Source: Candidatus Bathyarchaeota archaeon (GTDB taxonomy: Archaea > Thermoproteota > Bathyarchaeia > Bathyarchaeales > DTEX01). From it: a stretch of 64,000 nt of DNA. The position numbers and the translations under genes are program-made. Shown here piece by piece: positions 1 through 64,000 of the stretch (position 1 is its first letter; each line of letters opens with the position of its first letter). The stretch is from NCBI GenBank assembly GCA_025059045.1, contig JANXEA010000007.1, positions 62,001 through 126,000 on the forward strand, read 5' to 3'. The notes beneath the pieces were generated by a model, which worked only from the letters and a program-made list of their open reading frames with translations, searched no databases and was not told the DNA's origin.

Positions 1-1188
1 TAGTGGGAAGTAATCTGTCCTATAGGCCCACTCGACCCCCATGTCGGAGTACATCTGCTGTGATTCATAGGCCTTGTCAATTATTTCTTCTATGCCGATG
101 ATTGTTGTCGATATGGAGCCTGACTCCTCCCTTTTAATGAGGAATCTGTCTGGGATGTCCTTTATCATCCTGGCAGATTCATATGCCCCATTGACCGCTA
201 AGACGAATGGTCTGGTCATCTCTAGTGGGCAGTTAATCTCTTTATCAAGGCCCCTGACGTATCTGGCTATGTTTCTGAACATTTCGACTCTTTCATCTTT
301 CCCGTCCTCTCTTATCAATTCTCTCCTGCCGTCTGAGTAGATTATTTGTGCGTCACCCCCAACTGTCCACTCGGCGACACCCTTAGTCCCAACGATCCTG
401 TGAGCGGGGCTGCTCTGGACTGGGTTGCAGAGTGTGGTGTAAAAGTAGATTCTTGCGCCGCCGCTTACCTCTACCTCAAGGCAGGCGGTATCCTCGCCCT
501 CTATCCTATGCCCTCTATAAAGCTCAGCCCTTACCTTGATTGGATCTGCAGCCCTGCCCCATTCTCTGCTTGCGAGGTATAGGGAGTTCATTAGGTAGTG
601 GGCTAGGGGGTTGCTGATCGATCCGTCTAAGACGTACTCTCCGTCACACATGAGCTTGCCTGCCCAAGTGTTGCGTGTATAATATGAGTCGAGCCTCTTC
701 CATTTGCCCTTAGCGGAGACTGAGACTATCTCCCCCAACCCATCCTCACAGATGAGGGTCTTCAGTCTGCGGACAATGGTCTTCGACTGAAACTGGAATC
801 CGACTGCGCAGAATCTTCCCGACCTCTTCTCAGCCGCGATCATTGCGTCAAGGTCCTGGATTGTTACAGCGGGGGGCTTCTCGACCAGAACATTGAACCC
901 CGCCTCAAGTGCCATGATCGTCATGTCCCTGTGCTGATGTATGGCCGTAGGCAATGCGATAATCTCGGTTCTCCCTTTCTCCCCCACTAAAAGATCCTCA
1001 AAGTTATTATATACTGTCACGCCCTTCCCACGGAAGTCAGCCACCTCTCTAGGATACTTTTCCGGGCTTCTGATAACGACGGCGGAGATTCTTATAAGCC
1101 CCTCACCCTCCAGCGCTCGGGCGGCCCTGACATGAACCGCGCCGTATCCGCCTACACCTACTATGGCGACCGTGACAGGCTCCATCAT
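1..1188 (-). CDS. Gfo/Idh/MocA family NAD(P)-dependent oxidoreductase, 3' end outside the window
   Basis: The protein starts at ATG 1188 and reads open to the left edge for about 396 codons. The N-terminus has the Rossmann dinucleotide motif (AIVGVGGYGAVH). Then comes the family's EKPPA segment, which holds the Lys expected near the active site (VLVEKPPAVTIQDLD). The C-terminal part has the beta-sheet pattern of the GFO_IDH_MocA C-domain. Such enzymes oxidise or reduce sugars, inositols or uronates in the cytosol; the substrate cannot be told from sequence. A GTG at 1200 is an in-frame alternative start; ATG 1188 is preferred because a weak GTGAG lies just upstream. Uronate enzymes elsewhere in the window make a sugar-acid role possible, but this is inference. 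Confidence 0.85.
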   Translation of the reverse strand, partial: MMEPVTVAIVGVGGYGAVHVRAARALEGEGLIRISAVVIRSPEKYPREVADFRGKGVTVYNNFEDLLVGEKGRTEIIALPTAIHQHRDMTIMALEAGFNVLVEKPPAVTIQDLDAMIAAEKRSGRFCAVGFQFQSKTIVRRLKTLICEDGLGEIVSVSAKGKWKRLDSYYTRNTWAGKLMCDGEYVLDGSISNPLAHYLMNSLYLASREWGRAADPIKVRAELYRGHRIEGEDTACLEVEVSGGARIYFYTTLCNPVQSSPAHRIVGTKGVAEWTVGGDAQIIYSDGRRELIREDGKDERVEMFRNIARYVRGLDKEINCPLEMTRPFVLAVNGAYESARMIKDIPDRFLIKREESGSISTTIIGIEEIIDKAYESQQMYSDMGVEWAYRTDYFPL

Positions 1189-1278
1189 AGTTTCACTCAC
1201 TGGAAACCTGTGACAGAATATCAGATCATCATATTTTAGCCTTTTCCGTCCAAAACCATTCTCGCCGACTCTAAGCGA

Positions 1279-1314
1279 ATCGAAAATAGAAGTGAAATTC
1301 TCTTTATTTTCGAT
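1279..1314. promoter_or_regulatory. 10-bp perfect inverted repeat upstream of the oxidoreductase gene
   Basis: ATCGAAAATA at 1279-1288 is matched by TATTTTCGAT at 1305-1314 with a 16-nt spacer. It lies about 90 bp upstream of the minus-strand oxidoreductase start, where an operator would sit. It could also be a transcribed hairpin. The role is inferred from position only. Confidence 0.3.
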
Positions 1315-1808
1315 CCCCCCTCCTAGGTGTTTATATACTCTAATCATGCTTTGGCTCTGATCAATGTTCCTAAAAAAATAACCACTAAACTACTATTGCT
1401 GTTGAAAAATTCACATTCCACGAGCCAAAAAATAAAACATGCAAGATTTCTAGTGCAGATAATCAACCTGCCGAAAATTTCGACGATAACATCCTGAACG
1501 GATTATCTTTCGGTTAACAATCATTTGACCATGGTTATTATCAACAACAAAAGTGAAAGTTTTAAGGCGAGCATCTATGAAATAGGCAAAGCCCCTCATA
1601 ACAGAAGATTTAAATCATAAATCACTTCTAAAGTGCATGATATAGTCTCATCTTCAATAAGATTAGTGACCCTGTATACAAGATTTAGAATGGATAAATT
1701 GAAAGTCTAAAAATCGCGTCCATGGAAAACGCTTAGAATAAATTTAGACCGCCTAAGTAACTAATTTCGTAATCCAGCAGTATCTAGGTTGCATTTTCAG
1801 CCCTAAAT

Positions 1809-2015
1809 CTAGGTGGAGTAAACTCTAGCCCAAGACAGGTCGCAGCAGAACTTAATATCGGATATGTTCTGAGATGAGGGAAGTCGAAGATCCGACCTTT
1901 GCATTCTCCTCACGTCAACCCAATCGGGCATGGACAGTGCCAACAGGTCCCTCACAGAGGACGTAATATTCCTATTATCAACCGTCCCCCCAAAAATATC
2001 ATTCGCGAGTCTCAT
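1809..2015 (-). pseudogene. Possible C-terminal relic of an NAD-dependent epimerase/dehydratase
   Basis: This 68-codon frame ends with a segment (RMQRSDLRLPSSQNISD, then CCDLSW) that resembles the C-terminus of GDP-mannose-dehydratase-like short-chain epimerases. Those typically read RLRPSDVP, a D..K motif, then LGW. The Rossmann fold and YxxxK active site are absent, and in-frame stops lie directly upstream. The match is short and partly degenerate, so a chance frame cannot be excluded. Confidence 0.25.
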
Positions 2016-2150
2016 AACTATGCCCTATTCTCATTTCTCCTCTTTTTGAAACCCCTAGAATAGACCCTTTGCATAATGCGTTCTAGTCCATTAAACAATC
2101 CAAGGACTTAAAAATTGCAATTATGAAAGGCACACCAGAACTAGAGGTGC

Positions 2151-2228
2151 TGGTGCTCCGGCCGGGATTTGAACCCGGGTCTCCGGCTCGAAAGGCCGGA
2201 ATACTTGGCCGGACTATACTACCGGAGC
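2151..2228 (-). tRNA. tRNA-Glu (anticodon TTC), CCA encoded
   Basis: Read on the minus strand, GCTCCGG (2222-2228) pairs with CCGGAGC near 2155-2161 to form the acceptor stem. The discriminator is A and CCA is encoded at 2151-2153. The anticodon arm CCGGC-CTTTCGA-GCCGG gives anticodon TTC after T33. The T-arm GGGTTCGAATCCC is standard. No intron is present. Confidence 0.97.
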
Positions 2229-2250
2229 CCTGAACTATACTATCTCGGGT

Positions 2251-2260
2251 CCTTTATTTC
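2251..2260 (-). promoter_or_regulatory. TATA-like element of tRNA-Glu
   Basis: On the minus strand GAAATAAAGG lies about 25-32 nt upstream of the mature tRNA 5' end, the usual position of an archaeal TATA box. The call rests on position and AT content only. Confidence 0.35.
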
Positions 2261-2460
2261 CGTTTTCTTATTTTATATTGGGGAGGCATCATATTTGCAA
2301 TGTCTAAAATTCAAATACTGCTTCAATTAATTTCTTTTTCCTTTCCCGCAACCTAACGATTAATCTTTGCAAAAAGTTCAGTGAGGTCTAACTCCTTTTC
2401 AGGTCTGATAAGGCTTATGAGGCAGTGCAAAGTAGTTTTTGCAGTTTGTGGTGGCGACTT

Positions 2461-3000
2461 ATGCCGAGTCCGCTCGGTCACTATACCCTCGCATATTTGA
2501 TCCACAGGGTTGAGAGGAGGCTTAGCCTTCCAGCGCTCCTTATCGGGTCAGTCCTTCCAGATCTAGATATCATTTTAGCAATCTTGACAGATGGGCTATG
2601 GATGAGGGGGCTCTTTCACAGCATAATCGGCGGAGGGATGATAGTCGCATTCCTATCTATTCCAGTAACAGTCCACCTTTATCCATTGATAGCCTCACTA
2701 TTTGTCCGTATGCGTAGAGAGGATTTGAGGAGGGAGTGTGGTTCGGCAAGGGTCATATTTGCCTCATCACTCTTAGGCGGTTTGTCCCATGTTCTAGTAG
2801 ATTCCACATGCCACAATTATAATCCGCTCTTCTATCCAATTGTGAAAGAATCTGTAGATTTTCTGCTTCTACCATACGATTGGGATGTCTCATATGCGAT
2901 GGTGGAGGCGACACTCCTCACAACGTTTCTCATTATCATTGCCTTTAATTTGAGGAGGGAAGATTGTAAAGGGTTCTGGAGAAGGATGCTTCTCGGCTAG
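2461..3000 (+). CDS. Membrane-bound metal-dependent hydrolase family protein (YbcI/DUF457-like)
   Basis: About 179 residues from ATG 2461, chosen because GGTGG sits 6 nt upstream and the family usually starts MPSPLGH. The N-terminus has the conserved His (GHYTLAYLIH). A GSVLPDLD motif follows, then LFHSI and LSHVLVDSTCH; these are the His/Asp residues that mark the LexA-regulated membrane hydrolase group. Hydrophobic segments (SIIGGGMIVAFLSIPV, the central region and the C-terminal TTFLIIIAF) indicate an integral membrane protein. The substrate is unknown. It converges with the MetE-like gene. Confidence 0.75.
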   Translation: MPSPLGHYTLAYLIHRVERRLSLPALLIGSVLPDLDIILAILTDGLWMRGLFHSIIGGGMIVAFLSIPVTVHLYPLIASLFVRMRREDLRRECGSARVIFASSLLGGLSHVLVDSTCHNYNPLFYPIVKESVDFLLLPYDWDVSYAMVEATLLTTFLIIIAFNLRREDCKGFWRRMLLG

Positions 3001-3039
3001 ACCTGTAAAAAAACCAGTTTTTAATGAGTGCAGCGTTAT

Positions 3040-4029
3040 TTAAAGATTGAACCTTTTGATGGCTGCAACGAGGCTCTCCAGCTTCTTGACGGATATCATG
3101 TAAGCTTCATCCTGCCCAATATTTCCGGAGGCGAGTTTTCTGAATCCGCAGTCAGGCGTGAAGATCAGTCGGCTCCCATACTCCCGGAACCTATTCATCA
3201 GGGCCAGAACTTCCTCTGGAGTTTCAACAATCGTTTTACTCGTTGAAAGGCAGCCGACTGAGAGAATCTTTCCACGATCCCTAACATCGTCAGCATGGTA
3301 AACATTAATGTTTTCCGGGGTATCATGGAACTCGTGGCTTAGAAAGTCTAACTCGGACCTTAGGAGAATTTGCGCAAGCCTAGGAGGTATCCTGCCACAT
3401 ATGTGTGTTCCGACAAGCCGATCCCCGCAGGCGTTCCGAAGCCTACTAAACACGCTGAGGATGTAGTCTTCACTATAACCGAATAGGATCCGCGAGCCGA
3501 CTAAAATGCCCAATACAGGCTCATCAATAGAAATCATCTCAGCATACTTTGAAGCCTCACGGCAGGTTGCCTCCAAAACATCCGTGAGCTGATCCACAAT
3601 CTTAGGGTCTGAAGAAGCCGTATTATATGGAAAGACTCCGCCACCCCTCTGGATAAAGGAGGCCAAAGTGAAGGGTCCCGTTATAGGCGCCTTAATTCGA
3701 ACCTTCGCGCGGAGCCCCTTCTGGCTTAGATACCTAACCGCCCACACAAGCTGATCTAAACCTATGGGCCGAATATCCCAAGAAGGCACGCTTACAACTA
3801 AACGGTACACGTCACCATGGCTAACCAGCCCCGAACCTGTGGATGCCAAATCTCGGAGAAACTGGTCCCCCATCCCTATGAGCTGAGGGTATGCGGGAAA
3901 ATCAATCCCAATCCTCAATAGATCATCAATACACCTTCTCCTATTATCCTCACTATCCTCAAGGGGGAAGCTCCCGATAGTCGATGTCACGGCGCCAACA
4001 AACTCCAGTTCCCAGCACCCCCATATCAT
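3040..4029 (-). CDS. MetE-like (cobalamin-independent methionine synthase, catalytic domain) methyltransferase
   Basis: The 329 residues match the C-terminal catalytic half of MetE only; the N-terminal half of bacterial MetE is absent, as in the short archaeal form. The opening TSTIGSFP is the typical first strand. Zinc ligands are visible as the His/Cys pair in GTHICGRIPP and a distal Cys in TPDCGF. An acidic ISIDEPVL motif marks the barrel. Archaeal short MetE proteins transfer a methyl group to homocysteine, probably from a corrinoid donor rather than folate. The ATG at 4029 has no clear Shine-Dalgarno; an AT-rich TTTTAAGG about 35 nt upstream suggests a short leader. Confidence 0.8.
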   Translation of the reverse strand: MIWGCWELEFVGAVTSTIGSFPLEDSEDNRRRCIDDLLRIGIDFPAYPQLIGMGDQFLRDLASTGSGLVSHGDVYRLVVSVPSWDIRPIGLDQLVWAVRYLSQKGLRAKVRIKAPITGPFTLASFIQRGGGVFPYNTASSDPKIVDQLTDVLEATCREASKYAEMISIDEPVLGILVGSRILFGYSEDYILSVFSRLRNACGDRLVGTHICGRIPPRLAQILLRSELDFLSHEFHDTPENINVYHADDVRDRGKILSVGCLSTSKTIVETPEEVLALMNRFREYGSRLIFTPDCGFRKLASGNIGQDEAYMISVKKLESLVAAIKRFNL

Positions 4030-4180
4030 AGAAAAGAGTTAGAATAGAAAAAGATATCCTTAAAACGGCAGGCACCTCAAGTCAGGATGCCAGTCGCCTA
4101 CAAAGATGTACTGCATAAGCTGCAAGTCCTCCATTAATACAAAAAATTATCGCTAATATTTCCACCTTAGAAAAAATATG

Positions 4181-4195
4181 GAAAATCTTTTAAAC
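4181..4195 (+). promoter_or_regulatory. BRE/TATA-like promoter of the transporter block
   Basis: GAAAAT followed by CTTTTAAAC lies about 40 nt before ATG 4234. A purine-rich BRE-like stretch ahead of a TATA box is the usual archaeal arrangement. It would give a leader of roughly 10-20 nt carrying the AAGGTGG ribosome site. No transcript data support it. Confidence 0.4.
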
Positions 4196-4233
4196 GAACA
4201 ATAAAAGAATTGGTGTAAAAAGGTGGTCCGAAA

Positions 4234-6276
4234 ATGTCAGAGCAAGAAAGACTTTCCGGATTTACTCTAAGATCATTCATTTTTAGCATTATCTTCTGCG
4301 TGATTAGCGCAATCGTCTTGGTCTATACGGGATACATAAGTTTCTATAATCCAGTAAAGGCATCAGCAAGCAGCGCTTGGACCGGGCCCTTAAGCGGTGC
4401 ATTAGGAGCCGCGGCGAAAGAATACAATTCAGGGCTCATGACCTACATCCCCATCCTAATGATCTTCTCCCTTTTAGCCATCATCTTTTCGATGGTTCCG
4501 GCGAAGTGGAGGTTCACAAAGTCTGAGATGGCATTCATCTATTCCATGGTTGCCGCAACACTAGTCTGGGTTCAGGGTGGATACATATGGGGACAGTTAC
4601 TGATGCAAGCGCTCAGTCGCCCAAGCCTATTCCTTAACGTCCTGGGGAATATGTATCCAATTAAGGATACTAGCGAGATGCTTGCATTGGCCAACAAGTT
4701 CCGTACCGGCGGGATTGCAATCAACTGGGCAAGCTGGATAATGCCAATCGCCATTACAATATCGATCTTCTGCTCAATGTCGTTGCTAGGCAACTTTTGG
4801 GCGTTAATATTGAATAAGATTTGGGTTGAACAAGAAGACCTGCCATTCCCAATGTCCGTGCCAATATCCGAAATGATAAACATGTCGTCTGAAGGCATAC
4901 GCAGACTTGCCAAAGAGAAACTCTTGTGGCTCGGCGTAGTCCTATGCGTAGCATTTGCCTTCTCAAACTGGGGTAATCCTTCTGATCCCTTCCAAAACAC
5001 GTATCGGGCCAGAGACATCTTCACCATATACTCAACCAATTTCGGGCCCGCATACTTCGGTATAGGCTTCTCATTACCCGAACTGGGACTCATACTCCTG
5101 CTCCCACCTTATGTGTCCCAAAGCATGGCGATAGGCGCGCTGATAATATGGACGGTATATCCTCTAGTAGCCACCGCAACAGGGTTTATGGCAAATAAGC
5201 CGGCTCCTGGACAGTGGTCCGTATTCATGAATGATTTCTCACCAGATAGCCCGACCTATAGGCTAGGATTAGCTCCAGCGGTCTGCGGGGCCCTGATAGG
5301 ATTCGCCCTATGGCCGCTGATAGTAAACTGGCGGCAATTAAAGGAGTCGCTGACAAAATCATTCAAGCAGCCGAAGAATGAGTATGGAGATCACAAAATA
5401 GCATGGATTGGAATGATTGTATGCGCCATCTGGTTTATAGCGGCGGCCATAGGCTGGGGGGTTCCGCTACAATACACAATAATTGTTCTTGGAAGCGCGA
5501 TGCTGATACACACAGCATTCGCTAGGATCATTGCAGAATCCGGCGGAGGATGGTACGGGCTAATAGGCGACCCTGTTGCAAACATTCAAGGCGGATACAT
5601 AGGAATGTTCGTATTGAACCAGCCGGAAACTGTTACGCTGCCCGTGATGACGTTGAACGTACTATACACTCAATCATATAACGGGATGAATCGTAACACA
5701 CCAATGTACAGAATAAATGAGGCCTATGCTGTTGGTAGACAGATGAAGACAAGAATGCGGGACCTCCTACTAGGCTCCACACTGGCAACAATTATAGGTG
5801 TAACAGTAACAACGGTGCTGACCCTCTGGCTTATGGGCACATACGGATGGATGCAGAGGTACCCAGGCCCATGGTTCATGTGGCCATCATACGAAGATCC
5901 AACGAAGGGAAGCATCCAGTGGGGAATGGGAGCAGTTCCATTCAATCCAAGCATATTCATATGGATCTTCGGATTCGGCACCCTCCCAGTAATCGCTCTT
6001 TACCTCCTAAGATCCACGGTCGGCGGAATCTTCCTCCAAATTTCGCCGGTAGGATTATGGTCAGCTGCACATTATACATCATACATAACATGGATCACAT
6101 ATTTGATAGGTAGTTTAATCGTGAGATTAGCCAACAGAATTGGTGGAAGAGAATATTACGAAAAGAAAATAATGCCCCTCGGCGTCGGCCTACTCTTAGG
6201 CTGGGGGGTAACATGGCTTATACGATATAGCATCATGTGCTGGCAAGCCTTCATCCTCAGAATGGGTTTCCCATAG
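4234..6276 (+). CDS. OPT-like polytopic membrane transporter (paralogue 1)
   Basis: A 680-residue protein with around 14 predicted membrane segments, the first at about residues 15-35. Motifs of the oligopeptide-transporter superfamily include LPFPMSVPISEMI (about residue 205) and RIIAESGGGW (about residue 430), followed by YNGMNRNTP. The ATG has a good AAGGTGG site about 8 nt upstream. The next gene, 41 bp on, encodes a second distantly similar polytopic protein, so the two may form a heteromer or are diverged duplicates. A large peptidase-like/FtsX-like fusion follows. The substrate is unknown; peptides or metal chelates are the family precedent. It could equally belong to an uncharacterised archaeal membrane family related to OPT. 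Confidence 0.7.
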   Translation: MSEQERLSGFTLRSFIFSIIFCVISAIVLVYTGYISFYNPVKASASSAWTGPLSGALGAAAKEYNSGLMTYIPILMIFSLLAIIFSMVPAKWRFTKSEMAFIYSMVAATLVWVQGGYIWGQLLMQALSRPSLFLNVLGNMYPIKDTSEMLALANKFRTGGIAINWASWIMPIAITISIFCSMSLLGNFWALILNKIWVEQEDLPFPMSVPISEMINMSSEGIRRLAKEKLLWLGVVLCVAFAFSNWGNPSDPFQNTYRARDIFTIYSTNFGPAYFGIGFSLPELGLILLLPPYVSQSMAIGALIIWTVYPLVATATGFMANKPAPGQWSVFMNDFSPDSPTYRLGLAPAVCGALIGFALWPLIVNWRQLKESLTKSFKQPKNEYGDHKIAWIGMIVCAIWFIAAAIGWGVPLQYTIIVLGSAMLIHTAFARIIAESGGGWYGLIGDPVANIQGGYIGMFVLNQPETVTLPVMTLNVLYTQSYNGMNRNTPMYRINEAYAVGRQMKTRMRDLLLGSTLATIIGVTVTTVLTLWLMGTYGWMQRYPGPWFMWPSYEDPTKGSIQWGMGAVPFNPSIFIWIFGFGTLPVIALYLLRSTVGGIFLQISPVGLWSAAHYTSYITWITYLIGSLIVRLANRIGGREYYEKKIMPLGVGLLLGWGVTWLIRYSIMCWQAFILRMGFP

Positions 6277-6317
6277 ACTAGCGTCCGCACACTCCTCCCT
6301 TTTTGGAAGATGGGAAA

Positions 6318-8225
6318 ATGAGTGACAAGTGGGTCCTCCACAACATAGATAAGTTTGAGAGCGGGCTCACATGGCGGTCAATATTAGCCATGCTCTACTG
6401 CCTATTTGTCATAACCCCCGCAACCTTATGGATGAACCTTGTCATAGTTGGCGGCGAAGGATTCGGCGGGGTCGTTGGATTATTTCTACTACTCATATTC
6501 ACGGAATATTCAAGATTTTCATCTAAACGCTTGACCCCCCAAGAGGCGACCCTAATATTCGGACCAGCAGCTATCGCTGGTAGCGGATTATTCATAACCC
6601 TAATATACCGGGCATACTTTATGCAAAGCCCATTACCAAAACTCTTCAATATACCGATTGAAGAAATACCTTCATGGTGGGCGCCGCAGCCAACATTCGA
6701 CGCACTTAGAGCCAGAACATTCTTCACCCCAGAATGGCAGCTCCCAATCCTAGTCGCGGTCGTCGCAGACATAGCCGGATATTTGGGCGCATTCTTCTTC
6801 GGTCTTCTACTTAGAGAACTCTATATAGAGAATGAGAGGCTCCCTTTCCCAATCCAGCAGATACGAGCCGTTGCCATAGTAACACTCGTTGAAAGAGAAG
6901 AAAAAAGGATGGAAGTGTTGTCGTGGTCTTTTCTCGTCTCATTCCTTTATGGTATGGTGCTGCATATCCTGCCCACGGTAACGTTAGCGCTTGGAAAGGA
7001 GGCGAGGGTAATACCCCTACCATGGATTGACTATTACAAGATTATTGAGCCAGTTCTGCCCGGAGGTGCCTTCGGATTGGCTACAAGCCTCATCATTCTC
7101 GCGCAGGGGATAATGCTGCCCCCCATTATTGTTATCTGTATATTTGCAGGATCAATCCTGAGGTTTCTAATAATCAATCCATTATTGGTGAAGATGGGAT
7201 GGACCGAATGGGCCAATTATTACATGGGCGGAATGGACATCACAAAGATCTATCAGTACTCAACCCTCTACTACTGGCTGAACCCATTAATTGGAGTAGG
7301 CTTAGCCTTGGGGTTCGTTCCGCTTCTGCTCCGCATAAGAACACTTGCACATCAAGTCAAGGATATTCTCACTGGCAAAATATCTGCTGATGCGGATAGA
7401 ATAAGCGGAGAAAGATTCCCCGGATGGTTTATGGCTGTATTGTTTGGAGGGGGCATCCTACTACCCATAATCATCGATTATCTTCTCGTTCCGGAATTCC
7501 CAGTATGGGGGCTAATACTATACGAGTTCATATTCCCCCTAGCCATAGGATTAATGTCTGGGAGGATGGTAGGCGTTACTGGGCAGGGAGCAACCATTCC
7601 ATACACTGGCCAGCTTACAGTCCTCCTGAGTGGAATGGCCGATAAAACGGCTGCCTGGTTCCTGCCGCTCAGGCTTAATACTGGAGTCGAGATCCTAACA
7701 GAACTTAAGGTATGCCAATTAACTAGAACAACAGCCAGCAGCTTCCTCAAAATGAATATGCTCGCCTACCCACTTGCCCTCTTAGCCGGCTTAATATTTA
7801 CACAGATGTTCTGGGCTCTGGCTCCAATACCGTCAAGCCTTTTCCCAGCTCCAGCAATCAGCTGGCCCATATCAATAATGAACCAATGCGCCTGGATAAC
7901 TAGGCCGGAGAGGTTCTTTAGAATACCAGATATCCTTACATGGCTGATTGGATATGGCAGCTTGATCGTAGTCCTTAACTTCATGAATATGCCAACATTG
8001 GCCGTGGGTCTTGCCGCAGGCCTCCAAACTCCCATACCGATCCCGGTGACTATGCTGATAGGTCTATCTGCGGGTAAAGTATTAGCTAGGATTAGTGGGG
8101 AGAAATGGTACGGTGAGAACCGTACAAGCATCGCAGCTGGGCTCATGCTGGGTGAAGGAACAGCGATAATCTTCGCTGTTGCAGGCGGATTGGCGATAAA
8201 GGCGATATGGGCTTCACCATTCTAG
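6318..8225 (+). CDS. OPT-like polytopic membrane transporter (paralogue 2)
   Basis: About 635 residues with many membrane segments. It shares the fold pattern of its upstream neighbour: ENERLPFPIQQIRAV corresponds to the LPFP segment of paralogue 1, and a Gly-rich VTGQGATIPYTG region lies in the second half. ATG 6318 is preferred over an in-frame TTG at 6303, which has no ribosome site. The gene lies 41 bp after paralogue 1 in the same direction, so co-transcription is likely. The family assignment is by resemblance; substrate and energy source are not visible. Confidence 0.65.
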   Translation: MSDKWVLHNIDKFESGLTWRSILAMLYCLFVITPATLWMNLVIVGGEGFGGVVGLFLLLIFTEYSRFSSKRLTPQEATLIFGPAAIAGSGLFITLIYRAYFMQSPLPKLFNIPIEEIPSWWAPQPTFDALRARTFFTPEWQLPILVAVVADIAGYLGAFFFGLLLRELYIENERLPFPIQQIRAVAIVTLVEREEKRMEVLSWSFLVSFLYGMVLHILPTVTLALGKEARVIPLPWIDYYKIIEPVLPGGAFGLATSLIILAQGIMLPPIIVICIFAGSILRFLIINPLLVKMGWTEWANYYMGGMDITKIYQYSTLYYWLNPLIGVGLALGFVPLLLRIRTLAHQVKDILTGKISADADRISGERFPGWFMAVLFGGGILLPIIIDYLLVPEFPVWGLILYEFIFPLAIGLMSGRMVGVTGQGATIPYTGQLTVLLSGMADKTAAWFLPLRLNTGVEILTELKVCQLTRTTASSFLKMNMLAYPLALLAGLIFTQMFWALAPIPSSLFPAPAISWPISIMNQCAWITRPERFFRIPDILTWLIGYGSLIVVLNFMNMPTLAVGLAAGLQTPIPIPVTMLIGLSAGKVLARISGEKWYGENRTSIAAGLMLGEGTAIIFAVAGGLAIKAIWASPF

Positions 8226-8342
8226 CAGGGCTCAATGATCAGATATAAGAGGATTGTGGGGCAAAAATTCATAAATGAAATCTGGAAAACGCCTTAGGTA
8301 GGCTGGCTGTGATGAAACGTAGGATTCGCGGGAGGACTGGAA

Positions 8343-11300
8343 ATGAGAAAGAGTGTTAACATACATTACACTTTATCTCTCCTTATTCTACTCATGGTGC
8401 TCTCCCATGTCTCAGCGAAGACTTGCGCATATTCTGAGGGAGACCCTGCAGGCGCCGATTACGCCAGATTCGCTGAACTTTTCAGCGTCTCTAACGTCGA
8501 GGAACACCTACGATCATTGGTCACATTCTCTCCTAGAGTGACAGGTTACAACGGCTGTTCACTGGCCGCCGAATACATAAAAAAACATTTTGAAAGTTTA
8601 GGATTAGAATCCAGCCTGCACGAGTATGAAGTAGTGGTGCCCGTTAGCTACGGAGCAAGTATAGAGCTCCTAGACCACCCCGAGGTGGAGCTCAGAATTT
8701 ATCCGATGGTGCCAAACCTCGTCTCACCAGTCACGACTACCGGGACGTTAGCACCGATAATCGACGTGGGAGACGGAGACCTAAGAAACATCGAAGGAAA
8801 AGAAGTCAACGGCAGCCTTCTACTCATGGATTGGAATAGTGGGTGGAATTGGCTTCAAGCCGTAAAGTTCGGGGCCGCTGGCGTAATATTTGTGGAACCA
8901 AACTCGGAGCCTATCTCCGTCATGGACAAATGGGTTGACATACCTATTAAGTTCCTCAGATATTACATGACCTTCGATGACGCAGTTAAGCTGCGGAAGA
9001 TCCTATCTTCTGAAGGTCAAGTAATGGCCCATATTAAATCAAAGATGGCTTGGGAGAAGCGAGGTGCAAGTAATGTAATCGCATATTTGAGGGGAACCGT
9101 TCGAGCAGATAAGATAGTGATGGTAACCGCGCATTACGATTCATATTCCGTAGCGCCTGAGCTCTCCCCAGGTGCAAACAGCGCGGTAGGAGTCGCAACT
9201 CTTCTCGAACTAGCACGCGTAATAAAGGAGGTTGGATCCAAGTACACGATACTATTTGTGGCATATTCAGGTTATTACCAGAACCTTTGGGGAGCCAAGA
9301 ACTTCGTTTTTGACTATTTCTATGATGAAAACTCAGATTTACGCAGTAAAGTGCTGATGCAGATTCACCTCCAAATATCAACAGAGACCGACATATTAGC
9401 CACTAACAACATTATGGGTGAGATAGCGGAGTCAATGCTCACACTAGGCGGTTTACCCGGATACAGTTACACAGTCAAGGTTAACAATTACGTTCATCAG
9501 ATAATGAGTATAATTAATCGTGCGACCGGCAAATCTTACAAGCTAGTTTCAGCCCTAGTTGGTGTTCCAAACGATTATGGGATGAGCATATACTTCCCTG
9601 CATTAGCATGGAATAAGGGAAGTGATGGATCAGTTTTAGTTGCCCATGGTGTTGCGGGTCTCTCCATATTGACAGTTGAGCGAGCTGCCTATGACTGGTT
9701 GCCAAACGATAACCTTAATCGCCTAAACCTAGAGAATCTCAGGAAAAATTCTATGGCAGCCTCCCTCCTAGTATATGGAATAGCGGCTACTGAAGGACTT
9801 GAGGAATATGTCAGAGACTTCAAATATAGGAATGCATGGAACACTTGGAGGGGTAGAACAGCCATCTTCGATGAAGCGTCGAACGAGTATAAGCCACTTC
9901 CAAATGCCCTCATAATATTCTCTTCAGGCCATTCAAACCTTAAATACGTTGGCAACATCATTCAAATCGAAGATTTTGCAAAGCCGACGAGCTCGACAGT
10001 TTCAATAATAATGTCTGATGATGAAGGGAGATGGGAGTTCACTGCACCGCTAGGAGATCTTGGTCCAAGGGATAAGATAATCTCAAACCCAGAGCGAGTT
10101 CCAGCTTACGTATACCAAGCCTTCGTTTTAGATGAGACTACAGGCGAGATAATTTATGCTCCAACATATGGAAGGTTCAGCTGGCCCAGCACTAATCCCC
10201 CGACGATTACCAGCGGGCCAGAGATTCGACAATATGACCTAGGCTGGCTTACGCTGGGCGAATGCGGCACACTCATCCTAACGGATCTGATCTATCCAAA
10301 TTCACTGGACACAAGATACGCCGGTAGACATCTCCAACTATCCGTGGAAGTCCTAGATGCTTATACCTATGTGAGACCAGACTTCTATGGATATTTTTAT
10401 GCATGGCATGAAACATACGGTATCGGGATCGCATCTATTTACGTCCCCCCAGAAACACCAGTAATGATTATGCTAAGGTACGATGGGCTAGGAGACATTC
10501 CGTGCGGATTTCTCATAAATGCAAGTGAAGAGAAACCGGGGGGACATGGCTACAAACTGCGACGTGGAGAACAGTTTATAATACCACTTTCATCCTACCG
10601 CATTGCAAGGGACATTTACTACGTCTCAAGTGCCCGTCTGTGCGAACTTGAGCGTTATGGACTTGCAGGAGAGTTATTAGATAGGAATGAGGAGCTAGCC
10701 CTTACCCTCAGGAGGATAGAATATTATATTGCAAAGAAAAATTATTGCGAAGCCTTCAGCCTCTCATACCATGCTTGGGCTCAAGCGTTAAACAACTACA
10801 TTGATGTCCGTCTCCGATATTTCGATGTTATTGGCACTTTGCCCTTCCTCGCAATCCTGCTTGTGCCGTTCACGGTTCTATTCGTGCCCCTAATCTTCGG
10901 TGCAAGCGGACGTAAACAGATAATCCTCATCTTAACAGTCTTCGCGGTAACCCTAACGGTCTTCACTATACTGCATCCCGCATTCAGCTTGGCTTCTAAC
11001 GGACCTATGAGTGTCGTAAGCGTCAGCATAATATTAATGACTATGCCAGTTCTTCTAGTTCCCATCTCAAAGTGCCGAGACAGCATAAAACGTTTAGCAA
11101 TAAGGGTTGGTGGAATACACTTCTCCGAGATTAGCATGGGCTCAGCCTCTATTCTCGCATTTCAAGTTGGCCTAGAGAATATGAAGAAAAGAAAGGTTAG
11201 ATCGCTGCTTACCTTCCTGACGGTGATTCTTGTCGTGATGGCCTTCACCTTGTTTGCTTCCATATCCGCAAGCCGGATCGTCCAACCTTCGTTACTGCAA

Positions 11301-12851
11301 TACCCTCCTTCATATTCTGGAATACATATTAGAACTTCAGATTGGATTCGCACAGGTGGGCTCAGCCAAACACTCCTTCATTATATTGAAGGAAGATATG
11401 GCGATGAGGCGATAATACTCCCCAGAGCATGGAAGTACTGCCCCGCCCCTGGAAGTTCAGAGGGAACCGAGTTTTACTCCTACTTCAGGCTCTATTCAGG
11501 CGGCAAAAACGTGACATATTATGGTGTTCTCGGAATATCTCCTGAAGAGAGCCATATAAGATCAGGAATAGAATTCGCAATCCTATGGGAACATCCGGAC
11601 TTCGGCCACAGCAGACCATTCCATAAAGGTGATGAGGGCAACCAGGTGATTCTCATCCCGTCGAGAATGGCGAGGGAACTTAACATAAGAGTGAATGATG
11701 TAGTATTTACTCTGCAGCGAAACTGGACCGTGATAGGAATATACAATGAGACGATTCTAGACAAGTTCAGGAGCCTTGATGATGAAATGATAACGCCATG
11801 GGACCAAAGGATTCCGCAGCAAAATAATGTTCATGTCAGTTCCGCTGAGATCGTAATAATCCCATTCTCGATGTTGATGCAGTTCAACGATGTCTTTCTT
11901 GCTTCAATAGACATAATCCCATATGATCTATCTATGGTGGATGATATCGCAAGTGAACTTTTCGACTCCTTCCACCTACTCCAATTCTATGTTGGATATG
12001 ACGGCAAAGTTACTTACTACAGCAAAAAGATCATCTACTCAATAATTGGGTGGGAAACCCAGATAGTGCCTATACTGCTATGCTCGCTCTCTATCCTCAA
12101 CATAATTTTAGGATCCGTCCAAGAGAGACGAAAAGACATATTCACATACTCATCAATCGGACTCTCACCATTTCACATATGCTTCATGTTCCTTGCTGAA
12201 TCATCCGAATTTGCGATTGTAGGCTCAATAATCGGCTATTTGCTGGCAATGGGTTCCATCCATGTATCCCGATTAATGTTCCCAGCGTCTGCTGGTCCAA
12301 TGATGCTTAATTACTCCTCTACGACTGTAATATACGCCATCGGAATCACAATGGCTCTAATACTTATATCGACACTGTACCCAGTTCGCATCGCATCGAG
12401 GATTGTGACACCGTCGCTGCAAAGGGTTTGGAATCCAACGACAAAGCCTATTGGAGACGAGTGGACGATTCCAATTCCATTTACCGCCCAAAACGCCGCC
12501 GAGGCAAAAGCCATCTCCAATTACATTGGTGAATGGTTGAAGATGCATGGGAAGGGCGCAGAAGTTTTCTCAGCCGACGGGCTTAAACTTGAAGAAAGAG
12601 AAGACTTGATTCTGCTATCATTCATCGTTAGGCTTGAACCATATGAATTAGGGATCCAGCAATCCTCAATGCTTATACTTACCAAGGACGCGGAGTCCAA
12701 CAGGTGGTATATGCAGATCTATGCCAAGAGGATAAGCGGTCCGAATCGCATCTGGAAAAAGATGCACCTCAGCTTCGTCGATAAGGTTCGAAGACAGCTC
12801 CTCATCTGGGGTTCACTAAACCCTGAACAGAAAAGCCGATATTACAGTTAA
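8343..12851 (+). CDS. Giant M28-peptidase-like / FtsX-like permease fusion
   Basis: 1502 residues, ATG preceded by GGAGGACTGG. A signal peptide (about 1-25) leads into an extracytoplasmic M28/PA-type region. ASNVIAYLRG and VTAHYDSYS (about residues 240-265) are the M28 strand with the first His-x-Asp. However, the usual Asp-Asp-Asn stretch reads SPGANSAVG, and the catalytic Glu-Glu motif before LxGS is replaced by FVAYSGYYQN. The peptidase is therefore probably inactive or altered. A beta-rich middle follows, then membrane segments near 826-910. A MacB/FtsX-like start (VGLENMKKRKVRSLLTFLTV, about 943-962) opens a permease domain with an external loop and three C-terminal helices (about 1235-1370), ending in a soluble tail. 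No MacB-type ATPase lies next to it. It probably works with the two upstream OPT-like proteins, perhaps in binding or processing peptides; that is inference. Confidence 0.75.
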   Translation: MRKSVNIHYTLSLLILLMVLSHVSAKTCAYSEGDPAGADYARFAELFSVSNVEEHLRSLVTFSPRVTGYNGCSLAAEYIKKHFESLGLESSLHEYEVVVPVSYGASIELLDHPEVELRIYPMVPNLVSPVTTTGTLAPIIDVGDGDLRNIEGKEVNGSLLLMDWNSGWNWLQAVKFGAAGVIFVEPNSEPISVMDKWVDIPIKFLRYYMTFDDAVKLRKILSSEGQVMAHIKSKMAWEKRGASNVIAYLRGTVRADKIVMVTAHYDSYSVAPELSPGANSAVGVATLLELARVIKEVGSKYTILFVAYSGYYQNLWGAKNFVFDYFYDENSDLRSKVLMQIHLQISTETDILATNNIMGEIAESMLTLGGLPGYSYTVKVNNYVHQIMSIINRATGKSYKLVSALVGVPNDYGMSIYFPALAWNKGSDGSVLVAHGVAGLSILTVERAAYDWLPNDNLNRLNLENLRKNSMAASLLVYGIAATEGLEEYVRDFKYRNAWNTWRGRTAIFDEASNEYKPLPNALIIFSSGHSNLKYVGNIIQIEDFAKPTSSTVSIIMSDDEGRWEFTAPLGDLGPRDKIISNPERVPAYVYQAFVLDETTGEIIYAPTYGRFSWPSTNPPTITSGPEIRQYDLGWLTLGECGTLILTDLIYPNSLDTRYAGRHLQLSVEVLDAYTYVRPDFYGYFYAWHETYGIGIASIYVPPETPVMIMLRYDGLGDIPCGFLINASEEKPGGHGYKLRRGEQFIIPLSSYRIARDIYYVSSARLCELERYGLAGELLDRNEELALTLRRIEYYIAKKNYCEAFSLSYHAWAQALNNYIDVRLRYFDVIGTLPFLAILLVPFTVLFVPLIFGASGRKQIILILTVFAVTLTVFTILHPAFSLASNGPMSVVSVSIILMTMPVLLVPISKCRDSIKRLAIRVGGIHFSEISMGSASILAFQVGLENMKKRKVRSLLTFLTVILVVMAFTLFASISASRIVQPSLLQYPPSYSGIHIRTSDWIRTGGLSQTLLHYIEGRYGDEAIILPRAWKYCPAPGSSEGTEFYSYFRLYSGGKNVTYYGVLGISPEESHIRSGIEFAILWEHPDFGHSRPFHKGDEGNQVILIPSRMARELNIRVNDVVFTLQRNWTVIGIYNETILDKFRSLDDEMITPWDQRIPQQNNVHVSSAEIVIIPFSMLMQFNDVFLASIDIIPYDLSMVDDIASELFDSFHLLQFYVGYDGKVTYYSKKIIYSIIGWETQIVPILLCSLSILNIILGSVQERRKDIFTYSSIGLSPFHICFMFLAESSEFAIVGSIIGYLLAMGSIHVSRLMFPASAGPMMLNYSSTTVIYAIGITMALILISTLYPVRIASRIVTPSLQRVWNPTTKPIGDEWTIPIPFTAQNAAEAKAISNYIGEWLKMHGKGAEVFSADGLKLEEREDLILLSFIVRLEPYELGIQQSSMLILTKDAESNRWYMQIYAKRISGPNRIWKKMHLSFVDKVRRQLLIWGSLNPEQKSRYYS

Positions 12852-12987
12852 GTCGGCCATAACAAAAGAAAATATAAGTATCACCCTATCTATCCCTTCA
12901 ATGATAGTTATTCCCTAACCTTCCTAGGCAGCATGATAAAACCTCTAAAAACTTAATATTCACTACTAGTAGGTTCTGTCGCTGCAT

Positions 12988-13068
12988 CTATTCGATTTGA
13001 AATGCTTTAGCAGGGTTTTCCACTAGAATTTTGTCGATTAAATCTTGGCTGAACCCCCTCTTCTTCAT
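12988..13068 (-). pseudogene. 3' relic of an amidohydrolase / phosphotriesterase-type gene
   Basis: On the minus strand 26 codons before the TAG at 12988 read GFSQDLIDKILVENPAKAFQ. This is the typical C-terminus of phosphotriesterase-like and related amidohydrolases (I..IL..NP...F). Upstream in frame there is a TGA, and no catalytic-domain coding was found. It appears to be the last surviving piece of a deleted gene. Confidence 0.45.
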
Positions 13069-13206
13069 TCATTTAGCCAAAATGACTTACCGATAAATAA
13101 TCGGGGGTAGCAAAGTATAGAATTTTACTTAAACCCAAATTATCACGCACAATCTTTACGCAAAACTTATAGAAAATCTGCAATTAAAACATGTGTAGGT
13201 AGTTAA

Positions 13207-13473
13207 ATGAGCTCCCTTAAGAACGCAGTTATAATGGCTATAAAAGAGTATAACACGTATAGAAGCCCAGAAGCTAAGGCAAAACTAATTAAGGCAAGTG
13301 AAAAAGAACTAGTTCTGGATTTTGAGGGCGCCTTTTGTAGTACTTGTGGCGCATACGACTATCTTGAAGACTTCATTTACGAATTAAAGAAATTTGCAGA
13401 TGTAAATATAAAAATTGCAAGTTTCAAAGAATACAAACCTGAAATCATAAGAGTAAAATATGAAATTAAATAG
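13207..13473 (+). CDS. Small conserved archaeal protein with a CxxCGAYDY motif
   Basis: 88 residues with the segment FEGAFCSTCGAYDYLEDFIYEL at about residues 38-59. The Cys pair and following aromatic/acidic residues suggest a metal-binding or redox site in a small alpha/beta protein. ATG 13207 follows GTAGGTAG. The gene stands alone between relics. No function is recognised; the compact globular pattern suggests a real gene. Confidence 0.65.
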   Translation: MSSLKNAVIMAIKEYNTYRSPEAKAKLIKASEKELVLDFEGAFCSTCGAYDYLEDFIYELKKFADVNIKIASFKEYKPEIIRVKYEIK

Positions 13474-13498
13474 CAAGCATTAAGAGAAGTCTAACCTA

Positions 13499-14092
13499 GC
13501 AGCACTCCTCAAGAAGATTTTACTCGGTGCTTGTGGGCAGGTAGCGAATTTCCAATGGTGTTTCATATACATCAAAGCTGGCCTGTTTGGCCACATCCAC
13601 CATCTGCCTCACGGCCCCCTTACCCCATCCATATGAACCAAAAAAGGCCCAAAGTTTTCCCTTTGGCCTCAGCCCTGTAATATACGTTAGAAAGGCGCCT
13701 ACCGACGGGAACATAGAATTGTTAATGGTTGGAGAACCAACAATGACGGCCTTGGCTTCCAAAATTTCTGTCACAATCTCCGTCACATCGGATTCTCGCA
13801 ACTTAAAGAATTTAACTTCTAATCCTTGGCTCGCAACACCTTCGGCTATGGTTCTTGCCATAATTGTTGTGCTTCCCCACATGCTGTCATAAACTATCAC
13901 AACCTTGTCTCTATGAATACCTTCACTCCATCTCTTGTAGGCTTCAACGATTTTCATTGGGTTAGAACGCCAAATAACCCCGTGACTAGGAGCAATAATT
14001 TTAATGGGAATCTCCATGCCTCTCAACTCCTGAAGTTTTCTTGTAATAAGTGCTGAGAACGGCATAAGACATCTTAGCACATCCGTGTACAT
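13499..14092 (-). pseudogene. Truncated flavodiiron protein (FprA type): flavodoxin domain without the metallo-beta-lactamase domain
   Basis: The 190 readable residues begin inside the end of the diiron lactamase domain (LMPFSALITRKLQELRG, IAPSHGVIWRS). They continue through a full flavodoxin domain with the FMN loop YDSMWGSTT, VGSPTINNSMFPSVG and FGSYGWGKGAV. The roughly 230-residue diiron domain that reduces O2 or NO is missing. A stop lies directly upstream of the first ATG, and tRNA-Thr sits 76 bp further. At the 3' end, codons after the TAA (13520) still read NLLEECC in frame, like the normal family C-terminus. Both ends are therefore eroded. A stand-alone flavodoxin could still be made, but loss of function of an FprA gene is the simplest reading. 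Confidence 0.75.
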
Positions 14093-14167
14093 TCTTCATT
14101 CCACAAGCACCTAATCCCACAGACTCTAAATTTTGAGGCATGAGAAAGAATCCATAACCAGATTTGA

Positions 14168-14244
14168 TGGAGCCTCGGGCGGGATTTGAACCCGCGACTT
14201 CCGCCTTACCAAGGCGATGCCCTAACCGGCTAGGCCACCGAGGC
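14168..14244 (-). tRNA. tRNA-Thr (anticodon GGT), CCA encoded
   Basis: On the minus strand GCCTCGG (14238-14244) pairs with CCGAGGC to form the acceptor stem. The discriminator is T and CCA is at 14168-14170. The anticodon arm TCGCC-TTGGTAA-GGCGG gives GGT. The T-arm CGGGTTCAAATCCCG is intact. No intron is seen. Confidence 0.96.
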
Positions 14245-14382
14245 GTAGACCCGCCTTTATGTTAAGCTGATGAATAGAGGTGTGAGGAATATAAGATTTT
14301 ATTTGGTGCCGAGGTTTTCGTTTGAAGTAAGGCTTAAATGCTCAGTTGTTTAAGGGGCTCTATAACACTAAGCTGATGCTGG

Positions 14383-15528
14383 ATGGTTGTTGGTATGGCG
14401 ATAGGCGATGTTGTGGACCTCGAGTTTCGCAGTTTTAGAGACGAGGTTACTGGCATCGAGGTAACATGTCTCTCAGACGGTTTTGGGAATACGATGCACC
14501 CCTATTTTACACAAAATTTTATGGATCGGGCTGGAAGGAAGATTCTCTGCGTTTCAGATAGAACGGGATGGTGGCAGATTTACCTCCTCAACTTGGAGGA
14601 GGAGTCGATGATCCAGCTCTCCGAAGATGCCTTTGTTAGACCTCATGCTCCCTGCCTTAGCTATGACGGTAGGGTTGCATATTATTGGGATGGGTGGGTA
14701 TTGAAGGCTGTTGATACCGAAAGCCTACAGGGGAGAACCCTCTATATGACGCCGAATGGCTTCGACCCCACAATCCTTTCTATCACGCCGGATGGGAGAT
14801 ACCTCGCCTTTGCATACAGCGAGTCAATTCCCCAAAGTGTATTGAAGGGGAGGATCTACTCCGGTCAGCTTGAGCGTATGTACCTAAGGCCTAGAAGCGT
14901 TGTGATGAGATTTGATTTGGTGAAGGAGGAGGCTGAACCGCTCTGGGGAGAATGCGAATGGATATCGCATGTTAACATTAGCCCAGTAGATCCTGACATA
15001 GTCCTATTCTGTCATGAGGGACCCTGGCACCTAGTACAAAGAATGTGGATCGTTAAGGCCTCTACGCATGAAGTGTATCCCCTACTTAGGCAGGAGAGGT
15101 ATGTTGAAAGGGCTGGGCATGAGTTTTTCACGGAAAGCGGAAGGGTTGCGACGCAGTTCTCGAGAAGAGAGTCGCCTAACTCGAAAAACTGGGTCTTCTA
15201 CGACGCATATTTAAACGTGGACGGCTCAGGCTTGAAGATGTTCAAGTATAGGTATGCGGGTCCAGGTCACATGCACAGCCGGAACGAAAGATTCTCCGTT
15301 GGCGACAGAGCCTTCACCGACAATTCGAAAGAAGGAAGAGCCTTCATAGGCCTTACAATCTATGAGGGTGAAGAAGCCATAGTGAAGCGTATATGCAAGC
15401 ATGACTCGTCATGGCAGACGCAGAACTCTCATCCCCATCCAGTTATCACCCCTGACAATAAGAATGTTGTCTTCAGCTCAGACCGTAAAGGTAGATGCAA
15501 CCTTTATATGGTTCCCATCGAAGCATAA
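14383..15528 (+). CDS. Oligogalacturonate lyase family protein (PL22-like beta-propeller)
   Basis: 381 residues. The repeated blades (ILCVSDRTGWWQIYLLNLE, ITPDGRYLAFAYS, NKNVVFSSDRKGRCNLYMV) are those of a WD/TolB-type propeller. The His-rich elements fit the PL22 active site: HEGPWHLVQRMW, AGHEFFTESG, GHMHSRNERFSVGD, and the distal QTQNSHPHPVITPDN, whose Gln and His residues bind the divalent metal in characterised lyases. PL22 enzymes split short unsaturated galacturonides to 4-deoxy-5-keto-uronate in the cytosol. No signal peptide is visible, as expected. ATG 14395 is an alternative start. The UxaE-like epimerase at 40.4 kb supports a uronate pathway. Archaeal members may act on other uronides. 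Confidence 0.75.
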   Translation: MVVGMAIGDVVDLEFRSFRDEVTGIEVTCLSDGFGNTMHPYFTQNFMDRAGRKILCVSDRTGWWQIYLLNLEEESMIQLSEDAFVRPHAPCLSYDGRVAYYWDGWVLKAVDTESLQGRTLYMTPNGFDPTILSITPDGRYLAFAYSESIPQSVLKGRIYSGQLERMYLRPRSVVMRFDLVKEEAEPLWGECEWISHVNISPVDPDIVLFCHEGPWHLVQRMWIVKASTHEVYPLLRQERYVERAGHEFFTESGRVATQFSRRESPNSKNWVFYDAYLNVDGSGLKMFKYRYAGPGHMHSRNERFSVGDRAFTDNSKEGRAFIGLTIYEGEEAIVKRICKHDSSWQTQNSHPHPVITPDNKNVVFSSDRKGRCNLYMVPIEA

Positions 15529-15620
15529 ACGACTACGCATCCCGAGAATGCGGCGATTTTTCCAGAGGAAACAGATAAATCTGAGAGATAGCATAATTAG
15601 ATGACGATTGGGGTGAACAG

Positions 15621-15902
15621 ATGCCCATTAAAGCCTATATGCTTCTTAACGTTAGCTCAGGTTCAGAGAAGGAAGTCTGCAAGAAGATATCTGACTTCGA
15701 TGAGGTTCTTGATGCAAGCATAGTCTACGGAGAGTTCGATATAATAGTCAAGGTAAGCGTCGAGGACCTTGACGCCCTAGAGACATTATCCGAGAAGATA
15801 AGGACGACAGCAGGGGTAATGATGACCTCAACGATGATCGTGGCAAGAGAGTACAAGGGAAGAGTAATAAGGAACTCTCTAAAGATCGAAAACCTAAAGT
15901 AG
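15621..15902 (+). CDS. Stand-alone Lrp/AsnC ligand-binding (RAM/ACT-like) domain protein
   Basis: 93 residues forming only the effector-binding half of Lrp/AsnC regulators; no helix-turn-helix is present. The pattern KAYMLLNVSSGSEKEV, VYGEFDIIVKV and TSTMIVARE follows the beta-alpha-beta-beta-alpha-beta fold. ATG 15621 has a strong GGGGTGA site. In archaea such single-domain proteins bind amino acids and may pair with full Lrp proteins. It lies downstream of the lyase gene but about 90 bp away, so co-transcription is uncertain. Confidence 0.85.
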   Translation: MPIKAYMLLNVSSGSEKEVCKKISDFDEVLDASIVYGEFDIIVKVSVEDLDALETLSEKIRTTAGVMMTSTMIVAREYKGRVIRNSLKIENLK

Positions 15903-15944
15903 ATCTATCACCCCCAATCTTTCTAAAATCGCCATAATCCCAAA

Positions 15945-16922
15945 CTAGCAATATTGGAACTCCTTGAAAACCTGTGAGCAGCAAGTCGGGGAGAATTTAA
16001 CCTCTAAACCCAAATCTCTCGCCTTCTCGACCGCTTCAGGAGAAGGGTAGGCGATAGCGTTGACACCAGCCTCAACCGCTAGGACATCTGTCCGGATGCG
16101 GTGAGCCCCTTTTGGTCTCGCGCAGCCTAGGGCGATGGGAACATTAGGCATAATCACCCTAGCATGAGAAAGAATATTGACCACTTCTTCCGGAGGAGGA
16201 GGTCTAACATTCTCCATCAACGTCCCCTTAATGGGAAAGAAGACTATGATTATGAGCGCAGAAGGCTTATGCTTCGCAATCATTTTTAAAGCTTCAAACT
16301 CTCCTTTAATAGATCCTAAATGTAGCCCTACAAGAACATGCGGTGTGAAGGGGACACCTGATCTGCTCAACGCCTCAAGCGTCTCCTCATAACGCTTTGA
16401 CGAGACATTAAGATTGTAAATGCTTGATATGGTGTCATCCGAGCCTATTATATCGACGGAGACGGCATCGACCCCGGCATCTTTAAGCCTTGAAGCGGTC
16501 TCAAAATCGATTAGCCCACTATGAACAACAACCGTGAGCCCAAGCTCCTGCTTAACCTTTGCAATAACATCGATGAACTTGCTTAGCGGCACCGAACCGT
16601 CAGGGAGGCATCCCCCACTAATCAAGCATCCGATTGCACCCTTCCTCTTGATTTCTACGCATAGGCTGAGGAGATCATTAGGTGTACGAACCGGGATCAT
16701 GGTTCTCAGAAGTCTTCCACCGCAATGCTTACAATTTAAGGCGCAAGACCTGCCAGTCACAGATATAGATGGAAATGAGAAGGATGGGACCTGATAGTAG
16801 TTGCTTTTATAGGCAGAAAAGCTCGGAACATAGAAGACTATCTTCCTACCAAAATTCCTCCAGCCTACAATGCATGCTTCGGAAATTAACTGATTAGACG
16901 ACTCGGAGACCAATTTTTCCAC
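15945..16922 (-). CDS. Radical SAM protein, resembling the LipS1-type subunit of archaeal lipoyl synthase
   Basis: 325 residues from GTG 16922, which has AGAAGGG upstream. The radical SAM cluster motif is CALNCKHC at about residues 60-67, introduced by the strand SISVTGRS. A second Cys group (TCCS, then a C-terminal Cys) near the end could bind an auxiliary cluster, as required for sulfur insertion. Gene order with deoxyhypusine synthase and a divergent biotin-synthase-like radical SAM gene suggests a pair equivalent to archaeal LipS1/LipS2. This assignment comes from memory of the family and from context, not from a search. Biotin- or thiazole-type chemistry is an alternative. Confidence 0.55.
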   Translation of the reverse strand: MEKLVSESSNQLISEACIVGWRNFGRKIVFYVPSFSAYKSNYYQVPSFSFPSISVTGRSCALNCKHCGGRLLRTMIPVRTPNDLLSLCVEIKRKGAIGCLISGGCLPDGSVPLSKFIDVIAKVKQELGLTVVVHSGLIDFETASRLKDAGVDAVSVDIIGSDDTISSIYNLNVSSKRYEETLEALSRSGVPFTPHVLVGLHLGSIKGEFEALKMIAKHKPSALIIIVFFPIKGTLMENVRPPPPEEVVNILSHARVIMPNVPIALGCARPKGAHRIRTDVLAVEAGVNAIAYPSPEAVEKARDLGLEVKFSPTCCSQVFKEFQYC

Positions 16923-16946
16923 GTAGCCCTTCTGGCTAAACTGAGA

Positions 16947-17888
16947 TCAGGAGATCACGGCGGCGACGATCAGGGGCAGTAGAACAGTAGCATCCCCCTC
17001 AACTGTGACATGCTTAGCAGTCTCTTTAACCTTCCCCCATGAGATCGCCTCTCGCAGCCTAGCTCCAGACAGGCTTCCATCCCACTCAACAGCCGTTGTA
17101 ACATGGACCGCGTAATCCAAACCATCCTTGAACTGATTCCACCAAATGACATGATGCTTCGATATCCCCCCGCCAATTATTATTGCACCAGTTCTCTTAG
17201 ACTCGAATATTAGGTTGCTGAGCTCACTCTCATCCCTAAGTAAGTTCAATGTTAAATTATGATCCTGCGAAAACTCCCATATCTGATAGCCTACAGCGCC
17301 GTCGACTATTCCAGGGACGTAAACGGGAATCCTGTTTCTGTAAGCCCAATAAAGGATCGAATCTTTACCGCATATTCTCTTACCCATCTCCCAAGCAAGC
17401 TCCTTCGTAGAAATCTCCCTGATCCCTTCATCCCAAATCTGAGATAGGAACTCCTTCATCTTAGTCTCAATAATTAAGCCGTAACATTCGTTAGGTACGA
17501 GAATGTTCCCCAACCGATTTACACCTCTCCTATGCAGGTCCACGTCGTCCATCTCAAATGAACCTCTAAGATATTTTTTCCAGCTCCTCGCAAGATCGTG
17601 ATCAAGCGTCCCGCATGTAGTTACTATAACATCAACCATTCTCCTCACAATCATCTCTCTTATGATCCCCCTAGTTCCTGAAGCCACTATGGATCCTGGA
17701 AAAGAAAGAAACTTGACACATTCGCGATCTGTTATCATATCTTCAATAATGCTTACGGCTGATGAAACCTTCTCTGCAGTGAAGCCCCAGGCATCCCTCA
17801 TTTGCGTCACAAGCTCACGAACTGTGATCCCTTCATGTATTCTATAATCCCTAATCTCATCAGACTTTTCGCTTACATCACCCTTCAT
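16947..17888 (-). CDS. dys: Deoxyhypusine synthase
   Basis: 313 residues, a full-length family member. It transfers the aminobutyl group of spermidine to a lysine of translation factor aIF5A. The catalytic lysine lies in GGGISKHHVIWW at about residues 233-244. The NAD and spermidine site elements VTTCGTLDHDLARSWKKY, GSLSGARLREAISWGKV and a C-terminal VEGDATVLLPL are all present. The stop is 24 bp before the radical SAM gene on the same strand, so the two are likely co-transcribed. A divergent radical SAM gene starts 58 bp away. Confidence 0.95.
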   Translation of the reverse strand: MKGDVSEKSDEIRDYRIHEGITVRELVTQMRDAWGFTAEKVSSAVSIIEDMITDRECVKFLSFPGSIVASGTRGIIREMIVRRMVDVIVTTCGTLDHDLARSWKKYLRGSFEMDDVDLHRRGVNRLGNILVPNECYGLIIETKMKEFLSQIWDEGIREISTKELAWEMGKRICGKDSILYWAYRNRIPVYVPGIVDGAVGYQIWEFSQDHNLTLNLLRDESELSNLIFESKRTGAIIIGGGISKHHVIWWNQFKDGLDYAVHVTTAVEWDGSLSGARLREAISWGKVKETAKHVTVEGDATVLLPLIVAAVIS

Positions 17889-17946
17889 ATCGTATCTTAC
17901 TCCTTACCTTTCAAAGGGTCTAAAGTGGTAACCTTTCCTAAATGGT

Positions 17947-18996
17947 TTGCGGGGTGCCCCAGTAACCATTATAGACAAGTATCATGAATACTATGCTGGA
18001 ATCAGTATGCTCGGAAAAGTCAGAGTCTCACTTGGCTCCGCAGTGGTTCTAGGGCTCTCTAAAGCCAGATTAGATTCTCCGCCAACTACGATTTATCTCT
18101 TAACCTACAGAAGTGGAAAGTGCTTAGCCAGCTGCGCCTTCTGTCCCCAATCGAGGATTAGCCGGGGAAGAAGAGATATGCTTTCAAGAATCATCTGGCC
18201 TGTATTTAAGGTTGCCGATGTTATCTCAAGAATCCCAACAGCATACGATTCGGGAGCAATTAAACGAGTATGCATACAAGCAATAAACTATCCTGGCGTA
18301 CTTGATCACATAGAATACCTTGTGGATCATATACATTCATTGTCTGATGTCCCAATCTCTGTCTCATGCCAACCTATTACTAAAGAATGGATGGCTAGGC
18401 TTGCCGATAAGGGGGTGGAGAGAGTAAGCATACCTTTAGACGCAGCAAACAAAGCAATATTCGAGAAAGTTAAGGGAGACCTAATTGGTGGTCCCTACAG
18501 ATGGGATGAACATATGAAATCATTAAAGGATGCTGTAGACGTCTTCGGATGGGGCATGGCAACCACACACCTTATAATAGGCCTCGGGGAGACCGAGGAG
18601 GATATCGTTCGGATAATGCAAGAGTGTGTAGATATAGGTGTCTACCCAAGCCTATTCGCGTTCACACCCATACCGGGCACGAAAATGGAGAGACATCACC
18701 AGCCGACCCTTTTAAGCTATAGGAAAGCGCAGGTAGCTCAATACCTGGTAACTAGGGGGCTATCCCGATACGAGGAAATGAGATTCGCCGAAAAATGCCT
18801 AATAGATTTCGGGGTCTCCCGTGAAAAGCTTAAAAACATCATATCATCGGGAGAACCATTCAAAACGTCCGGTTGCCCGGGATGCAACAGACCCTACTAT
18901 AATGAAAAACCCAGCGGACCGATCTACAACTTTCCAAGGGATCTTACTGAGCAGGAAATCGCCGAAATACAGGCGCTGTTTAGGGGTTTTACATAA
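17947..18996 (+). CDS. Radical SAM protein, biotin-synthase-like, resembling the LipS2-type lipoyl synthase subunit
   Basis: 349 residues with the cluster motif CLASCAFC at about residues 58-65 after the strand TTIYLLTYRSGK. A C-terminal SGCPGCNRPYYNEKPSGP segment supplies further cysteines. The overall layout follows the biotin/lipoate synthase barrel (YLLT, ISVSCQPIT, GLGETEEDI, FTPIPGT). Together with the minus-strand radical SAM protein it may insert sulfur into octanoyl groups. The start is uncertain: TTG 17947 is taken, while ATG 18007 would drop 20 residues that are less conserved in appearance. Function is inferred. Confidence 0.6.
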   Translation: MRGAPVTIIDKYHEYYAGISMLGKVRVSLGSAVVLGLSKARLDSPPTTIYLLTYRSGKCLASCAFCPQSRISRGRRDMLSRIIWPVFKVADVISRIPTAYDSGAIKRVCIQAINYPGVLDHIEYLVDHIHSLSDVPISVSCQPITKEWMARLADKGVERVSIPLDAANKAIFEKVKGDLIGGPYRWDEHMKSLKDAVDVFGWGMATTHLIIGLGETEEDIVRIMQECVDIGVYPSLFAFTPIPGTKMERHHQPTLLSYRKAQVAQYLVTRGLSRYEEMRFAEKCLIDFGVSREKLKNIISSGEPFKTSGCPGCNRPYYNEKPSGPIYNFPRDLTEQEIAEIQALFRGFT

Positions 18997-19057
18997 CGCG
19001 GTCTTAACGATATGCATTTATGATTTTCGGTGATCATCATAATTTAGGAGAAGCAGA

Positions 19058-20266
19058 TTGAAACCATTCAGTTTTGCACATGTTGCTGACATTCACTTAG
19101 GATACGAGCAATATAATCTTGCAGCCAGGCGCGAAGACTTTGACCGTGCATTCCAGGAAGTGATAGAAAAAATTATTGAATTAAAGCCCAACTTCGTAAT
19201 AGTTGCAGGCGACCTATTCCATCACGCCAGACCGTCAAATGCAACACTGGAGGTAGCCATAAAGAACTTTAGGCTACTTATGGAGGCTGGGATCCAAACC
19301 CTAGCCGTAGAGGGCTCACATGACGCTGCACCGAACCTTATAACTGGCACAATCCTGAACCCATTGGATTCAGCCGGACTAATATATTATCTGCCGAGGC
19401 ATGAATATGCAAGCTGGGAGACGGAAGACGTCTACGTCTATGGGGTTCCTAACTATAGGACTAGAGAGCGCACTGAAAAGGGTCTACAAGAATTTTATGG
19501 ACAGAAAAAGCCGAACCCTAGAGAGGACAAGTTCAATATTTTCGCGTTCCACATGGCTCTAGACATTCCGGAAATATTAGGGGGTCGACCACGATCGATC
19601 GCTGAAGCTTCACCCAACATCATTCCCGAAGGCTTCGATTACTATGCCGGCGGCCACCTCCACACGCCATGGCAGTTCCCATTCAAAGGTGCACTCCTAG
19701 TATACAGTGGATCAACCGAAACTGTCACTTATGAGGAGGCCGAGGTCAAGAAGGGGTTCTATCATGTGAAGGTATCAGGAAAAAATGATTTTGAGATCGA
19801 GCGGATACCACTTGAAACACCTCGAAGGTTCAAGGTTCTAGAGAAAGATTATACAGGCCTGACGCCGCAGCAGATAGTCGAGAAAGTAGTCGAGCTTATC
19901 AGGGAGATCGATGAGGACGGCGCGGTTATAGTTCCAGTGATTAAGGGGACACTTGCCGCTGAGACCACGAAAAGAGAGCTGGATCTCACAAGGATTAGGA
20001 ATGCAGCTGAGAAGGCGTTAATAGTTCATCCAGTTGTAGCAGTTGGGGAGAGAGGACTTCCAGAGGAGACAATAAGATCAATCTTTGAAGGCGAGATGCG
20101 GGATCTCAAGAACAAGGCTATAGCATACTTTACGGAGTACTTCGCGCAGCGCCGCGGGGCTCAAGAAGCGGAAAGGTATGCTCACATAGCCGTGGACTTG
20201 ATCCAGCACCTACTAAAAGGGGATGAAGAGGCTGTGAGAAGAATACTTGAGGAGGCAGCTGAATGA
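19058..20266 (+). CDS. mre11: Mre11 double-strand-break repair nuclease
   Basis: 402 residues from TTG 19058, fixed by the strong TTAGGAG site. Phosphodiesterase motifs are HVADIHLG (about residues 8-15), VAGDLFHHARP (about 50-60), FAFHMALD and GGHLHTPW. Mre11 is the Mn-dependent nuclease partner of Rad50 in end resection. The third motif, normally GNHD or GNHE, reads VEGSHDAA; the metal-ligand Asn is replaced by Ser, which may tune activity. A C-terminal helical region (EYFAQRRGAQEAERYA onward) fits the Rad50-binding part. It overlaps rad50 by 4 bp (ATGA). Confidence 0.93.
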   Translation: MKPFSFAHVADIHLGYEQYNLAARREDFDRAFQEVIEKIIELKPNFVIVAGDLFHHARPSNATLEVAIKNFRLLMEAGIQTLAVEGSHDAAPNLITGTILNPLDSAGLIYYLPRHEYASWETEDVYVYGVPNYRTRERTEKGLQEFYGQKKPNPREDKFNIFAFHMALDIPEILGGRPRSIAEASPNIIPEGFDYYAGGHLHTPWQFPFKGALLVYSGSTETVTYEEAEVKKGFYHVKVSGKNDFEIERIPLETPRRFKVLEKDYTGLTPQQIVEKVVELIREIDEDGAVIVPVIKGTLAAETTKRELDLTRIRNAAEKALIVHPVVAVGERGLPEETIRSIFEGEMRDLKNKAIAYFTEYFAQRRGAQEAERYAHIAVDLIQHLLKGDEEAVRRILEEAAE

Positions 20267-22350
20267 AGATATTGAGCCTAGGACTAGAAAATATCCGTTC
20301 GCATACGAAGAGCCTAATCCACTTCGGCAGCGGCTTCAACTGTCTAGTAGGTGGTGTAGGAGCTGGAAAATCCACAGTGTTATACGCCATTGATTTCGTC
20401 TTCTTCGGCGACCCTATCGGCAGAAGCTATGAGTATCTGCTTAGAGAGGGGGCTGATGTAGGGAGGGTCGCCGTCAAGTTCACGAAAGATGGAAAGGAGT
20501 ATGTGGTCCAAAGGGTTTTAAGGAGACACAATGACCGAATAGCACAGGATTTAGAACAGCTAAAGCTCTTCGAAGGCGACCGTCTGATCGCTGAGATGAA
20601 GAGCGACGCGGTTGTGGAGCAACTGCAGGCAATTCTAGGGTTCGATAAGGAAATCTTTAGAGAGATAATGTGGGTGCAACAGGAACGTCTAAAAGAGGTT
20701 TTAGACCTAGCGCCGAGAGAGCGGCAGCGGAGACTCGATCAGCTCTTTGGCCTCCAAGATTATGAGGATTCTTGGGCTAAGATGGGGCCCATAATCCGAT
20801 GGTTTGAAAGCGAAAAGAGCACTCTTGAAAGGGATCCTGACATACTCAGGATTGGAGAAATGAGAAACCAGTATGAGGAATCCGTGATAGAGGTGGCGGC
20901 GAAAGAATCTGAGATAGATGAGATGAAGTCAAGGCTAGCCGAGGCTGAAAGAAGATTTCGAGAAGTCTCGACCCGTTGGGAGCAGCTTGATAATCTAAGG
21001 CAAAGCAATGAGAAGATCCTTAGAGAGGAGACGGAAACACGTGCTAGGATTACAGGAATTCGCGAATCTATCAAGAGACTTTCAGATGAAGTTGAGGGCA
21101 GATGGAGAGTTGTGGAGAATCTGGAGTCGCAGTTAAAAAGTCTTGAAGACCAGGAGAACCTGTACAGGAAAACTCTTCAGGGTTCAGGCATACAGCAAGA
21201 TGCATCTCTGGAAAAGCTGCAAGAATACCTAGAAACATTACAAAATCAAATATCAAGATGCCTTGGCGAAGAAGAATCGATAAAGACCGAGATCAAACGT
21301 CTAAATCAGCGTATATCTAACCTTACTAGGGAGAGCGAGTGTCCACTCTGCCTTCAGCCACTATCCGCCGAGTACAAGAATAGGCTCCTGAACCAGCTTA
21401 ATCTGGAAATATGCGAAAATGAGGTGCGGATGAAAAGCATTGTCGAGGACATAGCGAGGCTTGACTCAATCCGCACCACGGTTAAGTCGACCATTGAAGG
21501 TTTAAAAAGGACACGAATGGAATTGGATTATACGCGTAGGCAAATTGAGTCTGAGAAGACACGTATTAAGGAAATGAAAGCGATGATTCTCGAGAAGGAA
21601 AATGAGGAGCAGAATTTACTACGTCATCTTGAATCTCTTCGGTCTAATATTAGAGAAGTTGACGCAAAAGACCTTGAGAAGGCAAGCAGGGAGCGCGCAC
21701 AAGCCTACGAGCAACTCTTAGATCTGCAGCACAAATTAAGTAGCCTAGAGTTCCAGAAGAGAGAGATCTTGAAGAGGCTTGAAACGTTAAAGGAAAGGTT
21801 AGACGCTGCAGAGAAGAAGATAAGCCGGGTTGAAAGGATAGGGAAGATAATTGATCTGGCCCAAGAGATAAGGGCTGCCTACAGGAGCATACAGCCTAAA
21901 CTTAGAGGAGAGTTTGTAGCATATCTTGAAAGGTTTACTCAACAGATTTTAGATGACCTCATAGGTTTCGAAAGGACGCCCTTAGAAATTAAGATCGACG
22001 AAAATTACACACCGATAGTTTGGGGGCAGGAAGGATATGAAAGGAGTGCAATGAACCTTTCCGGCGGTGAGAGAACGCTCCTCGCATTCGCCTATCGCAT
22101 AGCCATAGGACAGCTTGTAATGCAGTGGAAAGCGGGGCAGGGGCTCCCCCTGCTACTTCTTGACGAACCGACGGAAAGCTTGGGCAGAGAAGACGGATCT
22201 GTTGATCGTTTGGCAGAATCTTTATCCCGTCTTAGAACGGTTGAACAAATAATAGCAGTAACACATAGTGAAGCCTTCGCTGATAACGCGGAACATGTAA
22301 TCAGGATTGAGAAGCAATATGGTGGAAGCGTAGTCTCGGTGGTAAGATAG
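20263..22350 (+). CDS. rad50: Rad50 DNA repair ATPase
   Basis: 695 residues, on the short side for archaeal Rad50 because the coiled coils are short. The Walker A is GGVGAGKST (about residues 29-37). The zinc hook is SECPLCLQP (about residue 364), between two coiled-coil arms. The signature motif LSGGERTLLAFAYR and Walker B LPLLLLDEPTESLG lie near residues 593-640. It tethers and processes DNA ends with Mre11. ATG overlaps the mre11 stop. No herA or nurA, common partners in other archaea, lies next to it; a DUF72 gene follows instead. Confidence 0.93.
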   Translation: MKILSLGLENIRSHTKSLIHFGSGFNCLVGGVGAGKSTVLYAIDFVFFGDPIGRSYEYLLREGADVGRVAVKFTKDGKEYVVQRVLRRHNDRIAQDLEQLKLFEGDRLIAEMKSDAVVEQLQAILGFDKEIFREIMWVQQERLKEVLDLAPRERQRRLDQLFGLQDYEDSWAKMGPIIRWFESEKSTLERDPDILRIGEMRNQYEESVIEVAAKESEIDEMKSRLAEAERRFREVSTRWEQLDNLRQSNEKILREETETRARITGIRESIKRLSDEVEGRWRVVENLESQLKSLEDQENLYRKTLQGSGIQQDASLEKLQEYLETLQNQISRCLGEEESIKTEIKRLNQRISNLTRESECPLCLQPLSAEYKNRLLNQLNLEICENEVRMKSIVEDIARLDSIRTTVKSTIEGLKRTRMELDYTRRQIESEKTRIKEMKAMILEKENEEQNLLRHLESLRSNIREVDAKDLEKASRERAQAYEQLLDLQHKLSSLEFQKREILKRLETLKERLDAAEKKISRVERIGKIIDLAQEIRAAYRSIQPKLRGEFVAYLERFTQQILDDLIGFERTPLEIKIDENYTPIVWGQEGYERSAMNLSGGERTLLAFAYRIAIGQLVMQWKAGQGLPLLLLDEPTESLGREDGSVDRLAESLSRLRTVEQIIAVTHSEAFADNAEHVIRIEKQYGGSVVSVVR

Positions 22351-22363
22351 GGAGGTTCATTAA

Positions 22364-23266
22364 TTGATAAGGGTTGGATGCTGCGGCTTCCCAACCTCAA
22401 GAGACACATACATAAAAAACTTCAACATGGTTGAGTTGAACAGCACTTTCTATAAGTACCCAAACGATAAAACAGTGAAAAAGTGGAGGTCAGAGGTCCC
22501 AGCGGAGTTTGAATTCACAGTTAAGGCACATCAGGATATAACACATAAATTCAGATTCGATCTAGAAGCCTCAATAGAGCCGTTCGAAAGGATGAAGAAG
22601 ATCTGCAAAGGTCTGGAATCTGCAATCCTAGTCTTTCAAACACCGGCATCCTTCAAGCCTGAGTTTCTTGAGCAGGCAACAAGATTTTTTGGCGCAGTTA
22701 ATCGTGAGGAATTGATTCTGGCATGGGAAACCCGCGGCCCATCATGGGAGAGCAGAGAAGCATCCGAGAGTCTGAAAGCATCTCTTGAAGTATTGGAAGT
22801 TGCACATGTGACTGACCCCTTTAAGGTCATGCCTGTCTATGTTGGCCGCACAGCGTACTTCAGGCTCCATGGTCTGGGAAAAGATCTTTATTATTACCAA
22901 TATACCGACAGAGAATTGATAAGATTGCATGATCTCATAAAACCCTTCTCAATAAAGTGTAAGCAGGTTTACGTCCTGTTCAACAACTTGTCCATGTTCG
23001 AGGATGCAAAAAGGTTCCAATCCTTATTAAGAGAGGGGAAGGTTCCCCCTCTCAGCAAAAAGAAGGGTTTGGAAGCAGCAAAAGAAATTCTTGTTAGAGC
23101 ATCTTTCCCAACCACGAAAGGTACACTAATGAGGAAGGTTGGGTGGAGGGTCATCGAGACCGAGGATAATATTCAAGTGAGACTGGCTGAAATTATGGAA
23201 AAAATATCTCCGCGAACTTATAAAAGTGCAGATGACCTAATCAGCGAATTGGAGAAGAAACTTTAA
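22364..23266 (+). CDS. DUF72 (YecE-like) protein with a DUF2795-like C-terminal domain
   Basis: 300 residues from TTG 22364 with a strong GGGAGGTT site, 13 bp after rad50. The DUF72 barrel motifs are GCCGFP, MVELNSTFYKYP, FTVKAHQDITH, WETRGPSW and YFRLHG. From about residue 215 a second domain (SLLREGKVPPL, EILVRASFP, RLAEIMEKI) looks like DUF2795. The tight linkage to mre11-rad50 suggests a role in nucleic-acid metabolism, but the biochemical function of DUF72 is unknown to me. The last 26 bp overlap the end of carB on the other strand. Confidence 0.82.
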   Translation: MIRVGCCGFPTSRDTYIKNFNMVELNSTFYKYPNDKTVKKWRSEVPAEFEFTVKAHQDITHKFRFDLEASIEPFERMKKICKGLESAILVFQTPASFKPEFLEQATRFFGAVNREELILAWETRGPSWESREASESLKASLEVLEVAHVTDPFKVMPVYVGRTAYFRLHGLGKDLYYYQYTDRELIRLHDLIKPFSIKCKQVYVLFNNLSMFEDAKRFQSLLREGKVPPLSKKKGLEAAKEILVRASFPTTKGTLMRKVGWRVIETEDNIQVRLAEIMEKISPRTYKSADDLISELEKKL

Positions 23267-26200
23267 CTTCGGCGCTAGAAAGCTTTTGTAGCGAATTCCA
23301 GAACCTAAATGGTAGGCTATCCATATACTCGTTAAGAGATTTGATAGATATCTCGCTTTGCGCCTGGTAACGAAGAATCTTAACGATGGCTGAGGCAAGC
23401 TCGAGAGTTGTGACGACGGGAATATTGAATTCGACGGCCAGCCTCCTAATTGTGTATTCGTCCTCCATAATATCTGGATTCACTTCAGAATCCGTTGAGG
23501 GTATGTTGATCACTAGGCTAATCCTTCTCTGGATGAGATAGTCTAGGATATTGGGCTTCTTATCCCTCTCCTTAACCTTATACAGAATCTGTATCGACTC
23601 CAATCCTGCTCTTCTAAGAGCATCTGCAGTGTGCTCTGTAGCATAAACCTCGAAGCCTAAGTTCTTCAGCTCTCTCGCTAACGGGATGATCTTCTTTTTC
23701 ATTTTTTCTCCGCCGACGGTGACTAGGACTGAACTTCCACTCTTCGGAATCTCGAACTCCACGGATTCTAACGCCTTAAGGAGCGCGTCGGCAAAGTTCT
23801 CGCCTATACACGCCGCCTCGCCTGTGCTCAGCATCTCTACGCCAAGCAGAGGATCCGCTCCTGTTAGACGCATGAAACTAAATTGTGGAACCTTTACCCC
23901 GACATGCCTTATTGGCGGAGGCCTGTTGATCCCTATCTCCTTAAGCGTCTTTCCAAGCATTATTGCTGCGGAGACCTCGATGAGGTTTATCCCTCGAACC
24001 TTGCTCACGTATGGAAGAGAGCGTGAAGCTCTTAGGTTGCATTCGATAACTGAGACATCACCATTCTTGACTAAAAATTGGATGTTGAATGGTCCCTTAA
24101 TCTGGAGCGCCTTCGCAATTGATCTAGTATAATCCTCAATTCGGCTTATAATGTCGCTGCTCAATGTTTGCGGCGGTATGCTCATTACTGCATCGCCGCT
24201 ATGAACCCCAGCCTGCTCGACATGCTCAATCACGGCGCCTATCAGTGTTTCCTCACCGTCCGATACGGCGTCAACTTCAACCTCCTTGGCGCCCTCCACA
24301 AACTTTGATATGACAACGGGATGCTCTCTCGATACACTAGCCGCCAACTCTAAATATTCCCTTAATTCATTTTGGCTCCGTGCAACCCTCATCGCATATC
24401 CAGATAGAACATAGCTTGGGCGGACGAGAACCGGATATCCGAGCTCCTCAGCGAATCTTTCAGCGTCCTCTATGGTTGTGAGCTTACTCCACTCAGGCTG
24501 CGGAATTCCGAGACGATCTAATAGAGAGCTGAACTTAGACCTGTCCTCTGCAATGTCTATGCTGCGGCTTGAGGTTCCAAGGAGGTTTACTCCAGCATCC
24601 GCAAGCTTGAGCGCAAGGTTGTTCGGGATTTGTCCCCCCACGCTGACTATGACACCCAGCGGCTTCTCTTTATCGTAGATGTCAAGTATTCGCTCCAATG
24701 TCAACTCTTCAAAGTATAGTTTATCGGAGATATCATAATCCGTGGATACAGTTTCAGGGTTATAGTTTATCATGACTGTCTCGTCGATACCGAGATTTTT
24801 AAGAGCCCAAATCGTATTTACGCCGCTCCAGTCAAATTCAACGCTTGAGCCGATTCTGAAGACACCGGCTCCCAGAACAATAACTTTTCTCTTATTCCAG
24901 TCGAACTGAACATCATCTTCATCCCCATGGTAAGTCAAGTAGAGATAGTTAGTCTTGGCAGGCCATTCCGCGGCTAACGTATCAATCTGTTTTACAACAG
25001 GCACAATACCCTTCTCTTTTCTATAAGATCTTACAGTCATCTCATCGGTTTTTAGGCACCTCGCGATCTGCCTATCCGAGAAGCCTAAAAGTTTCGCTTC
25101 AAATATAATATCCGCTGCATCTTCATCTTTCAGGTCAAGGCTTCTAAGCTTTTTCTCCATATCGATTATATTCTTGATCTTATAGAGGAACCATGTATCA
25201 ATGCCACTAAGTTCGTATATCTTAGTGATTGGAACACCAACCTTTATTGCCTTCACGATCTTGAAGAGCCTCTCATCCGTAGGATTCTTTAGACCTTCAA
25301 GAATTGCTTCTAAGGGCTCCGGCTCCTCATCCTCATCATTCCCGACAAGTCCTATCTTACCTATGTCAAGCATTCGAACTGCTTTCTGGATGGCCTCCTC
25401 GAAGTTTCGACCAATAGCCATAACTTCGCCTACTGACTTCATTTGGGGCCCGAGGTGAGGATCAACGTTTCTGAATTTTCTTAGGTCCCATCGTGGAATC
25501 TTGACGACTAAGTAGTCTAGTGCAGGTTCAAAGCATGCAGTTGTAATGCCGGTAACCTTATTGATCAATTCTGGGAGGAGGTAACCAATGGCGAGCTTCG
25601 CCGCAATATACGCCAACGGGTATCCAGTTGCTTTGCTAGCCAAAGCGGAGCTCCTAGACATTCTTGCATTCACCTCTATCGCTCTGAATTCTTCAGATTT
25701 TGGATGTAGGGCCCATTGTATGTTGCATTCGCCTACAATGCCTAGGCTTTGGATCGCCCTGATCGAGGCTGATCGGATCAAGTGATACTCTCTATTCGTC
25801 AATGTTTGCGATGGGGCGACAACGATTGAGTCGCCTGTATGTACACCCATAGGATCAAAGTTCTCCATGTTGCAGACTGTGAGGCAGTTATTCTCATAGT
25901 CTCTCATCACTTCATACTCTATCTCTTTCCACTTCCCAATATACTCCTCAACTAGTACCTGCGTAATCATGCTTTGTGCTAGAGCCCTGTTCACAATTTC
26001 CTCAAGCTCTCTACTGTTATGGGCAACTCCAGAACCCTTACCGCCAAGAGTGTACGCGACGCGGACTATGACGGGATATCCAATTTCTTCGGCAATCGCC
26101 AAAGCCTCGCTAGTCGATGTCGCCGATTTACTTCGCGGTACTGGTATTCCGACGCGGATCATCGCCTGCTTGAATAGCTCCCTATCCTCGGTCTCCTCTA

Positions 26201-26576
26201 TCGCACGGATAGGTGTACCAAGAACTTTAACATCATATTTCTCAAGGATGCCTGCTTTGGCAAGCTTGACGCCGCAGTTGAGAGCAGTTTGACCTCCAAA
26301 GCCGAGGAGTATCCCATCAGGCCTCTCCTTTTTTATCACCATTTCGGCATACTTCGGCGTGACTGGGAGGAGATACACTTTGCCCGCGAGGCGTGGATCA
26401 GTCTGGATCGTCGCGATGTTAGGGTTAATTAGAACTGTCTCTATGTTCTCCTCCCTTAAGGCTTTCAGACACTGACTTCCAGAATAGTCAAACTCTGCGG
26501 CCTCACCGATCTTTATCGGACCGCTTCCAAGGATCACGACTTTTCTAACCCACTCAAATTTCGGCATGAGCCTCAC
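23241..26576 (-). CDS. carB: Carbamoyl-phosphate synthase large subunit
   Basis: 1111 residues, full length. Two ATP-grasp halves are evident. The first opens KVVILGSGPIKIGEAAEFDY and the second KVIVLGAGVFRIGSSVEFDW, at about residue 560. An MGS-like allosteric domain at the end (LVTVGGEKMKKKIIPLAREL) binds effectors. It makes carbamoyl phosphate from bicarbonate, ATP and ammonia supplied by CarA. It overlaps carA by 4 bp, with argH and argG upstream, so here it mainly serves arginine synthesis and probably also pyrimidines. Confidence 0.97.
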   Translation of the reverse strand: MRLMPKFEWVRKVVILGSGPIKIGEAAEFDYSGSQCLKALREENIETVLINPNIATIQTDPRLAGKVYLLPVTPKYAEMVIKKERPDGILLGFGGQTALNCGVKLAKAGILEKYDVKVLGTPIRAIEETEDRELFKQAMIRVGIPVPRSKSATSTSEALAIAEEIGYPVIVRVAYTLGGKGSGVAHNSRELEEIVNRALAQSMITQVLVEEYIGKWKEIEYEVMRDYENNCLTVCNMENFDPMGVHTGDSIVVAPSQTLTNREYHLIRSASIRAIQSLGIVGECNIQWALHPKSEEFRAIEVNARMSRSSALASKATGYPLAYIAAKLAIGYLLPELINKVTGITTACFEPALDYLVVKIPRWDLRKFRNVDPHLGPQMKSVGEVMAIGRNFEEAIQKAVRMLDIGKIGLVGNDEDEEPEPLEAILEGLKNPTDERLFKIVKAIKVGVPITKIYELSGIDTWFLYKIKNIIDMEKKLRSLDLKDEDAADIIFEAKLLGFSDRQIARCLKTDEMTVRSYRKEKGIVPVVKQIDTLAAEWPAKTNYLYLTYHGDEDDVQFDWNKRKVIVLGAGVFRIGSSVEFDWSGVNTIWALKNLGIDETVMINYNPETVSTDYDISDKLYFEELTLERILDIYDKEKPLGVIVSVGGQIPNNLALKLADAGVNLLGTSSRSIDIAEDRSKFSSLLDRLGIPQPEWSKLTTIEDAERFAEELGYPVLVRPSYVLSGYAMRVARSQNELREYLELAASVSREHPVVISKFVEGAKEVEVDAVSDGEETLIGAVIEHVEQAGVHSGDAVMSIPPQTLSSDIISRIEDYTRSIAKALQIKGPFNIQFLVKNGDVSVIECNLRASRSLPYVSKVRGINLIEVSAAIMLGKTLKEIGINRPPPIRHVGVKVPQFSFMRLTGADPLLGVEMLSTGEAACIGENFADALLKALESVEFEIPKSGSSVLVTVGGEKMKKKIIPLARELKNLGFEVYATEHTADALRRAGLESIQILYKVKERDKKPNILDYLIQRRISLVINIPSTDSEVNPDIMEDEYTIRRLAVEFNIPVVTTLELASAIVKILRYQAQSEISIKSLNEYMDSLPFRFWNSLQKLSSAEVKVSSPIR

Positions 26577-27730
26577 CTCAGATTATTGACAAACAGGTCA
26601 AACATGAATTCAGTATCATATGGTCCAGGAGAGGCTTCTGGATGCCACTGGAGTGCAAAGATCTTCCCGTCCTCGCTTCGTATTCCCTCAACAGTCTTAT
26701 CGTTTGCATTTATGAACCATAGCTTCAGAGGTGTTTTATTTAGCGACTCAGCTTTGGTCGCATAGCCGTGGTTCTGGGTAGTTATGTAGCAACGTCCACT
26801 CTCAATATCTAGGGCCGGCTGGTTCTGGGACCTGTGGCCGTACTTGAGCTTATATGTATCCCCGCCGGCCGCCAGAGAAATGATCTGATTGCCTAAGCAT
26901 ATCCCCATGATTGGCAGATTTTCTCTTATGAGATTATGAACGGTCTCTATGGTTTCTTCACATTTTTTCGGATCTCCCGGACCATTGCTTATCAATATTC
27001 CGTCAGGTTTGTACTCCATGATCTCATGTGAAGAGAAGTTGTATGGTACTCTTGCAACGTTGACTTTACGTTTAAGAAGATTCCTGATGATGCTTGCTTT
27101 TGATCCACAGTCTATGAGGACGACTTTCTTTCTTCCCCCTACATCATATGTTATAGGCTCGCTGATCGTTACTTCACCTGCTAAATCCCTTTTGTTTGGA
27201 TCTTCCACGGTCTTAACTTCCTTTAGGAGAGAATCAATCTTTGGTTCCTCTCCTCTGTTGCATACTTCGAGGATGCCTAGCATTACTCCCTTCTCCCGTA
27301 GCTTCTTCGTCAGCTTTCTCGTGTCAACTCCAAAGATTCCCGGTATGCCCTCGCTCCTTAACCATTCATCAAGAGTTCTTCTCGAAGCCCAGTGGTGCGG
27401 TTTAATACAAAGTTCATGAATGACAAGACCTGTAACCTTTATTCCAATGGACTCAAAATGGATTGGAATGTGAAACCCATCTGTTTGATAATCCGGAACG
27501 CCATAATTGCCTATCAATGGGTATGTGAGGGTTAAAATCTGACCATGATATGAAGGATCGGTTAACGCTTCGGGATAGCCAACCATGGACGTCGAAAAGA
27601 CAACTTCCCCAGAAACCTTGCCTGTTGAACCAAAGCCGTAACCGAGAAAGAAGCTACCGTCCTCAAGCACTAAGACGGCTTTTCTTTCTCTTTGAGGGCA
27701 TTTTTCAGTTTTCAAGTGACCCTTCCCCAA
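26573..27730 (-). CDS. carA: Carbamoyl-phosphate synthase small (glutaminase) subunit
   Basis: 385 residues. The N-terminal CPSase small domain (LEDGSFFLGYGFGSTG, STSMVGYPEALTDPSY) is followed by a class I glutamine amidotransferase. Its nucleophile is the Cys in MGICLGNQIISLAAG, with the His-Glu pair in LQWHPEASPGPYDT. It releases ammonia from glutamine for CarB. TTG 27730 is given; an in-frame TTG at 27715 with GGGGAAGG just upstream is at least as likely. The end overlaps carB by 4 bp. Confidence 0.96.
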   Translation of the reverse strand: MGKGHLKTEKCPQRERKAVLVLEDGSFFLGYGFGSTGKVSGEVVFSTSMVGYPEALTDPSYHGQILTLTYPLIGNYGVPDYQTDGFHIPIHFESIGIKVTGLVIHELCIKPHHWASRRTLDEWLRSEGIPGIFGVDTRKLTKKLREKGVMLGILEVCNRGEEPKIDSLLKEVKTVEDPNKRDLAGEVTISEPITYDVGGRKKVVLIDCGSKASIIRNLLKRKVNVARVPYNFSSHEIMEYKPDGILISNGPGDPKKCEETIETVHNLIRENLPIMGICLGNQIISLAAGGDTYKLKYGHRSQNQPALDIESGRCYITTQNHGYATKAESLNKTPLKLWFINANDKTVEGIRSEDGKIFALQWHPEASPGPYDTEFMFDLFVNNLR

Positions 27731-27770
27731 GCATTAAATGATCCTAAATTTAAACGTTACGGTAGGACTC

Positions 27771-29249
27771 TTATCGATCACTCGTCATTGACTCCAACAT
27801 TTTATCTATCTTAGCTGCGGACTCATCAAGAAGCCGCTTCTTACCTTTGGCCCATTCGCCGAAAAAGTTCAGAGAATCTAGGCGAGATTCTATCATCCTT
27901 TTAACCTCATCCTTTGCGGGTCCACCCTTCACTCTGTGAGATTCAATAAAGGTTGATTGGTCAATTGCAGTTTTGATGTCATTTTGGTCTAAGCAAATTT
28001 TATGAGGCCAAAAATCTTCGGAGATCTCTTTCAGAGTCTCTATGGTCAACTCATGCAAAGATTTGTTTTTCTCAATTAGTCTCTTCACGGCTGCTCCAAC
28101 GATTTTGTGTGCTACGCGAAATGGTATTCCGCATTTTCTGACTAGAATGTTGGCTAACTCTGTTGCGGTGGTGAAGCTAATGTGCGGCTTGTTTAGGGCA
28201 TCTGGTTTAACCTTGACCTCGATCATGAGTTCTGTTAAAATTCTGAGTGAGGCCTTCATTTCGTCGATTGAATCCCATAGTTTCGGGGTTATCTCTTGAA
28301 AATCAAGATTATAGCTTGAGGGAAGCGATTTCAACACGATTGCAGATGAGAAGAAATTGCCGATAATGAGCCCCATACGAGCTCTTATAACTTCGAGGAC
28401 ATCAGGGTTCTTCTTTTGAGGCATGATGCTGCTGGTTGAGGTGAATTCGTCTGGGAGGTCAATTATCCCGAAGTCCGCTGAACTCCACACTATTAGGTCC
28501 TCTGCGAGGCGGCTTAAATCTACAGCCATTATTGAAAGAGCAGCCAGAACCTCCAATATGAAATCTCTTGAACTTACAGCATCAAAAGAGTTTTCGACAA
28601 GTCCATTGAACCCAAGCATATTTGCAACTTTTTCCCTATTTATCGGAAAGCTTGTTGTTGCTAGGGCTCCAGAACCCATTGGGCAAAGGTCTACACGTTC
28701 ATAAGCTTCCCTCAGCCTCTTCAGATTCCTGCTGAATATATCGCATTGCGCCACAAGATAATGGGCAAATGTGGTCGGCTGGGCTGGTTGAAAATGAGTA
28801 TATCCGGGAATTATGGTTCCAATCTCGTTCTGAGCCTTTATAAGAAGAGATTCTTCAAAACACAGGATTGCCTCAACTAATTCTAATAATTCCTCTCGAA
28901 GTTGCATCCTTATAGCGGTAGCCACCTGATCGTTCCTACTTTTGGCGATATTCAGGTTTCCGCCAACATCCATCCCTACTGCCTCAATTACTGCTTCCTC
29001 AACGGCCATGTGAATGTCTTCAGCAGCTGTTGCTTCCTTCAAGTGCTCGTCCAGATTCCTTAATGCTCCGAGAATCTTCTTTCCATCAGCCTCGCTGATT
29101 ATACCTTCCTCGGTCAGCATCATAACATGTGCCTTGTTTATCCTGACGACCTGCTTTAAGATTCGGGCATCATCCATCCTTGACGAGATGAAATCAGAAA
29201 TGTCCTTCTGAGTTGGTCCAAGCCGGCCATCTCTTAAGAGAGTAGACAT
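27771..29249 (-). CDS. argH: Argininosuccinate lyase
   Basis: 492 residues. The superfamily signature TSSIMPQKKNPDVLEVIR is intact, with KSRNDQVAT and the catalytic-region TRDFILEV-type segment (VSSRDFILEVL). It cleaves argininosuccinate to arginine and fumarate. It starts 3 bp after argG stops and is followed after 40 bp by carA, forming a four-gene arginine operon. The C-terminal region is slightly extended relative to the core family. Confidence 0.96.
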   Translation of the reverse strand: MSTLLRDGRLGPTQKDISDFISSRMDDARILKQVVRINKAHVMMLTEEGIISEADGKKILGALRNLDEHLKEATAAEDIHMAVEEAVIEAVGMDVGGNLNIAKSRNDQVATAIRMQLREELLELVEAILCFEESLLIKAQNEIGTIIPGYTHFQPAQPTTFAHYLVAQCDIFSRNLKRLREAYERVDLCPMGSGALATTSFPINREKVANMLGFNGLVENSFDAVSSRDFILEVLAALSIMAVDLSRLAEDLIVWSSADFGIIDLPDEFTSTSSIMPQKKNPDVLEVIRARMGLIIGNFFSSAIVLKSLPSSYNLDFQEITPKLWDSIDEMKASLRILTELMIEVKVKPDALNKPHISFTTATELANILVRKCGIPFRVAHKIVGAAVKRLIEKNKSLHELTIETLKEISEDFWPHKICLDQNDIKTAIDQSTFIESHRVKGGPAKDEVKRMIESRLDSLNFFGEWAKGKKRLLDESAAKIDKMLESMTSDR

Positions 29250-29252
29250 TTG

Positions 29253-30455
29253 CTATTTCCTCTTCATCCTCTTTATCGCATTAGCAACTCTTGTCGGTAG
29301 GCCCCAAAGCTCTATGAAGCCGGCTGAGGATGCTTGATTGAATGTTGTGCCTACATCGTAGGTGGCTAGGTTTATATCATAGAGCGAAAATGGTGATGAG
29401 CGGCCGACAACCTGAGCGTTTCCCTTGTAAACTTTGACCTTTACAGTTCCGCAGACCCTTTCCTGTGTTTTATCTATGAATGCGTCGAGGTCCTCTCGTA
29501 GTGGATCCATCCATAATCCAGTGTATACAAGGTATGCCCAGAGACTATCCACTTGCTGCTTGAATTGGAGTTCATGCCTGGTTAGAACCATCTTCTCAAG
29601 GTCTTTGTGAGCTTCAATAATCACTGTTGCTGCTGGGCATTCATAGACTTCGCGGGATTTTATCCCTACCAACCGATCTTCAATGTGGTCTATTCGTCCA
29701 ACCCCATGTCTTCCAGCAATCTCGTTAACTCTCTCTATTAATGAGACTGGATCCATTCTTTCACCATTTACGCCCTCTGGGGTGCCATTGTAAAATTCAA
29801 TTGAGAGGTATTCTGGTTTCTCCGGCGCCTTCTCAGGGGATGATGTCCATTCATACGCGTCTTCAGGAGGCTCTTTTTCAGGATGTTCCAGAACCCCGCA
29901 CTCAACCGATCTACCCCAGAGGTTTTGGTCTATGCTGTACGGTCGATCCAAGTCGACTGGGATTGGAATATTATTCGCTTTTGCGAATTCTATTTCCGCG
30001 TCCCTAGTTAATCCCCATTCCCTAACTGGTGCAAATATATCGATGCTTGGATCCAGCGCTTTGACGGATACCTCTATTCTAACCTGATCGTTTCCTTTGC
30101 CTGTGCACCCGTGGGCTACGATCTTAGCCCCTTCCTCATGCGCGACCTCAACAAGCTTCTCAGCAATCAATGGTCTCGATAGGGCTGTGCTTAATGGATA
30201 TTTCCCCTCGTATAGGGCGTTAGCCTTTATCGCTGGGAGGACATATCTTCGCGCAAACTCCTCCTTTGCGTCTATCGAGTAATGCTTTAATACTCCTAAG
30301 CTTAGCGCTTTTGCCTTTATCTCCTCCAGATCCTCCTTTTGCCCCACATCTAATGTTACTGTTATAACATCCGCGTCCAGTTTCTGTTGTAGCCATTTTA
30401 TCATAACTGATGTGTCTAGGCCGCCTGAATAGGCGAGCACTACCTTCTTAGCCAT
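29253..30455 (-). CDS. argG: Argininosuccinate synthase
   Basis: 400 residues, standard length. The ATP pyrophosphatase loop AYSGGLDTSV lies at residues 8-17. HGCTGKGNDQVRIE and DQNLWGRSVECG are conserved substrate-binding segments. It joins citrulline and aspartate using ATP. ATG 30455 has TGAGGAGAA upstream and is the first gene of the argGH-carAB operon. The divergent HTH/ACT-like gene and the operator at 30511-30552 suggest regulated expression. Ornithine carbamoyltransferase is not in the window. Confidence 0.97.
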   Translation of the reverse strand: MAKKVVLAYSGGLDTSVMIKWLQQKLDADVITVTLDVGQKEDLEEIKAKALSLGVLKHYSIDAKEEFARRYVLPAIKANALYEGKYPLSTALSRPLIAEKLVEVAHEEGAKIVAHGCTGKGNDQVRIEVSVKALDPSIDIFAPVREWGLTRDAEIEFAKANNIPIPVDLDRPYSIDQNLWGRSVECGVLEHPEKEPPEDAYEWTSSPEKAPEKPEYLSIEFYNGTPEGVNGERMDPVSLIERVNEIAGRHGVGRIDHIEDRLVGIKSREVYECPAATVIIEAHKDLEKMVLTRHELQFKQQVDSLWAYLVYTGLWMDPLREDLDAFIDKTQERVCGTVKVKVYKGNAQVVGRSSPFSLYDINLATYDVGTTFNQASSAGFIELWGLPTRVANAIKRMKRK

Positions 30456-30510
30456 AGGGCATTCTCCTCAAATTTTAGTCTGAAGGGAAGGGAAAAATTT
30501 AATAAATTCT

Positions 30511-30552
30511 TTTCGGTCATTTTTAACCAAGAATGTGAATTGATGACCGAAA
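30511..30552. promoter_or_regulatory. Inverted-repeat operator between argG and the divergent regulator
   Basis: TTTCGGTCAT (30511-30520) is matched exactly by ATGACCGAAA (30543-30552) with a 22-nt spacer. A further GGTC half-site follows at 30556-30559, forming a GACC-N6-GGTC palindrome over the regulator start codon. AT-rich TATA candidates lie alongside at about 30495-30510. The layout suggests autoregulation of the downstream gene and control of the argG operon. Binding by that protein is inferred. Confidence 0.55.
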
Positions 30553-31242
30553 TTGGTCGATTCGCTCTCGAAAGCCGTCCAGACGCTCATCGATAATGAC
30601 TCCTCAATTCGGGACGCGCTGGAGAGAGGTTACGCCAACTATTCAGCGGTCGCTCGCCTACTAAAACCGAAGATCGAAGAAGTCTTGGGCAGAACTGTCA
30701 CAATCAGCGGTTTGACGACTGCTGTCAAAAGGGCAAAGAGATATGGAACCCCAAGAGCGGATTCTCTAAAGATTATAGCGGAAAGTACAATAAACCTCAG
30801 AACACATGTCGCAAAGATATCTTTGGAGAAGACGAGAAGGAATCTGGAAAAGGCAAGGCTCCTCTCAGCAGATTTCCCAGAAGCCTTTTTCCAAGTTCTA
30901 GAGGGCGCGACAACCTTAACATTAATCACAGATCAGAAGATATTTGGAAAAGTGTGCTCAACATTTCCCAGCGAGGAAATCCTTGAGAAAAAAGAAGATT
31001 TGGCGGCGATAATTCTTCAAAGTCCCAAGGAAATCGTTAATACTCCAGGATGCATCTCAATCTTTTACAGTCTCCTCTCAAGGTGGCAGATAAACATCGA
31101 GGAGACAATCAGCTGCTACAATGAAACCATCATTATAATAAGGATGGAGGACGCCCCAAAATCTTTCAGCCTAATGACCGAACTAATCTCCAACACGGGA
31201 AGGATGCTGAAGGAAACTGTGAGAGAACATATGCGGTGTTGA
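30553..31242 (+). CDS. Putative HTH plus ACT-like domain regulator, divergent from argG
   Basis: 229 residues from TTG 30553; a stop lies three codons upstream in frame. The N-terminal third (NYSAVARLLKPKIEEVLG, ISGLTTAVKRAKRYG) looks like a small helix-turn-helix unit. The C-terminal part has two beta-alpha-beta stretches: TTLTLITDQKIFGKV and PGCISIFYSLLSRWQINIEE followed by ETIIIIRMED. This pattern is typical of paired ACT domains that sense amino acids. The divergent position and the shared inverted repeat make it a candidate regulator of arginine genes. The family name is not known to me. Confidence 0.65.
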   Translation: MVDSLSKAVQTLIDNDSSIRDALERGYANYSAVARLLKPKIEEVLGRTVTISGLTTAVKRAKRYGTPRADSLKIIAESTINLRTHVAKISLEKTRRNLEKARLLSADFPEAFFQVLEGATTLTLITDQKIFGKVCSTFPSEEILEKKEDLAAIILQSPKEIVNTPGCISIFYSLLSRWQINIEETISCYNETIIIIRMEDAPKSFSLMTELISNTGRMLKETVREHMRC

Positions 31243-31255
31243 TCACCCTTAAACG

Positions 31256-31366
31256 ATGAAAAATTATCTTAAACGTGACGCAAAAAGGGGAATTCAACTA
31301 GTCAAGCCAGTGTTCGAATATGTCTGCGACTATAACGGCAATAAATTCTTCAGGAAAAGAAAGTAA
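31256..31366 (+). CDS. Possible 36-residue basic peptide
   Basis: An ATG frame of 36 codons, Lys/Arg-rich (starts MKNYLKRDAKRG, ends FFRKRK), lies between the regulator and the integrase/TBP gene. There is no clear ribosome site and no recognised family. It may be a small gene or a fragment of element-borne coding. Confidence 0.2.
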   Translation: MKNYLKRDAKRGIQLVKPVFEYVCDYNGNKFFRKRK

Positions 31367-31386
31367 CCATTACGATATTTTTAGCA

Positions 31387-32043
31387 GTGTCCGGGGTCGT
31401 TGTAAGCGGGGTAGGTGCCCGCTTACCAAATGGGCGCGAATTACTTTCCCCGCTTTTAAGTTCAGGGGCCTCTTCGCTTCCGGGTGTTGAAGTGAGGGGT
31501 GGAATATACGACTTCGAAGGGAGGGTTGAGTGTTATAGGCGGCTGATTGCAAAGTTGCCCAACGGCCAGATGGCCGTCCGCTTTCTGGACCACCTTGGCA
31601 GTTTGGGCCTAAGCCAAGCGGCGCTGAGCAACTACGCCAGCCACCTTGTAGTGATCCTGCGGCTGATGGACTTTGACCCGGCTAGGGCAACCCGCAGCGA
31701 TGTGGAGCGGGTTGTGGCCGCCATAAACCGGAACAGGCTCTGGAGGGAGGCAACTAAGCATCATAAGAGGGTTGTGCTGCGAAAGTTAATACAATACGCC
31801 AAGTATGGAAGCTGCGATAAGACTAATCCGCTGCCGCCTGAGGTAAGCTGGATCAAGCTTGCAAGGCAAGATAAGGGCTCGCGTATGACGCCTGAAAAGT
31901 TTCCAGGAGCGTCCGTCAAACTCGGGGATAAAACCATCCTGGTCTTATCCTCAGGCCGCCTCGTATGCGTAGGATCCAAATCGCTTATGGAGGCAAGCCA
32001 AACGATTTACCAATTTAAGCAAATGCTCGCTTCCATGCGGTAA
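31387..32043 (+). CDS. Integrase core-binding domain joined to a TBP-like repeat
   Basis: 218 residues from GTG 31387. Residues about 45-155 match the SAM-like core-binding domain of archaeal tyrosine recombinases (FLDHLGSLGLSQAALSNYAS, ATRSDVERVVAAINR, LPPEVSWIKLARQ). Where the catalytic domain with R..HxxR..Y should begin, the sequence instead reads PEKFPGASVKL, ILVLSSGRLVCVGSKS and MEASQTIYQFKQML. This is the hallmark of one TATA-binding-protein repeat (PE.FPG, SSGK.VC.GAKS). No recombinase catalytic residues are present. The N-terminal GVVVSGVGARL could be the first strand of the same repeat, in which case the integrase domain is inserted into it. Third positions are clearly GC-richer than in neighbouring genes, suggesting transfer. 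A DNA-binding regulator of a mobile element is one possibility. Confidence 0.75.
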   Translation: MSGVVVSGVGARLPNGRELLSPLLSSGASSLPGVEVRGGIYDFEGRVECYRRLIAKLPNGQMAVRFLDHLGSLGLSQAALSNYASHLVVILRLMDFDPARATRSDVERVVAAINRNRLWREATKHHKRVVLRKLIQYAKYGSCDKTNPLPPEVSWIKLARQDKGSRMTPEKFPGASVKLGDKTILVLSSGRLVCVGSKSLMEASQTIYQFKQMLASMR

Positions 32044-32094
32044 ATAACTTTATATGTTTCCCGAACCCATTTTTGTTCGTGGTGATTTAGGTGT

Positions 32095-32124
32095 CCCGCC
32101 TTCAAAATGTTGAGGGAAGGCGGG
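32095..32124. repeat. 9-bp perfect hairpin after the integrase/TBP gene
   Basis: CCCGCCTTC (32095-32103) pairs with GAAGGCGGG (32116-32124) around a 12-nt loop, 51 bp after the stop codon. It could be a transcription-terminating or RNA-stabilising hairpin, or part of a mobile-element end. No T-tract follows directly. Confidence 0.4.
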
Positions 32125-32167
32125 GAGAAGTAATTTGCACCCAAAGTGACAGTAGGAGGGGTTGGAT

Positions 32168-32272
32168 TTGAACGCTTCTAAGGCATGGCGAAAACTTCCG
32201 CAAACACCCTCTTTTTCGTGGTTAAGAGTTTTGGTGGTTCTTTTTAGCGGAAAGTCCAATGATAGTTTTTAG
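32168..32272 (+). CDS. Possible 34-residue small ORF or gene-start fragment
   Basis: A GGAGGGG ribosome site (32155-32161) precedes TTG 32168 by 6 nt. The frame reads WRKLPQTPSFSWLRVLVVLF before stopping at 32270. A strong ribosome site with sensible codons suggests either a short real gene or the 5' end of a deleted one. No family is recognised. Confidence 0.25.
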   Translation: MNASKAWRKLPQTPSFSWLRVLVVLFSGKSNDSF

Positions 32273-32509
32273 GTTTAGCTGCTCGCTTGAGCATATAAAT
32301 GCTCGTTATTAGCGAATGCTATATTTTCAAGTTTGATATAACGTGTTTTAAGAATACATTTGGTTCTTGCGTAACATCTGCGTTTATGTTTGTGCCGATT
32401 AATCAGGAAACTGAGTGCACACAGTAGGAGTCAAGCGTTTCGAAAGCTTTGCTGATTATTTCTAGGCTGTGGCCGTATTGTCGTTGTCTCTTTTTTGGTT
32501 AGTTTTGTT

Positions 32510-32844
32510 TTACTGATGTTGTCTATGTATACTTTTGCTGTTCATTTGGGTATGACGGCTACGCCTAAGCGGATGACAACATTGATACTTATGCCTATTT
32601 TGGTGAGATGGTCTACTCTTATAGTATTGGTAAGGCTATTGAGGATGGGTTTTCGGCGCCTTTCCAGATTTTTAAGGCGTTTACGAATATTGACCGTGAT
32701 GGTTTGCACATCAAAGATGCGTTGTATCAAGGTGCTCAGTTCTATATTCCTGAAGAGGCTGATTTGAAGGAAATTTATACTTTGGAGGATTTTGAGCGGG
32801 AGATTGTTTTGCCCGATAGGACGGCTAAGATTTGTGACTATTGA
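32510..32844 (+). pseudogene. Broken type I restriction HsdR / DEAD-helicase fragment
   Basis: In one frame the sequence reads AVHLGMTATPKR, the helicase motif III region. One base out of frame it continues DNIDTYAYFGEMVYSYSIGK, then AIEDGFSAPFQ and DFEREIVLPDRT. These are consecutive segments of type I restriction R-subunits (GLTATP.R, TY.YFG.PVY.YSL..GIEDGFLAP, Y...DFER...L..RT). The frameshift falls near 32573. The DNA-cleavage N-terminus and most of the helicase are gone. No hsdM or hsdS is present. Confidence 0.75.
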
Positions 32845-32888
32845 CTAATTTGTTCTTCTCCTTGATTAACTCTCGGCCCACCTAATTA

Positions 32889-34445
32889 TTAGATCTCTAT
32901 CTTTAAAGATTCCGTGGTTAATCTTTTGGAGAGAAAATGGTAAACAAGATATGAGTATAGCATGATGACGGGAGACACGATCATATTAGTGACCAGGTCG
33001 ATATTAAGGATTGACATAATAATCATATAGGTAAATACAGGAGAGAGCAGTAGACCATATAGAATCATCGTGAGAAGTGCTAGGAGAAGTGAAGATACAG
33101 GTTTTCTGGACTTACTAATAAAATGTATGATGGTGTAAAGATTTAATGAGCAGCCTATTAGCGAGTTCGAAGCGATCACCACAGTGTACGTCAAACTATC
33201 CCTTAGTGAGAAGAGGCTTGCTGCATATAATGCTGTGAGGATTATTTGCGGAATTGCATAGGATAGCAGGATTAAATCGTAGAGTAGCGCCTTCAAAGTT
33301 TTTTCAAGACCATCAATCGTGGTGAGAGGTATCCAAAGATTATTGAATTCCCCAAGCCTCCACTGGCTCGCAAGAATGTTGGGGACGAGAAATGAATAAA
33401 AGATGAGTAAGAAAGGTGCGATGGATACAGGCGCATTCCTTAACCCCGTACCGAAAAATATGGCGACGTAGATGATAAATATGAGTAGGGTTCCGAAAAG
33501 GCTGCCATCCCTAGCCATCCTGATAAACTCCTTCTTCATGAGGAATAGAATCAATGGCTTTGGGGTGAAGCCTAAAGTGATTCTTAACCCGCCGATCTTT
33601 GAATACTGCCTAACTGAAGTCTGGAATCGAATGTTTTGCATCCTCATCGAAGTGTCGAAGGGAGATATTAAGGGTGTGGGCTTTGTGTATGGAAAGAAGT
33701 TTTTTGAAGATGCAGACAGAAACGGCAGAAACGTCATAATGAAGAAAGTTAAGAGCCCAATTACTGACTCAAGAGGCGGCGGCCTATCATATAGAAGGTT
33801 TATGATAGACCGAGCTAAGATCGATGAGGGAAGTGGAATATCTCCATAGCCAATTGGAAAGTATCCAATAAAATTGAAGGCAGGCATGACAAATATTGCA
33901 AGAATCCCAGCGGAGAGAGTATTCGCCAACAGCCTATGACCTATCGACCTAAGTATCGAAAAGAAGATCTTCAGGAAGATAAGCGAAAAAAGGAAAAGGA
34001 AAGAGAGAGCCAAGGTAATGACCAGCGTCGACACTGATACGCTCAACATAACCGATGCGAGAGGCAGGATGGCGAAACACACAAAGTAGAAGATTGAATA
34101 CATGACCAGATCGGAAAGTATGCTGGCAACCAAGTATGTTCGTGGAGAAACAGGTGAAGTTAGAATCACATCATACTCATATTCAAAAACCATCATGCCC
34201 CTAAACGAAGTTAGTATTGTAATGATGATGAAAAAGCTGAGAAATGCCGACAGTTGGTCAATATATGGGAGCAGATTAATTCCGGTCTTAATAGCATTTG
34301 CCGCTGCAAAAGCCATACCCGCACTTGCGAAAAGGAAATACACGACCCAAAAGATGGTTAGAGCCATATTCGCCTTTGACGCCCTTAACGTTCCAAGGAA
34401 AACTTTAAGCTTGAATCTGAAAATACTCCAGAGAATGCGCATCAT
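32889..34445 (-). CDS. ABC transporter permease, large polytopic
   Basis: About 518 residues with roughly 12 hydrophobic segments in two sets (about residues 27-250 and 325-510) joined by a soluble stretch holding SASSKNFFPYTKPTPLISPF. The segment MKKEFIRMARDGSLFGTLLI begins the second half, as in ABC-2-like export permeases. ATG 34445 overlaps the ATPase stop (TGATG) and has AGGA 7 nt upstream; GTG 34448 is an alternative. Paired with the adjacent ATPase it forms an exporter of unknown substrate. Confidence 0.82.
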   Translation of the reverse strand: MMRILWSIFRFKLKVFLGTLRASKANMALTIFWVVYFLFASAGMAFAAANAIKTGINLLPYIDQLSAFLSFFIIITILTSFRGMMVFEYEYDVILTSPVSPRTYLVASILSDLVMYSIFYFVCFAILPLASVMLSVSVSTLVITLALSFLFLFSLIFLKIFFSILRSIGHRLLANTLSAGILAIFVMPAFNFIGYFPIGYGDIPLPSSILARSIINLLYDRPPPLESVIGLLTFFIMTFLPFLSASSKNFFPYTKPTPLISPFDTSMRMQNIRFQTSVRQYSKIGGLRITLGFTPKPLILFLMKKEFIRMARDGSLFGTLLIFIIYVAIFFGTGLRNAPVSIAPFLLIFYSFLVPNILASQWRLGEFNNLWIPLTTIDGLEKTLKALLYDLILLSYAIPQIILTALYAASLFSLRDSLTYTVVIASNSLIGCSLNLYTIIHFISKSRKPVSSLLLALLTMILYGLLLSPVFTYMIIMSILNIDLVTNMIVSPVIMLYSYLVYHFLSKRLTTESLKIEI

Positions 34446-35272
34446 CACACTTTCCTAAACCTGTGCCAAAGGCTGGGTCTCTTCTTAAGTGGTTCCTCTG
34501 AAGTCTGGATCTGCGATTCCTTTTCCGCCTCCTCAGTGAGTTTAAGAAAGACCTCCTCCAATGTGGAACTCTCCCCAGACCTGGACATCTCCCGTAGACT
34601 TCTTAGATCTCCAGCCGCTACATTCTTTCCCTTATGAATGATTGCAACCCTGTTACAGATTCTTTCAGCGGTATCAAGCATGTGAGTGGATATGAAGACA
34701 GTTTTTCCTCTCTCAATCCTTTCACTAAAAAGTTCTTTGAGCTTATGCTGCCCAGCCGGGTCGATTCCCACTAACGGCTCATCCAAGATGAGTAGTTCAG
34801 GATCATGAATAAGGGCTGATGCAACGGCAACCTTTTGCCTCATACCTTTTGATAGGCCAAGGATCAGGGTCTTCCCCTTATCGCTTAGATCAAATTCGTT
34901 AATGTAGAAATTCATTCTCTCTCTTATCTCCTCGTCTGGAACACCCCTAATTCTCCCCGAATATATGAGAAACTCTTCTATGGTAAGATAATCTGGGAGA
35001 GTGACAACCTCCGGCACATACCCGATGAACCTCTTGTATTGTATAGGTTCATCTTCAATATTTACGCCATTAACTCTAACCGCCCCCCTATCCATTTTCA
35101 GAAGCCCGACAATTATTTTAAGGGCGGTTGTCTTACCAGCGCCATTCGGCCCAACAAGCCCAAAGATCTCTCCCCTCAAAACTTCTAGATTAAGCCCCCT
35201 TAGAGCCTGCACACCATTATATGCTTTCCAAACGTCAAAGAGTTGAAGAATCTGCAATGCCTCAGTCGTCAT
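34445..35272 (-). CDS. ABC transporter ATP-binding protein
   Basis: 275 residues with Walker A GPNGAGKTTALK (about 41-52), signature LSKGMRQKVAVASALIHDPE, Walker B LLILDEPLVGIDP and switch His in FISTHMLDTAE. The signature reads LSKGM rather than LSGG, common in ABC-2 export ATPases. A polar tail ending RFRKV follows the nucleotide domain. It overlaps both neighbours by 3-4 bp, so kinase-like gene, ATPase and permease are translated together. Confidence 0.93.
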   Translation of the reverse strand: MTTEALQILQLFDVWKAYNGVQALRGLNLEVLRGEIFGLVGPNGAGKTTALKIIVGLLKMDRGAVRVNGVNIEDEPIQYKRFIGYVPEVVTLPDYLTIEEFLIYSGRIRGVPDEEIRERMNFYINEFDLSDKGKTLILGLSKGMRQKVAVASALIHDPELLILDEPLVGIDPAGQHKLKELFSERIERGKTVFISTHMLDTAERICNRVAIIHKGKNVAAGDLRSLREMSRSGESSTLEEVFLKLTEEAEKESQIQTSEEPLKKRPSLWHRFRKV

Positions 35273-35751
35273 CTCTTATACCCCAACCTTCTCAAAAGAT
35301 TCTTCCGCCACTCAACCCCCTTCTCATCCTCGATTCCACGAGGCTTAAAGCCATCAATGACGCCTAAAATCCCCCTTCCACTCTCGGTTTCAGCGACAAT
35401 CACATCTAGAGGATTCGCGGTGGCAGCATAGATTGTACAAACCTCTGGAACCCTCTTAATAGCATTCAGAACATTAATCGGGTAGGCCCCCCGTAGAAAA
35501 ATGAGAAAGGAATGCCCACAACCAAGCCTAAGCATATTCTCAGCTGCAGCCTTCTTAAGATCCTCATCCGTGCCATCCACTCTTACGAGACATTCTCCGC
35601 TACTCTCACAAAAGGCCAGACCAAACCTGATGCCGGGCACCGAATTGACCATTGCTTCATAAATGTCCTCAACAGTCTTTATGAAATGAGACATGCCTAT
35701 GATAACGTTGCATTCTTTCGGCGTCTCAATCCTTACAGATTTAATCTCCAA
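35269..35751 (-). CDS. Adenosine-specific kinase family protein (DUF355-type)
   Basis: 160 residues matching the small archaeal/thermophile family structurally linked to adenosine binding. Typical segments are CNVIIGMSHFIKTVEDIYEA, RFGLAFCESSGECLVR, GCGHSFLIFLRGAYPINVLN and IYAATANPLDVIVAETE. Catalysis by this family is poorly established. The 4-bp overlap with the ABC ATPase gene puts it first in that operon, possibly linking a nucleoside to the exporter; this is inference. Confidence 0.85.
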   Translation of the reverse strand: MEIKSVRIETPKECNVIIGMSHFIKTVEDIYEAMVNSVPGIRFGLAFCESSGECLVRVDGTDEDLKKAAAENMLRLGCGHSFLIFLRGAYPINVLNAIKRVPEVCTIYAATANPLDVIVAETESGRGILGVIDGFKPRGIEDEKGVEWRKNLLRRLGYKR

Positions 35752-35884
35752 AAATCCTCACCTAAAACAATTACAATAATAGTTTCTCTCTCCATTACGA
35801 TTTAAATTTTTATTAATCCTAGAATCCTCACGCCTTAGGCAACAATACTTCTATAAGTAGTGTCCACTTTAATTAATTAAGATG

Positions 35885-36640
35885 TCAGAGAGTACGTTTG
35901 ATCTTCCGTAAAATTATCTGCTGCAATACGATTAGGGTGAAGAATGCGTAAGAGAGTATGAGTTGCGGATGGTGAATCGCATACCTGATATCCTGAATTA
36001 TTAAATTCATACTCCCACTCACTGTCCATACGTTTTCAGGTCTGTAATGAATGCAGTAGGGGTCATAAACAGGGATTACGCGATATCCATTTTTATGAAT
36101 CCAAGACCTGATGAATGAGTCTTCGTATGTATGGAGATGTGGCGGTATCCTGATACCTTTGATGGCTTCTCTTCTAACAAGTAGATCATGGGTTCCACCG
36201 CGCCTATTGAAGATCTTCAAGTTCACCCTTTCAAATAAGCCTAACATTCTAGAATTAAGCAGTACAGACCATATTTCCATCCCCCATATTGCACCAACAC
36301 GATCGTCATCCATAATGTTCTTTACTTTCTCGAACCATCCGTCACATAATATTACGTCGCTGTCCACGAACATGAACCAGTCAGTCTCAACCTCACTGAG
36401 CGCCCTCTGCCGCGCCATCCCCCTTGTTCCCTCCTGCTGGATTAACACGATATTCTCATGTTGGCGTTGAAAACCGTTTATAATCTTTATAGTGTTGTCA
36501 GTTGAGAATCCGTCTATAATGATCAACCGCCTTACAGGGACATTCTTATATATTGATTGGACGCATTCCTTAAGTATCCTCTCGCTATTCTTGGTCAGCA
36601 TGACCACATCAATTAATGGTTGAGAGGGTTTTTCGACCAT
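35885..36640 (-). CDS. Family 2 glycosyltransferase (paralogue B)
   Basis: About 251 residues from ATG 36640, chosen because it follows the upstream gene's stop with GGGAAGAGAG just ahead. The GT-A core shows DVVMLTKNSERIL, IIDGFSTDNT and the metal-binding DxD in FVDSDVILCDGWF (about residue 90). Two hydrophobic stretches at the C-terminus (MNLIIQDIRYAIHH, LILSYAFFTLIVLQ) suggest membrane attachment. It shares a 63-bp identical DNA tract with the next gene. The likely job is sugar transfer to a lipid or surface glycan. Confidence 0.87.
   Translation of the reverse strand: MVEKPSQPLIDVVMLTKNSERILKECVQSIYKNVPVRRLIIIDGFSTDNTIKIINGFQRQHENIVLIQQEGTRGMARQRALSEVETDWFMFVDSDVILCDGWFEKVKNIMDDDRVGAIWGMEIWSVLLNSRMLGLFERVNLKIFNRRGGTHDLLVRREAIKGIRIPPHLHTYEDSFIRSWIHKNGYRVIPVYDPYCIHYRPENVWTVSGSMNLIIQDIRYAIHHPQLILSYAFFTLIVLQQIILRKIKRTL
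36332..36394. repeat. 63-bp exact direct repeat, copy 1 (in GT2 paralogue B)
   Basis: This tract is identical base for base to 37104-37166 in the neighbouring paralogue and covers the DxD active-site codons (TDWFMFVDSDVILCDGWF). Flanking bases differ at once. Perfect identity including silent positions in otherwise diverged genes points to recent gene conversion. Confidence 0.9.
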
Positions 36641-36665
36641 AACTCTCTCTTCCCAATTTTGATCT

Positions 36666-37394
36666 TCAATTCTTTCTTCTCCGACTTGCTTCTTGCGCAA
36701 ACCATGCTGCTGCAAATATGGCTGCATAGACCATGCGTTCTTGCATATATCTCATCCGCTTAAACTCGTTGATGGTCGCCAATCGGTTTTCCCTAGATAC
36801 CAGATTACCTATTTCTTTGAAATGCTTGCAGTAGGCGTCGAAGCTTACAACAACCCTAAAGCCCTTCGAGAGGATCCACTCCTTTATGTAGGCATCCTCA
36901 AGGGTATGCAGTTCTTCAGGGATCTTTATGTCCTTTACTGCATCATATCTTATGAGCGTGTCCTGGCATCCGCCTCTAATGGCAAAAACCCTAGTCTCCA
37001 TGCACTGAAAAACTTTCCTCAAAAAATTATTATTGATCTCGCCCGGTATGTCCGCGCCCCATACGGCCCCAGTGTCCTCTCTAACATGGTTCCACGCCTT
37101 ATTGAACCATCCGTCACATAATATTACGTCGCTGTCCACGAACATGAACCAGTCAGTCTCAACCTCCCGTATTCCAATATTCCTAGCCTTTCCACGGGTA
37201 CCGAACTCTTGGATAATCTTGACGTTGCCATATTTTGTATCAAACTTTTTTAGTATCGTAAGTGTCCCGTCCGTTGAGTACCCGTCAATAACAATGAGCC
37301 TATTTACCGGTATGTTTGCATACACAGATCTAACGCATTCTTCAAGCCAACGCTGACTATTCTTTGTAAGCATCACTACATCTATCTTGTTCAT
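36666..37394 (-). CDS. Family 2 glycosyltransferase (paralogue A)
   Basis: 242 residues. The GT-A elements are DVVMLTKNSQRWLEECVRS, VIDGYSTDGTLTIL and FVDSDVILCDGWFNKAW. A further HTLEDAYIKEWI segment holds the catalytic-region acidic residues. A short C-terminal hydrophobic stretch (VYAAIFAAAWFAQ) may touch the membrane. Its stop is 25 bp before the ATG of paralogue B. The pair looks like a tandem duplication within a glycan gene block. Confidence 0.87.
   Translation of the reverse strand: MNKIDVVMLTKNSQRWLEECVRSVYANIPVNRLIVIDGYSTDGTLTILKKFDTKYGNVKIIQEFGTRGKARNIGIREVETDWFMFVDSDVILCDGWFNKAWNHVREDTGAVWGADIPGEINNNFLRKVFQCMETRVFAIRGGCQDTLIRYDAVKDIKIPEELHTLEDAYIKEWILSKGFRVVVSFDAYCKHFKEIGNLVSRENRLATINEFKRMRYMQERMVYAAIFAAAWFAQEASRRRKN
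37104..37166. repeat. 63-bp exact direct repeat, copy 2 (in GT2 paralogue A)
   Basis: Second copy of the identical tract at 36332-36394, in the same reading frame and orientation. Confidence 0.9.
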
Positions 37395-37410
37395 CTACGC
37401 TTATCCCGTA

Positions 37411-38106
37411 TCACTTCTTAATTATAATCCTTAAATCTAAACCAAGAATAGGAGCTTTAAAAGATTTGAAGAATAAAAGCCTATTTCCAGCCATTAAGCT
37501 TGCGTCCAGGACTGACTCAATATGGAATGACGAGCAACCAATGTTCGAAAGATTCCTTCTCCATTCACTTTCGCTCCTAACATTAATATGTGTCTCATCA
37601 TAATTGCCAATGATCTTTTTGATAGGCTTCTCGACGAACCTATTCGGCGTGGTTAGAAGAACGATGCCGCGGCAGCAAGACAATACATTCATTATGGCTT
37701 TAAGGGGGTCGTGAAGATGCTCTACGAGACCAATGCATAATGAGAGATCAAAAGAATCCTCCTCAAAGGGTAGACCCTTTTGAACGTCACAGACTATAAA
37801 TTCTCCTAGCACAGTCTTCTTAGCCCTTCTTATAGCATATCGCGATATATCGACTCCGAAAGCATTGTAACCCAAAGACTGGAGTACGTCGACCCCATAG
37901 CCATAGGCGCAACCTACATCTAAGGCACTTCTTCCGTTTCCATCAAGAAGGTTGCATCTTGAGATTTTAGCCCCCCATCGAATGACATCGAGGATATGCC
38001 TTCTAATTAGCTGCTCTCTGCGAGAATACATCCGATCTCTATAGTATTCTTCATTAAACGGCAAATCTTCTCTCCTTCTAAGACTTCCTTCCGTAGGATT
38101 CACCAA
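37411..38106 (-). CDS. Class I SAM-dependent methyltransferase
   Basis: 231 residues. Motif I is ALDVGCAYGYGVDVLQSLGY (about residues 61-80), followed by GVDISRYAIRRAKK, FIVCDVQKGLPFEEDSFDL and the EHLHDP motif. This is the pattern of small-molecule or glycan methyltransferases. TTG 38106 or GTG 38103 may be the start; neither has a ribosome site. It sits beside the glycosyltransferases and is divergent from the flippase-like gene 34 bp away. Confidence 0.85.
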   Translation of the reverse strand: MVNPTEGSLRRREDLPFNEEYYRDRMYSRREQLIRRHILDVIRWGAKISRCNLLDGNGRSALDVGCAYGYGVDVLQSLGYNAFGVDISRYAIRRAKKTVLGEFIVCDVQKGLPFEEDSFDLSLCIGLVEHLHDPLKAIMNVLSCCRGIVLLTTPNRFVEKPIKKIIGNYDETHINVRSESEWRRNLSNIGCSSFHIESVLDASLMAGNRLLFFKSFKAPILGLDLRIIIKK

Positions 38107-38140
38107 TAATAAAGTAAGTTATTTTAGACCGGATTTAACA

Positions 38141-39277
38141 GTGTCGATAGACATTTCGAGAGGCAACAGGGATTTTTGGACAAAACATAATAATGCTTTT
38201 CTCCGCTATCCATTAAGTGACTGGTGCAAGAGATTGCCATTTGAACGTGGAAACTTAGCTAAGACGATTCCGCTTCTAATCCTAGGGCTGCTCGCATTCA
38301 TTCTGTACATAATCTACTTCGTTGACATCCAAGAGATGGCTGAAATATTCAGGCAAGTCGATTTATTCATCTATTTAATTTCGTTAGGGTCAAATGTTTT
38401 GGAAATGATATTTTTTGCACTTGCATGGCAATACTTTCTAAATTCTCTCTCTGTGAAGATAGGCTTCAAGAAAACCTTCATCTATTCCTGGATAAGTAAC
38501 TTTGTAGATCTGCTTGTGCCTGCAGAGTCTTTAAGCGGGGAAGTAACCAGAATATTTCTTATTTCACGTGAGGGGATCGACGCGGGTAAGGCTACGGCGT
38601 CAGTCGTAATCCAAAGGATTCTCGGGATGGTTCTCATAATTGTTGGATTGTTAATTGGAATAATACCTTTGGTTATTGGGAATTTTTTTCTCAATAGCCT
38701 CGTTCAATACCTGATTATTTTGGTGATGACCGCAGCAACGCTTTTTCTGCTCATCATTGTCATCATATGTTTAAGGGAAAACTGGACTCGAGGCATTGTT
38801 AACCGATTATTCATGCTTTTAGAAATTATCGGAGGTCGAAAATGGAAAATTCAAGAATGGAGAGAGAAGGCATTTAGGGAAGTAACTGCTTTCCATGAGT
38901 CTATAAAGATCTTTGGCAAACGTCAAACTGATCTTCTTTTGCCAATCGGATTCTCATTGCTCGCATGGTTATTTGGGATCTCAGTTTACTATATCGTCTT
39001 TCTGGCTATTGGCCAAAAATGTCTTGACTGGCCAGTGCTCTTCACGGTCTATTCATTAGTTATTGCAATAAAATCTATCCCTGTTGGAGTACCTGCTGAG
39101 GTAGGAGTAACAGAAGTCGCTATGACTACACTCTTCGGGGTCTTTAACGTACCGCTTCACATTAGCGCCGCTGCTACTGTATTAATAAGAATTAATACTG
39201 TTTGGTTTAGGTTTCTTGCTGGTTTCATTGCAACCCAGTGGCTGGGTATCAAAACAGTCACAGGCAGAAAGGGGTAA
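38141..39277 (+). CDS. UPF0104 / LPG-synthase-TM-like membrane protein (flippase-like)
   Basis: 378 residues from GTG 38141 with about eight membrane helices, the first at about residues 43-64. Family markers are YSWISNFVDLLVPAESLSGE (about 109-128), the stretch SVVIQRILGM and the C-terminal IPVGVPAEVGVTEVAMTTLF. Related proteins move or modify lipids in the envelope. The setting among glycosyltransferases suggests a role with lipid-linked sugars. Confidence 0.85.
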   Translation: MSIDISRGNRDFWTKHNNAFLRYPLSDWCKRLPFERGNLAKTIPLLILGLLAFILYIIYFVDIQEMAEIFRQVDLFIYLISLGSNVLEMIFFALAWQYFLNSLSVKIGFKKTFIYSWISNFVDLLVPAESLSGEVTRIFLISREGIDAGKATASVVIQRILGMVLIIVGLLIGIIPLVIGNFFLNSLVQYLIILVMTAATLFLLIIVIICLRENWTRGIVNRLFMLLEIIGGRKWKIQEWREKAFREVTAFHESIKIFGKRQTDLLLPIGFSLLAWLFGISVYYIVFLAIGQKCLDWPVLFTVYSLVIAIKSIPVGVPAEVGVTEVAMTTLFGVFNVPLHISAAATVLIRINTVWFRFLAGFIATQWLGIKTVTGRKG

Positions 39278-39354
39278 TATTGGTTTAAGCATAAATTTAT
39301 CTCTGCAAGTTTTTTATTACATCTTCAATTGGGAAGAAATGCGGTGGACATGGT

Positions 39355-40392
39355 TTGGTCATGGATCTTGGGAAAGCCGCTAGTATCATCCGGCGTTCGT
39401 TAACGCCTAACAGACCATATCATGTCCAATGGATGCTTACGAGGAGATGTAACTATCATTGTCAAGGATGTAATGTCTGGAACGAACCAAGTAACCGTGA
39501 AATGTCAACGGAGGAGATTAAGAAAGGCTTAGATATCCTCAGAGATTTAGGCACAGTTGAAATAGTCTTTTCGGGAGGAAACCCGCTCCTGAGAGATGAC
39601 ATAGGCGATATCATAGATTATGCATCCCGCTATTTTGTGACAACCGTCTATGATAACGGAAGCATGGCTGCAAAAAAGATAGATGCTCTCCGCAAAGCTG
39701 ACTTTGTCGCGATTTCTATCGACAGTCTTGATCCGGCAAATAATGATTATATTAAGGGTGTAAAAGGCGCTTGGGAGAACGCGATGGAGAGCGTCAACAA
39801 GCTTCATGAGGAAGGGATAAACGTCAGCGTGACGCCGACAATATCCCAATTAAACCTATATGAAATTATAGACATTACAGAATATTTTTCGCGGAAAGGG
39901 ATCCCACTTTGGTATTGCCTTTACTCTTATGATCTTTCGACAGATGGAAGTCAGCTTTTCAAGATCGGCAAATTTAGAGATGAATTCGCGATAGCTGATA
40001 GGGAATACATGATTAAACTTTGTGACGAACTGGCATCTATGAAAAGGAAAAAACAAACAATATTGATGACGGATGAAATTCTTGATGCAATGAAGGAACT
40101 CTATAAGAGCGGGAGGAGAAAATGGAAATGCCAAGCACTCAGGAGTTTTCTAGTTGTGGATCATCTGGGCAATGTTTCCGGCTGCCATCTACACAAACCA
40201 GTTACCACAATATTTGAGCTCCCCAAACTATGGAATAGCCAAGAGTTTGAGGAGTTGAGAAAGACATATAGTAGATGCACTCAATGTACATATCTTTGCT
40301 ATATCTTTTATTCCATACATGCAGGGGTTATAGGCAACCTTAAAATTGCGCGGGAGCAGTGGAGAAACGCAAAACTTCTATTTAGATCCTAG
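39355..40392 (+). CDS. Radical SAM / SPASM-like enzyme
   Basis: 345 residues. The cluster motif is CNYHCQGC at about residues 31-38 within VQWMLTRRCNYH, then VFSGGNPLLRDDI. Extra cysteines near the end (WKCQAL, GCHLHKP, CTQCTYLC) fit a SPASM-type auxiliary cluster. TTG 39355 has GGTGG 7 nt upstream; ATG 39361 is the alternative. The reaction is unknown. Its position after a flippase-like gene suggests modification of a lipid, sugar or peptide at the membrane. Confidence 0.8.
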   Translation: MVMDLGKAASIIRRSLTPNRPYHVQWMLTRRCNYHCQGCNVWNEPSNREMSTEEIKKGLDILRDLGTVEIVFSGGNPLLRDDIGDIIDYASRYFVTTVYDNGSMAAKKIDALRKADFVAISIDSLDPANNDYIKGVKGAWENAMESVNKLHEEGINVSVTPTISQLNLYEIIDITEYFSRKGIPLWYCLYSYDLSTDGSQLFKIGKFRDEFAIADREYMIKLCDELASMKRKKQTILMTDEILDAMKELYKSGRRKWKCQALRSFLVVDHLGNVSGCHLHKPVTTIFELPKLWNSQEFEELRKTYSRCTQCTYLCYIFYSIHAGVIGNLKIAREQWRNAKLLFRS

Positions 40393-40441
40393 TAGACATT
40401 TCCGCCAAACTGCACATATTTTGCAATTTTCATTCATAACC

Positions 40442-41995
40442 TTATCCCCATATGAGCTTTGCATGGCGGCATATGTGCTCCGCGACAGTATTGTAATGTT
40501 CTTCCTCATACTGGATCAGAAGTCTCCTTAATCTATCCCTGAATAACCATTTCCCATCAGATCTTGCCGTAAGAATTGATCCATAAGTTATGTGCAAAAG
40601 CTGCCTAGCATTATTCTCCTCGAGAAAAGTTTTCTCTAAATCCTCGTCGGGAACATCTGCAGCATCCGGAATCTTAGATAGATCGGTGCTGACATGATAG
40701 CTCTTCCTATCTCTCTCAAAGGTTCTTAAGCTATATGCCACTATCTCACGAAAGAGGCTTGGATCATGCCTAGCTACTATGCGTAGAGCCTCCAAATAGC
40801 TTGTGCCAGCAGTTTTTAAGTGAACGATGTCCGACGCGTACTTGCCAAGGATGGGATAGATGGCGAATTTATCGCTGCCGGAATGGATGCTTATCTTGTA
40901 TGGACCCATCGCCCTAGCAATAATCACGTGACGCTTGAATGTCTCCTCGAACTCTTTAATGTCGCCAATATAGTCGATTGCCTTTTCAAATCTTCCTATG
41001 AACCTCAGCGCCAACCCTGTGAACCTCACCTTAAGCCTTTTTAGCTCAGATGTTATGAAAAAGTGCTCTAACGGTGAAGTCGGAGTTTCCGTCTCATCGA
41101 TTGACATTTCAAGATCGAATCTCTTACGGCCAAAAGACTTCTTTAGATATGAGAATGCCTTTTTAGTGAAAAGAATTGCTTTAGAATATTTTACGGCGGC
41201 CCGCATGAGATTCTCTTCTGAGAATCGAAGGACATAATATTCGCCAGAAGATTGAAGTTTATATTCCTTATCAAGGTAAATCTCCAAAAATCGATTCATA
41301 TTGCACTTAATTTCTCTCCACGGCAAGGCCTTAAACTTATCCATTAAAATTTCAGGGCTATAAACGTCAGCCTGATTGTCAACATAATCTGAAGGGTCAA
41401 TAGTAAACATCCTGAATCCGATCTTTACTGCAGAGTCGATATCCTCTAATGATTTCAAGTGATCAGCATCTGCGCCAAAGCCCTTACGATATCCCTCCTG
41501 AAAGACTCCCCATGTTACGTCGTCAAGAACATCTTCGGGTGTTCTCTCGGTTCTCTGCATCTCTCGAACAGACTGCTGCGCAAATATGGGGAAGACGGAG
41601 AAATTTTTAATGGCCCTAACGTGGCCTGGTGTTGCCAGACCAATACGGTCTCCTGTTCCTATTGCTGGTCCGATATTACCCAGCCGAGGCCTAGTAAAAT
41701 CAAAGACCTTGCGTATGAGGTTAGCATTATGATGGTTGCATGGACAAACATTGTAGGCAAAAGTCTCCCTTGTGATGGGATCCATGAATTGACCAGTTTC
41801 AGAAGATTCGAACTCTTCGATGAGTTTACTTGTAGCTGATCTTAAGGGATGAAGGATAATGATCCTCCTGTCCAAATCTTCACGAATTAGGAAGAAAATG
41901 CAATCTTTGTATCTTGCTACGGAGTTCTCATAGAAATGGAGTTGACGCCTCTTAGAATAAGAATCTAGGAAATTACGCAGGACTGATTTCCTCAT
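40442..41995 (-). CDS. uxaE: Tagaturonate epimerase family protein (UxaE-like)
   Basis: 517 residues. Diagnostic stretches are IGTGDRIGLATPGHVRAI (about residues 112-129), GFGADADHLKSLEDID, SIDETETPTSPLEHFF, YKISIHSGSDKFAIYP and VHLKTAGTSYLEALR. UxaE converts D-tagaturonate to D-fructuronate, linking galacturonate to the glucuronate branch. Together with the PL22-like lyase at 14.4 kb it argues for uronate catabolism. The archaeal version may epimerise another ketohexuronate or ketose. It converges with the radical SAM gene. Confidence 0.8.
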   Translation of the reverse strand: MRKSVLRNFLDSYSKRRQLHFYENSVARYKDCIFFLIREDLDRRIIILHPLRSATSKLIEEFESSETGQFMDPITRETFAYNVCPCNHHNANLIRKVFDFTRPRLGNIGPAIGTGDRIGLATPGHVRAIKNFSVFPIFAQQSVREMQRTERTPEDVLDDVTWGVFQEGYRKGFGADADHLKSLEDIDSAVKIGFRMFTIDPSDYVDNQADVYSPEILMDKFKALPWREIKCNMNRFLEIYLDKEYKLQSSGEYYVLRFSEENLMRAAVKYSKAILFTKKAFSYLKKSFGRKRFDLEMSIDETETPTSPLEHFFITSELKRLKVRFTGLALRFIGRFEKAIDYIGDIKEFEETFKRHVIIARAMGPYKISIHSGSDKFAIYPILGKYASDIVHLKTAGTSYLEALRIVARHDPSLFREIVAYSLRTFERDRKSYHVSTDLSKIPDAADVPDEDLEKTFLEENNARQLLHITYGSILTARSDGKWLFRDRLRRLLIQYEEEHYNTVAEHICRHAKLIWG

Positions 41996-42051
41996 AACAA
42001 GTCACATCTGCCAGTCGAGTTCCAAAAAAATAGTAAGGGAAAGATATGTGT

Positions 42052-42129
42052 TTACTTTGAACTGCAGGTCTTTTTCTCTTCCTCTTTCTTCTCTTCCTTC
42101 TTCTTTCCTTTCTTAGCGCATCCCGACAT
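42052..42129 (-). CDS. 25-residue Lys/Glu-rich microprotein with two cysteines
   Basis: ATG 42129 is preceded by AGGTGATGATTCA, a near-perfect ribosome site. The peptide begins MSGCAKKGKK, continues with an alternating Lys/Glu stretch and ends KKTCSSK. The strong ribosome site, separate position and biased composition favour a real microprotein. Similar short Cys-bearing KE-rich peptides occur in other archaea, as far as I recall. The function is unknown. Confidence 0.55.
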   Translation of the reverse strand: MSGCAKKGKKKEEKKEEEKKTCSSK

Positions 42130-42222
42130 TGAATCATCACCTACATCTTTTTCTAAGCGATTGAGTTGCAATTTAAATTTTTCGTGACGTGACTATGGGC
42201 TACTAGAATTTAAATGGCATGA

Positions 42223-42618
42223 TTAATCTTGACTTTTAGGCTCTTTTCTTTCAACAATTATATTACAATTTATGACTAATGCGGCGATTACGCCGAGAGC
42301 TGCCATCCACGGTGCAAGTACAGTTCCTATCAATCCAACGGTCATCGGCATGTCAAGCAGCGTCTCCCCCCGCTCAGTTTTTACGATGATCCTCGTAACA
42401 TTACCTTCGCGGATAAGTTCTTTAATCTTCTTAACCAGGTCCACCGATGATATTGAGTATGCCTCTCTTTCTATCTTCTTTACAGAAACACCGCAATAAG
42501 GACAGTAGTAGGCATCATCAGGGAATTCCCTACACAATTTAAGCAGTTTTTCATAATTGTTCTCCTCATCTATGTCTAAAGTATAACCGTGGAGTATAAT
42601 AGCCTTATTCTTTATCAT
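42223..42618 (-). CDS. DUF4342-type protein with N-terminal zinc-like CPYC
   Basis: 131 residues. The C-terminal half (VDLVKKIKELIREGNVTRII, then TVGLIGTVLAPWMAALGVIA) is the DUF4342 pattern with one or two membrane-spanning stretches. The N-terminus holds YYCPYCGVSV, a half zinc finger. It overlaps the acetyltransferase gene by 4 bp. The function is unknown. Confidence 0.75.
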   Translation of the reverse strand: MIKNKAIILHGYTLDIDEENNYEKLLKLCREFPDDAYYCPYCGVSVKKIEREAYSISSVDLVKKIKELIREGNVTRIIVKTERGETLLDMPMTVGLIGTVLAPWMAALGVIAALVINCNIIVERKEPKSQD

Positions 42619-43094
42619 TCCTGCTTCAAACGCTTTTCCAACAGAATTCCATCATGGCCTCTGCCATAATAATTGTGCAGAACACGGATCTTCTTATACC
42701 CAAATTTCATGTACAAATTCAGGGCTTCAATATTTTTGATGCTGACCTCTAACCGACATAATTCAGCACCATCTTTCAAGAATGCATTCTCAAGCGTGTG
42801 TAGAAGCCTAGTTCCAATACCTCTCCTCCTAAAATCAGCCTTCACATCCAGCGTGTAGATGACGCCAACCGGCTTATCCCTATCTCGGTATATACGTCCG
42901 ATAATGAAACCGACAGGTTTATCGCCAAAAAATGCGATGTATGTCTTAGAATTTCCGCTGGAACGGACAGCATACTCTATCATCGCTCTTGGGAAGGCTT
43001 CCTCTCCAAAACACTCAACCTCAATTTCATAAATGCTGCTTAAATTTTCGATCCTTCCCTCCTTTACTATTATTTCCAACAATTTTCCCTCCAA
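42615..43094 (-). CDS. RimI-like GNAT N-acetyltransferase
   Basis: 159 residues with the acetyl-CoA loop RRRGIGTRLLHTLENAF (about residues 91-107) and LEVSIKNIEALNLYMKFGYK. This matches the RimI group that acetylates protein N-termini in archaea. TTG 43094 is taken, but GGAGGG lies inside the first codons, so translation may begin at TTG 43079. The DUF4342 gene overlaps its stop. Confidence 0.88.
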   Translation of the reverse strand: MEGKLLEIIVKEGRIENLSSIYEIEVECFGEEAFPRAMIEYAVRSSGNSKTYIAFFGDKPVGFIIGRIYRDRDKPVGVIYTLDVKADFRRRGIGTRLLHTLENAFLKDGAELCRLEVSIKNIEALNLYMKFGYKKIRVLHNYYGRGHDGILLEKRLKQE

Positions 43095-43122
43095 TATGCT
43101 GTCTCACAGCAAATTAGCTGGA

Positions 43123-43665
43123 TCATAGATCATTTCCTAATTCTATAATAATGGCCTTCTCAGCGAACAAGTCCTTATATGTCTGGAATAATCTACGCTT
43201 CTGGTCTTTTTCTAGCCCTAGATATATTAAGTGACTTCTGCATTTTAACTTGCAATCTGTTGCTCCGAATTTTGGAACAATTATACTCGCATGAAGCATC
43301 TCAAATAAACGGAGATTTACATCACATTCAATTTTCTGGTCAGTTTGAACCGCAACTATCGAGACTATTCGGGCATCTTTATGGGATAAAAGATGATCAA
43401 TATGCCACCTCATATGCTTATTTTTTATCATGTGCCTCCTAAGACGCCCAAACAAGCTAAAAGCTCCACGCCCTAAAGCTGAGCCAGTATAAGCATAGTA
43501 TCCTCTCATAAAGAATCGTTCACCAAGTCTTCCTACTTTAAGACTGCAATCATTTGAAATGTAGATTATGAGTGTGTATATGCCTTTGGCATGAGGCCCC
43601 ATCTTTGATTTTTCGTTTATCTCTTTAAGCATTTGACTTTCAGCTCGATCCATCCACGTCAACAC
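43123..43665 (-). CDS. DUF123 GIY-YIG-like protein
   Basis: 180 residues. The motif GIYTLIIYIS begins the domain and RGYYAYTGSALGRGAFSLFG carries the YTGSA element. MRWHIDHLL follows, and FGATDCKLKCRSHLIYL holds the Cys pair. DUF123 proteins are GIY-YIG relatives whose activity is not established; nuclease action is a family-based guess. Start TTG 43665 or ATG 43653. Confidence 0.82.
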   Translation of the reverse strand: MLTWMDRAESQMLKEINEKSKMGPHAKGIYTLIIYISNDCSLKVGRLGERFFMRGYYAYTGSALGRGAFSLFGRLRRHMIKNKHMRWHIDHLLSHKDARIVSIVAVQTDQKIECDVNLRLFEMLHASIIVPKFGATDCKLKCRSHLIYLGLEKDQKRRLFQTYKDLFAEKAIIIELGNDL

Positions 43666-43722
43666 CAGATCTCACAAAAATTTGAGATGAAGAAAACATA
43701 AATTGAAATGCTTATGACGTAA

Positions 43723-43731
43723 GATATAAAA
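43723..43731 (+). promoter_or_regulatory. TATA-like box of the MoaD/SAMP-like gene
   Basis: GATATAAAA lies about 24-28 nt upstream of GTG 43751. At the usual archaeal spacing, transcription would begin at or next to the start codon, giving a leaderless or very short-leader mRNA. Confidence 0.4.
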
Positions 43732-43750
43732 TGATTAGATCACTAAAGGT

Positions 43751-44044
43751 GTGATTGTGGACCTCATGGTCTACCTTAAATTTCTAGGCGTTTTCAAAAA
43801 GGTCGTCGGTTTGGGAGAACTATTCTTAAGCTTTAATGGAGGGGTATTAAGTGATTTGATAAAGAAATTAGTTGAGCTTTATCCCAACTTAAAGAAGGCA
43901 TTGCTTGATCCCGATTTGGAAGATCCACGACCCAATGCTCTGATTCTCGTGAACGGAAAGGAGATAAGTGTTCTAGATGGCTTGAATACTAAAATAAAAG
44001 ACGATGATGAGATCATAATCATCCCGGTAACGCACGGAGGTTAA
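43751..44044 (+). CDS. MoaD/ThiS/SAMP-like small ubiquitin-fold protein
   Basis: 97 residues ending in PVTHGG, the C-terminal Gly-Gly that is adenylated and thiocarboxylated or conjugated in this family. The beta-grasp pattern runs VYLKFLGVFKKVVGLGELFL through DEIIIIPVTHGG. It may serve as sulfur carrier for molybdopterin or tungstopterin synthesis, or as a protein modifier. No moaE or E1-like gene is adjacent. GTG 43757 is a second possible start. Confidence 0.85.
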   Translation: MIVDLMVYLKFLGVFKKVVGLGELFLSFNGGVLSDLIKKLVELYPNLKKALLDPDLEDPRPNALILVNGKEISVLDGLNTKIKDDDEIIIIPVTHGG

Positions 44045-44056
44045 TGAGCCCTTTCC

Positions 44057-44425
44057 CTAATATCTAATGCCTTCCGAATCTTTGCCGTTTCTGGAAGGTT
44101 TTAATGTTAAGGTCATTATAGTCATGGTGATTGTTAAGGCCCAGACTACAACACACAGAATTGGTAATATCGGAAACTTGAGCAGAGTGGTATATAGAAA
44201 CCGGTCTGTCTCACTCATATTAGATAACGCTTGCAGCATTCCCGACCTCTTTGGCCAAGGAAAGAGGGAACCTGCAGGTGACGTACGCCAGAATGGTTCA
44301 CCCTCATTTATGATATCTAATGCTAATATACGGTAGGCTTCAAAAGTATATGTTGTAATCAAGGAGGATGAAAGAGCCAATAGTAAAACTATGGCGATAC
44401 GTCTCATTCTGTTCAGCGGTGTCAC
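44057..44425 (-). CDS. Small membrane protein with two transmembrane helices
   Basis: 122 residues; hydrophobic segments at about 10-27 and 86-108 flank an external stretch. Start GTG 44425 or ATG 44407. No family is recognised. The end nearly meets the MoaD-like gene on the other strand. Confidence 0.5.
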   Translation of the reverse strand: MTPLNRMRRIAIVLLLALSSSLITTYTFEAYRILALDIINEGEPFWRTSPAGSLFPWPKRSGMLQALSNMSETDRFLYTTLLKFPILPILCVVVWALTITMTIMTLTLKPSRNGKDSEGIRY

Positions 44426-44540
44426 CGCAAAAAATTATGTCACTATCACGTTATAATTCTAACCTTTAGAACACTACTCAAATGAAGTAGCGTCTAGTTA
44501 TTACGCACTGATATTTTTTTAAGTTGTAAACTTATTCATC

Positions 44541-44834
44541 CTATGATCTGAGAAAGGGGAATTGCTTCTCATACAATTTCTTGTTCTTGATCACTTCGGC
44601 TCCGAAGGATGTTATTTTTGCCCATAGCCACAACACATTTTGCGCTTCGACAAGTTGTACGAGGTTTCTACGAGCAAGATAGAGCATATTAGCATCCATG
44701 TCCTTTTCAGGAATCCCAAGTTCTCTTTGAAGAGTGTCCCTGTCGACACCCCAATCGCTAATTCCTTCAACAGAAGCCTTGTAAAGGTATTCTAAAATCT
44801 CTTTCCTTACCCTTTCATGAGTTACTGTAGACAT
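44541..44834 (-). CDS. Small winged-helix-like protein
   Basis: 97 residues. The pattern VRKEILEYLYKA, RDTLQRELGIPEKDMDANMLYL and GAEVIKNKKLYEK fits a winged-helix fold that could bind DNA. A strand LVQLVEAQNVLWLWAKIT forms the wing. It is the next gene after the hdrA operon on the same strand but separated by about 70 bp. The function is not known. Confidence 0.7.
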   Translation of the reverse strand: MSTVTHERVRKEILEYLYKASVEGISDWGVDRDTLQRELGIPEKDMDANMLYLARRNLVQLVEAQNVLWLWAKITSFGAEVIKNKKLYEKQFPFLRS

Positions 44835-44902
44835 GTTTAAATGTTAGACTAACTGGTGCTTAAAAATATTTTTGCATGCTTTAATAGCCGCAACAAATTT
44901 GT

Positions 44903-47332
44903 TTAGGTCATCGTACCTTTTCGGGAAAAGATTTGATCTATATACGTCTTCAGCCTCTCATTTTCAGACTTAATCCTTTCTATGCCCAGTTCTTTCATCT
45001 TTTCATACATCTCTTTTACTGTCTCTGCGAACTTTATACCCTCCGCAGCGGATATAAATTCCACTCTAAATCTATCAGGTGTCAGCCCCATTTTTTCAAG
45101 CGTCTTACCCAGCGCCTCCATGCGTGCCTTCATCTTCCAGTTTCCGTCAATGTAGTGGCAATCGTATGGGAGGTGGCATGCACCAATGAGCACCATACCT
45201 GCCCCCCTTCTAAAGGCTTCTAGAACAAAGTCCCTATCTACTCTTCCAGAGCACATAACCTTAATAATTCTAATATTTGTTGGATACTCGAAGCGGCTTG
45301 TTCCCGCAAGATCTGCTCCAGCATAAGCACACCAATTGCAACAGAAACCTATGATTTTGCTCTCAGGATCATTCTCCAAGGCGGCTTCAATCTGCGCAAA
45401 TATTTGCGCATCTGTAAAATGCATTTGCGTTATTGCATCGGAGGGACACTCTGCAACACAAGTTCCACATCCATGACACATGGCAACCCTCACTTCGGCT
45501 GGTTTTCCAATTTCAACTTTTATTGCACCGTAGGGACACTTGGTTGCACAAACACCACATTTGACCCTAACATTCCTGCATTTCTCCGAATCGACAATGG
45601 CGACTATAGGCTCTATCTTAACTTTTGGCTTAGAGAGTATGGTAGCAGCTCTCGCAGCTGCCGCGCTGCCCTGAGAGACACTGTATGGTATATCCTTTGG
45701 ACCTTGGCAGGCACCTGCGAGGAATATGCCGTCAACTGGGGTGTCAATCGGCTTTAGCTTTGGATGGCTTTCCATAAAGAAACCATCCGTTCCACGGGTC
45801 AAATTAAGAATCTTTGAAATCTGCTCTGCATCTCTTCTTGGGATAGCAGCAGTTGCTAGGACTACCATTTCAGCTTCTAATCTTACCTGTTCGCCTAGAA
45901 GCGTATCTTCGGCATGGATTATGAGATTCTTGCTTACAGGAATCTCCTCAACCCTTGAAACTCTTCCCCTAATAAAGTTAACCCCCATTTCCCTTGCCCT
46001 AGAATAAAACTCTTCATATCCCTTAAAGTTGGTTCTCATGTCGATATAGAAAACGAATACTTCAACGTCTCTTCCATAGTGTTCTTTGAGCTGAACAACA
46101 TGCTTAAGAGTATACATACAGCAGAACCCTGAACAGTAGGAGTGGAGGTTTACATCTCTGGAACCTACACATTGTATGAACGCGACTGTTTTCGGCCTTT
46201 TCCCATCTGAAGCTCGGATAACATGGCCGCCAGTTGGTCCAGCTGCTAGGATTAATCTCTCAAACTCGAGGCTTGTAATTACGTTATCATATTCCCCATA
46301 TCCATAAATGTTCCATTTACTTGGTAGGTATATATCATAGCCAGTTGCCACAATTATTGTTCCGACCTCTAATTCGATCTCCTCAGCCTCTTGGCTAAAG
46401 TCAATAGCCTTCCGAGGTCCACAGGCATCTACACACTTGTAACATTCTATGCAATAGTCCCTGTTGATTCGATAGATTAAAGGAACGGCTTGATCGAATG
46501 GGACAGAAATGGCTTTTCTTACCCCTAGATTCGCATCCCACTCGTTAGGATATTCAATTGGACATACATCTCGACACTCACCGCAACCAGTGCAATTCTC
46601 TTCAATAACATAACGTGGATTCTTTCTGATCTTAACCCTGAAATTTCCTATATAACCATCAACATTGATAACTTCCGCGAAGGTAATCAGTTCAATATTT
46701 GGATGGCGTGAAACATCTACCATCCTAGGCCCTTCGATACATATTGAACAGTCCAACGTTGGAAACGTCTTATCAAGCTGAGCCATGTGCCCACCTATAC
46801 TCTCGCCTTTTTCAACAAGATAAACCTTAAAACCCATCTCTGCAAGGTCCAACGCTGCATTCATACCTGCTATGCCGCCGCCAATTACTAGGGCCCTATT
46901 TATCACGGGAACCTCCATTGGCGCCAGAGGCTCGAGGAGCCTAGCCTTAGCAACAGCCATCTTCACGATCTCCTTTGCCTTCTCAGTCGCTTCATCGGGA
47001 GCGCTTTGATGGCACCAAGAGCATTGTTCACGGATGTTAGCCATCTCAAGAAGGTATGGATTCAAACCGGCTTCAGCAATTGTTCGGCGGAATGTAAATT
47101 CATGCATCCTTGGCGAGCATGCTGCAACGACCACTCGATTCAAATTGTGTTCTCTTATTGCCTTACGGATCTCATCTTGGCCAGGGTCAGAACATGTGTA
47201 GCGGTTGTCGGTTGCAAATACAACTCCTTTAAGTTTTCGCGCATACTCAGTTACAGCTTGGACGTCAACCACTCCAGCTATATTTAGTCCACAATGACAA
47301 ACAAAAACCCCTATTCTCAAATCATTTTCCAT
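44903..47332 (-). CDS. HdrA-like electron-bifurcating flavoprotein fused to an MvhD domain
   Basis: About 809 residues from ATG 47332 (AGGTGAG upstream; GTG 47341 is an alternative). The N-terminus GVFVCHCGLNIAG leads to the FAD motif VIGGGIAGMNAALDLAE and the HdrA-specific TFPTLDCSICIEGPRM. Two ferredoxin motifs lie midway (CTGCGECRDVCP; CIECYKCVDAC) and two more near residue 590-640 (CGVCATKCP; CHGCGTCVAECP). From about 660 the MvhD [2Fe-2S] domain follows (CCNWCAYAGADLAG, VLIGACHLPYDCHY). HdrA splits electron pairs between ferredoxin and a disulfide; MvhD links it to a hydrogenase or dehydrogenase. Neither HdrB nor HdrC is nearby. Confidence 0.9.
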   Translation of the reverse strand: MENDLRIGVFVCHCGLNIAGVVDVQAVTEYARKLKGVVFATDNRYTCSDPGQDEIRKAIREHNLNRVVVAACSPRMHEFTFRRTIAEAGLNPYLLEMANIREQCSWCHQSAPDEATEKAKEIVKMAVAKARLLEPLAPMEVPVINRALVIGGGIAGMNAALDLAEMGFKVYLVEKGESIGGHMAQLDKTFPTLDCSICIEGPRMVDVSRHPNIELITFAEVINVDGYIGNFRVKIRKNPRYVIEENCTGCGECRDVCPIEYPNEWDANLGVRKAISVPFDQAVPLIYRINRDYCIECYKCVDACGPRKAIDFSQEAEEIELEVGTIIVATGYDIYLPSKWNIYGYGEYDNVITSLEFERLILAAGPTGGHVIRASDGKRPKTVAFIQCVGSRDVNLHSYCSGFCCMYTLKHVVQLKEHYGRDVEVFVFYIDMRTNFKGYEEFYSRAREMGVNFIRGRVSRVEEIPVSKNLIIHAEDTLLGEQVRLEAEMVVLATAAIPRRDAEQISKILNLTRGTDGFFMESHPKLKPIDTPVDGIFLAGACQGPKDIPYSVSQGSAAAARAATILSKPKVKIEPIVAIVDSEKCRNVRVKCGVCATKCPYGAIKVEIGKPAEVRVAMCHGCGTCVAECPSDAITQMHFTDAQIFAQIEAALENDPESKIIGFCCNWCAYAGADLAGTSRFEYPTNIRIIKVMCSGRVDRDFVLEAFRRGAGMVLIGACHLPYDCHYIDGNWKMKARMEALGKTLEKMGLTPDRFRVEFISAAEGIKFAETVKEMYEKMKELGIERIKSENERLKTYIDQIFSRKGTMT

Positions 47333-47349
47333 CAATCTCACCTGATAAA

Positions 47350-48213
47350 CTACTGCAATCTGTCAACTGAATCGCGAGCTTTGGCCGTGAGCCTACTGTA
47401 CAATTTTTTTGCCATGATTTTCGGCGATGTTAGTTTTTCTAATGCCTTATTCCACGCGCCTGAGTGGACATCTGTGCTGCAAACGAATGTTCTTGAGAAC
47501 TCTAATGCACTATCGACCGGACAAACAACCTTACATGCTCCGCAATAGATGCAAAAGGTCTGATCTACTTCTACTTTTCCATTATTTAAAACTTGTAATA
47601 CATTTGGGATTGGACAAACATCTGCGCAATCGTGGCATCCTTCTTTGCATCTCTCCATATTGATCCGGATGGATCCATAGAAGATTTTCTTCACGGTTAT
47701 GGCATTGTAAGGACATGCTATTTCGCATAGGCGGCATGCTGGACAATGTTCCTTATCAATGAAGACCTCTATCTTTCCTTTCTCTTCATCAAATTTGACC
47801 TCTATGAGGTTGAATGGACATGCCTTTACACATATGTCGCAATCTCTTGGGCACTTGCCATCTATAACCTCAATATGACGTATTATTTTCGGAAAAGCCT
47901 CTTTTTCAATAACCGGAATCGTCTCCATCTCATTAATTTTAAGCTTGAATGCGCCACGGGGGCATATTGCGCTACATATCCCGCAGTAGTTGCATCTGTT
48001 TTCATCAATATCAATAACTGAACATCCTAGTTTCGCGTTATGAGCTCGTGAAGGTATAACGATTTTTATCGCCTCTTTTGGACAAACCGTTTGACAAATA
48101 TCACATCCAATGCACTTATCTCTGTCAAGACTAAGTGAAAAACGCTTTACGTAAGTGGCTCGCCAAACCATCAAATATTTATCAACCACAGTCTTGAATG
48201 CTTGTGCCCGCAT
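47350..48213 (-). CDS. Polyferredoxin with six [4Fe-4S] motifs
   Basis: 287 residues with six Cys motifs in order: CIGCDICQTVCP, CNYCGICSAICP, CPRDCDICVKACP, CPACRLCEIACP, CKEGCHDCADVCP and CIYCGACKVVCP. The layout resembles the polyferredoxin subunit of formylmethanofuran dehydrogenase (FwdF type) and related electron conduits. A C-terminal tail of about 45 residues lacks cysteines. It is directly upstream of hdrA, so it probably carries low-potential electrons to or from the HdrA-MvhD protein. Confidence 0.85.
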   Translation of the reverse strand: MRAQAFKTVVDKYLMVWRATYVKRFSLSLDRDKCIGCDICQTVCPKEAIKIVIPSRAHNAKLGCSVIDIDENRCNYCGICSAICPRGAFKLKINEMETIPVIEKEAFPKIIRHIEVIDGKCPRDCDICVKACPFNLIEVKFDEEKGKIEVFIDKEHCPACRLCEIACPYNAITVKKIFYGSIRINMERCKEGCHDCADVCPIPNVLQVLNNGKVEVDQTFCIYCGACKVVCPVDSALEFSRTFVCSTDVHSGAWNKALEKLTSPKIMAKKLYSRLTAKARDSVDRLQ

Positions 48214-48343
48214 GATTGATGACCTCGCGGCGGAAATGTCCGTTAAGATCCCTTAAACGTTACTGTTAATATTCAAGTCCTCAATAATAATATTATCAAA
48301 AAATATGCGATATTCATCACGTGCTAATAGGGCGGATTTGCTT

Positions 48344-49093
48344 ATGTCAGTTTGGCTGTACGGTGTTTCCAGCTCTATTCTTGTTAGTCTGCTCTCTTTA
48401 GTTGGCATACTCTATTTTTTGATAAGCGAAGAGAATCTTAAGAATATTATTTTATATCTAGTTAGTTTTTCGGCCGGAGGTTTATTTGGAGATGCATTTA
48501 TACATATTATTCCGGAGTTAGGGGAGCATAGTGGTTTTACTCCAGATACATCCATCTTCATTCTACTTGGCATAGTTTCATCATTTATAGTTGAAAAATT
48601 CTTCCAATGGAGACACTGTCACATTCCGACGTCTGAGGAGCACCCTCACTCCTTTGCGTATGTGAACCTTTTTGGCGACTCTGTTCATAATTTTATTGAC
48701 GGTTTGATTATTGGTGGTAGCTATATGATGGGCACTTCTGTTGGTGTGGCAACTACGTTAGCTGTTATGTTCCATGAGATTCCACAGGAAATGGGAGACT
48801 TTGGGGTCCTCATCTATGGAGGTTTCACCAAGAAGAAAGCTGTTATGTTCAATTTACTAACAGCCTTCACGGCACTTATCGGTACAATAGCAGCGCTGAT
48901 GATGGGGACAATGATTAATAGTTTCACCTCTTATTTGATGCCATTCGCGGCCGGCTCATTCATTTATATTGCCGGTTCAGATTTGATTCCAGAAATAAGA
49001 AAGGAGGAGCCCAATCTGCTGAAGTCTACTACTCAGCTGTTATCCCTTACATTAGGTATACTTGTTATTTTCTCACTTAGCTTTCTGGAGTGA
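48344..49093 (+). CDS. ZIP family metal transporter
   Basis: About 249 residues with eight membrane segments. The metal-site helices are HNFIDGLIIGG and HEIPQEMGDF. The cytosolic loop is His-rich (RHCHIPTSEEHPHS). ATG 48344 is preferred to ATG 48305, since the family usually starts just before the first helix and the upstream ATG has no ribosome site. It probably imports zinc, iron or similar divalent ions. Confidence 0.88.
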   Translation: MSVWLYGVSSSILVSLLSLVGILYFLISEENLKNIILYLVSFSAGGLFGDAFIHIIPELGEHSGFTPDTSIFILLGIVSSFIVEKFFQWRHCHIPTSEEHPHSFAYVNLFGDSVHNFIDGLIIGGSYMMGTSVGVATTLAVMFHEIPQEMGDFGVLIYGGFTKKKAVMFNLLTAFTALIGTIAALMMGTMINSFTSYLMPFAAGSFIYIAGSDLIPEIRKEEPNLLKSTTQLLSLTLGILVIFSLSFLE

Positions 49094-49439
49094 TCGTTTT
49101 CAGTAACTTATGATTTTTGCATTTGCAGAAAAGATTGGTCGAATTATTAAACCGAAAATCGAGAATAAAAGTTTTTAAAATCAAGATTCAGATATAGATG
49201 AAAAATTGAACCTAAAACAGTACCTGCAGCATTCTAAGCATCTTAGATAGGCCGCTATGGAAATGTTAGAGACATTAAATTTCGGTTCTCACCAAAAAAT
49301 TGACATACAATTTTTATCGTCGTCTCTATGAATATTTTTTTGATCTGAAAATAAGCCTAATTTACCTTTCTTTTCACCAGATAATGAAAAGGGTCAATTT
49401 ATTGCCCATTATTGAATGGACGGCGTGAGCACAGGATGG
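49094..49439. other. AT-rich intergenic stretch, nothing found
   Basis: Between the ZIP gene and the convergent radical SAM gene. It has several A/T tracts and stops in all frames. No RNA gene, repeat or coding fragment was recognised. Confidence 0.5.
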
Positions 49440-50501
49440 TTAGACTTGCCTCCTAACTTTATATCCTCTAATAGGTATCTCTACCCCACACTTCGGACAC
49501 TTCTTCTGCTGAGTAATATTATACTTGATGATGCTGGGGCCATAACGCTTGATCAGGGTTTCGCCACAATTAGGACAATAGGTGTTTTCGTACTTATGTC
49601 CAGTTACATTTCCAATGTATGGAAATAGAACCCCAATCTTCTTAGCCATACAGTATGCCTTTTCAAGTGTACGAACGCTAGTTGCAGGTTCATAAAATTT
49701 GTAGGCTGGAAAATATCGAGTAAAATGTAAAGGAGTTTCCGGACCGGCCTCCTTTATATGTTTCTCAATCAGCCATCTCATGCATTCATCATCGTCATTA
49801 ACTCTCGGGATCACTAAATTAACAACCTCTACATGAATTCCCATACGCTTAGCTTCCCTAATATTTCTCCAAACTTTCTCAACCTCTACACCACCACAGT
49901 ATCGCTCATATGTTTCCTTGTCTCCTTTGACATCCACCTTCAGCCCATCCATACCCGACTGACGCAGCATTTCCAGGGCTTCTAAGGTCATGTAACCGTT
50001 TGAAACATAACAACAATATAGTCCAGCTAAGGATCCTAACTTGAATAATTCAACATTCCAGTCGCTCAATAAAGTTGGCTCTTGGAAACTTGAACAAAGA
50101 CCATTTGAACCATAGCGAAAGGCGAGACCCAAGACTTCATCAACCGAGATATATCTATAGTTTGAGATATCCGGGAACTTCTTTGAGATATCCCAGTTCT
50201 GGCACCAAGGACAATTAAAATTGCAGGACCACGTCGAAAATGTGAGTGCAGTAGACCCCGGCCAGTAATGAAAGAAAGGCTTTATTTCAATCGGTCTATT
50301 CTCAATTGCACTTATGTTACCATAGACTAATGTTAGTAATTTTCCATCGACATTTATACGTGTTCCACAATAGCCTTTCTCATAATTTATAATTTCACAT
50401 CTTCTCTCACAAAGTATGCAGCGTACCCTTTCATCACTAAGTTTCTCATATAATATAGACTCATAAACTATTGGATAACAAATTAAGCCTCTAGGGTTCA
50501 T
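49440..50501 (-). CDS. AmmeMemoRadiSam-type radical SAM enzyme
   Basis: 353 residues. An N-terminal Cys-rich part (CILCERRCEIINYEKGYC) precedes the radical SAM motif CNFNCPWCQNW at about residues 93-103. GSNGLCSSFQEPTLL and the Lys-Asp strand GLKVDVKGD follow. A C-terminal zinc ribbon (CPNCGETL, CPKCGVEI) is a feature of this group. The family is pyruvate-formate-lyase-activase-like and usually linked with AMMECR1 and Memo proteins, which are not in the window. Glycyl radical activation or a modification reaction is possible. Confidence 0.85.
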   Translation of the reverse strand: MNPRGLICYPIVYESILYEKLSDERVRCILCERRCEIINYEKGYCGTRINVDGKLLTLVYGNISAIENRPIEIKPFFHYWPGSTALTFSTWSCNFNCPWCQNWDISKKFPDISNYRYISVDEVLGLAFRYGSNGLCSSFQEPTLLSDWNVELFKLGSLAGLYCCYVSNGYMTLEALEMLRQSGMDGLKVDVKGDKETYERYCGGVEVEKVWRNIREAKRMGIHVEVVNLVIPRVNDDDECMRWLIEKHIKEAGPETPLHFTRYFPAYKFYEPATSVRTLEKAYCMAKKIGVLFPYIGNVTGHKYENTYCPNCGETLIKRYGPSIIKYNITQQKKCPKCGVEIPIRGYKVRRQV

Positions 50502-50586
50502 CTATGCTTGATCTGCCCTTAGAAGAGAATATAAATTCTCGCCATTTATCCTTATCTATGGATCTTTAGGTTGGTGGCGGAGCAGA

Positions 50587-51972
50587 TTGACTATAATAAT
50601 AAAGAATAAGATGGAATTGCTTAGTAATGCAGAGACGAGTTATATTCGAAGGGCTAGAGAGATTATTTTGGATGTTATTGAAAAATCCCTTAATTCTGTA
50701 GACCCAAGAACCATAATAAAATCCAAGGTCTTGCTAAAAGACAACAGACTCATAATCAACGATAAAATCTTCAATCTAGATGAGTTTGACAAGATATTTG
50801 TTGTTGGAGGAGGAAAAGCAAGTGGAAGCATGGCTAAAGCGCTAGAGGAGATTCTCGGGTCAAGGATAGAAGATGGAGTGATAGTTGTTCCACGCGGAGA
50901 ATCGCAGAGATATAAGATGCATAGAATCCGAGTCGTAGAGGGTAGTCACCCGATCCCGGATGAAAGAAGCGTAGCAAGCGCCAAAGAGATTTTGAATTTG
51001 GCGGGCAGGGTCGGAGAAAAAGATCTTGTTATAGGTCTCATTTCGGGAGGCGGCTCAGCTTTGATGGCGTTACCCTACGATGGGATAACTTTAGGCGATA
51101 AGCAAAGAGTTACTGATCTATTGCTTAGATCAGGGGCGACTATCAACGAGATAAACATCATCAGAAAGCATCTTTCAGGGATTAAAGGAGGAAGATTGGC
51201 AAAAAGTCTATACCCAGCTACAATATTATGTTTGTTGCTCTCAGATGTGCTTGGTGATCCCTTAGATGTGATAGCATCAGGTCCCACAGTTCCAGATTCA
51301 TCAACTTTCAGCGATGCGTTAGATATCCTTGAGAGATATGATCTCCTTAGCAAAATTCCTGTGTCAATTAGAGAGCTATTAATGAGCGGGGCCAAAGGCC
51401 TTGTTGAGGAGACACCGAAAGCTGATGATCCAGCATTCAAGAAAGTGCATAATGTGGTGATAGGCAATAATAGGTTGGCATGTGAAACCGCAGCCGAAGA
51501 GCTGAAGAGTTCGGGGTTTAATACAATGCTGTTAACCTCCCTTTTGGAAGGGGAAGCTAGGCATGTAGGAACAGTTTTCGGTACAGTTGCTAAAGAGATA
51601 TCCAGATCTGGAAACCCTATCTCTCCACCTGCAGCCATAATAGCTGGGGGAGAAACGACGGTGACTGTTACAGGACAGGGCAAGGGTGGGAGAAATCAGG
51701 AGCTTTGCTTAGGAGCTGCACTTAAGATTCAGGGACTTGAGAAAACGGTTTTAGCGTCTGTAAGCACTGATGGAGTCGATGGACCGACAGACTCTGCTGG
51801 CGCATTAGTAGACGGGTGGACGATTGCCCGTTCCAAGAGGCTAGGAATGGAGGCTAATGATTACTTAAGGAACAACGATTCATATTCATTCTTTTCGAGA
51901 TTAGGCGATCTGGTGATGACAGGTCCTACAGGGACGAATGTCAACGATATTACTATACTCCTTGTCATATAA
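50587..51972 (+). CDS. Glycerate 2-kinase (MOFRL/GckA family)
   Basis: 461 residues from TTG 50587, with GGAG just upstream. Motifs are VVGGGKASGSMA (about residues 75-86), LISGGGSALM, EINIIRKHLSGIKGG and the C-terminal MOFRL domain VTVTGQGKGGRNQEL and STDGVDGPTDSAGA. The enzyme makes 2-phosphoglycerate from glycerate in the non-phosphorylative Entner-Doudoroff route of archaea. It would be the outlet of 2-keto-3-deoxy acid breakdown, consistent with uronate genes elsewhere here. Confidence 0.93.
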   Translation: MTIIIKNKMELLSNAETSYIRRAREIILDVIEKSLNSVDPRTIIKSKVLLKDNRLIINDKIFNLDEFDKIFVVGGGKASGSMAKALEEILGSRIEDGVIVVPRGESQRYKMHRIRVVEGSHPIPDERSVASAKEILNLAGRVGEKDLVIGLISGGGSALMALPYDGITLGDKQRVTDLLLRSGATINEINIIRKHLSGIKGGRLAKSLYPATILCLLLSDVLGDPLDVIASGPTVPDSSTFSDALDILERYDLLSKIPVSIRELLMSGAKGLVEETPKADDPAFKKVHNVVIGNNRLACETAAEELKSSGFNTMLLTSLLEGEARHVGTVFGTVAKEISRSGNPISPPAAIIAGGETTVTVTGQGKGGRNQELCLGAALKIQGLEKTVLASVSTDGVDGPTDSAGALVDGWTIARSKRLGMEANDYLRNNDSYSFFSRLGDLVMTGPTGTNVNDITILLVI

Positions 51973-52019
51973 AAATAATAAGGATCGGGTTGTTACTCCT
52001 TTCCATCCTTCTGCATGTT

Positions 52020-52499
52020 CTAATCGCTTTCCTCTTCCGTCGGCCAGTTGGCGGCATAACCTCCCAGATATGAGCCCAAAAAGTTACCGCATAGAGGAGC
52101 AAGTATAGTGTCCAGTACAGTTGTCATCGTGAAATTGGCGAATGCACCCTCGAAAAATAAAAGTATAATGAAGGCTGAAAAGATGACTACACCCGGAATG
52201 ATTAGTATAAATTTTAAGTTTTCCTGCACTTTATACCCAGTATAAAACCCGCCACAGAATGAGCCAATTAAGTGAACAAGGCCAAACTGTAGAATCGCAG
52301 ATGCGATTCGAAACTCCTCTTGAAAGCTTAGGACGCCCAATATCCCCAAACCTGAAAGTGACCAATAAAGGGCGCCTATTCCTCCGGGAGAAAATATTAT
52401 GCTGTACAGGGTGTAAACAGCAGCAAACCCCAAGCCTCCGCCTATGAGTGCATAGATCAGATCCCACTTTCCAATTTTGCTCGAGTTTGATTCCTTCAT
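52020..52499 (-). CDS. Four-helix membrane protein of unknown function
   Basis: 159 residues with hydrophobic stretches at about 13-35, 40-60, 64-88, 93-115 and a Gly-rich end (LAPLCGNFLGSYLGGYAA). No family is recognised. It begins 3 bp after the adjacent single-anchor protein's stop on the same strand, so the two are a likely pair. Confidence 0.65.
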   Translation of the reverse strand: MKESNSSKIGKWDLIYALIGGGLGFAAVYTLYSIIFSPGGIGALYWSLSGLGILGVLSFQEEFRIASAILQFGLVHLIGSFCGGFYTGYKVQENLKFILIIPGVVIFSAFIILLFFEGAFANFTMTTVLDTILAPLCGNFLGSYLGGYAANWPTEEESD

Positions 52500-52502
52500 T
52501 TC

Positions 52503-53156
52503 TTATCCAACCCTCAATAAGTTTATTATGGCTTGGAAAATTTCATAATCAATCAGCCACCGAGATTCATCTGAAGTGAAGAATATTAGAATTAATTCCC
52601 GGTTATGGAGGCATGCTCCAATAAATCTTGTTAAGTTATAATAATTGTTTGTTCCACCTGGCACATTTGTCACAGTAATTATAGAATAAGTGAAGTCGAG
52701 ATTCGAGACTTTCATGGTGTCATTTTTCTGGAAGATAAGTAAAGAACTATTATTATCCTTTAAGACAGCTGCGTATGTGTCGTTAACGATTTGCATTACA
52801 ACTGAAGAAGTGTCAGTAAAACTTAAAGTCTCCCATAGGAATCTAGTTGCGTTTTCATCATAAAGTTGTATGCCGAAAAATGTTCCAGTTACCGGATTAA
52901 AGGAGACCACGGTGCTAAACGACCCACTCTCATTTTGAAATGCTCCTTTAAATGCAACCCAATTTTTTGGAAACTCAAGGCTCATACGATCTGTTTTAAG
53001 ATGAAGAAAGTCCGAACGCAAGGTTGACTGATGAGAAGATGCAATTACATACATATATCCATACCCAGTAAGTGATGAAAGACAAACAGAAATCAAGAAT
53101 ATTGCTACAGGCGGTTTACGAATCGCCCTTCTGAGCCAATCGAGGACGAAGCTCAT
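52503..53156 (-). CDS. Membrane-anchored extracytoplasmic protein of unknown function
   Basis: About 217 residues from ATG 53156, chosen because a positively charged start (LDWLRRAIRKPP) leads straight into the anchor helix AIFLISVCLSSLTGYGYMYV. A longer frame reaches 53288 but its first 44 residues are unlike a protein start. The external domain has many Asn-x-Ser/Thr sequons and alternating strands (MSLEFPKNWVAFKG, YSIITVTNVPGG), as in PsbP-like folds. No function is recognised. It is paired with the four-helix protein downstream. Confidence 0.6.
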   Translation of the reverse strand: MSFVLDWLRRAIRKPPVAIFLISVCLSSLTGYGYMYVIASSHQSTLRSDFLHLKTDRMSLEFPKNWVAFKGAFQNESGSFSTVVSFNPVTGTFFGIQLYDENATRFLWETLSFTDTSSVVMQIVNDTYAAVLKDNNSSLLIFQKNDTMKVSNLDFTYSIITVTNVPGGTNNYYNLTRFIGACLHNRELILIFFTSDESRWLIDYEIFQAIINLLRVG

Positions 53157-53710
53157 CAAAATCCCACAGGCGTTACCCTCTTCTAATGGCCTATTAATAG
53201 ATATAAAGGTGACGGTGAAACGATCAAAGCGGAATGTTGATGCTTTTGTATACAATTTACGCTTAATTGGACGATCACTCAGCACCAACTTTAAACAATC
53301 TAAATGCTTAAGGTGTTCTTCAGCTATGAAAAATGCTTATCCAATTAATGATGTCCATACATTTAAGTAATTTAAGATGCAATGGTATTACCGTTATTAA
53401 AAATGCTCGTTTTAACATCACTGAGCATACAATCACAAAATGTTATTGCTGACATGACTAACCTTTATAGCCGTCGAAGATCTATCGACAATAGGTTTTC
53501 CCACCTAGAAAAATGTTGTATTTAAAGAAAGTGAATAACCTCTCACTTATCGCTATGCAGAAGATTGCGGCCAAATCACATATTATTCTTTTTAATAGCA
53601 TACTTTGGCAGGCTGAATAAACTATACTGGTATGGACAAAAATACCGTCTTTTATTATGATAAGAGATTCCTTTGAATATATTTTCGGTCACAAAAATTG
53701 TCCAAAATAT
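53157..53710. other. AT-rich stretch without recognised genes
   Basis: Apart from the discarded extension of the preceding gene (to 53288), this stretch is AT-rich with stops in all frames. No RNA gene or repeat was recognised. Confidence 0.45.
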
Positions 53711-53869
53711 TTAGAAAAAACCAGAACTAACCTCCTTTCGGCTTTTCAGCGAATTCAGATCACGGAGGCTTCCTAAGAAATGGACTTTCGCATCTTTGGA
53801 CACTAGTTTCGACCAAATTGGGTTGAAGTATACAAGAGCATCAACATTATTCTCTGCGAATGTGCCATT
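53711..53869 (-). pseudogene. Short coding relic after the TauE gene, possibly from a substrate-binding protein
   Basis: Directly after and in frame with the TauE/SafE stop codon, 52 codons run open to a TAA at 53711. The relic reads FAENNVDALVYFNPIWSKLV, then KVHFLGSLRDLNSL. The pattern (G.VDA.V.FNP...KL..K.AKV) resembles the middle of NMT1/TauA-type ABC substrate-binding proteins. It could be a gene remnant or, less likely, a read-through extension. No start codon or ribosome site belongs to it. Confidence 0.35.
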
Positions 53870-54637
53870 TTAGATCAGTAGATTTATCGCAGCCAAGGCA
53901 GCGAGAACTTGTACAATAATTCTGAACTCACTTTCAGGTATCTTTTTTAAAAGCAGTATGCCTGTAATAGCGCCAGCCGCAACCGCTGGGAAGATCATGA
54001 AGTCAAGATGCAGAGTCTCAAGAGTGATTAGTCCCAAGCTTACACTGAACGGAAACTTGAACCAGTTCAGTATGAAGAAGAACCAAGCGCTCGTCCCGAC
54101 GAATTCGGTCTTCGGTATCTTCATTGTTAAAAGATAAATCGTGAATATTGTTCCGGCAGCGTTAGCCATCATGGTTGTTACGCCAGCAGCGATTCCTAAC
54201 CCAGCAGCAAACCACATCTTTTGAGGAATTGAATCTTCACTCTTCCTATTCCTTTCAAACCAAAAATTTGACATAAGGATGATCAAGATTATTGCGCCGA
54301 TTATTGGCTTCAGTTGAGCGTCACTAATCATTCCCATTGCTACATATCCTATCACAACGCCAACTGAGGTCCAAGGCAAGAGTTTAAGGAGATGATGCCA
54401 AATTGCATTTTTCCGATAATAGATAACTGCGAACACATCGGCAAGCATGAGTAACGGCAGAACTATCCCGGTTGAAGCCTTAGCTGGAAAGTATTCGGCC
54501 ATGAGGGGTATGAACAATATGCTCAGCCCAGGGATCCCAGTTTTTGTCAACCCGATGGAGACAGCTGTCATGATAATTATAACCCATTGAAGCCAGCTTA
54601 GAGCGGGCAACAACCCCACCACCGTAAGATAATTCAT
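53870..54637 (-). CDS. TauE/SafE family anion transporter
   Basis: 255 residues with about eight membrane segments. The hallmark repeats are GLTKTGIPGLSILFIPLMA (about residues 29-47) and, in the second half, GIAAGVTTMMANAAGTIF. Members move sulfite, sulfonates or related small anions. ATG 54637 or the preceding TTG 54640 may be used. It is a single gene with the relic described downstream. Confidence 0.88.
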   Translation of the reverse strand: MNYLTVVGLLPALSWLQWVIIIMTAVSIGLTKTGIPGLSILFIPLMAEYFPAKASTGIVLPLLMLADVFAVIYYRKNAIWHHLLKLLPWTSVGVVIGYVAMGMISDAQLKPIIGAIILIILMSNFWFERNRKSEDSIPQKMWFAAGLGIAAGVTTMMANAAGTIFTIYLLTMKIPKTEFVGTSAWFFFILNWFKFPFSVSLGLITLETLHLDFMIFPAVAAGAITGILLLKKIPESEFRIIVQVLAALAAINLLI

Positions 54638-54640
54638 CAA

Positions 54641-55165
54641 TAAAATTGTCCATCATGTTCCTTGAACATTCGCTCCTCTCACAATTTTGTTTTGTTTATT
54701 TTAAAGCGCATTGTGATTGCAACATTGTCCAAATTAAAGGTTTCCATGCACCATCATATGCTTCAACAGAATTTTCTAGGGAAAGCTTGAAAGAACTTAA
54801 CTATTTGTTGATTGAAATATGCAAAAGGAGCCTACATTTCTCTTCCTAATATTTCTTATTTCACTTCACCCCTTTTATCTATGTAATCTATCAATTACTG
54901 GTTCTGCATCATAATTATTTAGATAAGATCAAGATATCAAAAGCCATAGGCTATGTGATATGACATTACAATGAGGATCTCGGCTTAATTTTTGAAAGCG
55001 AAAAGTAGGGGACCGCTTTTTAAATGAATATTTTCTTGAACTTGGGAAATTAACATTTCAAAACGTTTTCTAACTCTATAGTGACAATTACTTTGCATAT
55101 TAGCTCTTCAACCTTTTTATGCTAATTATTCTTTAAGGACAAAACAAAAGCTTAATAGTTTTGGC
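54641..55165. other. AT-rich gene-poor stretch
   Basis: Upstream of TauE and of a plus-strand frameshifted gene. Only short frames with unlikely codon use are present. No RNA gene or repeat was identified. Confidence 0.5.
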
Positions 55166-55547
55166 TTGAAAAGCAATTTATATGAAGTTGTACCAGGTGA
55201 AAAATTCGATACTGTCAGACATGGAAACATTATTTATCTGGGCAATTTTTCGGGCAATTATTTTACTATGATTCATAATGGATCTGTCTTTACAGACTTT
55301 GAGGAATATACGGATTTATGCCTATACTACTCTCTTAACAACTTCTTTAAAGGAAATCTCTCTGAAGATGAAAAATATTTTTTTGAATGCTTACAACGCG
55401 TTTGATGGAAAGGGGCTAAGGGATAAAGCCTTTAATGAGGAAACTCTTTATGCTAACTATAAGTTAGCTCTCTTATTGTATGTTGCCAAGGTCATAAGAT
55501 TTGAAACACCAGATTTCCATGAAATAGGAAAATATCCTCTGGTCTAA
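55166..55547 (+). pseudogene. Frameshifted small gene of unknown family
   Basis: From TTG 55166 a frame reads NLYEVVPGEKFDTVRHGNII through YYSLNNFFKGNLSEDEKYFF and stops at 55405. One base out of step, a second frame continues FDGKGLRDKAFNEETLYANY to a natural-looking end at 55547. Both halves have sensible composition and join near 55395. A single-base insertion in the genome, or a sequencing error, would explain it. The joined protein would be about 127 residues with no recognised family. Confidence 0.4.
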
Positions 55548-55802
55548 ACAGCAAGAAAATAGCGGAATAATCAGCCATTCGAATATAGATAGCGAGCCTG
55601 TAGGATCAGCAAATTGTGAAACAACAAGCCTAACCTTGCTATTGTATAATATGGATTTGATAGATCGTCTCGCGAAGAAGCATTAGCTAGACCATATTAA
55701 TCATCACCACAATTGCAAGTGGTCATCAAACTGGAACATATTCTGATTATCGTTACAATATCGAGCATTTTTCATTCATCCTCCTAAGGAAAAATTTAGA
55801 TT

Positions 55803-56255
55803 CTATATGCGATCTAATCTTATGTTGCTGCTCTCATCGCATTTGATCACATAATCGGCAACCTCATTAACCTGTTTAAATACCCACCTATATGGAAACT
55901 TTCCAGCCAAGATGGCAAATCTATCCTCATAGGCATCGAACATCTCCAAGAATCTAAATAGCTTGTCAACTTGGTCCTTCTTGAAGTAGACGCGTTCAGC
56001 GTTTAGGGCTTTAACCTCAAAGGCAAGAAGACTTTTTCCTCTTACTGCAAAGACATCAGGCAAAGGTTCCTTGCTCGGAGAAGAAACTGGAACTCTAACA
56101 GATTGAAAACCAAGAGCACGCAGCTTCCTAACTAATTCTCTTTCTGCATGGTAGCCTCTTTTTCTTATTCTCTTTATCTCCTTAACGGTGAGTATTCTAC
56201 CCTTACGCCCACGCAGTCCACCCTTAGCCTTCAAAGCTAAATCTCTAAGAGACAT
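55803..56255 (-). CDS. hjc: Holliday junction resolvase Hjc
   Basis: 150 residues from ATG 56255; the longer frame to 56324 overlaps the upstream gene and lacks a ribosome site. The nuclease elements are KRGYHAERELVRKLRALGF with its catalytic Glu, SSPSKEPLPDVFAVRG with the Asp, and LLAFEVKA with the Glu-x-Lys pair. QVDKLFRFLEMF and KFPYRWVF follow. A basic N-terminal extension (LKAKGGLRGRKGR) of about 30 residues precedes the core and may bind DNA. It resolves four-way junctions in recombination. It follows the winged-helix gene by 17 bp. Confidence 0.93.
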   Translation of the reverse strand: MSLRDLALKAKGGLRGRKGRILTVKEIKRIRKRGYHAERELVRKLRALGFQSVRVPVSSPSKEPLPDVFAVRGKSLLAFEVKALNAERVYFKKDQVDKLFRFLEMFDAYEDRFAILAGKFPYRWVFKQVNEVADYVIKCDESSNIRLDRI

Positions 56256-56272
56256 GCGAATCTCTCGCTTAT

Positions 56273-56569
56273 CTAACTCTCTTCCAGAGGTCTTATTGCA
56301 AGCCTTATTAGATCTTGAAGCCAATCTGAGAAATACTTCGCATTTGCATATTTCTGATATTTCTTCCTATATGGGACCTTTGAGATCATATGCATCTCGA
56401 GCATTTTGCGAATATAGTATTTCGCAGTTGACCTCGGTATGTTGGATTCCTTTGCAAGATCCCCGCTAGTAAAAACGTCCTCCAACCTTGAATAGGCCTT
56501 TATGACTTCCGAGGGGAACGGCATGGATATATTAACTATCTTTATTAGATCTTTGCTCAAATTAGCCAT
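56273..56569 (-). CDS. Winged-helix DNA-binding protein upstream of hjc
   Basis: 98 residues with a clear MarR/ArsR-like winged helix: VFTSGDLAKESNIPRSTAKY, IRKMLEMHMISKVPYRKKYQ. Recognition-helix residues are PRSTAKYYIRKM. Its stop lies 17 bp before the hjc start, so they are co-transcribed. It may regulate this pair or act with Hjc on DNA. Confidence 0.75.
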   Translation of the reverse strand: MANLSKDLIKIVNISMPFPSEVIKAYSRLEDVFTSGDLAKESNIPRSTAKYYIRKMLEMHMISKVPYRKKYQKYANAKYFSDWLQDLIRLAIRPLEES

Positions 56570-56803
56570 TATTCAAGCCTCTTTTAGGTCTAAAAAGATA
56601 GCCGAAATCCTTTATAAAAATTCTTATCACACAGAACAACATTACCATATTAAGCGATTATTGTTTTCGACGAGTCAGATAAGGGTGATCGTGGAAATAA
56701 GAGGCAAATTTGCGGATAAATCAGTTTTCAAGGAGTAAGCTAAATTATGAAATGTAGCATACAGGACAGAAAATAAAACCATAATTATGCGAAGTTTGGT
56801 AAA

Positions 56804-57520
56804 TTAATTCTTGTTTAAATTGGTCATTTTATTCGACCAAAAATTTTTATGATAATATGCGACTTCTTGGATTCTAGCTGGCAACTCAACCAGTAGGCTG
56901 CGAAACTGGAGGATCGGAACAATCGGGCAGCCCATATGAAATTTATTTGCAGCAGGCAATAGTGATAATACAATTGGCATGAAGTAAGCTTCTTTCCATC
57001 CATGTAATCCAATTTTCTCTATAAGGAGAGGTGAAGCCTCTGCTAGAGCTTTTGTTCGTTCAATCTGGAATTCGGCTGCCTTTAAGCTGGAAGATCCTCT
57101 CCACCCTCTTTTCCAATGCTTACAATCCGCCGAGACTACGAATGGTTTCTTTATTCCTAGCAGGTCTATTTCCCATCTTCTCCCCAACCAATTGAACCTA
57201 AAGTGTTTTGTCACATTAAAGTTGTTTGCTTCAAACTCAAGAACAGCAAAGTCTTCGAACTCTTCCCACGTTAGAAATTTACATGTTCTCTCAATATCTG
57301 CCCCCAACTCCAGAGCCCTTAAAGCAATTAACAATCTTTGCTGAGAATTTGCAATTAAGATCTCACCGTCAAACTTCCACAATCCCTTATCTAAATTAGA
57401 CTTGATGATCTCTCTTACCAGGCTTTCAAGGATCTCTGACTCTCCCAAGAGATCATCGATTCGAAAAACGTTCTTTCCCATCTTTAGTATACTCAATAAT
57501 AGTTCGCGTTCTATATACAT
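56804..57520 (-). CDS. Predicted PD-(D/E)XK nuclease with N-terminal helical domain
   Basis: 238 residues. The middle holds LTWEEFEDFAVLEFEANNFN, then RRWEIDLLGIKKPFVVSADC leading to KHWKRG. The Glu, Asp and (Asp-Cys-)Lys line up with the restriction-endonuclease fold core E..D..xxK. The first 85 residues look like a winged-helix or helical DNA-binding unit. It lies near hjc but separated by about 235 bp. An archaeal repair or defence nuclease is plausible; the target is unknown. Confidence 0.65.
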   Translation of the reverse strand: MYIERELLLSILKMGKNVFRIDDLLGESEILESLVREIIKSNLDKGLWKFDGEILIANSQQRLLIALRALELGADIERTCKFLTWEEFEDFAVLEFEANNFNVTKHFRFNWLGRRWEIDLLGIKKPFVVSADCKHWKRGWRGSSSLKAAEFQIERTKALAEASPLLIEKIGLHGWKEAYFMPIVLSLLPAANKFHMGCPIVPILQFRSLLVELPARIQEVAYYHKNFWSNKMTNLNKN

Positions 57521-57597
57521 GCTTAAAACGATCCTTTTGAATTGCGGATTTGGGATGAATTATTTCGTGTATCTAACTAACATAAGATATTTATCTT

Positions 57598-58851
57598 TCA
57601 GATCTCTCTTACATGTCCTTGACCTAAAACAAAATATTTCGTCGTCGTTAGATGTTGTACGCTCATAGGACCTCGTGCATGAATCTTTTGGGTGCTGATT
57701 CCAATCTCAGCGCCAAGACCATACTGGTTACCGTCTGTAAATCGGGTAGAGGCGTTCCAATAGACAGCAGCTGAGTCCACATCTCTTATGAAACGCAGAG
57801 CCTTACTAAAGTCTGAAGTAATAATAGCGTCTGAATGCTTTGTTCCATACTTATTAATGTGGGCAATGGCTTCTTCGATCCCGCTTACAACCTTTACGCC
57901 TATGATGAGATCAAGATATTCAGTGTACCAGTCTTCTTCTGTTGCGGGAATGACATCGCTCACTATCTTTCGAGTTTCTTCGCATCCTCTCACTTCTACA
58001 TTATGTTCACGTAGAACTTTGATTACTTTCGGCAAGAACTCATTTGCGATTTCCTTGTGAACAAGTACCTTTTCAACGGCGTTACAGGTCCCAGGCCGTT
58101 GGCATTTGGCATTAATAATGATGTTTATTGCCATTTCAAAGTCGGTGTCCTTTTCTACGTAAATATGACAGTTCCCGGTTCCCGTTTCTATCACTGGGAC
58201 CTTTGCATTTTCTATAACAGCTTTGATTAGGTCAGCTCCCCCTCTCGGAATCAGTACATCAACGTAGTCGCGCATCTTCATAAGTTCGAGAGCGGCTGAT
58301 CTATCGGTTGTTGGAACGACTTGTATTGCTCCTTCAGGAATCCCATTTTTTATGGCTGCCTGATTTAGAATTCTGCCGATCGCAATGTTTGAATTAATAG
58401 CGTCCGATCCGCCTCTCAAAATTACCGCATTCCCAGATTTTAGACAAATGCCTGCCGCGTCAGAGGTAACGTCCGGCCTAGACTCATAAATTACGGCTAC
58501 AACTCCTAGAGGAACTCTCATCTGACCAATTATAAGTCCGTTCGGTCTTGTCCAAGTTTTGACAATCTCACCTATGGGGTCAGGAAGATTCGCTACCTCT
58601 CTTAGGCACTTAGCCATGTTTCTTATCCTTTTCTCATTCAGCAGGAGCCTGTCTAGGAGCGCCTCCTTGACGCCTTTCTTCTTTGATGCCTCGACATCCT
58701 GTCTATTCGCCTCTAAGATAGCATCCATATTACTCTCCAGAGCGCCCGCCATAGCATTTAGAGCTGCATTTTTCTTTTCCGTTGGCAGTCTGGCCAATTC
58801 ATAGGAAGCTAATTTCGCCTTCTTACATATCTCGAATATTATATTACTCAA
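57598..58851 (-). CDS. proA: Glutamate-5-semialdehyde dehydrogenase (gamma-glutamyl phosphate reductase)
   Basis: 417 residues. The catalytic Cys is in KCQRPGTCNAVEKVL (about residue 257). VIYESRPDVTSDAAGICLKS and the C-terminal QYGLGAEIGISTQKIHARGP are ProA signatures. It reduces gamma-glutamyl phosphate to the semialdehyde for proline. TTG 58851 follows the proB stop at once, with GAGGAGG upstream. Proline synthesis through ProBA is uncommon in archaea. Confidence 0.96.
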   Translation of the reverse strand: MSNIIFEICKKAKLASYELARLPTEKKNAALNAMAGALESNMDAILEANRQDVEASKKKGVKEALLDRLLLNEKRIRNMAKCLREVANLPDPIGEIVKTWTRPNGLIIGQMRVPLGVVAVIYESRPDVTSDAAGICLKSGNAVILRGGSDAINSNIAIGRILNQAAIKNGIPEGAIQVVPTTDRSAALELMKMRDYVDVLIPRGGADLIKAVIENAKVPVIETGTGNCHIYVEKDTDFEMAINIIINAKCQRPGTCNAVEKVLVHKEIANEFLPKVIKVLREHNVEVRGCEETRKIVSDVIPATEEDWYTEYLDLIIGVKVVSGIEEAIAHINKYGTKHSDAIITSDFSKALRFIRDVDSAAVYWNASTRFTDGNQYGLGAEIGISTQKIHARGPMSVQHLTTTKYFVLGQGHVREI

Positions 58852-59988
58852 TTAGTTAGCCTCCTCAAGCATTAAGTGCATACGCTTTCTAGTTACTATC
58901 TCCTTTTGCCTAAGATATCCCAAAATCTTCCTAATCCGGGTCGTATTCATCCCCTTGATCAAATTGATTTCTTCACTAGTATAATTTGTTATTCCTCGGG
59001 CAAACTCTTTTCCGTCCATCCCACTTATACTCACTACATCACCAACTTGGAAACTTCCTTCAACCTTTTCGACCCCAACCGCGAGTAGGCTTGCACCGTT
59101 GAGGATAGCTTTCTTCGCCCCATCATTTACGTAAATGTTGCCTTTGACAGTTGCTCCATATGCTATCCACTTTTCTATTCCTGAAATTGCCTTTTCTGAT
59201 GGGATAAAATATGTTCCAACAGGCTTGTTATCTAAGACGTCAAGAATTACGTTTTCTTTTTCACTATTCGCGATGACCAGGGGTATGCCGCTTTGCATCG
59301 CAATCTCAGCCGCTTGAAGCTTTGTCTTCATACCGCCCCTTCCCAGTTTTCCTTTTCCTTCAGCTGCTTCTTTTATCTCAGGTGTAATTTTTTCTACTAC
59401 TCTGATAAGCTCTGCTCCAGGCTTATTCGGATTTTTCGTATACAGGCCGTCGACGGTTGATAGAATTATCACAAGATCTGCATTTGTTGCATTGGCTATT
59501 AAAACCGAAAGAATGTCATTATCGCTGAAGTTGATTTTGTACCCTTTCATAACTGGGATTATTTCACTAATTGATGTAACATCGTTTTCATTTATGATAG
59601 GAACTACACCTAAACTAAGAAGTCTGTCTAAGACGTTGCATATATGTAGATATGAGACTCTATTTGATAGGTCATTTTCAGTCAAGAGAATCTGTGCAAT
59701 TTTTAGGCCATGTTTCCTAAACATTTCTCTGTAGTAGCTCATGAGTATGCTTTGTCCCACAGCCGCACATGCTTGCTTAAAAACTATGTCATTAGGATTA
59801 GGTGTAACACCAAGTTCAGCAATTCCGGAGGCAATCGCTCCGGATGTTACGAAAATGATGCGGTAACCCTTCTTTACGGCTTGAGCTATCTGATCTACGA
59901 TGCGACCCATCTTTTCCAAATCTAGAGCTCCATTCTCCGTTGTCAAGCATCTTGTTCCAACCTTTACGACGACTAGATTACCCGCCAT
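58852..59988 (-). CDS. proB: Glutamate 5-kinase with PUA domain
   Basis: About 378 residues from ATG 59988, which has GGTGGTGATT upstream; GTG 60000 is an alternative. The kinase domain shows VVVKVGTRCLTTENG, FVTSGAIASGIAELG, INENDVTS and GRGGMKTKLQAAEIA. The PUA domain occupies about residues 275-360 (VNDGAKKAILNGASLL). It phosphorylates glutamate as the first step of proline synthesis, typically proline-inhibited. It is translationally coupled to proA. Confidence 0.96.
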   Translation of the reverse strand: MAGNLVVVKVGTRCLTTENGALDLEKMGRIVDQIAQAVKKGYRIIFVTSGAIASGIAELGVTPNPNDIVFKQACAAVGQSILMSYYREMFRKHGLKIAQILLTENDLSNRVSYLHICNVLDRLLSLGVVPIINENDVTSISEIIPVMKGYKINFSDNDILSVLIANATNADLVIILSTVDGLYTKNPNKPGAELIRVVEKITPEIKEAAEGKGKLGRGGMKTKLQAAEIAMQSGIPLVIANSEKENVILDVLDNKPVGTYFIPSEKAISGIEKWIAYGATVKGNIYVNDGAKKAILNGASLLAVGVEKVEGSFQVGDVVSISGMDGKEFARGITNYTSEEINLIKGMNTTRIRKILGYLRQKEIVTRKRMHLMLEEAN

Positions 59989-60062
59989 GCCAATCACCAC
60001 CAGTCAATCTCGTGCCCTTAAAAAATATACCGTTCTCCACCTCAACACACATCTCGCATCTA

Positions 60063-60680
60063 TTAATTATCATGAGCATCATTTTTTACTTTGCTCTCAG
60101 ATTGTAGAAGGAGATCGACAAGCCGGCCTTGATCGACCTCGGCTCTTGTCCGCCAACCTAAATATAACGTCGTGTTTTCATCCTCATAAATATATCCCAA
60201 CCTTATGAAGCGGTTAAGGTTTATGTCCACTCTCCATTTTGGGAGCTTAACAGCCAAGAAATCTTCAACCTCCTTCCTTGGCGCTTTACCGCCCTTAGAT
60301 ATTATGTATCCTAACGAAACTGCTAATGCAGCTATATCGTCTATCCGCCAACCAACCATTTTCGTTTCCTTGGGTGTAAGGGTTCCTCTTAAAGTAACAT
60401 AGAATCTCGCTTTATCGAGTTGTTCTAATGTCGGGTTCTCAGGGTTTGTTATTTCATCTTCAAAAACTGTCTTAACTTTTAAGTCAAGCTTCTCAAGATA
60501 GCTATCCAATAAGTTTAGCACTCTTGGATATTCTGAGCCAAGGGCCTTTCTAAGCTCCCAACCTTTTACACCTGGATCTCGATGCTTTTTATAAAATAGG
60601 AGATGTACTGCCCGCTTCATCTTTATCGCATATGAGGCTTTTCGACTTATGCCTCTAGGCTTTGCTTCCATCTCACCCAT
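60063..60680 (-). CDS. KITE/MAGE (Nse3-like) winged-helix subunit of the SMC complex
   Basis: 205 residues with two winged-helix units. The first reads MKRAVHLLFYKKHRDPGVKG, RKALGSEYPRVLNLLDSYL. The second reads DDIAALAVSLGYIISKGGKA, PRKEVEDFL, NRFIRLGYIYED and LYLGWRTRAEVD. The second follows the MAGE domain of eukaryotic Nse3 (VLSLIF..GNRAPEE, F....YLEY..V, YEFLWGPRAHAEV) unusually well, including the Gly-Trp...Arg-Ala-Glu end. ScpB and MukE, also KITE proteins, are alternatives. ATG 60680 or 60671 may be used; both overlap the kleisin-like gene's end. It would bind the kleisin and load DNA. Confidence 0.65.
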   Translation of the reverse strand: MGEMEAKPRGISRKASYAIKMKRAVHLLFYKKHRDPGVKGWELRKALGSEYPRVLNLLDSYLEKLDLKVKTVFEDEITNPENPTLEQLDKARFYVTLRGTLTPKETKMVGWRIDDIAALAVSLGYIISKGGKAPRKEVEDFLAVKLPKWRVDINLNRFIRLGYIYEDENTTLYLGWRTRAEVDQGRLVDLLLQSESKVKNDAHDN

Positions 60681-61459
60681 TCCTCAAAGCTTATTGATAT
60701 TGGAAAAGAGAAAAAATCCACATCCTTCTTGACGGCTGGCTTTTCAGATGGACGGATAAAGATCTTCTCTTCTAAAGGGTGAATTTCCAATGTAGCATAT
60801 CCATACGTCACCAGGAAACTTGTCAAATAAGCCCTTTTAATTGTTTCTTCATAGCTTTGACTGAAAATGAATTTCCAATATTGAACGCGACCATCTTTCT
60901 CCGCGGCATTCTTAAGTTCCTCCCATAGCTTTTCCAGCTCCATGCTGAAGGCCTCACCTGAAAGTACGCCCTGCCTGATCATTTCTTCCTTTGAGACAGT
61001 AACTGATTCTGGGTTAACGGCGACCTTGCTCCATCTTCCCTCCAAAGGAGGTAAGTGATCCCAATAATTCTTGGCTTCTTGTAGACTCTGAAGCGATATG
61101 TGCTCAAGTTCAATTACCGGTCTCCAAGATTGTAGAAATAGCTCCGCAATCTTTTCAGATGGTAATGATCGAAGCTTCTCTTCAATGAGGAATGGATCCC
61201 TGTATAAGGACGTTGCCCTGTGCTTAATCCAATCGCTCTGCATCTTGATGACAGAAGCTACTTTATTTATAGCTTCGGCGTCTAAGCAGAATTCTTCAGG
61301 CTTGTCCCAGCTGGGAAAGTATGCCCTTATCACCGAGATTAAATCTTTTACATCGACTGAGAATGGGTCTAAACCTTTTTCTTCAATTGACTGGCAAAAT
61401 TCAATTATCCTTTTCAATTCATCCATAGCTAATTTTTTGGACTTTGTGTGAGAAGCCAT
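60647..61459 (-). CDS. Kleisin-like subunit of the SMC complex (ScpA/Nse4-like)
   Basis: 270 residues. The N-terminal part (GLDPFSVDVKDLISVIRAYF, LDAEAINKVASVIKMQSDWI) follows the kleisin N-domain pattern of ScpA, where a conserved P..ID....L helix and a following long helix embrace the SMC neck. The C-terminus (YEETIKRAYLTSFLVTYGY, ATLEIHPLEEKIFIRPSE) is winged-helix-like, as in the kleisin part that binds the SMC head. ATG comes directly after the SMC stop, with GGAGGTTAGT upstream. The assignment rests on pattern and operon position. Confidence 0.6.
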   Translation of the reverse strand: MASHTKSKKLAMDELKRIIEFCQSIEEKGLDPFSVDVKDLISVIRAYFPSWDKPEEFCLDAEAINKVASVIKMQSDWIKHRATSLYRDPFLIEEKLRSLPSEKIAELFLQSWRPVIELEHISLQSLQEAKNYWDHLPPLEGRWSKVAVNPESVTVSKEEMIRQGVLSGEAFSMELEKLWEELKNAAEKDGRVQYWKFIFSQSYEETIKRAYLTSFLVTYGYATLEIHPLEEKIFIRPSEKPAVKKDVDFFSFPISISFEEWVRWKQSLEA

Positions 61460-63499
61460 CTATCCACTAACCTCCTTCACAAATGAGGATCCTTCTATGT
61501 TCTGGACTGTTATTATATTCACATCTTTTCCTTGGAAAAACATCTGGTTAGGTGTGATGGCGAGATACTGGGCGTCTCCTCCGCCAACAGATGATATCAA
61601 AAGATTGGCTATCGTCTCTCTATTTTTTGGATCCATATGCACGTCATACTCATCTATAGCTCGAAATGGTGATCTTACGCGTCTTTGAAGCGCAAGCAAA
61701 AACGCCATAACTGCTGTGCTCCTCTCTCCGCCGCTCTGCGAGTATATGTTTAAGGGGACTGGTCTAGACCCTTTAAATCCAACATGTATTTCGATTCCAG
61801 CTGCCTCGATGTCATGTTCATTTATTATTTGAACAAATCCTGCCGCATTCACCTGTGACAATATCCTTTGATACTCGGAATTGACGTGATCTAGAAGATC
61901 GTGAATAATCTTGCGCCAAGCATCAGTTCTAACCCTGATTTCTTCTAAAACGCGCTCCTTATTCTCAGCGGTTATTTGCGCCCTTTCTTTTAGCTCGAAA
62001 TATAACTTTGAATATGACTCATACATTCGTTCAACATCCTCAGAAACGTCTTCCATCGCGGCTATTCGCCCATCTAGTACTCGGATCTCATCAAGTATAT
62101 CTTCAGGAGACCTTAGAACGGCGATCTTAGGACCTAAAGCATCTGCTTGGCTTACCAGCGAGACAATCTGAACTTTTGAAGATTCAATCATACCATTGAT
62201 GTCATTTATCTCCTTGCGTAACTCCTTCCTTTTGAAATCAAGAATTCCAAGCTCAACTCTCTTATCAACTATTTGGCTGCCTATTTCTTCGATTTTTAAG
62301 TCGAGATCATTTATTGAATGTATAATGTCTCTAATCCTTGTCTCTAGCTCTGACGCCTCCCTCTGAGCGCTTCTAGCAGAGTTTTGAAGGCCAGATATTC
62401 TAGCACTTATAAGTTGAGACATCTTCTCAAGATCCTTGAGGATCTCACTTGAACTTTCAGATAGAGAAGCATAAGCATCATGACCAAATTCTTTGAGCCT
62501 TTCTAAGGTCGATGAAAGTGCCTCGAGATTCACCTTTACTTTATCCTTTACAATATTTACTAGATCGTATAGTTCCGAGAAGACTTTTTCGCTGTTAACC
62601 GTACAATATTCGTGATAGGCCCTCTGCCTCTCTAGCGCGAGCCTTTCCTCAAAGAGCTTAAGCCACTTCTCTTTAAATTCTTTAAGATTCATCGACAAAT
62701 ACTCTACATCTCGAACCCTTCGCTCTACCGCTTGATCTATCTCTTTCATCTCATCAGTCTTGCCTCGCAAAGCATTCTCAAGCTGCGAAAGTTTTTCTTC
62801 CGCCCTTGCAACCTCAGCCCATCTAAGCTCCCGTTCAAGAAAACGCCTCTTAAGTAAAAGCTGCTTCTTAAGCTGATAGCGATCATATTGTCCTCGCCAA
62901 TAGTTAAGTGTTTGCTCAGCAGACTCAAGCATCTTTGAAAGCGACTCTTCTTGACTTAATATTCTGGTCAACTTCTTTTGGGCATCAAGCACGTTTCTCC
63001 TATATGGCTCGATACCGGCAGCAGACTCCACTAGCCTGAGTTTTTCTTGGCTGGAGAGAACCACAAACTGCTCAGCCATGTCCTGATGCATAATTATGAG
63101 CATATTGTCTGGGTCAATGCCAAAGTTAGAGAGAAGCCTTAAGACCTCAGACCTTGTGGCATGAACATTATCAATCTCAAACCAGTAATTTCCATCCCTC
63201 CTCAAAACACGGGTAAGAGATATATAATCCTTTGAAATCCTCGGAACAGGACGGCGCCCCATTTTTTTAGAATTATCCAGAACAATGGTGACTCTTCCAA
63301 TGTCTTTTCCCCATCTGATGAGGTCGCTGAGCTTTTTCGACCTCTCCGTATATGATTGTCCTAATGCTACAGATATGCCGAGAAGGATTGAGGATTTACC
63401 CGCTCCATTCGGACCGCAGATTATGTTAACTCCTCGCTTGAGAGGTATTCTTGCATACTCATATGACATGAAATTTTCCAGTATTATCTCACGGATCAT
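61460..63499 (-). CDS. Smc5/6-like SMC ATPase
   Basis: 679 residues, far shorter than the usual archaeal SMC (about 1170). The head opens IILENFMSYEYARIPLKRGV with Walker A CGPNGAGKSS (about 28-37). The next stretch reads IIMHQDMAEQFVVLSSQEKL and AAGIEPYRRNVLDAQKKL, parallel to the Smc5 sequence around QFLPQDKV.EF..L. Coiled coils run about 175-300 and 345-530 around a small hinge-like region (300-345) with no CxxC hook. The C-terminal head has QSGGERSTAVMAFLLALQ (about 586) and PFRAIDEYDVHMDPKNRE, matching Smc5's SGGERSV.TM..LLALQ and PFRVVDE...GMDP.NE. It is the first gene of a three-gene operon with kleisin-like and KITE-like subunits. Confidence 0.82.
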   Translation of the reverse strand: MIREIILENFMSYEYARIPLKRGVNIICGPNGAGKSSILLGISVALGQSYTERSKKLSDLIRWGKDIGRVTIVLDNSKKMGRRPVPRISKDYISLTRVLRRDGNYWFEIDNVHATRSEVLRLLSNFGIDPDNMLIIMHQDMAEQFVVLSSQEKLRLVESAAGIEPYRRNVLDAQKKLTRILSQEESLSKMLESAEQTLNYWRGQYDRYQLKKQLLLKRRFLERELRWAEVARAEEKLSQLENALRGKTDEMKEIDQAVERRVRDVEYLSMNLKEFKEKWLKLFEERLALERQRAYHEYCTVNSEKVFSELYDLVNIVKDKVKVNLEALSSTLERLKEFGHDAYASLSESSSEILKDLEKMSQLISARISGLQNSARSAQREASELETRIRDIIHSINDLDLKIEEIGSQIVDKRVELGILDFKRKELRKEINDINGMIESSKVQIVSLVSQADALGPKIAVLRSPEDILDEIRVLDGRIAAMEDVSEDVERMYESYSKLYFELKERAQITAENKERVLEEIRVRTDAWRKIIHDLLDHVNSEYQRILSQVNAAGFVQIINEHDIEAAGIEIHVGFKGSRPVPLNIYSQSGGERSTAVMAFLLALQRRVRSPFRAIDEYDVHMDPKNRETIANLLISSVGGGDAQYLAITPNQMFFQGKDVNIITVQNIEGSSFVKEVSG

Positions 63500-63573
63500 T
63501 AAGCCGAAATCCTCTAGCAGGTGATACTAAAAATATAATTCTCCTCTTTAAGAACTTTGATGTTTATTCATAT

Positions 63574-64000
63574 TCACATCTTTGGAAACGTAGGTACGAT
63601 AGATAATGCCGCACCCAACGGTATTGTAATATTGTCATTAACCGGGGAAGGCAGTAGCTCAATTGACATGCCTACAAAGGACGCGACGAAAGCTCTGAAG
63701 GGATCTGTGAAACAGAGGCATCCAAGGAAGGCTGCTATGAAACCAAAGATTGTGCCTTCTAGATTTTTAGTTTTGTTAAAGGGAATTTTTGTCCTGCCTA
63801 ATAGTTTGCCGAAGAGTGTAGCGAAGCTGTCACCTAGGGTTAACACTGTTATGGAAACGTAGCTTATTGTCTCTGAGTAGAATAGAAGCGCCCCAATAAT
63901 TGCAAAAGCATAGAATAACGGTGAGGAAACAAAACTGTATAATTCAAATTTTCCAGCGGCCATGGTTGTGATTCGTGATATTATCGGTACATTTCTTCCG
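63574..64000 (-). CDS. SEC59/DGK1-type lipid kinase, 5' end outside the window
   Basis: The frame is open to the right edge, so the true start lies beyond; an ATG at 63963 is internal. The visible 142 residues are membrane-rich and end with the family core TVLTLGDSFATLFGKLLGRT, KTKNLEGTIFGFIAAF and ELLPSPVNDNITIPLGAA. These are the CTP-binding and membrane motifs of dolichol, phytol and diacylglycerol kinases. In archaea such proteins act on polyprenols or archaeal lipid precursors. It is 74 bp upstream of the SMC gene on the same strand. Confidence 0.8.
   Translation of the reverse strand, partial: GRNVPIISRITTMAAGKFELYSFVSSPLFYAFAIIGALLFYSETISYVSITVLTLGDSFATLFGKLLGRTKIPFNKTKNLEGTIFGFIAAFLGCLCFTDPFRAFVASFVGMSIELLPSPVNDNITIPLGAALSIVPTFPKM

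What the first reader, a model, noticed from the sequence alone, without database searches (positions are those of the whole stretch)
31387..32043. Tyrosine-recombinase core-binding domain joined to a TATA-binding-protein repeat
Seen: the N-terminal two thirds match the SAM-like domain of archaeal integrases. The catalytic domain is absent; instead the protein ends PEKFPGASVKL...ILVLSSGRLVCVGSKS, the signature of one TBP repeat. Third positions are GC-rich compared with neighbours. The first residues (GVVVSGVGARL) may be the first TBP strand, so the recombinase domain might be inserted inside a TBP repeat. Inference: two DNA-binding modules have been combined, perhaps as a transcription or excision regulator of a mobile element, or as a decoy TBP.
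Basis: partly seen in the sequence, partly recalled or inferred. Interest (0 to 1): 0.88.

Follow-up and report, generated by a model that had tools for sequence, protein, structure and literature searches.

The report
Integrase stump fused to TBP scrap
In a Bathyarchaeota genome, the front third of a tRNA-targeting integrase gene has been joined in frame to the last 50 codons of a TATA-binding-protein gene inside a decayed mobile-DNA island; this looks like an accident of gene decay rather than a purposeful two-domain regulator.

Summary
The ORF is real, and both halves were correctly recognised. Residues 36-168 are the N-terminal (core-binding) region of a Bathyarchaeota tyrosine integrase family, 40-64% identical to tRNA-linked relatives. 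The last ~50 residues are the C-terminal part of a TBP repeat (PF00352, 29 bits, above cut-off). The catalytic and zinc-ribbon domains are gone. The "first TBP strand" is probably not coding: homologues show this DNA is att/promoter region, and the likely start is GTG 31492 (183 aa). The join lies on CCTGAA, shared in phase by integrase (TPE) and TBP (PE) codons. None of 257 genomes searched in the class has the fusion; every match stops at the join. The TBP piece lacks the first strand and helix of its repeat, has lost a conserved Phe, and keeps 12 of 28 columns where the TBPs compared keep 25 or more. The integrase piece is as conserved as its nearest full-length relatives. A frameshifted type I restriction (HsdR) relic follows, in an interval that holds an unrelated gene in a syntenic relative. 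Related archaea carry divergent TBPs beside restriction genes, a plausible donor. Best reading: a microhomology-made chimera in a collapsed island, possibly expressed, not a TBP.

The parts
31402..31428 (+). 9-bp inverted repeat (GTAAGCGGG / CCCGCTTAC) running into CA; possible mutilated tRNA 3' end or att remnant
   Evidence: read from the sequence; no tRNA called here; aligned by eye with tRNA-CCA ends of relatives
31432..31449 (+). degenerate T-arm-like att sequence (GGGCGCGAATTACTTTCC)
   Evidence: by-eye alignment with GGGTTCAAATCCCTTC in the same place upstream of related integrases
31453..31460 (+). TATA-like box CTTTTAAG, likely the integrase promoter
   Evidence: same place in the nearest integrase relatives; strict pattern in 22 of 51 upstream regions
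31492..32043 (+). chimeric ORF, 183 aa from the likely GTG start
   Evidence: start inferred from homologous starts in L002, L048, L049, L053, L058
31492..31890 (+). integrase N-terminal / core-binding region (133 codons)
   Evidence: 40-64% identity to integrases of related genomes; 29 of 37 conserved columns kept
31891..31896 (+). join: CCTGAA, present in both parent gene families in the same codon phase
   Evidence: all integrase matches end here
31891..32043 (+). C-terminal fragment of a TBP, most like repeat 2 of Bathyarchaeota TBPs with FPGA and LVCVG
   Evidence: PF00352 above cut-off, profile 21-84
32540..32844 (+). frameshifted relic of a type I restriction R subunit (HsdR)
   Evidence: NF046051 4.9e-10, PADLOC REase_I 4.5e-8, motif GMTATPKR in another frame
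30553..31242 (+). left flank: conserved ACT-like gene, next to argininosuccinate synthase
   Evidence: same neighbours in all 19 related loci compared; ACT_7 only a weak match
32889..34448 (-). right flank: ABC permease
   Evidence: syntenic in G016 (L102, L166)

Best explanation
A mobile island once sat between the ACT-like gene and the ABC permease. It carried a tRNA-targeting tyrosine integrase and probably a divergent TBP gene and a type I restriction cassette. It then collapsed by deletion. One illegitimate recombination, at a 6-nt CCTGAA present in both genes, joined codon ~133 of the integrase to the last ~50 codons of the TBP gene. Because the shared bases encode PE in the same phase in both parents, the join is in frame without selection. 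The result is a 183-codon ORF still behind the integrase's promoter-like sequence. If made, the protein can keep at most the integrase's N-terminal site-binding or multimerising function (inferred from SSV integrase work). It cannot recombine DNA and has no complete TBP repeat. Shown: both parentages, the shared bases at the join, the missing parts, the HsdR relic, the flanking synteny, and absence from the genomes searched. Inferred: that one island carried all three genes, the order of events, and the lack of function.
For: Every integrase match in the class (257 genomes) stops at the join. CCTGAA occurs in both parent families in phase. The integrase part is as conserved as its close full-length relatives (29/37 columns; L054, L058, L059 27-28/36-37), while the TBP part keeps 12/28 against at least 25/28 in all 27 TBP repeats compared. 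First strand and helix missing, two-residue loop deletion and LIF to LVL. HsdR relic downstream. In G016 the same interval holds a uracil-DNA-glycosylase-like gene instead. A sibling integrase stump in the same genome lies behind a tRNA-like gene and is broken by stops and a frameshift. Divergent TBPs occur beside hsdRMS (L167) and beside a TraG/HerA-type ATPase and DNA methylases (L168).
Against: The ORF has no stop in 183 codons and keeps a promoter-like sequence. The TBP motif PEKFPG...SSGRLVCVGSKS is still recognisable. No donor closer than about 45% was found. None of the integrase loci with up to 10 kb of flank carried a TBP except L152, where it is an ordinary full-length TBP. No tRNA is found at this site.
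Confidence: 0.77

Rival explanations
1. A functional chimeric regulator: the integrase core-binding domain targets att or tRNA sites, and the TBP-derived tail contacts TFB, a partner TBP or DNA, controlling excision or element promoters.
For: Intact reading frame and promoter-like box; integrase part well conserved; N-terminal halves of SSV integrases bind DNA and multimerise (PMC8371274); the window branch is shorter than that of its decayed sibling L002 (0.06 against 0.31 in the tree).
Against: Found in one genome only. TBP columns eroded (12/28), intercalating Phe lost, repeat incomplete. The frame is expected from the in-phase microhomology. The short branch covers time as a working integrase as well, and the codon model does not resolve selection.
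Confidence: 0.14
2. One reading: a recombinase domain inserted within one TBP repeat, whose first strand is the ORF's N-terminus.
For: GVVVSGVGARL resembles a TBP first strand by eye.
Against: That stretch is homologous to untranslated att/promoter DNA upstream of integrase starts, its base composition is not gene-like, and PF00352 finds nothing there. The first helix of the repeat is missing too.
Confidence: 0.02
3. Assembly chimera in a metagenome-assembled genome.
For: The named relatives are MAGs and this genome, in 27 contigs, is probably one too; reads are not available here.
Against: Genes on both sides, argininosuccinate synthase and ACT-like gene on the left, ABC permease, ATPase and 160-aa gene on the right, keep the same order in G016, and the join sits on homologous bases in phase, typical of a biological event.
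Confidence: 0.05
4. The TBP resemblance is chance.
For: Short segment, roughly 30-46% identical to the TBPs compared.
Against: PF00352 above its curated cut-off, ten NCBIfam TBP models, phmmer 5.8e-10, TBP chains among the top fold hits of a weak model.
Confidence: 0.01

Closest known systems
Bathyarchaeota tRNA-targeting tyrosine integrase family (e.g. L007, L010; PF00589 plus C-terminal zinc ribbon in L007)
   Same: The first 133 codons, the likely start and the upstream TATA-like and T-arm-like sequences correspond.
   Different: Catalytic domain and zinc ribbon are lost; no tRNA gene next to it; a TBP fragment follows instead.
Archaeal TATA-binding protein (PF00352)
   Same: The last ~50 residues derive from the C-terminal part of a TBP repeat, most like repeat 2.
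   Different: No first strand or helix of the repeat, no second repeat, one intercalating Phe lost, 12 of 28 conserved columns kept.
Divergent TBPs on Bathyarchaeota accessory DNA (L167, L168)
   Same: L167 places a TBP gene directly after hsdRMS; its second repeat aligns over the whole fragment.
   Different: Complete two-repeat proteins, not fused; only about 41-45% identical to the fragment.
Integrase gene fragments such as Int(N) of SSV-type elements (PMC8371274)
   Same: An N-terminal integrase fragment left in the chromosome.
   Different: Here the cut is at the boundary before the catalytic domain, not at an att site within the gene, and the stump continues in frame into another gene.

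Membership tests
TATA-binding protein (PF00352) | Profile match above the curated cut-off | tested here: met
   28.7-29.2 bits against 22.9
TATA-binding protein (PF00352) | Two complete repeats forming the saddle | tested here: not met
   one partial repeat, profile 21-84 of 85; no other TBP piece on this contig
TATA-binding protein (PF00352) | Conserved core of the repeat, including the intercalating Phe of the LIF motif | tested here: not met
   12 of 28 columns kept, real TBPs at least 25; LIF replaced by LVL
TATA-binding protein (PF00352) | Binding to TATA DNA and TFB | not testable with these tools
   needs gel-shift tests
Tyrosine recombinase | Core-binding (SAM-like) N-terminal domain | tested here: met
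   40-64% identity to integrases of related genomes; PF02899 itself below cut-off at 16.6-17.1 bits
Tyrosine recombinase | Catalytic domain (Arg/His/Tyr active site) | tested here: not met
   absent from the ORF; no catalytic-domain piece in the window
Tyrosine recombinase of this tRNA-targeting family | Gene next to a tRNA 3' end | tested here: not met
   no tRNA between 14.2 and 64 kb of the window; only att-like remnants
Conserved fusion protein family | Same domain order in other genomes | tested here: not met
   0 of 256 other genomes of the class; none in viral, phage or plasmid collections
Conserved fusion protein family | Purifying selection across the fused ORF | tested here: inconclusive
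   window-branch omega 0.31 in the integrase part, not distinguishable from 1 or from the background of 0.096; TBP part not tested

The most novel reading that the evidence does not exclude
The chimera is expressed and useful: an att-site-binding integrase stump carrying a TBP-derived tail that competes with integrases or recruits transcription factors at tRNA-embedded sites, that is, a newborn regulator made by gene collapse.
Probability: 0.08. Interest if true: 0.75.

Novelty: new variant of a known kind. Interest (0 to 1): 0.36.

Why it matters
As it stands it is a clean example of how shared bases in a collapsing archaeal island can make an in-frame chimera of two DNA-binding proteins, with both parents recognisable. 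It also points to something broader: Bathyarchaeota carry divergent TBP genes beside restriction and conjugation-type genes, which could let an element bring its own promoter-recognition factor. If the chimera proved to be expressed and active, it would be a regulator born from debris.

Tried and rejected
TBP strand 1 at the N-terminus: rejected. T-to-V in VCTG as a sign of TBP decay: first suggested by a small, biased set, then withdrawn because many Bathyarchaeota TBPs have VCVG in repeat 2. G059 hit L024 that seemed to cross the join: an ordinary TBP. Donor from the host's own tbp on C14: unlikely, 38-41% identity. attP inside the integrase gene recombining into a tbp gene (SSV style): not supported, since the family's att region is upstream of the start. 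Branch codon model: no power. Structure from a single sequence: pLDDT 61, weak fold hits, minor support only. The 432-aa ORF next to the TBP in L167 looks integrase-like by eye, but no profile confirmed it. Literature search for such fusions: nothing relevant in the titles and abstracts returned.

Full report
What is there. The ORF at 31387-32043 is open for 218 codons. Its middle matches the N-terminal region of a family of tyrosine integrases in related Bathyarchaeota genomes, many of them 440-510 aa long, with E-values to 2.4e-55 and 40-64% identity. One of them (L007) has Phage_integrase PF00589 and a C-terminal zinc ribbon. The last ~50 residues match TBP: PF00352 at 28.7-29.2 bits against a cut-off of 22.9, ten NCBIfam TBP models, and solved archaeal TBPs at 5.8e-10. 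Chance similarity is not a serious option for either part.

Where the gene really starts. In the near relatives the layout is tRNA 3' end, a second T-arm-like stretch, a TATA-like CTTTTTAAG, and then a GTG, TTG or ATG start. The strict TATA-like pattern is present in 22 of 51 upstream regions, mostly in the nearest relatives. The window keeps CTTTTAAG at 31453-31460 and GTG at 31492. Homology with the sibling stump L002, 67 kb away on the same contig and directly behind a tRNA-like gene, starts at 31449. The likely protein has 183 residues. The start is inferred from homology, not measured.

The join. All integrase matches in 61 relatives, in the order (163 genomes) and in the class (257 genomes) end at about query residue 170-174. 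The DNA there reads ACGCCTGAAAAGTTTCCAGGAGC. Integrase genes such as L009 and L060 read ACGCCTGAA (Thr-Pro-Glu), and a TBP gene such as L025 reads CCTGAACAGTTTCCAGGAGC (Pro-Glu-Gln-Phe-Pro-Gly-Ala). Six bases, CCTGAA, are common to both and in the same codon phase, so an in-frame product needs no selection. No other genome searched has the join. No relative of the query was found in viral, phage or plasmid collections. Two scans of the genome collection gave nothing and integrases.

State of the two parts. I counted how many highly conserved columns each part keeps compared with its own family. The integrase part keeps 29 of 37; its nearest relatives keep 27-28 of 36-37. The TBP part keeps 12 of 28; all 27 TBP repeats compared keep at least 25. 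The match starts at profile position 21, so the first strand and most of the first helix of the repeat are missing. The loop is two residues short, and the Phe of the LIF motif (from general knowledge of TBP, one of the residues that wedge into the TATA box) is replaced by Leu. The best matches are the second repeat of Bathyarchaeota TBPs with FPGA and LVCVG. The contrast between the two parts suggests that the TBP piece had already diverged before the join; this is inference. A branch codon model on the integrase part gave omega 0.31 for the window sequence, not separable from 1 or from the background, so selection after the join is in effect untested.

Neighbourhood. The gene to the left stays next to argininosuccinate synthase in all 19 related loci compared. 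In G016 the same left gene is followed by a uracil-DNA-glycosylase-like gene (named from its sequence by eye) and then by the same ABC permease, ATPase and 160-aa gene as in the window. The window instead has the chimera and, about 500 bases on, a frameshifted scrap of a type I restriction R subunit. Foreign DNA therefore probably came in here and decayed, and the synteny on both sides speaks against a mis-assembly. The genome holds one normal TBP and only fragments of this integrase family.

A plausible donor. Related genomes carry divergent extra TBPs among accessory genes: L167 has hsdR-hsdM-hsdS followed by a TBP gene; L168 has a TBP with a helicase, DNA methylases and a TraG/HerA-type ATPase. 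The L167 TBP aligns over nearly the full fragment, including the final helix, at 41% identity. That the window has integrase, TBP and HsdR pieces together fits an island of this sort. That all three came from one element is inference.

How it would work, if it works. According to the review of archaeal recombinases (PMC8371274), N-terminal halves of SSV integrases bind their DNA site and multimerise, while the N-terminal fragment lacks the catalytic domain. The chimera could at most bind att-like DNA. The tail has no complete TBP repeat and would not be expected to bind a TATA box or TFB in the normal way. The single-sequence structure model is poor (pLDDT 61); it shows helices in the first part and three strands plus a helix in the second, with TBP and XerA chains among weak fold hits.

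Verdict. The best reading is a microhomology-made chimera in a collapsed mobile island.

Noticed in passing
L167 (G088:C107) 3676-9471: A divergent two-repeat TBP gene lies directly after a complete type I hsdR-hsdM-hsdS set in a Bathyarchaeota relative; it looks like a restriction cassette with its own TBP.
   Followed up: partly
L168 (G049:C75) 499-8729; also L163, L164, L159: A second group of strongly divergent TBPs; in L168 it sits with a helicase, DNA methylases and a TraG/HerA-type ATPase, suggesting an integrative element that carries its own TBP.
   Followed up: partly
L155, L156, L157, L158 (IMG/VR contigs): Four viral contigs encode complete two-repeat TBPs only distantly related to the Bathyarchaeota ones.
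   Followed up: no
G000:C7:26415-26768 (L002), outside the window: Decayed N-terminal integrase stump directly behind a tRNA-like gene, 73% identical in DNA to the window's integrase part; similar fragments follow tRNA genes in other genomes (L017, L020).
   Followed up: partly
window 32540-32844: Frameshifted relic of a type I restriction R subunit.
   Followed up: yes
L049, L053, L058 and other integrase loci, upstream of the start: A second T-arm-like repeat (close to GGGTTCAAATCCC) lies between the tRNA 3' end and the integrase TATA-like box, perhaps part of the att site.
   Followed up: no
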